Shown here: piece by piece, positions 1 through 33,662 of the stretch
Layout of the letters: each line of letters begins with the position of its first letter
Numbering within the stretch: position 1 is the first letter of the stretch
Source: a virus
Length of the DNA stretch: 33,662 bases
Direction: 5' to 3' (one strand)
IMG/VR virus record: IMGVR_UViG_3300049595_000705
Location: 1 to 33,662 of that record
The notes under the pieces: model-generated
Told to the model about the DNA's origin: nothing
The model's database searches: none
Seen by the model: only the letters and a program-made list of their open reading frames with translations
Made by a program: the position numbers and the translations under genes

Positions 1-709
1 TATTAAAAATGGGGAGTATATTTCAACTCCCCAATAATTATGCTAAGATAAACTTAACGATCTCGTCTGGGAACGCTACGTTTACACCCATTTTGAACTC
101 ACTTACAAAACGAACTTGATCAGCTTCTTTTGCGTAGAAAATTTCAAATTTCTCCTCTTCGTTCAACAAATCTGTTCCTAAGAACAAGTTAGATAAACGC
201 ATTGCGTAAACCTTGTTAGTTCCGTTCAAACCTGCAAGTGCTACAACTTTAATCATAGTACCTGGTAATACAAACTCGCTATCAGCTTTCACATCAATTG
301 AATAATGGAATTGATTTGCGTTCTTTAATGCAACTGTGTAAGTTCTAAAAACATCTTGACCACAGAAGATAGTCATATCATCAGCAGCTACTACTTTCGC
401 AGGGATTGCTTGATATACGCCATCAAAAATCTCAATAACATTTGCAGCAGTAATTGAGCTTAAAGGCGCACCTGAAATGAAAGTAGATGTGTTAGCAGCT
501 ACAACACCAGAAGCAGCACCGATTAATTTTACTAAGCCGTCAAACTTATTCAAGTTAACGTTTACGCTTGTAGTATCACCCTGCCATAAAGAAACTTCTA
601 ATTGCTCAGCGATTGTCTTTGCTTTCTTGTTAGCAAATTCTTGCTCAAAAGGAATAGAATCATACATTGATCCTGTTGGTAATGCTTTTTGTAAGTACTT
701 AGATTCTAA
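1..709. repeat. Left copy of the diverged end repeat (capsid 3' part plus terminator)
   Basis: Bases 1-709 align to 32954-33662 at a constant offset of 32953, with no indels and about 54 mismatches by hand count. The first 110 or so bases and the last 75 or so are identical, and the mismatches cluster between 305 and 350. An exact terminal repeat would be identical, so this looks like two alleles of one locus joined at the contig ends, or two paralogous capsid genes. Confidence 0.9.
4..32 (-). terminator. Intrinsic terminator after the major capsid gene
   Basis: Read on the minus strand, a 7-bp stem (GGGGAGT / ACTCCCC) with an 8-nt loop lies six bases past the capsid stop codon and is followed by ATTTTTAATA. 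The same hairpin, base for base, occurs at 32957-32985 after the second capsid copy. It should reduce read-through from the highly expressed capsid gene into the tail-tube gene that follows on the circular map. Confidence 0.8.
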
Positions 710-991
710 GTCTTTAGGACAAAGAGATTCGTTTACTTTAATTTTTCCAACTGTTACTGTTCTTTGAGTAAAAGTTGTAGAACCAGATGCGTTAAATCCG
801 CAAGATCCACCTGCTTGGAAGATCGCGTCTGTGTCCATAATGTTAATCGTTTCAGCAGACTTTACGCCTACCATAACGTTACCTGCGCTTTTAATTAAAG
901 CTGCGGTTTTTGCTCCTAATACAGAATCAGTTACCAATAAGGCTTCGTTTTGCTCTGTATAAGCTGCTAATGCGTCTACGTTAAATGCCAT
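38..991 (-). CDS. Major capsid protein
   Basis: A 317-residue protein, placed directly after the protease and scaffold genes and ahead of a strong terminator, as expected for the main shell subunit of a tailed-phage head. The size fits an HK97-fold capsid protein without a large N-terminal delta domain; a separate scaffold gene upstream fits that. I recognise it as the capsid-type protein seen in Bacteroidota phages by its general character (alanine-rich N-terminus, conserved C-terminal half) and by position, not from a named motif. The ATG at 991 follows an A-rich leader 12 bases after the scaffold stop. A second, 92% identical partial copy lies at the other end of the window (32991-33662). 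Differences are mostly silent, so both alleles look functional. Confidence 0.85.
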   Translation of the reverse strand: MAFNVDALAAYTEQNEALLVTDSVLGAKTAALIKSAGNVMVGVKSAETINIMDTDAIFQAGGSCGFNASGSTTFTQRTVTVGKIKVNESLCPKDLESKYLQKALPTGSMYDSIPFEQEFANKKAKTIAEQLEVSLWQGDTTSVNVNLNKFDGLVKLIGAASGVVAANTSTFISGAPLSSITAANVIEIFDGVYQAIPAKVVAADDMTIFCGQDVFRTYTVALKNANQFHYSIDVKADSEFVLPGTMIKVVALAGLNGTNKVYAMRLSNLFLGTDLLNEEEKFEIFYAKEADQVRFVSEFKMGVNVAFPDEIVKFILA

Positions 992-1003
992 TGTTATTAA
1001 TTT

Positions 1004-1612
1004 TTATTTGTTTAAAATTGCGTTTCTATATTTTTCTAATCTTTGTTCTTTAATGCCTTTTGTGTTTACAAACTCATTAAAGCTATTTGGCTTTTTGATA
1101 GGATCTTCGCTTGGCGTATTTGAAAGTGCTTCGATTAATTCAGCTACTTGTGCAAATCCTTGCTTAACCTTATTTTCTAAATCCAAAACTTTTGCGTCAG
1201 ATACATTCTTAGCTTCAATTAATTCAGCAATCTTTGCTTCAAATTGATCAGCCATTTCTTGAATCTTTTTATCTTTGTAATCTGCTCCCGCTTCAACTTC
1301 TGTGTCAACTTCTGGACTTGCTTCAACTACTTTAGTTTCAATAGCGGTAATTTTTCCGTTCTCATCTAAGGTAATTTCTGTTCCATCCATTAATTCGTGA
1401 TCCCCTGCTGGTGCTGGTTGCCCTTCAATAGTAACTAAACCGCCAACCTCTAAAGCTGAAATATCAACCTTAGTTCCGTCCATTAATGAATATTCTGCCA
1501 TTTCAACCTTAGTTTCCTCAACATTAGGTTCAATAACTTCATTTTCCTTAACAGGCGCAGCGTTGTCCTCAAACAAAGCCTTAATTTTTAAAATTGCTTC
1601 CTGTGCGTTCAT
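1004..1612 (-). CDS. Capsid scaffolding-like protein
   Basis: A 202-residue acidic protein, between the XkdF-like protease and the capsid gene, which is where tailed phages keep their scaffold. The N-terminal half contains two copies of a short unit: LMDGT at residues 43-47 and again at 74-78, each followed by a hydrophobic/acidic stretch, which suggests a small duplicated beta fold. Residues about 110-165 are a charged heptad-like coiled coil, and the C-terminal 40 residues are basic and could contact the capsid subunit. Scaffolds normally line the prohead interior and are removed by the protease encoded next door. The function is inferred from position and the coiled coil; the beta-unit duplication is seen directly. 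Confidence 0.6.
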   Translation of the reverse strand: MNAQEAILKIKALFEDNAAPVKENEVIEPNVEETKVEMAEYSLMDGTKVDISALEVGGLVTIEGQPAPAGDHELMDGTEITLDENGKITAIETKVVEASPEVDTEVEAGADYKDKKIQEMADQFEAKIAELIEAKNVSDAKVLDLENKVKQGFAQVAELIEALSNTPSEDPIKKPNSFNEFVNTKGIKEQRLEKYRNAILNK

Positions 1613-1649
1613 ACTTTTTTTATTATATAGTTAAAAAATAAATAGTTTA

Positions 1650-2243
1650 TCACTTAACTTGTGATAATATTTTTTTGATTGCATCAACCATAGACGCAAC
1701 CTTGTTTACTTCCTTAGGTTTGTAGGTAAATAACCCCTCTACGCTGAATCCCATAATATCCCCGTTTTTAACCTTAGACCAAGCCTCGTCATTATCCACG
1801 ATCATAGATCCAAACCAACTGCCAACAGGCGCATCTTCAAATCCTTTCATTGGCATAATACCGCGCGAAGGATCAGAAATAAAACTCTCAAATAATGTAA
1901 CTCCCTCAAATTGTTGCTTAGAATCGTGCATTAAATTAACATTGCTCTGGAATCCTTTTTTAAAAAACTTTTGAACAATCTTAAGAATAGTGTCCGCACT
2001 AAAAGCCACATAGTAATCGCCATAAGTAGAATCAGACCTAAAAATAGGCGTATCAGCCAACATAATAGCACCCGAAATAATACGGCGATCTTCATTTGTT
2101 ACCTCAAATTTTTGGGTTTTATTAAAAGCGTTCCAATTCTTTTGTATTGCAGGACGATCAACTAATGCAATGAAATCAACTTGTGAATCATCATCTATGC
2201 TATCCGTAATGTCCAACATATAAATAGGTATCTCTGTATTCAT
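1650..2243 (-). CDS. XkdF-like prohead serine protease
   Basis: A 197-residue protein resembling the XkdF-like putative phage serine protease family (Peptidase S78-type). Its position, before scaffold and capsid, fits a maturation protease that trims the prohead interior. Likely catalytic residues visible are His106 in NLMHD and Ser167 in MGFSVEG, the latter being the typical GFSxEG context of these proteases. The start of the protein (residues 5-30, with VDFIALVDRPAI) also matches the family pattern. The ATG at 2243 sits in an A/T-rich leader 34 bases after the tape-measure stop. The third catalytic residue was not assigned. Confidence 0.8.
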   Translation of the reverse strand: MNTEIPIYMLDITDSIDDDSQVDFIALVDRPAIQKNWNAFNKTQKFEVTNEDRRIISGAIMLADTPIFRSDSTYGDYYVAFSADTILKIVQKFFKKGFQSNVNLMHDSKQQFEGVTLFESFISDPSRGIMPMKGFEDAPVGSWFGSMIVDNDEAWSKVKNGDIMGFSVEGLFTYKPKEVNKVASMVDAIKKILSQVK

Positions 2244-2277
2244 ATCTTTAAATAGTTTATTTGTGAATATTTATCGT

Positions 2278-4083
2278 TTAACTAAATCTTGCTCTTTGTC
2301 TTATGGCTGCCATTCTTTGCTGATTGCCTGTTACGTCTGTCTCAATAACGTATGCCCTGACTGCTTGATTGCCTAAATCATTAATTGATTGTTGATTTAA
2401 TTGTGTCATTTGCGCACTTGGTAATTGTGGTAAAATAGGTGCTTGCGATGAAATTGAAGGAACAGAAGCACCGCCACCACCACCACCGCCAGGAACTTGA
2501 ACGGCAGTAATTGATTTAACTGCACGCATACCCGTTGCTATTATAGCAGCAACAGACGCGATTTTTTGAATAGTACCAAATGGCTCTGGCAATGTTGACT
2601 TAGCCCTTATAACTTCTGATGCACCAACATAAGTATTAATCAAAGCCCCTGCAACCCCTAAAGCCTTACCTGCTTTTGTTTGTTCACCCATTATTGATCC
2701 TAAAGCCATTGTAGCATCTGCAATATCGTAAGCTGCATTAACTCTTAAATTCCTTTCCTCCTCAGCCATTCTTTTCCTTGCATCTGCATTTGCTTGATCT
2801 ATTTCTAATATTTGAACTCCGTTTAGTTTTATATTAGCTATTGCTTTATTTTGTGCAATTAGGTTTTTATCTATTTCCTCATTTCTTTTTTTATCCCTTT
2901 CGTTTGCATCTTCTTGTTCAAATTTTCTTATGTCATCTATATATATTCCTTCGCTATTTTTACGAGCAAATTCTCTACGTTTTAGATAGTCTTCATAACT
3001 TTGCAATAAATCTTTTTGTAATTTTTCTGCTGCTTCTTTTTCCTCTTTTTCTTTTCTTTCTTGATATTCTTTTCTTTTTCTTGCTTCATTCTCTAATGCA
3101 GCTATTTGACCATCTGTATTTATTTTATTGATTTCTGCGCTGCTTTCCTCTGCTGCTTTTGCATCTTTTCCGTAAACTTCCTCGTAGTGTCTTTGATGTG
3201 ATTCTGCCCTTAATTTTCTATATTTTTGCTCAATTTCAAATATCTCTTGTTCACTTGCACCTTTAGCTTTAGCCCTTGCTATGTCTAATTTTTCTTGTCC
3301 TTCTAAAAATTTTTGTTCTGCATCTAAAGCTGTTTTAGCTCCGTCAGCTATTTGTTTATTTAATTTATTTTGTGCCTCCTCTGCCTTTGCCGCCGCACCT
3401 ACATAATTAGAAAACGCTTGTACTGCTAATCCTATTGCTACAATTAATAAACCAATACCCGAAGCAATTAATGCAACCCTAAATGCTTTCATAGCAGTCG
3501 TTGCGCCTGTTACTGCCGTTGTTGTTGCTACTGTTGCCGCACCTTGTTCTACTGTTGCAACTGTTTGAGCTTCTGTTGCAATAACATCAGCTTGTGTAAC
3601 TACAACCTTTTGACCTAATACAAAATTATATGCTTGTTGAAATAATGTTGTGCTTTTTATTATTGTTCCTAATCTTGCAAAGTCTTTAGCACTATCTTTT
3701 ATTGTTGATAATCCTTGCGATAATGCCATAGCTGACTGAACCTTTAATAACGCTTTTTGAACGTCCTCTGATTCTGCACCTAATAAACCCATTGCTCCCT
3801 GTACGGCACTTAATCCACCTGCAACAGTTGTTAAAACTCCAGAAAATGCTTGAAACTTTTTGCCAGGATCAAATAAGTCTGATGTTTCTCTTGCCTCTGA
3901 TATTTTATCCCTTAATTCAGCTACTTTTTGAGCAGCAGCAATCGCTTCCTTAGAATAATCACCATATAAAGTCTGGGCTTTTAGTAATTCGCCATTTGCT
4001 TCTTTAAGTTCTTTTCTTATTACGCCAATTACCTCTGAACCTTTTGTGTTTATATTTATATTTAGATCTAAATTCTGTGCCAT
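2278..4083 (-). CDS. Tail tape measure protein
   Basis: A 601-residue protein with the makeup of a tape measure: a helical N-terminus, a hydrophobic membrane-type segment at about 204-224, a long lysine/glutamate-rich coiled coil (roughly 235-400), a second alanine-rich helical part, and a glycine run near residue 540. By the usual relation of about 0.15 nm of tail per residue it would specify a short siphovirus tail near 90 nm. Its start overlaps the stop of the preceding tail gene (TAATG), implying translational coupling. Unusually for siphoviruses, two large tail proteins precede it and the head protease, scaffold and capsid genes follow it. Confidence 0.85.
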   Translation of the reverse strand: MAQNLDLNININTKGSEVIGVIRKELKEANGELLKAQTLYGDYSKEAIAAAQKVAELRDKISEARETSDLFDPGKKFQAFSGVLTTVAGGLSAVQGAMGLLGAESEDVQKALLKVQSAMALSQGLSTIKDSAKDFARLGTIIKSTTLFQQAYNFVLGQKVVVTQADVIATEAQTVATVEQGAATVATTTAVTGATTAMKAFRVALIASGIGLLIVAIGLAVQAFSNYVGAAAKAEEAQNKLNKQIADGAKTALDAEQKFLEGQEKLDIARAKAKGASEQEIFEIEQKYRKLRAESHQRHYEEVYGKDAKAAEESSAEINKINTDGQIAALENEARKRKEYQERKEKEEKEAAEKLQKDLLQSYEDYLKRREFARKNSEGIYIDDIRKFEQEDANERDKKRNEEIDKNLIAQNKAIANIKLNGVQILEIDQANADARKRMAEEERNLRVNAAYDIADATMALGSIMGEQTKAGKALGVAGALINTYVGASEVIRAKSTLPEPFGTIQKIASVAAIIATGMRAVKSITAVQVPGGGGGGGASVPSISSQAPILPQLPSAQMTQLNQQSINDLGNQAVRAYVIETDVTGNQQRMAAIRQRARFS

Positions 4084-6107
4084 TATAAAAAATATTTTGT
4101 TTCAATAACCTTTAATAAACTAATTTTCGTTGTCTTATATTCCATTGGATTAAACCCATCTACTTTATTCAACCTAAATAATACCCCATCAATCCAATAA
4201 AACTTACTAAAATCTAAGTTCATAATATCAACAGTATCTAATAAAGCAGAACAAGTTAATAGCTTTGAATCCTTACTTGTTATTTCCGCAATGTATTCAC
4301 TATGATAGGCGTTAAATAAATTTGTTGAAGGTAGTGATCCATTAAATTGTATTTCATTTGCAGCACCAAAATTAATATCGTTTGTAGCTGTAAATGGATC
4401 GTTTAAATGCCCTGCATAACCATAAGTAGTTAATGATTCAATAAGTGATGCATTGTTTAATAAATCCCAACTTGTCCTGTCTGTTATCTTTTTAGCTTGC
4501 ATTATTCTGATAACACAATCCATTGAATTTTCTTTTGTGTTATTATCAGATACCTTATAAATAGCAGGGTAAATTTTATCTGTGCCTGTCTTTTGATATA
4601 AAACACTTGGCGCAAATATTACACTTAGGCTTTCAGTTTCTTTGCTAAAATCAAATTCAGTATCAAAAATCCTATCTCCGTAGCTTTCGTTGTATTTTTT
4701 TCTATAATTCTCATTGTAAAAATCATTATCCTCTTTGAACTTATAATGAAAATATCTTGCGTTTAATTCACTCATTGGCTTGATACTCAAAGGCTTTGCC
4801 CTATCAATCTTATTAGACCAATCTATTGCCGTCGCGCTTGATTCAGGATAAAAGTTGATAAAAGGTTTTATCATTATTTTTTTATCATCCCAAGTATCTT
4901 CATAAACATACAAATTAAACATTTTTGTAATGCTTAAAAAAAAGTCTCTTTGATATATACCCTTAGGAATTGAATCTGCAATACTTATAGCATCCCCATA
5001 ATTTACAAGAACAGGAACAACAGAATCAGAAAAAAAAGATACTTCGCCCTCTGTTATTGTAACCGGCGGATCAGTCTTATTTGATGCCGCATTGGTAAAT
5101 CTAAAACTAATTGCATCATTAGCATTCATAGATATTGTAAACTCCCCAGCTACTCCAAAACTTCCACTAAAAAATTCTGAATAAACACTAACCCCATTTT
5201 TTAAAATAAAAAAAATACCATCAGTTGAATCCCCTGAAAATGAATAGTTTATTTTTAAATTTATAGTTGTAGTTCCGGTATAAGTAAAAACCCTATTGCC
5301 TGAACTTGGAACTAATCCAGATCCTGTTACTGTTGTAAAAGGATATAATGCCGATCCTAAAACTGTAAGGCTTGTTGTCCTTGTCGCAACAGGAAAATCA
5401 CTTGTTGTTTTAGTAAAACTCTTTTGATTCTGTGGGATTATAAGCCTATTAAATAGTTCCTGATCTCCTGGTAATAAATCTAATGTATATGTATAATCCG
5501 TGCCTTCAAATATTTTTTCTATATATTCAGCAACATATAAAGCTGGTCTAAATGCTTCAACTTCAAAATTTATTTTGTCTGTGCTTACATTTCCATAGTC
5601 AATCAATGGATAAAAATAACCTGATCCTGCAATAGTATCCCAACTTGCTTTTATATTTGTTACATTATAATCGTGATCGTATTCGCTAAAATCTAAGTCT
5701 GTTAATCTATTGTTTCCTAATGTAGTTATAAATCCGCCTAATTCCCCAAACACAGAACATTGATATTCAATAGTTTTATCATCAATTACAATTTCTAATA
5801 TCCTTAAAGTTCCTTTAAATATTTGGATTTTATCAATAAATATTTTACAATTAGCTTGTTTTGAAGCGTTAAAATTGTAATTAACATTTGGTAAACTATT
5901 ATCCGTATCATTTGCATTTGCTAAATCAAATATGAAGCCAAATATTTTATTGTTTGTAGCCGTACCCGTTATGGATATTGTTTTACTATAATTTGTGTTT
6001 TTACTACCGAAGTCAGTAATATCATCAATCGTATAAGTAAACTCGGTACTAATATCTTGTACTAAATCAAGTCTAAAATCTTCTATGTATATTTCTGTAC
6101 TAATCAT
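4083..6107 (-). CDS. Large tail/baseplate protein, possibly hub-like
   Basis: A 674-residue beta-rich protein immediately upstream of the tape measure gene, with TAATG stop-start overlaps on both sides. The N-terminal segment (about 20-60) has a pattern FGSKNTNYSKTI that I associate with structural proteins of Bacteroidota phages and prophages. No enzyme motif is visible. Placement beside the tape measure and the 409-residue tail gene suggests a distal tail or baseplate hub component. The precise role is inference; it could equally be a receptor-binding scaffold at the tail tip. Confidence 0.6.
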   Translation of the reverse strand: MISTEIYIEDFRLDLVQDISTEFTYTIDDITDFGSKNTNYSKTISITGTATNNKIFGFIFDLANANDTDNSLPNVNYNFNASKQANCKIFIDKIQIFKGTLRILEIVIDDKTIEYQCSVFGELGGFITTLGNNRLTDLDFSEYDHDYNVTNIKASWDTIAGSGYFYPLIDYGNVSTDKINFEVEAFRPALYVAEYIEKIFEGTDYTYTLDLLPGDQELFNRLIIPQNQKSFTKTTSDFPVATRTTSLTVLGSALYPFTTVTGSGLVPSSGNRVFTYTGTTTINLKINYSFSGDSTDGIFFILKNGVSVYSEFFSGSFGVAGEFTISMNANDAISFRFTNAASNKTDPPVTITEGEVSFFSDSVVPVLVNYGDAISIADSIPKGIYQRDFFLSITKMFNLYVYEDTWDDKKIMIKPFINFYPESSATAIDWSNKIDRAKPLSIKPMSELNARYFHYKFKEDNDFYNENYRKKYNESYGDRIFDTEFDFSKETESLSVIFAPSVLYQKTGTDKIYPAIYKVSDNNTKENSMDCVIRIMQAKKITDRTSWDLLNNASLIESLTTYGYAGHLNDPFTATNDINFGAANEIQFNGSLPSTNLFNAYHSEYIAEITSKDSKLLTCSALLDTVDIMNLDFSKFYWIDGVLFRLNKVDGFNPMEYKTTKISLLKVIETKYFL

Positions 6108-7336
6108 TATCTAAATTGACTATTTGTATATTTGCCTACCTCTATTCCTATTTCAAAGTTAAATAGCTTATCGCTTACTTCTAATTTATATTCGTAGTTT
6201 GTATCAGATATTGTTATTGGAAAATATGCACCTTGCACCTCCATATAACAAATGCTGCTCGCCACTAATTGCGCAAGCCATTCGTAATCCTGTTGGCTAA
6301 CCCAATCACTTATCAGTTTGTACTTATCTGTATGCTGAATCGCGTAGTTTAAAGTAGTTTCATTGTACCTATTGTAAGGATCATTATTTCGCATCTGATT
6401 GCCTACCAACTGCCAATCATTGCGCCTATATGAAGCCCTTTTAAATTCGCTTGACCTTTTATTGACCAATGCAAATTTCATAGTATCCCAACCGCCTAAT
6501 CTATTAAGGAAGTGTAAATTGTATTGCTTAAACTTAGGATAACACTTTTGTACAAATTTAAGTTTACGCGAATCTGCCACCCCTAATTTTAAATAAACAT
6601 TGTATCCGTATGTGTTCTCTGTAATTAATGTTCTACCTGCAAAAGTATTAATATGCCCTGCTTGTAGGTTAAATAGATTCATCTGTCCTGTTAGCGTTAC
6701 ACTTCCGCTTGCCGTATCAATAACCGCACCGCTTTCGTTAATTACATCTATAAAAGCATTGTAAGATCCCGCAGTTATTTTTAGATAGGTAGCAAAAAAG
6801 TTGTCGCCGTATTCTAAAACAATATTATCTGTATCCCTTTCTGTAAGCCAATCATCCGTGTAATTTTCTAAAAGTAAGTTGTCATAATAGTCAGATAAAA
6901 CCAAAGGCGTGTTATTGTTTACAAATAGAATGTCCGCAAATAAAGGCGGATAGTAATTGTAAGCACTTAAATTTCCAGATGCTAAATTATAATCATTTAT
7001 TGGTTGACCTGAAACGTCAAAATATGATTCGCCTACCCTGTATTGATAATCAACCTTTATTTTATCATTTGTAGCCACAAGGATTGAACTACCGGAAGGC
7101 TCAAAGTAGTTTTCAACATAAGCCCTAACCACAGGACTTGAATTGTAAATGCCATAGCTACCCTCTGCACTTGGTGCGGGATATATCTTTGTTCTGCTAA
7201 CCTGTGCGCCATCTATGAATATATCATAAATAAACTTAAAGGAAGTTTCGCCTACATTTGTAGAACTCGCTACAAACCAAAGGTCGTCGTGCATACTGCT
7301 ATAAGTTGCAGGACTACTTTCTATTGTTATTGCCAT
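6107..7336 (-). CDS. Tail-associated structural protein
   Basis: A 409-residue protein with many aromatic and Asn/Thr residues, as in virion beta-structure proteins. Residues about 275-300 (LNRLGGWDTMKF, then a basic KRSSEFKRASYRR stretch) resemble a conserved block of Bacteroidota phage tail proteins. It overlaps the upstream neck gene by 23 bases and its stop is fused to the next start (TAATG), so the tail genes form one coupled translational unit. A distal tail or baseplate role is likely from context; no specific biochemical function can be read from the sequence. Confidence 0.55.
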   Translation of the reverse strand: MAITIESSPATYSSMHDDLWFVASSTNVGETSFKFIYDIFIDGAQVSRTKIYPAPSAEGSYGIYNSSPVVRAYVENYFEPSGSSILVATNDKIKVDYQYRVGESYFDVSGQPINDYNLASGNLSAYNYYPPLFADILFVNNNTPLVLSDYYDNLLLENYTDDWLTERDTDNIVLEYGDNFFATYLKITAGSYNAFIDVINESGAVIDTASGSVTLTGQMNLFNLQAGHINTFAGRTLITENTYGYNVYLKLGVADSRKLKFVQKCYPKFKQYNLHFLNRLGGWDTMKFALVNKRSSEFKRASYRRNDWQLVGNQMRNNDPYNRYNETTLNYAIQHTDKYKLISDWVSQQDYEWLAQLVASSICYMEVQGAYFPITISDTNYEYKLEVSDKLFNFEIGIEVGKYTNSQFR

Positions 7337-7982
7337 CTTTTATTTCGTTTGCTATTTGTGTAATTTTTATTTCAACGTCAAATCCTAATGCTGCATTCAT
7401 AATCTTTTGAAAAGCAGATCCAAATACGCTATCCCTCGCCTTATCAAAATACCTGGTTGATCTTAAACCTTTCCTATGTATTGACTTTGCTACTGCCGCC
7501 GCTATACTCTTTTTGCTATCAATTGCTTTTAATTCTACTCCAAGTTTGCTATATTTTTTTACCGCAACTGTTTTAAGTTTATTGTATTTAAGCCATCCCT
7601 CTACAACTGATACAGGTATTGACTTTTTATTGCTTTTAAAAGCGTATGGCGTTTTGCCGTCTGCTTTTATATTTTTAGTTCCTTTTACCCCTTGATTGAC
7701 AAAATCCCAATACTTAGACGCAGGTTCATTCTTAGGGTAACCCATTGACAAAGTATAAGTAGTGCCAAATTTAGTAACCTGAAATCTAATATCCGCTATA
7801 TTACCAGATGCTATTGATTTGTTTGCGTTCAAATTATCAATAGCCTCCTGTTGAAATTCTGCGCCGTATTTTAAAAGGATTGCTTCAATTACAGGCATAT
7901 CAGGAGTAACAGTTCTTTGTTCCCCTAATGTGCTTAAAAAGCCATCTGCTATCGCCTTTGCCTGTGCTTGACTAATACCCAT
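7314..7982 (-). CDS. Neck / tail completion-like protein (HK97 gp10 type)
   Basis: A 222-residue protein starting at the ATG at 7982; an upstream TTG at 8018 would lie inside the terminator tail and is unlikely. A stretch of about 80-140 residues reads like the HK97-gp10-like fold: a beta strand (YTLSMG), a tyrosine/tryptophan-rich turn with VNQGVKGTKN, then a basic tail. Such proteins join head and tail. It is the first gene after the terminator at 8019-8046 and precedes the tail proteins. Family assignment is moderate and rests on the pattern and gene order. Confidence 0.5.
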   Translation of the reverse strand: MGISQAQAKAIADGFLSTLGEQRTVTPDMPVIEAILLKYGAEFQQEAIDNLNANKSIASGNIADIRFQVTKFGTTYTLSMGYPKNEPASKYWDFVNQGVKGTKNIKADGKTPYAFKSNKKSIPVSVVEGWLKYNKLKTVAVKKYSKLGVELKAIDSKKSIAAAVAKSIHRKGLRSTRYFDKARDSVFGSAFQKIMNAALGFDVEIKITQIANEIKDGNNNRK

Positions 7983-8018
7983 AACAATAAATAGATAACC
8001 GGCTTGAATATACCGCAC

Positions 8019-8046
8019 AAAAAACCCCCACCATATAGGCAGGGGT
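8019..8046 (-). terminator. Intrinsic terminator between tail chaperone and neck genes
   Basis: On the minus strand a 9-bp stem (ACCCCTGCC / GGTGGGGGT, two G-U pairs) with loop TATAT runs directly into a T tract. The two non-Watson-Crick positions pair only in the minus-strand RNA, so the orientation is clear. It lies 12 bases after the frameshift gene stop and separates the chaperone block from the tail genes. Confidence 0.85.
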
Positions 8047-8057
8047 AAACCACAAAT

Positions 8058-8334
8058 CTATAAACTCCTATGTAACTCTCTGTCGTAATCCGCTTTTGCT
8101 TTTAAATAAGATAATGTATTTAAAGCCTCTATTGTTAATCTGTCATAAACTTCCTCAACTCTGATATTTTCGTGGTCGGCAATAAGTTTGGCTGAATAAT
8201 GCCATCCAAAATACTGCATAAATCTGTTACCACTTGGCTGCATTGGGCTTTCGTCTGCCCCGTCATCATCATTTTGGTCACCAAATAATCCCTTGTAACT
8301 TCTATCCAATTTCTGAATACTTGATAAAAAAAAA
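8058..8334 (-). CDS. Tail assembly chaperone, -1 frameshift extension (gpT-like part)
   Basis: This reading frame has no good ATG. It is open from the T9 run at 8326-8334 to the stop at 8058, overlapping the end of the upstream chaperone gene in the -1 frame. A -1 slip on T TTT TTT after residue 160 would join the first 160 residues of the upstream gene to 89 residues encoded here, giving a 249-residue product. The extension is acidic near its start (DDDGADES), then helical, with a KAKADYDREL end. This is the classic lambda G/GT arrangement, in which a minor frameshift product helps load the tape measure. A TTG at 8309 could be a separate start, but the slippery run makes frameshifting more likely. 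Confidence 0.75.
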
Positions 8335-8806
8335 CCAACGAAAAATAAACGTCTTGAAAATTAGCTTGTAAAATATCGTCTGCATAATCTTCGTGCTTTG
8401 CTGCGTCGTACTTATCATCAACCCATAAGCCAAGCCAATTTCTTTTCTGTGGCATAACCATTGTAGCACCTAACTTATGAAGATTGCCGTATATATCCCC
8501 TACGAATGCCTTGCTTTCTACATACCTTCCGAATGGCATCCTTGTAACATCATAAATCAATCGGTATCTTTTGCCATTTACTTTTATGATCTTTACAGGT
8601 TTACCTTCTGGCAAACTATTTAAAAAATCGCACTCCTTTAGCTTTGCCTTGTACTCGGCTTGGGTTAAGCTATCAACCTGGTTTTCAGTCATATTGTAAA
8701 CTATGCCTATAAGTTTAAACGACTTTTCTATTTCGTCATCTTCTTTATTTGCAAGGGTTTTTACAATATTCTGATATTGCCAAACGCTAATGTTATTCCA
8801 TTTCAT
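8135..8806 (-). CDS. Tail assembly chaperone (gpG-like)
   Basis: A 223-residue protein that ends in a different frame from the downstream overlapping extension, the usual design of siphovirus tail chaperones. The N-terminal half contains a helical region (KEDDEIEKSFKLIGIVY) followed by a beta-type segment (VKIIKVNGKRYRL, about 72-84) that I associate with Bacteroidota phage chaperones. The slippery codons are V158-F159-F160. After them, the unshifted product ends with 60 residues including MMMTGQTKAQ. It overlaps the upstream 52-residue gene by 14 bases. It lies upstream of the tape measure, though two large tail genes intervene. Confidence 0.65.
   Translation of the reverse strand: MKWNNISVWQYQNIVKTLANKEDDEIEKSFKLIGIVYNMTENQVDSLTQAEYKAKLKECDFLNSLPEGKPVKIIKVNGKRYRLIYDVTRMPFGRYVESKAFVGDIYGNLHKLGATMVMPQKRNWLGLWVDDKYDAAKHEDYADDILQANFQDVYFSLVFFYQVFRNWIEVTRDYLVTKMMMTGQTKAQCSQVVTDLCSILDGIIQPNLLPTTKISELRKFMTD
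8326..8334 (-). promoter_or_regulatory. Slippery site for programmed -1 frameshift
   Basis: Nine consecutive T on the minus strand, read in frame as GTT TTT TTT TAT, provide the canonical T TTT TTT heptamer. Slipping back one base enters the open frame that ends at 8058. Confidence 0.75.
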
Positions 8807-8951
8807 AAGCCGAAGTTACAAAAAGTTCTTGGAAATCCTCTTCTGTTTCTAAAATTGTGTCAATCTTATTAAGTACGTCTGCGCAAGTAAAGGGCTGCCC
8901 TGACTTGCATTGCTGATCCACCCAATCCCTAAGTTCAATTAATTGTTTCAT
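8793..8951 (-). CDS. Small acidic protein, unknown function
   Basis: A 52-residue protein starting MKQLIELRDW. The ATG at 8951 overlaps the TGA of the preceding 119-residue gene (ATGA), and its end overlaps the tail chaperone start by 14 bases. That tight coupling supports a real gene despite its length. It has a helical N-terminus, a CADVLNKID stretch in the middle and an acidic end (ETEEDFQELF). Function unknown. Its place just before the tail chaperone genes might suggest a virion assembly role, but nothing in the sequence shows it. Confidence 0.6.
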   Translation of the reverse strand: MKQLIELRDWVDQQCKSGQPFTCADVLNKIDTILETEEDFQELFVTSAYEME

Positions 8952-9307
8952 AGTATAAATTTTTTTAGTCCGTTTGCGCTTGTCATTATTGCCTCCGCCC
9001 TTTGCGTAAGGCTTTCAATCTGGTTTAATAATTCCGCCCGATCCTTTGTGCAATAGTATCCGTTTAAAGTACCCATTACAGGAAGGATGCCTTCGGATCT
9101 AATAAAGTTAATTATCTTCCTTAGTCTTGGCTCATTAAACACCTTAATGCCGTACCTATCTTTATTTTCGTTTATTGCGTTTACAATATCCGCACCTTTG
9201 ATAGGATTGTATTTAGTCTTTGTACTTAATCCCTTAATGATTAAAGGGACAAGTTTCTTTTCGTCCTCTGTTAATTCCTTTGTGATTTCCTCAAAGTTAG
9301 TTATCAT
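8948..9307 (-). CDS. Winged-helix-like small protein
   Basis: A 119-residue protein. Residues about 25-90 have the rhythm of a winged helix: a helix, a second helix (ADIVNAINEN), a recognition-type helix (NEPRLRKIINFIRSEG) and a beta wing (LPVMGTLNGYYCTKD). The C-terminal 30 residues form a short helix (ELLNQIESLTQRAEAI). A DNA-binding regulator is possible, but small phage proteins of this shape are also found without known function. The AAAACCT motif lies six bases upstream of the ATG at 9307, like several other starts in this phage. Confidence 0.5.
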   Translation of the reverse strand: MITNFEEITKELTEDEKKLVPLIIKGLSTKTKYNPIKGADIVNAINENKDRYGIKVFNEPRLRKIINFIRSEGILPVMGTLNGYYCTKDRAELLNQIESLTQRAEAIMTSANGLKKFIL

Positions 9308-9317
9308 AGTGTAGGTT

Positions 9318-9491
9318 TTAAGAAACGTCTGCCATTGCTAAATTTAGCATTTTTATTTGAATCCTTAAATCTTTGTTCTCTTTTTCTTTGATGCCTAATT
9401 CCTTTTCAATCTTTGCAATCCTTTCTATAAGTAGTTCATTTTCAAGGCGTATCATATATTCCTGCCCCATTAAATAATTATTCTTAGTCAT
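9318..9491 (-). CDS. Small coiled-coil protein
   Basis: A 57-residue protein, MTKNNYLMGQ at the start, with nearly the whole chain (about 14-52) as a charged leucine/isoleucine heptad pattern (LENELLIERIAKIEKELG). It begins at the ATG at 9491, after an 80-base gap holding an inverted repeat, and ends 11 bases before the next start. Such short coiled coils are common accessory genes in phages; nothing shows a partner. Confidence 0.6.
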   Translation of the reverse strand: MTKNNYLMGQEYMIRLENELLIERIAKIEKELGIKEKENKDLRIQIKMLNLAMADVS

Positions 9492-9500
9492 AAAATAGAT

Positions 9501-9564
9501 TTAAAATAACCACCCCAAGTTTGACTAATTACTATCAGGTTATTAATATTTAAAATAGGGTGGT
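9501..9564. repeat. Inverted repeat and paired TTAAAATA motif in an intergenic gap
   Basis: ACCACCC at 9509-9515 and GGGTGGT at 9558-9564 are perfect 7-bp inverse copies, each immediately preceded on the plus strand by TTAAAATA (9501-9508 and 9550-9557). The interval is non-coding. A 9-bp TAGGGTGGT is shared with the hairpin region at 12670-12678. No T tract follows, so this is not an obvious terminator. Confidence 0.5.
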
Positions 9565-9570
9565 CAAGAT

Positions 9571-9753
9571 TTATAATTTGTTTATTTGCTCTTGTTCTAA
9601 TAAGCGATCCGTTTCCCTATCTTGTTCTAATTCCTCTTTTGGTGTTTCCTCCTCCTCGTCCTCATCTTCCCAATCGCAATGTTCTAAGCAATCAGGACAA
9701 ATGTCGATTTCCTCAAAATTAGTGTGTGCGCCGCAGCAAGTTGAATATGGCAT
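9571..9753 (-). CDS. Acidic zinc-ribbon mini-protein
   Basis: A 60-residue protein. Two cysteine groups, TCCGAH near residues 5-10 and CPDCLEHC near 19-26, look like a zinc ribbon or treble-clef knuckle. It is followed by a very acidic run (DWEDEDEEEETPKEE) and a charged helix. Small proteins of this layout recur in phages of many hosts and are usually unassigned. The acidic tail could mimic DNA or mask a basic partner; that is speculation. Starts two bases after the stop of the 42-residue membrane gene. Confidence 0.65.
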   Translation of the reverse strand: MPYSTCCGAHTNFEEIDICPDCLEHCDWEDEDEEEETPKEELEQDRETDRLLEQEQINKL

Positions 9754-9755
9754 AG

Positions 9756-9884
9756 TTATAAATTTTCAATTAAAGCCGTTAATAATAAAGCACCGCCCAT
9801 TATATACCAAAACCATTTTCCGTTAAGGCTTTCTGCTTTGTATTGCTCGTTTCTTTTTTCTTGTAAGGTTTTTAATCTGTTCAT
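9756..9884 (-). CDS. Small single-pass membrane protein
   Basis: A 42-residue protein: a charged N-terminal helix (LKTLQEKRNEQ) followed by one hydrophobic segment at about 24-41 (WFWYIMGGALLLTAL). The leader carries AAAACC then an A-run before the ATG at 9884, almost the same leader as the gene at 11006. N-in topology is predicted by the basic N-terminus. Function unknown. A holin role is unlikely, because the gene is far from the lysis cassette and in an early-type block. Confidence 0.6.
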   Translation of the reverse strand: MNRLKTLQEKRNEQYKAESLNGKWFWYIMGGALLLTALIENL

Positions 9885-9900
9885 ATTGTTTTTTTTGGTT

Positions 9901-10542
9901 TTATAAATTAGTCCATTGAGTAGCCATTGCTTCGGCTATCCCTTTAAATGTTTTACTTCTTAAAGTCCTCCGTTCATCAGCGGTCTTTGCTTGTTGTAAA
10001 GCCTCATAATACCATAGTGCTTGTCTTTTAACTTTACCCGATTTTTTATCAATCCAATCTTTAAATTGCCCCTTATCTACCATATTTGTAGGAATCAATT
10101 TAGGAAGGTTTTTAAGCCATAAGCAAGTTGATTTACTTGCAGAATCCCCAAACCAATAAGGTTGTATTATTTGATCGGGCTTTCTTATATGGCTGCTTAT
10201 AACACTTATAGGGTTTTCTATTGCAATTCTTGGAATATCAAGATCCATTAATCTTTGTACAAAATTTAAAGCCTCTGTTTGGTTTTTATACCTTTCAATA
10301 TTTGGCGTTTTATCTTTGTTATATAAATGCCTTGCCCCGCTTACTGAAAGATAAGTACAAGGCGGATGCGCTATCATCAAATCCCAATCTTGATTTGTAT
10401 AATTAAATACATCCCCTTGCAAATGCCATTCTTTATGCCCGCCACTACAAGGCAGTATGTCGCACGAATAAGCCTCGTGTCCTAATTGCCTAAAGGCTTT
10501 TGTTACTGCTTGGGATTCCTCACAAGCTATTAATACTTTCAT
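9901..10542 (-). CDS. C5-cytosine methyltransferase-like protein
   Basis: A 213-residue protein with features of the DNA cytosine-5 methyltransferase family: an N-terminal SAM-type strand (KVLIACEES, 2-10), the motif IV catalytic dipeptide-plus-Cys HPPCTYLS (PPC at 60-62), and a motif VI-like IAIENP (ENP at 109-111). It is shorter than full Dcm-type enzymes, which usually exceed 300 residues, and a variable target-recognition region is reduced, so activity or specificity is uncertain. Proteins of this short type are common in phage genomes. A role in protecting phage DNA from host restriction is the natural inference. It follows the second copy of the early promoter, one gene removed. Confidence 0.7.
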   Translation of the reverse strand: MKVLIACEESQAVTKAFRQLGHEAYSCDILPCSGGHKEWHLQGDVFNYTNQDWDLMIAHPPCTYLSVSGARHLYNKDKTPNIERYKNQTEALNFVQRLMDLDIPRIAIENPISVISSHIRKPDQIIQPYWFGDSASKSTCLWLKNLPKLIPTNMVDKGQFKDWIDKKSGKVKRQALWYYEALQQAKTADERRTLRSKTFKGIAEAMATQWTNL

Positions 10543-10559
10543 TTTTTTAGGTTTATTAG

Positions 10560-11006
10560 TTAAAATGCAATAGTCATAATTGCTTCATTAAATCCACCTT
10601 GATATTCCTTTTGCTTAATACCTTTTAAAATAAAACCATCCAAGATATCGTTAATCATATTTTTAGGGATATTAATTGCTTCTAATACAGCAAATGCAAA
10701 AGCCTTTTTAGGATGCATTTGAAAACTTATTTTACTTTGTAAATCTTTAGAAATATAAGTATAAAGTTTTGTATTATCCTCGTTTGTTTTGATTTGCAAT
10801 AATTCCATTTCATTTGCAAATTCTTCTAAGTCTTCAAAGAAGATACTCGGCGCTTCAAACTTAGTATTATCATCTTCCCAAATACCTACATAATGACTTT
10901 CGCCATTATAAAAACTATCTTTTTTAATAATAGCTTTTCTACCTAATTGTAATTTGTAGTATTCGTTATTAATACTTACTACTGCTTTTTTAATTGACTT
11001 TTTCAT
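10560..11006 (-). CDS. Early protein of unknown function, first gene after promoter copy 2
   Basis: A 148-residue protein. The ATG at 11006 (MKKSIKKAVV) is chosen over a TTG further up because it follows the promoter by about 26 bases and has an AAAACC leader. It starts with a short beta-rich region (INNEYYKLQLGRKAI, then YVGIWEDDNTKF), then a helix (FEDLEEFANEMELLQIK) and a C-terminal helical part. No family was recognised. As the first gene behind a near-copy of the main early promoter it is likely made soon after infection and might take part in host takeover. Confidence 0.6.
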   Translation of the reverse strand: MKKSIKKAVVSINNEYYKLQLGRKAIIKKDSFYNGESHYVGIWEDDNTKFEAPSIFFEDLEEFANEMELLQIKTNEDNTKLYTYISKDLQSKISFQMHPKKAFAFAVLEAINIPKNMINDILDGFILKGIKQKEYQGGFNEAIMTIAF

Positions 11007-11029
11007 AAAATTGTTTTTTGGTTTTGTTA

Positions 11030-11072
11030 TACAAATATACACCTTTTATACATATTTTATACATATTATTAA
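11030..11072 (-). promoter_or_regulatory. Early promoter copy 2 with tandem 11-mers
   Basis: The minus strand has TATATTTG at 11032-11039, a match to the Bacteroidota -7 box (TAnnTTTG). The 43-nt block agrees with 22137-22179 at 39 of 43 positions. Two perfect tandem copies of TATGTATAAAA (11044-11065) lie just upstream of the -7 box. A clear -33 TTTG box at the usual distance is not visible. The expected start of transcription is about 20 bases before the ATG at 11006. Confidence 0.7.
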
Positions 11073-11089
11073 TATTTATTTAAAAATAT

Positions 11090-11121
11090 GATAAGCGGTA
11101 AATATAAAGGATAAGCGGTAA
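11090..11121. repeat. Two direct 12-bp repeats spaced exactly 20 bp
   Basis: GATAAGCGGTAA occurs at 11090-11101 and again at 11110-11121 (plus-strand reading), so the repeat period is 20 bp, about two turns of the helix. They lie between the TerL stop and the promoter at 11030-11072. Positioning and phasing suggest a protein-binding site (operator or activator), not yet known. Confidence 0.6.
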
Positions 11122-12273
11122 TTAAGCAAAGGCGTAACGCCCTGATCCCCTTTTAAGGTTAAAGTTCTGCCAGGCTAAAGCCAAAGCCATAACGCAATCA
11201 TCGTGGAATCCCGAAGGCGCAGAATACCTTACGCCATTAGCCGTAAACTGATATTCAAATATATCCAATTCGTCTACGATTACCCCCGCAGGATAGCCTA
11301 TCTTGTTCTGTTGGATTGCTTGCGCCAAGCCCTCCATTAATTGTTGCTTTGATTGACTTGTAAACTTTAAGCCTTCTATGTTTACGCCTTCCCTTATTAG
11401 ATCCTCAAGGATAGGATCGCCAACGCCCGTGCTATCTGCTAATATAGGCGCAATAGGAAGCCTTTTAATGTTTGCCTTAGTATTATGCCAATCCATTTGG
11501 AAGCGGTCAAAATAAGCCACGTTACCCCCATTATCAAGCCCTATGATAACTGTAAAGTCAACAGACTTAGCAAGGTCAATCCCGTAGGCTACTATTTGCT
11601 GCGCTGATATTGGTTTAATACATCTTTGAATAAATGCGTTACCGAAAGGGTTGGCACTATTTTCAGCAGGGTTTGCAAGATATTCCTGCTCAAATACAAC
11701 CTCTGGCAATTGCAATCTTGCCTCGTCTATTTCCCTTGTATTTATATATGGATTATCGTATGTGCTGAATTTAAAACTTTGCCAATCATTCTCGCCCTGC
11801 TTCATAAACATTGAGTAAAAGAAGTTCTTGCCTCTGGGCGTGGATAGGAATACCGCCTTACCTTGATAATCGGTAAGCGTTGGGCGTATGCTATTCTGCC
11901 ACCCTGATTCTAAGTCAGGGATAAATGCCGCCTCGTCTATGATAACTAAATTAAACTTGCGACCTCTTAAATTATCCAATCGTTCCCCCGTATAAAATTC
12001 AATTGATCCGTTATTAGGGCAATATATCTTTAAGTTGCTAATATTGTTTTTAAAAGGAAGTGCTGCCGTAAGCCTTTCAAAGAATGCCTTTGCCAATTTA
12101 TACGTTGGCGTAATATAGGCGACTTGACCGCCCTTGATTGCTTCGCTGATTGATAGTATCTGTGATAGTTCTGATTTACCAAAACGCCTTCCGCACATAA
12201 CTACAATAAAACGCCTATCGCATTCTAATATCTTCTTTTGGTTTATATGCGGATTTGGTAATTCTATGCGCAC
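11122..12273 (-). CDS. terL: Terminase large subunit
   Basis: A 383-residue DNA-packaging motor with ATPase and nuclease halves. Visible motifs: Walker A CGRRFGKS (27-34), Walker B VIIDEAAF (110-117), coupling motif STPRG (144-148). Nuclease acidic residues are Asp233 (GIDLAKS), Asp280 (ADSTGVGD) and Asp358/Asp359 in HDDCVMALA. Length is slightly short for the family but both halves are complete. The start is a GTG at 12273 overlapping the TAG of the small subunit (TAGTG), paralleling the TAATG overlaps elsewhere. No closer ATG would keep Walker A with a normal N-terminus. Confidence 0.95.
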   Translation of the reverse strand: MRIELPNPHINQKKILECDRRFIVVMCGRRFGKSELSQILSISEAIKGGQVAYITPTYKLAKAFFERLTAALPFKNNISNLKIYCPNNGSIEFYTGERLDNLRGRKFNLVIIDEAAFIPDLESGWQNSIRPTLTDYQGKAVFLSTPRGKNFFYSMFMKQGENDWQSFKFSTYDNPYINTREIDEARLQLPEVVFEQEYLANPAENSANPFGNAFIQRCIKPISAQQIVAYGIDLAKSVDFTVIIGLDNGGNVAYFDRFQMDWHNTKANIKRLPIAPILADSTGVGDPILEDLIREGVNIEGLKFTSQSKQQLMEGLAQAIQQNKIGYPAGVIVDELDIFEYQFTANGVRYSAPSGFHDDCVMALALAWQNFNLKRGSGRYAFA

Positions 12274-12635
12274 TATAAAATAGTTTTGCCTTCAACAAAT
12301 ACAACCTCAATCCTTGTATCTTGCTGAATATCCATTTGTTCTTTGGGCTTGCCATATACTCTGGTTAGTAATGTATCTAAGGAATACAAGCTGCCCTTTT
12401 CTAAAGACTTACGCATAGCAGCCGCAATCGTCTTTTCTAATATTGTAGCCTTTGGATTATCCCAAACCTTTTTAAGTTCCTCCATATCCATTGACATCAT
12501 CACTTGGATCGTATCGTTTATTTCGCTTAGCTTATAACCTTGCTCTTTTAATAGGCTAACATATTTACGCGGACGTCCATTTGGGTTTCTTATTTCGCCC
12601 TTTTGTACCGGTATTAAATTCTGTTCGTTTGCCAT
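12273..12635 (-). CDS. terS: Terminase small subunit
   Basis: A 120-residue protein, immediately upstream of and coupled to the large subunit (TAGTG overlap). The N-terminal NPNGRPRKY (about 18-26) is the hallmark of the DUF5681-type small proteins often found in this position in Bacteroidota phages, and it may contact DNA. The middle is helical, ending in LLTRVYGKPKEQMD. It should recognise the packaging site; that site is not identified, although the double hairpin just upstream (12672-12710) is one candidate. Confidence comes from position and the NPNGRP motif. Confidence 0.8.
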   Translation of the reverse strand: MANEQNLIPVQKGEIRNPNGRPRKYVSLLKEQGYKLSEINDTIQVMMSMDMEELKKVWDNPKATILEKTIAAAMRKSLEKGSLYSLDTLLTRVYGKPKEQMDIQQDTRIEVVFVEGKTIL

Positions 12636-12671
12636 ATTCTCTTATTTACTTCTTTTTTATTTTGAGCAGTA

Positions 12672-12710
12672 GGGTGGTATTGCACCCCTTCTTTAGTCTG
12701 GAATGACTAA
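12672..12710. other. Two tandem hairpins upstream of terS
   Basis: In an 85-base non-coding gap, GGGTG/CACCC (12672-12687, loop 6) and TTAGTC/GACTAA (12693-12710, loop 6) form two adjacent perfect hairpins. Neither is followed by a T tract on the minus strand, so they are not ordinary terminators. They could be an mRNA element or part of the terminase recognition site. Confidence 0.55.
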
Positions 12711-12720
12711 CGCATTACTT

Positions 12721-13416
12721 TTATGCTTCTACCGCTTGTCTTGATGCCAAAGTTACTTTATTACCCTTATACATCCCAGCTCCAAGTTCATCTATTTTTG
12801 AGAAAGGTAATATAGGTACTGTTATTTTGCAAGTTTTGTCTAATAAATAAATATATCTAATTTGAAACCCATCTAATTTTACACCTCCATTATCTTTTAT
12901 CCAACTTGTTCCACTTTTACCATTACTTTCTTTTGTTCTATGTGCCGAACTTGTTAAACTACAAACTACTTCGCCATTAGGTAATTGATATGTACTTGTA
13001 TTTTTACTAACTCCTATTAATTGAAATCCACTTGCTCTGTAAATTGTTCCATCACCACAAAGGTTTGCATCACTAAAACTTAATATCCACTTAATATGAG
13101 GAGCATTTTTTTTAATAAGTTTAATAGTAATTGCTATGCATCTGCTTTCACTATATTTTGGTAAATATTCATCAAATGCCATTCTATTAAGTTCAATTAC
13201 TTCATTCCATTTTGTATTTTCTACATAATGTATAACTTTTGCTTTTACCATTGGACTGCCATAACTTAATACTCCGTGCAATTTACCATCTAAAAAGCAA
13301 CCAAAATGTAACTTACTATTAGGCACAACCTTGCCTGAATAATGATTTAATTTTATAAATTCATTAGCAATCTTGCTCGGTATAACTTTTATTAAGATTT
13401 CCTTTGCTCTGCCCAT
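12721..13416 (-). CDS. mom: Mom-like DNA adenine hypermodification enzyme
   Basis: A 231-residue protein closely resembling phage Mu Mom (231-241 residues), which converts adenine in DNA to N6-carbamoylmethyl-adenine and shields DNA from restriction; Mom belongs to the GNAT superfamily. Recognisable Mom-family blocks are LHFGCF (36-41), SYGSPM (51-56), the ELNRMAFDE run (75-83), ESRCIAIT (90-97), HIKWILSFSD (107-116) and CGDGTIYRASGF (120-131). It is encoded after, and overlapping by 25 bases, the ParB-like gene, a partnership seen in other phages. Unlike Mu, no com-like translational activator is evident. The match is strong across the whole core; substrate identity is inferred. Confidence 0.85.
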   Translation of the reverse strand: MGRAKEILIKVIPSKIANEFIKLNHYSGKVVPNSKLHFGCFLDGKLHGVLSYGSPMVKAKVIHYVENTKWNEVIELNRMAFDEYLPKYSESRCIAITIKLIKKNAPHIKWILSFSDANLCGDGTIYRASGFQLIGVSKNTSTYQLPNGEVVCSLTSSAHRTKESNGKSGTSWIKDNGGVKLDGFQIRYIYLLDKTCKITVPILPFSKIDELGAGMYKGNKVTLASRQAVEA

Positions 13417-13985
13417 TGCATTACGATTAAATATAAAGCGTTACCATTTGAATTTTCATTACCCATTGTTTCAGCGTATTTATATTCCTCCGTGCTTTTT
13501 ATTTCCTCAATAGCATTTTTGATTTGCTCTGCTTGTTCATCTGCCAAAGTGAAAGTCATTTGTTGAAATGGTGACTTATCCCCGTTTGGTAAACTGAAAT
13601 CTTCGCCCAAATCTTCTACATTACTAAACCCAATAATATCAATACCCCAATTTGTAAGTTCTTCTGAATCCCAATTATTTGCCAGGTCTGACCAATCCCA
13701 TTCCCCAAAACTTGCGTTATCTTTTACAATAAACTCTTTTTGCTTCTGCTCATCCCAATCAACTATATCAACATTGATTTCTTTTAATCCTGCTTCTTTA
13801 ATTGCTTTTAGGCGCATATTTCCGCCAAGTACAACCATATCTTTATTGACTACAATAGGACGCACGTTTAACATATCAGGGAAATCCTGTATTGACTTTA
13901 CAAGTTTTTTAAACTTCTCGTCTTTAATTAAACGGGGATTGTTAGGATTAGCAATTACTTCCGTGATCTTTACTTTTTTTATCAT
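13392..13985 (-). CDS. ParB/Srx-fold nuclease-like protein
   Basis: A 197-residue protein whose N-terminal 100 residues match the ParB/sulfiredoxin fold: LNVRPIVVN (39-47), then the signature VLGGNMRLKA with GG.MR core (52-61), and an acidic DIVDWDE. The C-terminal half is acidic with a short helix and no helix-turn-helix is seen. In phages such stand-alone ParB domains lie near DNA modification genes, and some have nuclease or nucleotide-hydrolysing activity. Here the gene overlaps the Mom-like gene, so the two are probably co-translated and may act together. No partition function is suggested, because there is no ParA. Confidence 0.75.
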   Translation of the reverse strand: MIKKVKITEVIANPNNPRLIKDEKFKKLVKSIQDFPDMLNVRPIVVNKDMVVLGGNMRLKAIKEAGLKEINVDIVDWDEQKQKEFIVKDNASFGEWDWSDLANNWDSEELTNWGIDIIGFSNVEDLGEDFSLPNGDKSPFQQMTFTLADEQAEQIKNAIEEIKSTEEYKYAETMGNENSNGNALYLIVMQWAEQRKS

Positions 13986-13997
13986 AGGTTTTAAATT

Positions 13998-14120
13998 TTA
14001 CCTGCCCTGACCTCTATATGCTTTAGGTCTTTGGCTATGTTTGTTAAAGGACTTTTTAGCGTGTCCGCGTTTCCTTTTACCAAAATTAACCTTTTTTGAA
14101 TCACTTTTAACCTTTGCCAT
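13998..14120 (-). CDS. Small very basic protein
   Basis: A 40-residue protein, about 40% Lys/Arg/His, with GKRKRGHAKKSFNKH in the middle and the end YRGQGR. A similar KRKxGxAKK...YRGQGR pattern is familiar in Bacteroidota phages. The ATG at 14120 lies 14 bases inside the HNH gene's end, and the stop at 13998 is 12 bases before the ParB start. It may bind nucleic acid or be a packaged internal peptide; function unknown. Confidence 0.65.
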   Translation of the reverse strand: MAKVKSDSKKVNFGKRKRGHAKKSFNKHSQRPKAYRGQGR

Positions 14121-14364
14121 CTATTTTTTTATTATGTATGTCTTTTAAATAATCATAGTGCGTCTTTGTATCGCCCATTACAACGTGGCATTGCCTACAT
14201 AATGCCTGTAAATTTTCAATCGTATCTGCCTTGTTTGATCCGCCCATTCCTCTTGCGTCTATATGATGAATGTCTACTGCTTTAGATCCGCAAGCCTCAC
14301 AAGGTATAAAGTCCTCTATTCCGTAACCGAAATAATCCAGGTATATTTTAACGTGCTTTTTCAT
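14107..14364 (-). CDS. HNH endonuclease
   Basis: An 85-residue protein from the ATG at 14364 (MKKHVKIYLDYFGY). It carries a full HNH motif: a zinc pair Cys22/Cys25 (CEAC), catalytic DIHHID (His33/His34), an ENLQALC with Asn51, and the second zinc pair Cys56/Cys59 with His60 (CRQCH). Small HNH proteins near terminases, like HK97 gp74, help terminase cut DNA. Here terminase lies three genes downstream, so a packaging role is possible but not proven. It overlaps the 140-residue gene upstream by 17 bases. Confidence 0.85.
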   Translation of the reverse strand: MKKHVKIYLDYFGYGIEDFIPCEACGSKAVDIHHIDARGMGGSNKADTIENLQALCRQCHVVMGDTKTHYDYLKDIHNKKIDGKG

Positions 14365-14770
14365 TATCAATTTGTTCAAGTTTCCTTTGCGCCCAAGCAA
14401 CGCCTTCGTCGCCGCCCCAAGCTAACCACATAAGCGCACCGCAATCGTTTTTAGGATCGCCTTTGCTATTCTCTCTGTGCCTTTCAAAACTTGCCATTCT
14501 TGCTATTGTATCCCTTGTAATATTTTCGCCTTTAGCTAATTGATTAGCACGCGCCCAACCAACAGGCGTTCCACATTTACGATCGTATTGATCTCTAATA
14601 TTTATTGCTCTTTGCGCGTTTACTCTTGCGGCTTGTGGATAATCTTTGTAACTATCAACCATTGATACACGAATTGCAGCCCATACGCTTTGCGCCTTTT
14701 CCTCTGTATCGTATATGCAAGCACCTGATCCAATTCTATATTTTCCGTTTGAGCATTTAATTACTGGCAT
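14348..14770 (-). CDS. Conserved phage protein of unknown function
   Basis: A 140-residue protein. A pattern WARANQLAKGENITRDT followed by RMASFERH and, near the end, CGALMWLAWGGDEGVAW is a recurring phage block (an RAxxLxxG..I...TI.RM.SF..RH... WGGD..xxWA type domain), sometimes attached to other phage proteins. I do not know its function. The N-terminal KCSNGKYRIGSGACIYD has two Cys. It overlaps the glycosyltransferase above (14 bases) and the HNH gene below, so it is part of the same run of coupled genes. Confidence 0.6.
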   Translation of the reverse strand: MPVIKCSNGKYRIGSGACIYDTEEKAQSVWAAIRVSMVDSYKDYPQAARVNAQRAINIRDQYDRKCGTPVGWARANQLAKGENITRDTIARMASFERHRENSKGDPKNDCGALMWLAWGGDEGVAWAQRKLEQIDNEKAR

Positions 14771-15764
14771 TTCCTATCAATTTACTATAAATAGCAAACC
14801 TCTGCTTATTTACTTCGTGTAAGTTGAAGTTCTTATTGCAATACTCATAAAGGTCATTTCCGTACTGCTTTCTTGCTGCCTGATCGTGGGTTAATAGTTT
14901 AATCCAATAATACCAATCCTTTTGGCTATTGACGTGGCACGCGGGATAAAAGCCCTTGTAAGGATGCACATTGCTTACGATAGCGGGGTTTTTCTTTGAT
15001 GCCGTTTCTAATACTTTTAAATTTGACTTCATTGAATTAAACTTAGAATCCACCAAAGGAATTAGGCTTATGTCAGAATCACAATAAGCAGCCATATATT
15101 CCGTTACCTGGTTATAGTTATATATCGTAGGCTTTAGCTTTAAACCATTTGTAAAAGCGCAAATCATATTATCCCAAATATGTTTTTCCCCTTCATTGTA
15201 TCCTGCTATGATTGTCCTTACAGGGAAATTAATGCGCTTCATTGGATTGCGTAGTATTTCCAAATCCCTTCCGTGCGTTCCTGATCCTGACCAAAATAGC
15301 CTTACAAGATTAGAAGGCTTTTTATCTAAGATAAATTGCTCCTCGCCGTATGGAATGGCATTTGGCAATATTTCTATGTTTGTATTGTGCTTGTATATTT
15401 CCTCTGCTAATCTTTCGTGCGTGCAAGTACAAAGGTCTGCTATCTGTATCCAATTTATAATCTGCTCTGGTATCTTTTTTAAAATATAATCCTGATAAAG
15501 TATATGTGAAGGTTCAAGATGCCAATAATCGTCATTATCAACTACAAATTTAAAGCCATACTTTTTGCGCCATTCAATCATCTGCTCTGGTTTAATGTTA
15601 GCAAGCATCCTATTCATTACCACAATATCAAACTTCCCCTCAAATGTTTCCTCGCTTAACGTATCCGTAATCAAGCAATAATCTTTTTTCATATTAACCA
15701 ACGGCATCATTATTCTATGATACCCCACCCCGCTTTGCTTACTTGTTATTGCTAAAATTCGCAT
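14757..15764 (-). CDS. GT-B (GT4-like) glycosyltransferase
   Basis: A 335-residue protein with the layout of a GT-B sugar transferase. The N-terminal domain has SGVGYHRIMMPL (11-22) and FVVDNDDYWHLE (73-84), and a CTCTHERLAEE linker. The C-terminal domain has an LFWSGSGTHG (around 186-195) nucleotide-sugar loop and DISLIPL...LKVLETASKK, the E-containing helix typical of GT4. It would use a nucleotide-activated sugar. It overlaps the GT2 gene by 13 bases and acts with it in the cargo block. Whether the sugar goes on host surface glycan, on phage DNA or on virion protein is not shown. Confidence 0.8.
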   Translation of the reverse strand: MRILAITSKQSGVGYHRIMMPLVNMKKDYCLITDTLSEETFEGKFDIVVMNRMLANIKPEQMIEWRKKYGFKFVVDNDDYWHLEPSHILYQDYILKKIPEQIINWIQIADLCTCTHERLAEEIYKHNTNIEILPNAIPYGEEQFILDKKPSNLVRLFWSGSGTHGRDLEILRNPMKRINFPVRTIIAGYNEGEKHIWDNMICAFTNGLKLKPTIYNYNQVTEYMAAYCDSDISLIPLVDSKFNSMKSNLKVLETASKKNPAIVSNVHPYKGFYPACHVNSQKDWYYWIKLLTHDQAARKQYGNDLYEYCNKNFNLHEVNKQRFAIYSKLIGNASN

Positions 15765-16426
15765 CTAATTTTTTTTTCTGTATGATATATAGGTTGATAC
15801 TTTTCCCAAATCGCCTGCGCCTTTTGTAGGCTTGCATCCTTCATAGCCCTATACTCTGTGCCATTCCCAACATCGTGTCCAATATGTTCACTTCTTAAAT
15901 CAGGAATATAGTAATTAGTAAAACCCGCAATGATAGCCCTTTCTGCATAATCCCTGTCCTGCATTCCGTATGGATCGTATTCAGTATTGTATCCGCCAAT
16001 TGTGTCAATCAATTCCCTTGTTATAAAATTATTGCCAAAAGGAACGTGGGTTTTATGAATCCCGTCAACTAATGGTGGCAATTCCTCAACGCAATGTATT
16101 CCAATAATGCCTGTTTTTGACACACGTTGCGCAAACATAACCCAATTTTTAAGCCAATTGGTAGGAAGTAAAATATCATTTGCTAATAAGCATACGCCAT
16201 CATATCCCCTTGTCATTTTAAGCCCTGCATTAACTCCCGCGCCTATTCCTCTTTTATATCCTACATTGCAATTTGTCCAATTAAATAAATCATAAGGAAC
16301 TTGATTGCTACCATTATCTACTAAAAAACAATCGGCATCATATCCAGAATTAAAAAAATTATGATCAATCACGCGCTTTGTTAAATCGTTTCTATTTAAG
16401 GTTAATAAAATTACAGCTACATTCAT
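15752..16426 (-). CDS. GT2 (GT-A) glycosyltransferase
   Basis: A 224-residue GT-A type transferase: N-terminal VILLTLNRND (5-14), FLVDNGSN (34-41), GVNAGLKM (63-70) and the metal-site-like LLANDILLP (79-87), where the DxD is replaced by ND. A later GMQDRDYAERA (about 174-184) is in the position of the catalytic ED motif. Length fits a single catalytic domain without membrane segments. It is translationally coupled with the methyltransferase before it (ATGA-type overlap) and with the GT-B gene after it. Confidence 0.8.
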   Translation of the reverse strand: MNVAVILLTLNRNDLTKRVIDHNFFNSGYDADCFLVDNGSNQVPYDLFNWTNCNVGYKRGIGAGVNAGLKMTRGYDGVCLLANDILLPTNWLKNWVMFAQRVSKTGIIGIHCVEELPPLVDGIHKTHVPFGNNFITRELIDTIGGYNTEYDPYGMQDRDYAERAIIAGFTNYYIPDLRSEHIGHDVGNGTEYRAMKDASLQKAQAIWEKYQPIYHTEKKIRCEF

Positions 16427-17013
16427 TTTAATATATATGTTTTGCTTTCTGGTTTATCAATAATTAAAGTATATCCGTTTACTTGCATTATTTCATTTAT
16501 CTTATTCCATCCTATTGTTAATTTGTGTGTACCAACATATCCATCCCAATCATTCCCTACGTCTGTTAATGGGGATTCAAAATGAATACATTTAACTCCT
16601 TTGCAATATTTAGCTAAATCTTCAAAATGGTCATTGCTTAGATGTTCAATAAAATGAGTAGCTATAATAAGATCTGCTTCTATTGTTCTTTTATCTTTAA
16701 ACCAATCAAATTTTGTAGGCAAAATATAATTAACTTCTTTGCATTTAGTTGAACGAATTGCAGCTTCGCAAATTTCTATACCATACCAGGCTGATATATT
16801 AAAGTCTTGCATTGCTTGTTTGGCTAAATCGCCTTTCCAGATGCCGAACTCCAATACTATTGGTTTAGTGCATAGTAATAACGCTTCTTTTACATTCTCA
16901 TAGTTATAATGATTCTGCTCTGGATAACGTGCTTCTAATTCATTATGATAAGCTATTTGCTCATCAATTGTCATTGTATCGTAGTGTTCACGCCACTTGT
17001 CAAATTCGTTCAT
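16423..17013 (-). CDS. SAM-dependent methyltransferase
   Basis: A 196-residue class I methyltransferase-like protein. IVLEFGIWKGDLA (52-64) is a degenerate motif I (glycine-rich SAM loop), WYGIEICEAA (76-85) provides the acidic ribose-binding region, and LIIATHFIEHL (about 116-126) is the post-II block. It is of the type found in O-antigen and exopolysaccharide clusters, with no DNA target domain visible, so a sugar or small-molecule substrate is more likely than DNA. It lies between an LpxA-like acyltransferase and two glycosyltransferases and overlaps both neighbours by 4 bases. Confidence 0.7.
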   Translation of the reverse strand: MNEFDKWREHYDTMTIDEQIAYHNELEARYPEQNHYNYENVKEALLLCTKPIVLEFGIWKGDLAKQAMQDFNISAWYGIEICEAAIRSTKCKEVNYILPTKFDWFKDKRTIEADLIIATHFIEHLSNDHFEDLAKYCKGVKCIHFESPLTDVGNDWDGYVGTHKLTIGWNKINEIMQVNGYTLIIDKPESKTYILK

Positions 17014-17492
17014 TTTTTTATATTTGGTGAAAGATATTTTGCAGGCACGCCCGCGTATTTACTAAATGATTCTGATTCCCCTTTAAAAAAAGCACTTGCG
17101 CCAATCATACAACCTTCGTTAATTACACTAAACTGATGCAATACTGCATTTAATCCAATGTTTGAATATTCTTTTATAACCGAATGTCCGCCAATTTTTG
17201 CCCCGCAGCTTATTGTAACGTTATCCCAAATATGGCAATCGTGTCCTATATGCGCGTGCTTCATTATAAAACAATTATTTCCAATCGTTGTAATATCTTC
17301 AGTTCCTGCGTCAATAGTAACCAAGCCTGTTATCATATTTCCATTTCCTATGATTACTTTCCCTATTGTTTTATCCCAATATTTTTTATGCTCTGCGGGA
17401 TCGCCTATAATACAATAAGCACCAATGTAATTGTTATCCCCTATGATAACGTTATCGCCTATGATGGCGGTTGGGTGTATAAAATTTGCCAT
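17010..17492 (-). CDS. LpxA-like hexapeptide acyltransferase
   Basis: A 160-residue left-handed beta-helix protein. Repeated isoleucine/glycine-spaced hexapeptides run from IHPTAIIGDN (5-14) to about residue 130. Residues 79-86, HAHIGHDC, match the catalytic region of LpxA (UDP-GlcNAc O-acyltransferase, first step of lipid A), with His84 the likely base, and VLHQFSVI (117-124) matches its HQF block. The C-terminal helical domain of LpxA (about 70 residues) is missing; the chain ends YAGVPAKYLS, more like sugar O-acetyltransferases. The substrate may therefore be acetyl-CoA and a nucleotide sugar. The ATG at 17492 is preferred over an upstream TTG. Confidence 0.75.
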   Translation of the reverse strand: MANFIHPTAIIGDNVIIGDNNYIGAYCIIGDPAEHKKYWDKTIGKVIIGNGNMITGLVTIDAGTEDITTIGNNCFIMKHAHIGHDCHIWDNVTISCGAKIGGHSVIKEYSNIGLNAVLHQFSVINEGCMIGASAFFKGESESFSKYAGVPAKYLSPNIKK

Positions 17493-17493
17493 A

Positions 17494-17715
17494 TTATTGT
17501 TTTTCAAACCATTGATATAATCGCATTACCATTTCGAACTTACAAGCACCGCACCATACTGATACTATAAAATTAGGATCTAAATACGTTCTGTAAATAT
17601 GTTCGTACATTTTTAAGTCATCTAATTCAAGATTTCTTATGTATCCGTTTTTAGCACATTCATAATTGTTTATGTTAGCTATAAGCCATTCCCTATGCTC
17701 TTGTTTTATTTCCAT
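17494..17715 (-). CDS. Small protein with WCGAC motif, unknown function
   Basis: A 73-residue protein starting at the ATG at 17715, which overlaps the end of the upstream membrane gene by 10 bases. Apart from a helical N-terminus (IKQEHREWLIANINNYECA) its clearest mark is VWCGACKFEMVMRLYQWFEK at the C-terminus, a CxxC pair followed by an amphipathic helix. I associate this C-terminal pattern with small Bacteroidota phage proteins of unknown role. Interestingly, the gene next to it also has a CGxC motif. Confidence 0.6.
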   Translation of the reverse strand: MEIKQEHREWLIANINNYECAKNGYIRNLELDDLKMYEHIYRTYLDPNFIVSVWCGACKFEMVMRLYQWFEKQ

Positions 17716-17945
17716 AAAGACCACATTAGTTTTGTTATTATTGGGGCTAAGAATCCTGCTATAAACATTGTACTTGTAATATTCTGGATTAATTCAGGCA
17801 GGAAATAGTGTATTGGCGCAAGCCACGCAGCCAAGCAACTTCCACAATTAAAGGGCTTGAAATTAATTCGCCATTTATGTTGTAGGTTATGAATCTCAAT
17901 AAAAAATAATGATGCACAGATAGCAGTTATAATTGATAAAATCAT
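17706..17945 (-). CDS. Small two-pass membrane protein with CGSC motif
   Basis: A 79-residue protein with hydrophobic segments at about 1-18 (MILSIITAICASLFFI) and about 55-75 (STMFIAGFLAPIITKL), and a less hydrophobic middle with FNCGSCLAAWLAP (33-45). Small membrane proteins with a CxxC loop like this are common in phages and unassigned. Four bases overlap with the sigma-like gene upstream (ATGA). A role in superinfection exclusion or membrane attachment is possible but not shown. Confidence 0.55.
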   Translation of the reverse strand: MILSIITAICASLFFIEIHNLQHKWRINFKPFNCGSCLAAWLAPIHYFLPELIQNITSTMFIAGFLAPIITKLMWSLWK

Positions 17946-18427
17946 TTTCTAATATTTGTTTTCATTTGTTTTTTGGTTTTATTTATCGTCCGTATGATTG
18001 ACATATATGGTATGCCTGTTTTACGGCTTAATTCTTTAGCGTTCTTTTTAAAGTCAATAGCATATAATTTTAAAATCTCTTTGTTATACCAATGCAAGCC
18101 TTCCATATTTGCTTCTAACTTTTCAAACATACTTTTATCGTAATCATCTGAAACAAAATCCTGATCCACAAACTCTGTGTAATTTCTGTAATTCTTATAG
18201 AAAGTACTTCGGTCGCTTTTAATCATATTGAGCATTATCCTAACTATATAAAATTTTAACTCATTCCTTTCAAACATACCTACTAACTTATCATTTTCCA
18301 TTTCGCAAAGAACTAAAAAAACTTCTGCCTTTAAATCATAGCGCAATTCCTCTGGATGCATCTTATCAAATGCGTCGTTGACTTCTTTTGAAGTCCAATA
18401 CTGCTCTAAAATTTCATTTTTGACCAT
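17942..18427 (-). CDS. Sigma-factor-like transcription protein
   Basis: A 161-residue protein with two helical domains. The first (about 28-85) has EVFLVLCEM then FYIVRIMLNMIKSDRSTFYK, which resembles the region 2 helix layout of small sigma-70 family proteins. The second (about 112-158) reads NKEILKLYAIDFKKNAKELS and TGIPYMSIIRTINKTKKQMK, the shape of a region 4 helix-turn-helix. It could direct host polymerase to phage late promoters. Homologous relationship is suggested by the two-domain pattern only, so the call is provisional. It overlaps the VRR-NUC gene by 22 bases. Confidence 0.5.
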   Translation of the reverse strand: MVKNEILEQYWTSKEVNDAFDKMHPEELRYDLKAEVFLVLCEMENDKLVGMFERNELKFYIVRIMLNMIKSDRSTFYKNYRNYTEFVDQDFVSDDYDKSMFEKLEANMEGLHWYNKEILKLYAIDFKKNAKELSRKTGIPYMSIIRTINKTKKQMKTNIRK

Positions 18428-18720
18428 TCAACTAATGCGGGTTTGCTTTCTATTTCAGTACAAATATAAACTATTCCACCACATTCGTAAATATCTTTTA
18501 ATCGTTCCCTTTGTTCCAGGCTTAATTTATCCCCTATTTTTTTAACTTCAATAGCTGCATAAATACCCTTATCGTTATAACCTTGCAGATCAGCCCATCC
18601 CTTTTGTATCGTTCCCTTACGCTTTCCGTATGGAATATTGTTTACTCTGTTTAACCTGAATCCCGCATATTCAAGGTTTTTTTTAGCCCACTTTGTTAGG
18701 TCGTTTGCCGATATGTCCAT
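18406..18720 (-). CDS. VRR-NUC domain nuclease
   Basis: A 104-residue PD-(D/E)xK-superfamily protein. The catalytic core is readable: KGWADLQGY (Asp44), AAIEVKK (Glu58 and Lys60), then the Gln70-containing SLEQRERL helix, and GGIVYICT as the following strand. VRR-NUC proteins of this size are found in many phages and act as structure-specific (Holliday junction or flap) nucleases. In the early block it would resolve recombination or branched replication intermediates produced with the ERF annealing protein. Confidence 0.8.
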   Translation of the reverse strand: MDISANDLTKWAKKNLEYAGFRLNRVNNIPYGKRKGTIQKGWADLQGYNDKGIYAAIEVKKIGDKLSLEQRERLKDIYECGGIVYICTEIESKPALVEWSKMKF

Positions 18721-18878
18721 AGTAATTCGTAAAATTGTTTTTTAAATTTAAGCCTATTTATGCCATCAATAGCATCCTGTCTTGTAGGATAGCAGTCAAA
18801 AAAATTAATAGTATAACAATATTTAAGGCTACCACAATAAGTATACTTAACTTGAAAAACCCTCAAAGTATTTGACAA
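18696..18878 (-). CDS. Small unknown protein (TTG start)
   Basis: A 60-residue frame, beginning at a TTG (18878) that overlaps the end of the 247-residue gene by 32 bases and ending 25 bases inside the VRR-NUC gene. It has no internal Met. The composition is beta-like with several Tyr, Phe and Cys (VKYTYCGSLKYCYTINFF), then a basic helix (GINRLKFKKQFYELLW). It fills the only space between two genes, which supports it as real, but the start codon is uncertain. Confidence 0.45.
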   Translation of the reverse strand: MSNTLRVFQVKYTYCGSLKYCYTINFFDCYPTRQDAIDGINRLKFKKQFYELLWTYRQTT

Positions 18879-19590
18879 GTGCTAATTTTTTACATTGTAA
18901 TTCAATAAAATCCTCTCTTTTTATATCCTGACTAAACTTTTTTGCGTCCAAAGGATGCATTTTATTTAACCTGTATAAATTATCTTCCCTCACTACTCTT
19001 ATTGTTTCTAATATCTGATCCTGTGTAAAAGCTAACTTCCCTTGTTTTAAAAGGATCTTGAAAACTTTGTCTGCATTAAATACCCGATTAAAATCTTGAC
19101 GCTTACCATTTAACCAATCTTCTTTTGTAAAATCCACAATTTCTTGTTCTGTTAATTGTTTTACGGGTTGCTCTGGTGGTGGCGGGATATTTTTACGCAC
19201 TTGATTAGCTTTTGATTTGTAGGCATTCATTATCCCTGATATGTACTTAGGACTAAACTTTTCGTAATGCTCAATATTGCAATCAAATTTACCTTGAACC
19301 GCCATTTTAAAAGCTATGCGCATTTCCTGTATTGTAAAAAAAGGATAAGTTGATCGTATAAAATCTTCAATTACTTCTAATTCAATTTTATCAGGTAATC
19401 GCGTTAATCCAATTAAAGTAAAGATATATGCTAAATTCTCACGAAGCGTTACAGGACTGATAAGGTTTAACTTATCCCCTTTAAAGGCTTCTATGATAGG
19501 TAGATCTTCCTTATCTATTAACCCACTTTGCAAGGTCATCCATTCTTTTGCGACTTGCGGCAGTTGCGTCAGTATCTTTTGAATTTCCAT
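18847..19590 (-). CDS. Unknown replication-block protein
   Basis: A 247-residue protein, mostly helical, following the DUF1376-like gene with an 80-base overlap. Residues about 95-135 contain FFTIQEMRIAFKMAV and EKFSPKYISGIMNAYKSK, a block I associate with Bacteroidota phage replication regions. A proline linker (NIPPPPEQP, about 144-152) separates it from a C-terminal helical half. No Walker motifs are visible, so it is not itself an ATPase; a helicase-loader or replisome-partner role is plausible from context only. Confidence 0.55.
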   Translation of the reverse strand: MEIQKILTQLPQVAKEWMTLQSGLIDKEDLPIIEAFKGDKLNLISPVTLRENLAYIFTLIGLTRLPDKIELEVIEDFIRSTYPFFTIQEMRIAFKMAVQGKFDCNIEHYEKFSPKYISGIMNAYKSKANQVRKNIPPPPEQPVKQLTEQEIVDFTKEDWLNGKRQDFNRVFNADKVFKILLKQGKLAFTQDQILETIRVVREDNLYRLNKMHPLDAKKFSQDIKREDFIELQCKKLALVKYFEGFSS

Positions 19591-20131
19591 ATTTATTTTT
19601 ATTTTGTAGCCAGGTATTTACTCGGCGTTTAATATCAAAAAACTTTTGGGCTTCATAGCGTAATTTACCACTTTTTGATGGTTCTGTCCAATAATCTATA
19701 AATTCCTGATATGATTCATTTAATAAATTTTTATAAGGCTCTATATTATTTATAAATATATCTTTATTTACATTTATAGTTTCAGTTTCAGTTTCCATAT
19801 GCTTATGCATATGCTTAGCACTTGCTTCGCTTATGCTATCATTTTTTATTGATTTAGCGTTATTTCGCCTACTTTCTGTAAATTTTGACCTTCTTATGGA
19901 TTCATTATACATTCTGTCATTTACAAAAAACCCATCTACTTGATCAAACTTTTCGTAAATTTCATTATCATATGCTTTGCATATGCTTAGCATATCCTTT
20001 TCAGTTAGCTTGCCTTTTTGATGTTGTAGGCATAGCAATCTGATATACTTTCCGACTTGTTCGTCAGTCATTGTAAACGTACCACTTAGAAAATCACTTG
20101 TGTAAAATAGCACTGCGGGATCTTTTGACAT
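19511..20131 (-). CDS. DUF1376 / replisome organiser-like protein
   Basis: A 206-residue protein with an N-terminal domain (about 1-75) that resembles phage replisome organiser N-terminal or DUF1376 winged-helix domains: FYTSDFLSGTF, then MTDEQVGKYIRLLCLQHQKG (20-39), KLTEKDM and FFVNDRMYNES. A low-complexity linker (HMHKHMETETET, about 107-118) is followed by a helical C-terminal part with RRVNTWLQNKNKY, similar to initiator-type C-terminal ends. The linker and an upstream part contain the iteron-like CATATGCTTA repeats. Initiator genes carrying the origin are known from lambdoid phages. The ATG at 20131 follows the 93-nt structured element. Confidence 0.65.
   Translation of the reverse strand: MSKDPAVLFYTSDFLSGTFTMTDEQVGKYIRLLCLQHQKGKLTEKDMLSICKAYDNEIYEKFDQVDGFFVNDRMYNESIRRSKFTESRRNNAKSIKNDSISEASAKHMHKHMETETETINVNKDIFINNIEPYKNLLNESYQEFIDYWTEPSKSGKLRYEAQKFFDIKRRVNTWLQNKNKYGNSKDTDATAASRKRMDDLAKWVNR
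19796..19993. repeat. Iteron-like repeats inside the initiator-like gene
   Basis: CATATGCTT(A/T) occurs in two pairs: 19796-19805 and 19808-19817 (12-bp spacing), and 19969-19978 and 19980-19989 (11-bp spacing), the last continuing into a palindromic GCTTAGCATAT. A third copy of ATATGCTTAGC lies at 20364-20374 in the DnaA-like gene. The near-helical-turn spacing inside a replication gene is the layout of origin iterons. The repeats also give coding repetition (HMHKHM), so codon use could contribute. Confidence 0.6.
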
Positions 20132-20132
20132 A

Positions 20133-20229
20133 AATTAAAAATGGATCGCAGGCTTACAGATAATGGTACTATCTGCTTGCCCTTGATCCAATATATTTGA
20201 ACTGCGTTGTACCATAACGCTTTTTTATT
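20133..20229. other. Structured element: two hairpins with complementary 7-nt loops
   Basis: Between the initiator-like and DnaA-like genes, hairpin B (20142-20190, outer stem TGGATC/GATCCA, GGC/GCC, inner stem ACAGATA/TATCTGC) presents loop ATGGTAC (20163-20169). Hairpin A (20204-20220, GCGTT/AACGC) presents loop GTACCAT (20209-20215). The two loops are exact reverse complements, so they could kiss over all 7 nt. Flanking A-rich (20133-20141) and T-rich (20221-20229) sequences can close an 8-bp AT helix with one mismatch. On the plus strand hairpin A is followed by T6, resembling a terminator. It could be an RNA element on either strand or an origin structure. Confidence 0.75.
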
Positions 20230-20647
20230 CTTTTACAAACTTACTAAAATTTTCAATCTCTTTTTCAATTTCATCAACTTTTTCTTTATACCATTTTTCG
20301 GTAAACATTAAATTTTCAGCCGTTTTTATGTTATAAATCACAGTCGTATGATCGCCAACTCCGATATGCTTAGCTATTTCATTAAGGGATAATTGAGTAT
20401 ATTTTTTAAGAATATAAGCCGCTGCCTTGCGTCCAAAAATAACGCTTTGCCTTCTGTTCTTAATCTGGATGCTTGTGTCAAATACATCCTCAACTAATTC
20501 AACTAATCTATGCGGCATAATGCTTGTAGGTACAGATCCAATTGCAATATCATCTGTTATCAAATTAGCTTTTACTAATTCTTTATGAAACATCCGTAAA
20601 CTTTGCAACTGATCTTTATAACATTGTACTATATTGTTATACTCCAT
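20225..20647 (-). CDS. Stand-alone DnaA domain IV-like DNA-binding protein
   Basis: A 140-residue protein. Residues about 53-112 match the C-terminal DNA-binding domain of DnaA: KNRRQSVIFGRKAAAYIL (63-80), LSLNEIAKHIGVGDHTTVIY (87-106) with the DHTTV signature at 99-103. There is no AAA+ ATPase domain. It may bind DnaA boxes or a phage origin, or sequester host initiation. A 50-residue N-terminal helical part is phage-specific. Located 93 bases upstream of the initiator-like gene, with the structured element between them. Confidence 0.8.
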   Translation of the reverse strand: MEYNNIVQCYKDQLQSLRMFHKELVKANLITDDIAIGSVPTSIMPHRLVELVEDVFDTSIQIKNRRQSVIFGRKAAAYILKKYTQLSLNEIAKHIGVGDHTTVIYNIKTAENLMFTEKWYKEKVDEIEKEIENFSKFVKE

Positions 20648-20649
20648 AA

Positions 20650-20862
20650 TTAAAATTCTAAATCATCATTAGCTAATTTTGTTTCCGTAGGCGCAACGTA
20701 ATTATCTTCATATATCTTATAATCAGGCTGCGCGGGCTTATCCTTGTAAGAATTAACCCACATATTATAACGCTGACCATTGATTGAAAATTTAATTACT
20801 TCCTTTCCGTCTTTGGTAGTGTTTTTCCAAGCACCCCAATTTTCTTTTTTTACTTCTGACAT
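20650..20862 (-). CDS. Mini-protein with SSB-like acidic tip
   Basis: A 70-residue protein: beta-rich centre (VIKFSINGQRYNMWVN, about 22-37), then a Tyr/Asp/Pro region, and the C-terminal tail NDDLEF. This end is similar to the acidic-hydrophobic C-terminal tip of bacterial SSB (DDxPF), which docks repair and replication proteins. It lies two bases after the start of the DnaA-like gene in translation order and close to ERF. It may bind ssDNA weakly or mimic the SSB tip. No OB-fold can be confirmed; the call is tentative. Confidence 0.5.
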   Translation of the reverse strand: MSEVKKENWGAWKNTTKDGKEVIKFSINGQRYNMWVNSYKDKPAQPDYKIYEDNYVAPTETKLANDDLEF

Positions 20863-20863
20863 T

Positions 20864-21067
20864 TTATATTTGGTTTATGGATTCCTCTGAATCCTGATTA
20901 AAAAATACTGCTTTAAATTCTGAATGTTTTTCCCAATGGTTTACAAAGGTAATTAATTGATCGTATGCTTCATTATTGTACCAAGCATAGTGATATACTT
21001 TTGCCAATATCATCTGCCTTTCCATAGGTAAAAGGCTTTGCAATCCTTTATCTTGATAATTTTCCAT
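20864..21067 (-). CDS. Small unknown early protein
   Basis: A 67-residue acidic, aromatic-rich protein: LQSLLPMERQMILAKVYHYAW in the first half and a helix (AYDQLITFVNHWEKH), then DSEESINQI. The ATG at 21067 is preceded by AAAACCAAT, a leader motif common in this early block, and the gene ends one base before the next start. Tight packing between the ERF gene and the SSB-tip protein suggests a function in recombination or replication, but no family was recognised. Confidence 0.6.
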   Translation of the reverse strand: MENYQDKGLQSLLPMERQMILAKVYHYAWYNNEAYDQLITFVNHWEKHSEFKAVFFNQDSEESINQI

Positions 21068-21068
21068 A

Positions 21069-21620
21069 CTATTGGTTTTGATTAGCTAATATAATTCTAT
21101 AAGCCTTGTCGTATTGCTCATTTGTAGTAAAGGCACTTATCTTAATTGCTTGTTTGCTTTTAAGGCTTTCATCCCAGATAGTGTTTTCTAAAAGAGTAAT
21201 TAACTTCATACGCTTTTCCTCGCCAACCTCGTCTTTATGCTCATTCGTGGCATCCGCATCCTTTGTGTCATCTATTGCAAACAAACCATTTAGGGCGTAT
21301 TTTCGGGCGTATGAACTCGCTGATCCTGTAATCTGTGCTGCGTCCATTCCTTTCTTTATTTCTTCTTCGCGCGCCCAACCGTGCGACATTGCAACAGTTT
21401 CAATTGTTTCACCGTCAATTAAAAATGCCGTGCTTTTAATATATACCCTGTCCCCAATTTGTAAAACTTCGTCGCTAATATTTAAAAAGCAATTATATTT
21501 GTGAATAATTGGTTTAACGGCTTCAATAATGTCTTCGGCGCTTCTGTACCTGTAATTGCCGAACTTATTTACTTGACCCTTTGGCGCTTTTAATTCTGCC
21601 TGAATTTTTACTAAGTTCAT
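21069..21620 (-). CDS. ERF-family single-strand annealing protein
   Basis: A 183-residue protein from the ATG at 21620 (MNLVKIQAELKAPKGQ). It has the ERF family core: YRYRSAEDIIEAVKPIIHK (about 24-42), then the strand-turn LIDGETIETVAMSHGW, and the glycine/alanine helix ITGSASSYARKYALNGLFAIDD (about 96-117) that is the strongest family signature. The C-terminal 60 residues are charged. ERF proteins anneal complementary single strands and promote circularisation or recombination-dependent replication. The AAAAAACC leader is three bases before the start codon. Confidence 0.9.
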   Translation of the reverse strand: MNLVKIQAELKAPKGQVNKFGNYRYRSAEDIIEAVKPIIHKYNCFLNISDEVLQIGDRVYIKSTAFLIDGETIETVAMSHGWAREEEIKKGMDAAQITGSASSYARKYALNGLFAIDDTKDADATNEHKDEVGEEKRMKLITLLENTIWDESLKSKQAIKISAFTTNEQYDKAYRIILANQNQ

Positions 21621-21636
21621 ATTGGTTTTTTTAAGT

Positions 21637-21891
21637 TTAATACATATCCCCGTACTCCTCAAATTTTTCTGTCCATTCAGACATAGGGGTAAAAGGTATT
21701 ATTGGAAATGGGTTTTTAGGTTGCTGCAATAAATGTGGATAGTAAACTGCCTTAAAATCTTTTAAATTTTTACGCGCATTTTTTAACAATTCATATCTAT
21801 TTTGAGCATTTGATTTATCGCTTATATCAAATAGCCATTCATAATAACTAACCTTATCCCTTAAATTTGATAGTTGGTGTAATGTATTCAT
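21637..21891 (-). CDS. Small unknown early protein
   Basis: An 84-residue protein: a helical first half with basic residues (LSNLRDKVSYYEWLF, then ELLKNARKNLKDFKAVYYPHL) and a proline-rich middle (QPKNPFPIIPFTPM), ending with acidic WTEKFEEYGDMY. Placed second in the early operon and 16 bases from the ERF gene. No family was recognised. The helix-proline-acid layout fits a small adaptor or inhibitor, but nothing in the sequence shows a target. Confidence 0.6.
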   Translation of the reverse strand: MNTLHQLSNLRDKVSYYEWLFDISDKSNAQNRYELLKNARKNLKDFKAVYYPHLLQQPKNPFPIIPFTPMSEWTEKFEEYGDMY

Positions 21892-21894
21892 TGT

Positions 21895-22104
21895 TTAATC
21901 TTTTGTTTCTAAAAATTTTTCCTCAAGTACTTGGGTAGCCGGTTTTAAAGATCCGCCCTGTGCTAATATTAAAAACTTTTCGTAGGCTTGATCCTTGTCA
22001 TAGCTACCAGAATCAGATACAAAATACCCATCCTCTTTTGTGTAAAAATAAGGATCATCTGGTTTGTTGTATTTCGTTTCCGAAATAAATTCAAATTTTT
22101 TCAT
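21895..22104 (-). CDS. First gene of the main early operon, unknown function
   Basis: A 69-residue protein beginning MKKFEFISETKYNKPDD at the ATG at 22104, chosen because it lies 35 bases after the -7 box and behind the leader hairpin. A near-TTG start further up (22149) would fall upstream of the promoter and is rejected. The protein is acidic and Tyr-rich (YFYTKEDGYFVSDSGSYDKDQAY) with a C-terminal helix. As the first gene of the early operon it may help redirect the host, but no family is recognised. Confidence 0.6.
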   Translation of the reverse strand: MKKFEFISETKYNKPDDPYFYTKEDGYFVSDSGSYDKDQAYEKFLILAQGGSLKPATQVLEEKFLETKD

Positions 22105-22111
22105 AGTATTT

Positions 22112-22136
22112 ATGCCGTATGGTTTTATTACGGCAT
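22112..22136 (-). promoter_or_regulatory. Leader hairpin at the 5' end of the early transcript
   Basis: ATGCCGTA (22112-22119) and TACGGCAT (22129-22136) form a perfect 8-bp stem with a 9-nt loop containing AAAACC. The hairpin begins three bases after the -7 box on the minus strand, so it is at or very near the 5' end of the transcript. It could protect the mRNA from decay or be an operator for a dimeric protein. The other promoter copy has no such hairpin. Confidence 0.6.
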
Positions 22137-22179
22137 TACAAATATACAACTTTTATCCATATTTTATACACTTTATTAA
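22137..22179 (-). promoter_or_regulatory. Main early promoter (copy 1)
   Basis: The minus strand has TATATTTG at 22139-22146, matching the Bacteroidota -7 consensus TAnnTTTG. Upstream are TGGATAAAAG and TGTATAAAATA, an 11-nt period repeat. The block agrees with 11030-11072 at 39 of 43 positions. It lies between a strong terminator (22190-22216) and the first early gene. No clear TTTG at the -33 position is seen at the expected distance. Confidence 0.75.
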
Positions 22180-22189
22180 TTTATTTTGC

Positions 22190-22216
22190 AAAAAAAAGCC
22201 ACTTTTTATAAGCGGC
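22190..22216 (-). terminator. Intrinsic terminator of the lysis/late transcript
   Basis: The minus strand has stem GCCGCTT / AAGTGGC (7 bp, one G-U pair) with loop ATAAA, followed directly by eight T. It lies 25 bases past the stop of the 81-residue gene and only about 40 bases upstream of the early promoter -7 box, so it insulates the two transcription units. Confidence 0.85.
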
Positions 22217-22240
22217 AATGCATTATATATAATTATTTAT

Positions 22241-22486
22241 TTATATATCTTCCTCAACATCAAAGATTTCAGCGTGCATTTCCCCGATAACGTTTGCAAT
22301 AATATCCAAAGACTGCCTTCTAATTGTCTTGATCCTGTTAGCTTCCATCTTAGAAACTAAAGTCAAATCAATATCTTCTACGGCTGAAATAGCATAATAG
22401 GCGCAGCTAATTAAATCACTTCGCGTGGTTGTTTCAGCATCTTCCCATTCTATTTCCTCGCTTATTTCTTGTTTTTCGTCTGACAT
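22241..22486 (-). CDS. Small acidic protein, last gene of the late unit
   Basis: An 81-residue acidic protein (MSDEKQEISEEIEWEDAE), then a helical region with Ala and Ile (LISCAYYAISAVEDID), a basic helix (ANRIKTIRRQSLDIIANV) and an acidic end. Its ATG overlaps the stop of the 62-residue gene (TAATG). The helix pattern suggests a small dimer. Unknown function; it is the last gene before the terminator and early promoter. Confidence 0.6.
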   Translation of the reverse strand: MSDEKQEISEEIEWEDAETTTRSDLISCAYYAISAVEDIDLTLVSKMEANRIKTIRRQSLDIIANVIGEMHAEIFDVEEDI

Positions 22487-22674
22487 TATAAATCTTTTAA
22501 AATGATTTCATCAGGTCTTTCTATTTCTTTAAACTCCATTTTATTGCCGCCACGAATCTTTGCTAAAACATTTCTAATCTCTTGTTCAATTTCGTGTACT
22601 TCCTGAAGTTTTTTAGAAAAATAATCTTCTTGTTGGCATAGCGTCCATTTATTAAATCCTTTTGGCATTTTCAT
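22486..22674 (-). CDS. Small unknown protein
   Basis: A 62-residue protein: MKMPKGFNKWTLCQQEDYF at the N-terminus, then a charged helix (LQEVHEIEQEIRNVLAKIRGG) and a short FKEIERPDEI. The ATG at 22674 overlaps the preceding gene by 23 bases and the stop is coupled to the next start. No family was recognised. The charged helix fits a coiled coil that could pair with a neighbouring small protein. Confidence 0.6.
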   Translation of the reverse strand: MKMPKGFNKWTLCQQEDYFSKKLQEVHEIEQEIRNVLAKIRGGNKMEFKEIERPDEIILKDL

Positions 22675-22855
22675 CTGTTTTAATTTTTATAAGTTTTTTT
22701 AAATAAATTGACAAGTCCAATGCTTCCTCGTAAGCGTGTTGCAACCATTCTAATTCTGTAAGATCCGTTCTGTCCATAGTAGTCAAGTATTCTTTTAATC
22801 CTTTTTCCTCGCGATCTATTAAATCATTTATTATATTATATAAAATTTTAGACAT
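22652..22855 (-). CDS. Small helical protein (weakly MazG-like)
   Basis: A 67-residue protein, all helical. LIDREEKGLKEYLT then LEWLQHAYEEALDLSIYLKKLIK (about 34-56) reads like the EExxD helix found in MazG-type nucleotide pyrophosphohydrolases, but only one such helix is present and the second metal-binding motif is missing, so catalytic function is doubtful. Starts with TAATG coupling to the exonuclease stop. Similar short EALDxxxYL proteins are common in phages. Confidence 0.5.
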   Translation of the reverse strand: MSKILYNIINDLIDREEKGLKEYLTTMDRTDLTELEWLQHAYEEALDLSIYLKKLIKIKTDENAKRI

Positions 22856-23589
22856 TATTTATCAGTTTTAGAATGATAGTGATTACAAGTTTTGCATTTA
22901 TATTGAATCCTGGTTAAGCCTGTTGCAGTTACTACCTTATTGTTTTTAATTAAATCATCTGATCCACATTCAGGGCAAGTACCTCTATCCTGTCCAAATA
23001 TAACTCCGTAATGCGTTTTAGGCTCTATATGTGCGCTTAAAAGTTTAAAAACTTTTTCAAGTAATACCACGTCTTTTTTGCAATACTTAATCATTGCCTC
23101 CATAGCTGTCTTATCCTTATGCAATAGAATGTTTTTCCAAAGGCTATATTCTGTTTTAATCTTTTGACCTATGCCTAAAAAATCCGCTATATAATTAAGC
23201 CTGTTTGAATTAAATCTAAACTTTTGCCTGGCAACCTTTAAAGTATCAATAGTTGTATATTTTGGGAACATTTGGATATTGTGAAACAAGCACCTTGTCC
23301 TGATCCAAGCCAAGTCAAATTTATCCCCGTTATGTCCAACCATTTCAGTAGCCACATTTGCAACCTCAATAAATTGTTCAAGCATACGCTTGTCGTTCTG
23401 CTTTGCATCCCATTGTAAAGCATAAACTTCTTTTTCATCTTCCCATTTATAACAGATACAAATGATTGCACGTTCTTGAATTATGTTTGAATAATCTATG
23501 TTTTTTTTATATCCTGCCTCCCAAAATAAGCCAATGTTAGGACTTGTCTCAATGTCAAAGAAAAGCCTTCTGCGTTTTGTTTTTAGCAT
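22855..23589 (-). CDS. DEDDy 3'-5' exonuclease with C-terminal zinc ribbon
   Basis: A 244-residue protein. The RNase H-like exonuclease core has Asp12 and Glu14 (FDIETSP), Asp92 in VGHNGDKFDLAW (84-95), and Tyr169/Asp173 in IKYCKKDV, which form a complete DEDDy set. A C-terminal zinc ribbon has Cys205, Cys208, Cys232 and Cys235 (CPEC ... CKTC). The proofreading-type domain without a polymerase suggests a free exonuclease for end processing or nucleotide recycling. It is coupled by a TAATG overlap to the M15 endolysin, an odd place, between lysis and the end of the late transcript. Confidence 0.85.
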   Translation of the reverse strand: MLKTKRRRLFFDIETSPNIGLFWEAGYKKNIDYSNIIQERAIICICYKWEDEKEVYALQWDAKQNDKRMLEQFIEVANVATEMVGHNGDKFDLAWIRTRCLFHNIQMFPKYTTIDTLKVARQKFRFNSNRLNYIADFLGIGQKIKTEYSLWKNILLHKDKTAMEAMIKYCKKDVVLLEKVFKLLSAHIEPKTHYGVIFGQDRGTCPECGSDDLIKNNKVVTATGLTRIQYKCKTCNHYHSKTDK

Positions 23590-24047
23590 TATATTTGTTT
23601 GTATTGTGTAATCCCGTTTATTTTAGTTGCTTTTAAAATTTGCCTTCTGTGTCTATCTGAATAAGAAACGTGTACCCAAAAAGGGTTTAATATATTGCCA
23701 AACTCCCAGATCAATTGATCAAAAGGAAGTTTATCTTTTATGTAATTAAAAATATCTGCATTGGTAACATCATAGGTTGTACTATCCATATCAATATCAA
23801 TGGCTTGCCCCAATGAGTGCTGCGACTTATTAGCACCGCCAATAACGGCATTTAATTCCTTTGACCTGTATCCGCTTGAAATTATAATTGGACATCTAAA
23901 ATTGGCTCTAATAGGCTCAAAGATATGTTCTGCTAAAAGTTTTAAATTAGCAATATGTTCTGGTGGTGGCATATTAGAAATGCCGTTGCGCTTTGCTGAT
24001 TCGCTACGGATTAACTCCGCTAATGTAAGATGTTCAGATATGACCAT
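23589..24047 (-). CDS. M15-family endolysin (peptidoglycan peptidase)
   Basis: A 152-residue protein of the peptidase M15A (D-Ala-D-Ala carboxypeptidase-like) family. The zinc site is complete: His77 and Asp84 in SQHSLGQAIDID, and His126 in WVHVS; Glu115 in IWEFG is the likely catalytic base. It has no signal peptide and no separate wall-binding domain, so it needs a holin to reach peptidoglycan. Located directly after the spanin candidate (overlap 28 bases) and two small membrane proteins. Endolysin function is well supported by motif and by context. Confidence 0.9.
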   Translation of the reverse strand: MVISEHLTLAELIRSESAKRNGISNMPPPEHIANLKLLAEHIFEPIRANFRCPIIISSGYRSKELNAVIGGANKSQHSLGQAIDIDMDSTTYDVTNADIFNYIKDKLPFDQLIWEFGNILNPFWVHVSYSDRHRRQILKATKINGITQYKQI

Positions 24048-24532
24048 ACAAATCGTTTAATTAATATGAATCCAATTAAAATGCCTAATAAGCCCCAAAA
24101 TCGCCACTTCCATTTATTGCCTATCTCTTTATTGATTTGTGCATTAACCTTATAATATCGCACAGAATCAAGCACAATACCTAATCTTCTTGTATCTACA
24201 ATATATCCTGTATGTACTTTATGAACTGTAACTGTCTTAACTATTGTTTTAGGCTCTTCTTTGATAGTTATGTATTCAACCCCATTAATATTAATTGTGT
24301 CTCTTTTGTAGTTAATAATGGTATCAACAAGTAATGTAGTGTCATTTTTTGTAATAATCGTTGTATCGTTTGCGCAAGGTCTTGTTTTTTCTAATTCTCT
24401 AAAAACTCTTTCGCTACTTTCTACATTATTTAAAACTTTACGTTCTGCTTTTAGAATAGGATTGCAGCTAAATGCAATAATTAAGAATAAACATATTAAA
24501 TATATTGCAAATATCTTAGTCTTATTTCCCAT
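24020..24532 (-). CDS. Unimolecular spanin candidate
   Basis: A 170-residue protein. Residues 7-23 form a signal/lipoprotein-type hydrophobic run ending at Cys23 (IIAFSC), an imperfect but plausible lipobox for Bacteroidota. Residues about 30-140 are a periplasmic-type charged region with beta-like repeats (ITKNDTTLL, IINYKRDTI), and about 144-160 is a C-terminal transmembrane segment (FWGLLGILIGFILI) with a basic C-terminal end. Lipoprotein at one end and inner-membrane anchor at the other is the layout of u-spanins such as T1 gp11, which join inner and outer membranes. It lies between two small membrane proteins and the endolysin. Confidence 0.7.
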   Translation of the reverse strand: MGNKTKIFAIYLICLFLIIAFSCNPILKAERKVLNNVESSERVFRELEKTRPCANDTTIITKNDTTLLVDTIINYKRDTININGVEYITIKEEPKTIVKTVTVHKVHTGYIVDTRRLGIVLDSVRYYKVNAQINKEIGNKWKWRFWGLLGILIGFILIKRFVWSYLNILH

Positions 24533-24713
24533 ATCTTGTATCGTTTGGATTAAGATAGTTTATAATAATAGGCAAAATTGATATAACTCCTGCGCTAATG
24601 CACTCTTCTATTGTTATTAGATAAATATTCCCCTTAGCAATAATCATTGTAAGAACTGCAGAAAGGAATACTTTTACATAACTACCATAAATGCTATTAA
24701 GAAATTTCATCAT
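24522..24713 (-). CDS. Small membrane protein, holin-like (second)
   Basis: A 63-residue protein from the ATG at 24713 (MMKFLNSIYG); an upstream TTG at 24755 is not preferred. It has a first hydrophobic run at about 12-32 (VKVFLSAVLTMIIAKG) and a second at about 36-54 (CISAGVISILPIIINYL), giving two possible membrane helices. It overlaps the gene before by 17 bases. With the neighbouring small membrane gene it may be a holin/antiholin pair; which one is active is unknown. Confidence 0.6.
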   Translation of the reverse strand: MMKFLNSIYGSYVKVFLSAVLTMIIAKGNIYLITIEECISAGVISILPIIINYLNPNDTRYGK

Positions 24714-24885
24714 CTTTAAATTTTTTAGTCGCTTTGTAATAATAACGAATCGCAAAGATACCTGAAATAATAGCAGTCAAACCCGCTACTAAAGTTACAA
24801 AAGGTTGTACCTGTGTTAGTGTTAAAGAGGCTGCCGTAAGGCTTATACCTGTATTAACTAATGCTTGACTGCTATCTTGGGTCAT
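24697..24885 (-). CDS. Small membrane protein, holin-like (first)
   Basis: A 62-residue protein with hydrophobic stretches LVNTGISLTAASLTL (9-23) and FVTLVAGLTAIISGIFAI (29-46) and a charged, basic end (YYYKATKKFKDDE). The short N-terminal tail, two-helix shape and position at the head of the lysis cassette fit a holin. The stop of the upstream 47-residue gene abuts its ATG. A helix-loop-helix phage membrane protein with another role remains possible. Confidence 0.65.
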   Translation of the reverse strand: MTQDSSQALVNTGISLTAASLTLTQVQPFVTLVAGLTAIISGIFAIRYYYKATKKFKDDEIS

Positions 24886-25029
24886 TTAATCTTCGTTTAC
24901 TTCTGTTTGGGGATTTTGTTCTTGCGCTAATTTACCTAAGAACTGCAATAATGGTAAGCCATAAGCAGTCGGGATTGTGTTAATAAATTGCTCTAATTCT
25001 TTAACTTGTTGTTCGTTTAACGTAATCAT
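24886..25029 (-). CDS. Small unknown protein ahead of the lysis cassette
   Basis: A 47-residue protein, MITLNEQQVK at the start, helical with LEQFINTIPTAYGLPLLQFLGKLAQ. The stop (TAA) is immediately followed by the ATG of the first holin-like gene, and a promoter-type TATATTTG lies 19 bases upstream of the start. It shares the NEQQVKELEQFI layout with other small phage genes of unknown function. Confidence 0.6.
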   Translation of the reverse strand: MITLNEQQVKELEQFINTIPTAYGLPLLQFLGKLAQEQNPQTEVNED

Positions 25030-25047
25030 ATTATTTTATTTTATTCA

Positions 25048-25055
25048 CAAATATA
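25048..25055 (-). promoter_or_regulatory. Promoter-like -7 box before the lysis cassette
   Basis: The minus strand has TATATTTG, a perfect match to TAnnTTTG, in the 50-base gap between the 117-residue gene and the 47-residue gene. No convincing -33 TTTG is found at the usual distance, and the upstream sequence lacks the 11-mers of the two early promoters, so it may be of a different temporal class. Confidence 0.5.
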
Positions 25056-25079
25056 GTTATTATCTAAATATGTTTATAA

Positions 25080-25433
25080 TTATTTCGCAGTTTTGGTTTC
25101 TGCAATAATTGATTCTGCAGGAGGTACTGCTACAACTTCTTCTTCTACATTAGGTTCTTCTACAATAGGAGGTGCAGGAGGTACATAATCACCTGTGATT
25201 GTTACATCAATTTGAGTAGCTACCCAATTGTAAGCATACTCATTTGTTGCCCAACCATTGTAATCTTCGCCTGTCATAGTTAAGTTACCTTCTTGTAATT
25301 TACTTTGAGTGTCGCTTAATAAAGAATAGTAAAAAGTAGCTGCATTGTTTAAATTGTCATTAATACAATAAGCATTAAGGATTGTTGCCGTTCCTAAGTT
25401 TAGTGGGAATACCACTGGTTCGATTGTTTTCAT
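25080..25433 (-). CDS. Unknown protein with Pro/Glu-rich tail
   Basis: A 117-residue protein. The N-terminal 78 residues look like a small beta-domain (VVFPLNLGTATILN, then FYYSLLSDTQSKLQEGNLTM); the C-terminal 35 residues are a Pro/Glu/Val run (PPAPPIVEEPNVEEEVV) typical of an extended linker. It follows the tail fibre and a 74-residue gene, so it may be a virion or fibre-associated protein. No family was recognised. Confidence 0.6.
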   Translation of the reverse strand: MKTIEPVVFPLNLGTATILNAYCINDNLNNAATFYYSLLSDTQSKLQEGNLTMTGEDYNGWATNEYAYNWVATQIDVTITGDYVPPAPPIVEEPNVEEEVVAVPPAESIIAETKTAK

Positions 25434-25452
25434 TTTATTTATTTTCTAATTG

Positions 25453-25677
25453 TTAAAAATTACCTTCAAAATCTGCACGTGTTGGGCATCTATTAGTTGG
25501 AGTAACTTGACCGCTTACGTTTGTATGTGATTCAATATAAGCAGCAGTAACTATCCTTGTGTCATATTCTGCTGGTATTGTTACATCAACTGTATATGGA
25601 TAATAATAAGGTATGTTCCTTAGTGTTGCACCTGTTATTAATTGATTCTCTGCCGTTGTAGCCCAAGTTGATGCCAT
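25453..25677 (-). CDS. Small unknown protein after the tail fibre
   Basis: A 74-residue protein, MASTWATTAENQL at the start, with LRNIPYYYPYTVDVTIP in the middle and a short C-terminal helix (PTRADFEGNF). The ATG overlaps the tail-fibre stop (TAATG), so it is produced by coupled translation and may be a fibre accessory or chaperone. No known motif is visible. Confidence 0.6.
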   Translation of the reverse strand: MASTWATTAENQLITGATLRNIPYYYPYTVDVTIPAEYDTRIVTAAYIESHTNVSGQVTPTNRCPTRADFEGNF

Positions 25678-28600
25678 TATAATAATTTTTTTATAAGTTC
25701 TTCTAATTGTGCAACCTTATCTTCTAAGTAAGCAATCTTAGCAGTATGTACTTGACTATAAGATAATGATAAAAAACCATCTTCTCCTTCATTAACTGCA
25801 CTTGGTAATATTTCTTGTACATCTTGTGCGTAGTAGCCTAATTCTTTTCTACTATTTTTAAGATACATTCTTGCAGCAACATTTTCAATTCCTTTTGGTT
25901 GTTCATAATCTTTTACAAGAATCTTTAATCTACTATCCGAAGTATCAAAGAAACCGCCTGTTGAACGAACAGTCCCAGTTACATCAAGTTTATACCCACT
26001 ATCTGTTGTTGTTCCTATTAATACATTACCCCCCGATGTAATTCTCATTCGTTCGCCTGTACTTCCAGCATTTCTTGTTTTGAAAACCATATAGAAACTA
26101 TTTCCAGAAGGAGCAGCCATTTCAATACCACCACCATTAACAAGTCCGCTACCATACAGCCAATTAATACCGCTTGTTACATCCAGAGAGCCTCCGTTAG
26201 CTATATATAAAAATGGATTTGTGTCATTTCCTATTTGAACGTTACCAGATTGTGTGATTGATAATACAGAAGTTCCTGTATATGGATTACCACCTATTGA
26301 TGTGCTTACTTTAAAACTTAAAGTTCCATAGTTATCATATCCATTTATTAATGCCCAGTTTCTACCAGCAGAACCATAGTTATCTGTAAATTGTAAATAA
26401 GGAATTGGACCTGCATTGCTATTCCCTGTTATATAAGAAACACCCGTTGCCGTTACACTACTTGAGAATCTTCCTGTACCATTAACATCTAACTTAAATC
26501 CTGCATCGGTAGTTGTGCCTATTGCTAAATTTCCTGTACTAAACAAGGTCATTGCTTGGGTAAATGTTATAGCGTTACCTGCCGTTCCTGAAGGTGCTTG
26601 ATACCAAATGTGTGCGCCATCATATTGACCATAACTTGTAGCAAATGAACTATCTATATATCTATAATTCGTGTTATCAAAATAAGCATTAGTTCCAAAA
26701 TAAACATCCCTACTTGTAGAAGATAACCAAAAACTTTTAATATTTTGTATTGCTTTAACATTAGAACCCCACGCACTCGGTGTAACTCCTAATCCTAAAT
26801 TGCCAGAAGATAATGTCATTCTTGTAGCTACACCTAATTCTACAAATCTAATTGCATCTGTATAACCAATAGAACTATTTGTAGTGCTGAAGCGAATATC
26901 ATCTCTAAATTGAGCAGCCCCATTTACATCTAATTTATATGAAGGACTTACACCTATTCCAATATTAGAACTCACTTCTTGTATTACACTATCTCCTATT
27001 GTACTTGCACCCGTAAACTTAGGTAGGTAGTTTGTAGTACCTGTTCCTGTTACAGGGTTAGTTAAAGCGTTCTGCTTGTTGTTAAACGTAGTCCAATCAG
27101 TACTTGATAATAAACCATTTTGTGAACCACTTGCAGTTGCAATAGCTAATGTAATTGTACCACTTGTAGTGATAGGAGTTGAACCAATAGTTACTCCGCT
27201 TGTTGCAGAAGATAATCCTACGCTTGTAACTGTTCCTACACTATAAGTTCTATTTGCACTTAAATCAAATGAAGTTCCGTTAATAGTTATAGTTCTACTT
27301 GTTGGAACGTACCCACTTAAATCAGGTGCGTAGTTAGGGATATTAAACACCCCTGTTGTTGAGTTATAAGTTGCAGCACCACTTGTTCCCGTTGTTGTTA
27401 AGCTAATAGATGCACGAGCCAAAGCATCTGTATATTGAGTAATTGTTGAAGCTATCGTAAATGAAGGATAAGTTCCACTAATTGATATCCCTGCACCTGC
27501 CGTTAAAGAAACAGTTTGGTCTGGAGCAGAGTTAGTAATTACACCTGTTGTAGAGTTGTAGCTTATTCCTGTGCCTCCACTTAAAGAAGTTAAGGTTATA
27601 AAGTTTGAACCATTTGTGATTTGATTATTATTGGTAGGTATTGTTATTACCCCTGTTGTGCTATTATAAGCACCACTACCTGCCGTAAAACTTAAAGCTG
27701 CTCTTGCTCTTGCATCGGTAAAGTAAAGGTTTGTATTTTCAGTTACTTGACTTGTATTATAATCGCCACTAACCGCTACAACTGCACCTGTTCTACCAAA
27801 TACACTTGTAACCGCATCCGTATTATCATCAGTCCAAGAAGCAGATATTGTACCACCATCTTGTTGATTAAGCGTTAAAGTCTTAGTTGTTGTTCCTGTA
27901 ACCGCTGCACTTATGATTGAATCATTGTAAGCAGTATTAAATTTAACCCAATCTAAGTTATCCAAATAACCATCAACCGAAGCAGATGCAGCTGGGATTG
28001 ATATTGTATTAGATGTGTTAACTAAAGGTGCAGTAAATGATAATGCAGCTTGTTTCGCATTAAACACACTCCAATCGCTTGAACTCAACTTACCTGTATT
28101 TGTAGCCGAAGCAACAGGCAGATTAAAAGTATGCGTAGCTGTTGAACTTGATATGTTAAAATCCGTTCCGCTTGTGCCTGTCGCTAAAAATTGTACTTGT
28201 CTTGTTAAGTTATTTAACGAAGTTAATCCCTTAGAAAATGTTGTAACTACTTGGCACAAATGATTGTTCTCTGTGTGTAAAGTAACTTCTCTTGTATCAA
28301 CATTTGCATATATTCTAATTGCTATTCTATCGGTTATCGCTAAAACAGTTTGAGCTACAGGGATAGCAAAATAATAAGGACTTAAAGTTGTACCACTTGT
28401 TAAATATTCAGGTACGCTTTGGCTACTTCCTATCAAAGTAAAAGTAGTGCCGTCATATTTATAAACCTCTGCATATACATAAGGATTATGAGCATTAGAG
28501 TTTACGCTAAAATAAAACTCACAATTAAAGTTACCCGCAGGTACTTCTAATAAAGCAGGGTCATTAGCATCTGTTAAATAACTTGCTATGTATCCATCTG

Positions 28601-29024
28601 CCGTAATAGTAATATCAGTTCCTGCACCTGCAATTGGGTCTTTGCTTAATTCTCTATAAGCAACACCGCCAATAGTACCTTGTGAAACACTTGAATTTAG
28701 ATAGTAAGAAACCGAACTTCCGCCACCTGTTGATGTTGGGAAATCTGCTAATGCGCCATCCCCTCTAACATATTGAGTAGCATCCCCTGCAAATCCTATG
28801 TTAATAGTTCCTGCCGTTGTAATTGGGCTTCCTGTAATTGTTAAAGCATCGCCTGTTTCTGTAACTGCTACGCTTGAAACTGTACCCGTTGTAGCAAATA
28901 AATTAGCTATCTGTAATAAAGAAATCTTTTTACTTACACCTGTAATCGGATCGCCTATAATTGTTAAATCAGAAGTTTGCGGTGCAACGCTTGTCGCTAA
29001 CTGATTAATTTTTTTTGATTCCAT
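25677..29024 (-). CDS. Tail fibre with S74 intramolecular chaperone
   Basis: A 1115-residue receptor-binding fibre, starting at the ATG at 29024 (MESKKINQLA) that overlaps the previous stop. The N-terminal part includes a short domain (YYLNSSVSQGTIGGVAY) of the kind seen in phage baseplate/fibre proteins. The middle has several repeats, such as NSTTGVI/NSTTGVF and KLDVNG units, of trimeric fibre type. The C-terminus, from about residue 1029 (SDSRLKILVKDYE), is a Peptidase S74 chaperone: SDxRxK is the autocleavage Ser-Lys dyad, and LGYYAQDVQE (about 1063-1072) the second conserved block. The chaperone trimerises and then cuts itself off. The repeats are the part most likely to vary with host range. 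Confidence 0.85.
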   Translation of the reverse strand: MESKKINQLATSVAPQTSDLTIIGDPITGVSKKISLLQIANLFATTGTVSSVAVTETGDALTITGSPITTAGTINIGFAGDATQYVRGDGALADFPTSTGGGSSVSYYLNSSVSQGTIGGVAYRELSKDPIAGAGTDITITADGYIASYLTDANDPALLEVPAGNFNCEFYFSVNSNAHNPYVYAEVYKYDGTTFTLIGSSQSVPEYLTSGTTLSPYYFAIPVAQTVLAITDRIAIRIYANVDTREVTLHTENNHLCQVVTTFSKGLTSLNNLTRQVQFLATGTSGTDFNISSSTATHTFNLPVASATNTGKLSSSDWSVFNAKQAALSFTAPLVNTSNTISIPAASASVDGYLDNLDWVKFNTAYNDSIISAAVTGTTTKTLTLNQQDGGTISASWTDDNTDAVTSVFGRTGAVVAVSGDYNTSQVTENTNLYFTDARARAALSFTAGSGAYNSTTGVITIPTNNNQITNGSNFITLTSLSGGTGISYNSTTGVITNSAPDQTVSLTAGAGISISGTYPSFTIASTITQYTDALARASISLTTTGTSGAATYNSTTGVFNIPNYAPDLSGYVPTSRTITINGTSFDLSANRTYSVGTVTSVGLSSATSGVTIGSTPITTSGTITLAIATASGSQNGLLSSTDWTTFNNKQNALTNPVTGTGTTNYLPKFTGASTIGDSVIQEVSSNIGIGVSPSYKLDVNGAAQFRDDIRFSTTNSSIGYTDAIRFVELGVATRMTLSSGNLGLGVTPSAWGSNVKAIQNIKSFWLSSTSRDVYFGTNAYFDNTNYRYIDSSFATSYGQYDGAHIWYQAPSGTAGNAITFTQAMTLFSTGNLAIGTTTDAGFKLDVNGTGRFSSSVTATGVSYITGNSNAGPIPYLQFTDNYGSAGRNWALINGYDNYGTLSFKVSTSIGGNPYTGTSVLSITQSGNVQIGNDTNPFLYIANGGSLDVTSGINWLYGSGLVNGGGIEMAAPSGNSFYMVFKTRNAGSTGERMRITSGGNVLIGTTTDSGYKLDVTGTVRSTGGFFDTSDSRLKILVKDYEQPKGIENVAARMYLKNSRKELGYYAQDVQEILPSAVNEGEDGFLSLSYSQVHTAKIAYLEDKVAQLEELIKKLL

Positions 29025-29473
29025 TAATAAGTATAATTTGTAGGCACCTGGCACCTGTTGTTTATAAATGGTAAATTCAAAGTAATATCACACTTGACGC
29101 CTGCTAAAAAATCAGGATCAGATTCCGTGAAATACGTCATTGGAATATTATCCCCGCAAGTCCAAGTAACTACTCCATAATCTAAGGGATATCTTAATTG
29201 AGCAATAAAATCTTGTGCTACCAATGTTTGATCCGATAAAACTTCTGTTTCGTTTGTTTCCTCTGATAGCATCCTATCCATAAAGTAAAAACTGAAATTG
29301 AAATTTATTTCTTTAGCACCTATTGTAGCACCTGTTAACGTAAAAAACATAGCAGGATATGTAACCTCGCCATTGCTTAAACGTTCCCAGACATCCCCAA
29401 AGTTAACAAAATTAATTTGTTCGTGGTCGTTTCCTATCTTTGTCAGTTCGTTGACTATTTGGTTTAATGTCAT
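29024..29473 (-). CDS. Neck/tail completion-like protein
   Basis: A 149-residue beta-rich protein, with VNFVNFGDVWERL (about 20-32) and a conserved-looking FYFMDRMLSE (52-61), and an ending LPFINNRCQVP. It lies after the portal and connector genes and before the tail fibre, where siphoviruses keep head-tail completion proteins. Its stop overlaps the fibre start (TAATG). The assignment is from gene order and general type only. Confidence 0.5.
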   Translation of the reverse strand: MTLNQIVNELTKIGNDHEQINFVNFGDVWERLSNGEVTYPAMFFTLTGATIGAKEINFNFSFYFMDRMLSEETNETEVLSDQTLVAQDFIAQLRYPLDYGVVTWTCGDNIPMTYFTESDPDFLAGVKCDITLNLPFINNRCQVPTNYTY

Positions 29474-29540
29474 TCTTTTTTGCTTTTTCCAAATAAACTT
29501 TTAGCTTATTTTGGTTTTTTATAGTTACTTGTTTACTCAT
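29412..29540 (-). CDS. Small basic protein overlapping its neighbours
   Basis: A 42-residue protein, MSKQVTIKNQNKLKVYL, very basic with a Lys/Arg-rich end (DKDRKRPRTN). It begins one base after the connector stop (TAATATG) and its last 62 bases lie in a different frame of the next gene. The start placement supports translation, but no family is recognised, and the overlap lowers confidence. Confidence 0.4.
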   Translation of the reverse strand: MSKQVTIKNQNKLKVYLEKAKKNDIKPNSQRTDKDRKRPRTN

Positions 29541-29541
29541 A

Positions 29542-30138
29542 TTAGCAGCATCCAATATTACCCTGATACCTTTCCTCAAAAGTTCTTTTACGTTTGCCCT
29601 CGTAATCATCATCATTGCAACAAGCATCCCCTAAGTACATTGAAACTGTGTAACCTTCATTATCAGGCTTGATTGAATCAATGCCGCTACCAAAGTTTAA
29701 GTAGTTAGGATATAAAGCATTGTTTTGTTTTAGGTATTTAATTAACCTTTGCTTGTAAAATTCTGCTCTGGCTTTGTATCTGTTAGCCACGTCAATCATA
29801 TCTTGCATTGAAGGACTTTCTTGATTCTCGCCCGTCTTTCTTAAAAGCCCTTTATTGTAAAACTGAAAAGACAAACCCTGTGGTAACTCCGACATTACAA
29901 AATAGATTAATGTATCTACAATGTAATCATCCAATAAAGTCGTTTGTAAATTTGTGTATGTATTGGTATCAACCGCCGTTTGTAATTCATTGTAAAGTGC
30001 CGATCCTAAAGCAGGCAAAATATACATATCTTGCGCCGTCTTGATTTCAGGCAATACTAATTTTTCATCTACGTTTGCGTGCAATCCTGTTCTGTCCTTA
30101 ATCGACTGAACTGATATAAATAAAGTATTCTTGCTCAT
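29542..30138 (-). CDS. Head-tail connector-like protein
   Basis: A 198-residue protein from the ATG at 30138 (MSKNTLFISVQSIKDRTGL), which overlaps the portal stop by one base (TAATG). A first domain has VLPEIKTAQDMYILPALGS (about 26-44), the helical pattern of connector/adaptor proteins found in Bacteroidota phages. The end is Cys- and Asp-rich (ACCNDDDYEG, GNIGCC), possibly a metal site. It should form the ring between portal and tail. The function is inferred from order and pattern. Confidence 0.6.
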   Translation of the reverse strand: MSKNTLFISVQSIKDRTGLHANVDEKLVLPEIKTAQDMYILPALGSALYNELQTAVDTNTYTNLQTTLLDDYIVDTLIYFVMSELPQGLSFQFYNKGLLRKTGENQESPSMQDMIDVANRYKARAEFYKQRLIKYLKQNNALYPNYLNFGSGIDSIKPDNEGYTVSMYLGDACCNDDDYEGKRKRTFEERYQGNIGCC

Positions 30139-31937
30139 TATTTTTTTCTTGTTACTATGTTTGAAACCCATTGATGTCTGCAACTTGGCTCGTGAGTATT
30201 AGTACCAGGCTTTGTGTACCAACCGCCTTTACGATCCCATACCGAATAACCTAATCTTGCACTCATTAACTCTATTTCGCTACGGCTATAAACCTTATTT
30301 GCGTCTAATAAAGCCACGCAAAACGGACGGCTTGTATCCTTATCTGCATTACTAAAACCCGCTTTCCATTCATAAGAATATCTAATCAGCAACTCCGTTG
30401 TCTGTGGCTTGATTTTTTCTAAAATATCCTTTAAAGGCTCTGTCAAAGTATGCTCTGTAATTACGTTTTCATCAATCCCTGTACCTATTGTGTATTGCTT
30501 AGGTTGGATATGCCCATCTTCAATTAATTTTTTAATTACTTGATTGATGGTATCTACGTTTTGATCTAAAGTAGTCGCTAAAACCTCAGGTGTTATTCTT
30601 TTATCCTTAGCCATCAAATCAAGCACATTGGCTTGTAATTGGTTTACCTCTGCAAATAACTGATATTCAGAATCGTCATTAAAGCGCGTTCTTGACTTCC
30701 AAATATTGTATGAAGCCTTATCCTCACCAAACTCAAAAAACACGCTAAAATCGTCCTTAAATTGCGCAGATTGCACAACTGTAACCGCTTCCTCTGGTGC
30801 TTGATATTTAGTCATATCAATACCCGCCTTTTCAAGTAACCATTCCTTAGGTGCAATTTCCTTTAAAAGATTCTCTGTAAACTCAAATCCGATAGGCTCG
30901 GTTGGGATAATATGTAATTCTGCGTCCTCGATACCTCTGTACTTAAATAGCATATTAAATACACTTTCAAGGTGCATTTGCTTACTATTAACGTAAGTAT
31001 TTTTAAAGATTTCATATCCGTCGCGCATTTCAGAACGGCTACCTAATTTACCAGCCTCTGCAATACCAAAGATTGATGGCGTTGTAATCTGATGCCCTGA
31101 AAATATATTAGTTTGAATTAAAGAATCCACACGACCGAAGTCCTCTTTTGTTATATCAGAAGTGCCTAAATCATCAACGATAGGTTTTCTTGCGCTATCA
31201 TTTACAAAAGCTAAAATGAACTTCTTACCATCTGATCCGCTAAATCTATTCGTAAAACGTTTTTCAATATTACGCTTTTCATCATCCGAAGGCTCGCCAT
31301 TAGGTAGGGTAATAAGTTTACTTGCAGAAAACCCTGTCTGTGCATTACCTAAAACGTGCTTAGATATTTCAATATCTGATTCTATGTAATTAAGCGCACC
31401 GAAATAACCTGGCAAAGAATAGTAACCCATATTTGGGCGATATTCTTTTATATAAAGAATCTGCTTGCCGTATGGATTAGCAGGGTTAAAAGCAGGGTAA
31501 ACCTCCGCTTTTTCTGCCCTATCAGCCCAATCTTCTTTATACCAAAATTGTGTATTGTCTTTATTAGTACGAACCTTAGTATAATCGCAATGCCAGATTT
31601 CGCTTAACTGACCTGCAACTGACCAAATGATTTCTAAATAATAACCTCCAAATAATTCAGCATCCAAAGATACTTTTCTTGTAAGATCCTCAAGGCTTTC
31701 CATTCTATTGACTTTTTCAATAAAAGGTTTTGCCTGCTCGCTACCTGTCCAACCATTTGCAGTAATATAATGTACCTTGCTTTTTATAATAGCATTATGC
31801 TTAGCTGACTTATTAAAAAGTTCAACCAAGTAATTTGGGTAATCGTTGCGATCGCCATACTGAATATACCCTTCACCTTTTTTTTCTTTAAATTCAGGCT
31901 GCTTGGCTTCCGCAAATGTTAGTACTCTTAAATCCAT
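30138..31937 (-). CDS. Portal protein
   Basis: A 599-residue protein. It has the length and layout of a portal: an N-terminal region with NYLVELFNKSAKHNAI (about 34-49), a central segment with IFSGHQITTPSIFGI (about 278-292) that is conserved in portals, the long helical stem (NTYVNSKQMHLESVFNML), and a C-terminal helical domain. The last 30 residues include WYTKPGTNTHEPSCRHQW, an ending with Cys/His seen in some Bacteroidota phage portals. The portal forms the dodecameric ring through which DNA enters. Both ends overlap neighbours by TAATG. Confidence 0.85.
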   Translation of the reverse strand: MDLRVLTFAEAKQPEFKEKKGEGYIQYGDRNDYPNYLVELFNKSAKHNAIIKSKVHYITANGWTGSEQAKPFIEKVNRMESLEDLTRKVSLDAELFGGYYLEIIWSVAGQLSEIWHCDYTKVRTNKDNTQFWYKEDWADRAEKAEVYPAFNPANPYGKQILYIKEYRPNMGYYSLPGYFGALNYIESDIEISKHVLGNAQTGFSASKLITLPNGEPSDDEKRNIEKRFTNRFSGSDGKKFILAFVNDSARKPIVDDLGTSDITKEDFGRVDSLIQTNIFSGHQITTPSIFGIAEAGKLGSRSEMRDGYEIFKNTYVNSKQMHLESVFNMLFKYRGIEDAELHIIPTEPIGFEFTENLLKEIAPKEWLLEKAGIDMTKYQAPEEAVTVVQSAQFKDDFSVFFEFGEDKASYNIWKSRTRFNDDSEYQLFAEVNQLQANVLDLMAKDKRITPEVLATTLDQNVDTINQVIKKLIEDGHIQPKQYTIGTGIDENVITEHTLTEPLKDILEKIKPQTTELLIRYSYEWKAGFSNADKDTSRPFCVALLDANKVYSRSEIELMSARLGYSVWDRKGGWYTKPGTNTHEPSCRHQWVSNIVTRKK

Positions 31938-32311
31938 TATTGTCTTATTTTATAAGTGTCCGTTGTTGTATATTCCGTGAAATTGAAAGGCGTTCCGACT
32001 AACTCCATAATTCCTGATTCTAATAAATTTAAACCAGCAGGATTTAGGTTAGATGTACTTGTCTGTTCGTATATATCGTAATCATATTGACCATTTAAAG
32101 CAGTACTAAAATTAGTATTTGTAACAATACTAAACTCATTGTATCTGTCCTTAAATTGGCTTATATCTGTGTTATTTAACATAACAAATTTAACCTCTGT
32201 ATTTGCGCTTCTATTAGTAAATACAAATAAATAGTTAGGATTCGTTAATAGTTGCTTTTCAGTTAAAGTCAAAATAATATTTTGGGTTTGTCCTTTTGTT
32301 AACCTAATCAT
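31937..32311 (-). CDS. Unknown small virion-region protein
   Basis: A 124-residue beta-rich protein that begins MIRLTKGQTQNIILTL, with YLFVFTNRSAN and YDYDIYEQTSTSN later. It is encoded between the tail tube and the portal, and I associate it with a small Bacteroidota phage family of unknown function. Coupled to the portal by a TAATG overlap. It may be a head decoration or joining protein; nothing more can be read. Confidence 0.55.
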   Translation of the reverse strand: MIRLTKGQTQNIILTLTEKQLLTNPNYLFVFTNRSANTEVKFVMLNNTDISQFKDRYNEFSIVTNTNFSTALNGQYDYDIYEQTSTSNLNPAGLNLLESGIMELVGTPFNFTEYTTTDTYKIRQ

Positions 32312-32355
32312 ATTACTATATAGCTAAAAAGCTAATTTGTTGCATATCCTACAAT

Positions 32356-32388
32356 AAAAAACCGCCGAACCAATTAAGGAACGGCGGC
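32356..32388 (-). terminator. Intrinsic terminator after the tail-tube gene
   Basis: On the minus strand CCGCCG / CGGCGG forms a 6-bp GC stem with an inner CC/GG pairing and is followed by a run of six T. It is 24 bases past the stop of the 173-residue gene, so the tube gene is bracketed by terminators on both sides. Confidence 0.85.
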
Positions 32389-32412
32389 AAACCTATAAAC
32401 CTATGAAAAAAC

Positions 32413-32934
32413 TTAAGCTCCTGCGGTTGTCAATACAGAATAAACTGCTTGTGCAACGCTTGGTGCTAATTCTGCTTCTGATCCTGTAAAGGTTAAAGTG
32501 AATCCACTTCTATCGCCTTGTGTAGTACCCGTGCCAGCAGTACCAGCAGTTAAATCTAATCCTCTTGTTTTACCAAGATACCAATATACGCCATTTGAAT
32601 CTTTTACTACTGCAATTAAAGTATTTTGTGCAAGTAATAAAATTTCGTTTCTTGTAGCGGTTTGTAATTTATTTAATACAACCATTAATTCCTGTGCGTA
32701 AAATACTGTTCCATTTTGTACGTTTGTAGTAATAGTTTGATTCATCATAGATGTATCCTTTACTTGCTCGTATTTATAGAATCTTTTACCTGGTGCCTTT
32801 GTTAATGTTGTAATCACTCCGCTTGCTTCGGTTGTTGCAGTTACGTTGGCTGCTTCTATGAAATACACTTCCGTAACACCGCCTAAGCTATCTCGGCAGT
32901 CTAAAGTGTATCCTGATGTTAATGCGCACGGCAT
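32413..32934 (-). CDS. Probable major tail tube protein
   Basis: A 173-residue protein, next to the capsid gene and flanked by terminators, as for a very abundant structural protein. It is beta-rich: CRDSLGGVTEVYFIEAANV (13-31), then KRFYKYEQVKDTSM, VVLNKLQTATRNEILLLAQN (a helix) and LTFTGSEAELAPSV at the end. The DCRDSLGGVTEVY start and FTGSE end are features I associate with Bacteroidota phage tail-tube proteins. The assignment is by position, size and fold character. It lies on the other side of the capsid terminator from the capsid gene. Confidence 0.65.
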   Translation of the reverse strand: MPCALTSGYTLDCRDSLGGVTEVYFIEAANVTATTEASGVITTLTKAPGKRFYKYEQVKDTSMMNQTITTNVQNGTVFYAQELMVVLNKLQTATRNEILLLAQNTLIAVVKDSNGVYWYLGKTRGLDLTAGTAGTGTTQGDRSGFTLTFTGSEAELAPSVAQAVYSVLTTAGA

Positions 32935-32956
32935 AATATTAAATTTAAAATTTTAT

Positions 32957-32985
32957 TAAAAATGGGGAGTATATTTCAACTCCCC
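32957..32985 (-). terminator. Intrinsic terminator after the second capsid copy
   Basis: Exact duplicate of the terminator at the left end: a 7-bp GGGGAGT / ACTCCCC stem with an 8-nt loop then a T-rich tail. It stands between the capsid stop (32991) and the tail-tube start (32934). Confidence 0.8.
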
Positions 32986-32990
32986 AATAA

Positions 32991-33662
32991 TTATGCTAAG
33001 ATAAACTTAACGATCTCGTCTGGGAACGCTACGTTTACACCCATTTTGAACTCAGATACGAAACGAACTTGATCAGCTTCTTTTGCATAGAAGATTTCAA
33101 ATTTTTCCTCCTCGTTCAACAAATCTGTTCCTAAGAACAAGTTAGATAAACGCATTGCGTAAACCTTGTTAGTTCCGTTTAAACCTGCAAGTGCTACAAC
33201 TTTAATCATAGTACCTGGCAATACGAACTCGCTATCAGCTTTTACGTCAATTTGATAAAAGAATGAACCGCTATTTTTAAGTGCGATTGTGTAAGTTCTG
33301 AATAAATCTTGACCGCAGAAGATAGTCATATCATCAGCAGCTACCACTTTAGCAGGAATTGCTTGATATACACCATCAAAAATGCTGATTACATTCGCAG
33401 CAGTAATTGAGCTTAAAGGCGCACCTGAAATGAAAGTTGAAGCGTTAGCAGCTACAACACCAGAAGCAGCACCAATCAATTTAACTAAGCCGTCAAACTT
33501 ATTTAAGTTAACGTTTACGCTTGTAGTATCGCCCTGCCATAAAGAAACTTCTAATTGTTCAGCGATTGTCTTTGCTTTCTTATTAGAAAATTCTTGCTCA
33601 AAAGGAATAGAATCATACATTGATCCTGTTGGTAATGCTTTTTGTAAGTACTTAGATTCTAA
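32991..33662 (-). CDS. Major capsid protein, second allele, partial at window edge
   Basis: 223 residues of the C-terminal part of a capsid protein; the frame is open through the window end at 33662. It matches the other copy closely, with about 10 amino acid changes in the 209 residues from Met-Tyr-Asp to the end. These include Asn-Gln to Gly-Ser and His to Phe within one short segment (ALKNANQFHYS versus ALKNSGSFFYQ). Nearly all other base changes are silent. On a circular map this copy and that at 38-991 would be one locus seen in two versions. Confidence 0.85.
   Translation of the reverse strand, partial: LESKYLQKALPTGSMYDSIPFEQEFSNKKAKTIAEQLEVSLWQGDTTSVNVNLNKFDGLVKLIGAASGVVAANASTFISGAPLSSITAANVISIFDGVYQAIPAKVVAADDMTIFCGQDLFRTYTIALKNSGSFFYQIDVKADSEFVLPGTMIKVVALAGLNGTNKVYAMRLSNLFLGTDLLNEEEKFEIFYAKEADQVRFVSEFKMGVNVAFPDEIVKFILA

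Follow-up and report, generated by a model that had tools for sequence, protein, structure and literature searches.

The capsid gene and its neighbours

The window analysed here, 33,662 bp in length, is a complete virus record whose coding capacity lies nearly all on the minus strand. Close to its first position is a complete capsid-like open reading frame encoding 317 amino acids (positions 38-991, minus strand), whose product matches PHROG 11320 (5e-18) and, at 5e-9, the head-and-packaging family PHROG 1623 ("virion structural protein"). Directly upstream on the same strand is a scaffold-like gene (1004-1612), named only from its position, which is the same in relatives (family searches with it gave no match), and beyond that a prohead protease of the Peptidase_S78_2 / XkdF-like type (1650-2243, minus strand; PF14550, 1.7e-13). 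The capsid frame thus comes after a protease and a scaffold-sized gene, in a cluster with the portal gene, with the terminase further off; this is the position expected of a major capsid protein, which is the best reading of the 317-residue product. The gene next after the capsid in every relative encodes 173 residues and lies near the opposite end of the window (32413-32934, minus strand). The first-pass annotation had called it the tail tube, a name that finds no support, as the product belongs to PHROG 19091, a family of unknown function.

Structure prediction is no more than suggestive as regards an HK97 fold. Two AlphaFold2 models of the capsid have mean pLDDT values of 32 and 39, and a Foldseek search with the second of these low-confidence models returns phage capsids, SU10 first, at E-values of 0.006 or worse (none at 0.001 or below). 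One relative has a sub-threshold match to SU10_MCP, and a sequence search of the PDB with the capsid gave no match. The family is represented in hundreds of environmental-metagenome contigs, yet the capsid finds no match among 50,697 annotated phage records.

Two versions of the gene at the ends of the window

When its first 3 kb are searched against the whole window by BLASTN, a single further match appears, in which positions 1-709 align with positions 32954-33662 in the same direct orientation at 92.8% identity (E = 0). This is similarity far beyond chance, and it confirms the earlier report of end blocks that align without gaps at about 92%. The copies differ at 54 columns in the gap-free direct register; an alternative alignment places two compensating one-base gaps inside the hot spot described below. 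The terminal copy at 1-709 (minus strand, allele A) covers the last part of the complete capsid gene and the 37 bp that follow it. BLASTN and codon comparison show that its counterpart at 32954-33662 (minus strand, allele B) comprises capsid codons 95-317 plus the same 37 bp, and that it is truncated by the end of the contig, leaving a 5'-truncated frame of 223 residues (32991-33662, minus strand) that is open at the contig end and has 10 amino acid differences from allele A.

The two copies are identical over a flank of 75 bp on one side, as first described, and over 101 bp on the gene's 3' side, where about 110 had been given; these unequal lengths fit no single k-mer size. Between the flanks lies a divergent tract of 533 bp. 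Among the 41 changed codons 31 are silent, which bears out the impression of mostly silent substitution, and the other 10 alter an amino acid (codons 120, 168, 187, 214, 220, 225, 226, 227, 229 and 231). Seven of these 10 fall in the 18 codons from 214 to 231 (P about 5e-5 under random placement), so the hot spot noted near the motif ALKNANQFHYS is real. The NG86 values of dN/dS are 0.42/1.0 within codons 214-231 and 0.014/0.24 outside them. The segment, taken as codons 213-231 or so, is of the KNANQFHYS type in allele A (300-353, minus strand; codons 213-230) and of the KNSGSFFYQ type in allele B (33253-33306, minus strand), as read from the alignment of the copies.

Independent contigs join the ends through one capsid gene

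A linear genome with two capsid copies predicts that nothing should join the ends of the window. Two independent IMG/VR contigs, L003 (3300020530_000111) and L004 (3300002835_005044), do join them. The gene order of L003 is protease, scaffold, one capsid, the 173-residue gene, a gene for 124 residues, and portal. Its capsid gene is identical to allele A at 954 of 954 nucleotides, its scaffold side agrees with window positions 992-2370 at 1,373 of 1,379 (99.6%), and past window position 1 it continues as window position 32953 downwards, matching 27994-32953 at 4,960 of 4,960 nucleotides. L004 contains the same single-capsid junction over 4.1 kb and is likewise 100% identical to allele A, including terminal copy A. 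Outside the capsid gene the two contigs are 99.6-100% identical to the window. An exact scan of viral contigs for 32 bases of the allele B hot spot found no match, and hence no contig carrying the whole of allele B between the same flanks.

Copy number and cut points among relatives

Scaffold, capsid and the 173-residue gene occur together in 340 of 374 related loci (218 distinct by sequence). A second capsid is present in none of the 340, and the gap from the capsid to the 173-residue gene is 53-71 bp throughout. Among 33 long related contigs (31-38 kb), 32 have a single capsid, and the remaining one (G013) has one capsid split over its own ends, which overlap within that gene at 94.9% over 175 bp.

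The ends of these long relatives fall at many places on the map. Exact end repeats of 55, 99, 121, 123 or 127 bp are found in 13 of the 33, and one contig (G018) has 126 identical end bases with two extra bases outside them. Eight have imperfect end overlaps, 95-99% identical over 114 to about 1,270 bp, and apart from the capsid the sites are the portal (G014, G021), a long tail gene (G029), the terminase (G032), a DnaA-like gene (G006), the 173-residue gene (G031) and the junction of genes for 149 and 1125 residues (G003). The end overlap of G027 is ambiguous, and 10 of the 33 have none. Relatives are therefore cut at many genes, with exact or imperfect overlaps, and the window is one case of a recurrent artefact in which the capsid is not special. 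The proposal that this phage maps circularly gains support from the same data.

Two related records are composite in other ways. G008 (locus L080/L081; IMGVR 3300043436_001856), a record of 63,203 bp whose ends carry an exact 90-bp repeat, is a strain-chimera dimer in which two phage genomes, 89% identical, are joined head to tail. A 4.5-kb record, L139, has at 1563-4459 two versions (86% identical) of the region downstream of the capsid, joined in inverted orientation over 871 bp, and is either another chimaera or a hairpin artefact.

Alternative explanations

If the capsid gene had truly been duplicated in tandem within one genome, and the copies had since diverged, the presence of both in one record would be accounted for, and the predominance of silent differences is what two maintained genes would show. 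Against this, nothing but the contig end cuts copy B short, L003 and L004 represent a near-identical genome that has one copy, and none of the 340 relatives has two capsids. Two copies between the scaffold and the next gene were not found, and the duplication is rejected as very improbable. Still less credible is physical terminal redundancy of packaged linear DNA, as direct terminal repeats or headful ends. Terminal repeats are common in tailed phages, and known phages offer cases of ERF-type recombinases working at such termini. However, both repeats of a single molecule derive from the same sequence and remain identical, and the two copies seen here have 54 differences. Nor is there a fixed end among the relatives, whose cut points are distributed around the whole map. 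The clustering of amino acid changes at codons 214-231 would speak for a diversity-generating retroelement, or for programmed mutagenesis of another kind, as the source of the second version. This is just as hard to credit, because the changes are mostly silent and spread over 533 bp, the B type is a standing type present in other phages, no reverse transcriptase is found among the window proteins scanned, and BLASTN with the first 3 kb finds no template repeat in the window beyond the copy at the contig end.

One circle, two alleles

We are left in very little doubt that the terminal copies are two strain alleles of one capsid gene, meeting at the closing point of a circular map, and that they represent an ordinary assembly artefact with no second capsid. 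L003 and L004, which join both ends through a single capsid, uphold the earlier suggestion that two strains of one circularly mapping phage formed a bubble in the assembly. On this reading the phage is a tailed one with a circularly mapping genome of about 32,953 bp and a single capsid gene, and the window is one full turn of that genome. Two co-existing strains would carry different versions of the gene, with common sequence on either side of the 533-bp tract. The assembly would have begun part-way through the tract on one allele, gone round the map once and ended on the other; because the alleles at the opposite contig ends differ, the resulting 709-bp overlap would have been left unmerged.

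We infer that alleles A and B come from strains of the same sample. L003 agrees with the window on both sides of the gene, so in this part of the genome the two strains are probably near-identical outside the capsid. To judge from these comparisons, allele B would then be a recombinant that has acquired a capsid segment, and it looks like one whose differences are concentrated in a short stretch of the gene. An ERF-type recombinase is encoded in the window (21069-21662, minus strand; PF04404, 1.3e-38) as a possible means of allele exchange, and makes exchange of a capsid segment plausible.

Hot-spot types across the capsid family

The two forms of the hot spot are both widespread in this phage family. 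At codons 223-231, 119 distinct capsids divide into 64 of the A type and 55 of the B type (KNSGSF[N/F]YQ), numbers that are not frequencies, the capsids having been sampled by similarity to A and to B. A capsid tree built without codons 206-240 puts both window alleles in a group with SH-aLRT support of 96, whose seven rows include two of the A type and five of the B type, and requires at least 4-5 switches of hot-spot type. Over codons 215-229 allele B has a mean identity of 94% to other FF-type capsids and at most 71% to any A-type capsid, while the regions flanking the hot spot are 87-100% identical between the two window alleles in most comparison windows. At the level of sequence, this pattern fits exchange of short segments between capsids, with convergence as the alternative. 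A larger interpretation, which we offer as speculation and consider rather unlikely, is that lineages of the phage population exchange two standing types of codons 214-231 or thereabouts (KNANQFHYS or KNSGSF[F/N]YQ) through recombination of short tracts, and that selection maintains both types, as might happen where a host or a decorating factor recognises the surface in question. The two alleles of the window would then record one such exchange.

Relation to known assembly outcomes

End repeats of k-mer length are the usual outcome of assembling a circular template, according to the authors of CheckV, who also describe assemblers that concatenate copies of one genome (PMC8116208). The exact repeats of 55, 99, 121, 123 or 127 bp in the relatives are k-mer closures of this kind. 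The window resembles the "DTR contigs" of CheckV (PMC8116208) in being one turn of the map with ends that repeat each other. A DTR as CheckV defines it, however, is an identical repeat, 20 bp or longer, at the extreme ends of the contig. The overlap in the window is imperfect and falls outside that definition; at 709 bp and 92.8% identity it is missed by an exact-repeat test, and the record passes as linear. In having two haplotypes with common flanks in one assembly, the window is also like the strain bubbles, or bulges, of de Bruijn graphs described in the PenguiN paper (PMC11443906). In the usual bubble one branch is dropped, whereas here the circle closes at the bubble itself, so that a single contig retains the two branches.

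The practical point is a small one: imperfect end overlaps conceal complete circular phage genomes from exact-repeat tests. With imperfect overlaps in 8 of 33 long contigs against exact repeats in 13, a tolerant comparison of contig ends would recover complete genomes, with phased allele pairs as a by-product. On the two-allele reading the capsid duplication is nonexistent, and the biology that remains is a small population-genetic footnote.

Additional observations on the phage

Three related loci lie inside bins named Chitinophagaceae or Chitinophaga pinensis (L094, DOMR01000145.1; L096, DOMR01000068.1; and L095), a hint of the host, though the binning may be wrong. The window also encodes a Mom-family DNA modification protein (12721-13416, minus strand; PF25680, 3.6e-51), which adjoins a ParB-like gene and may provide protection against host restriction.
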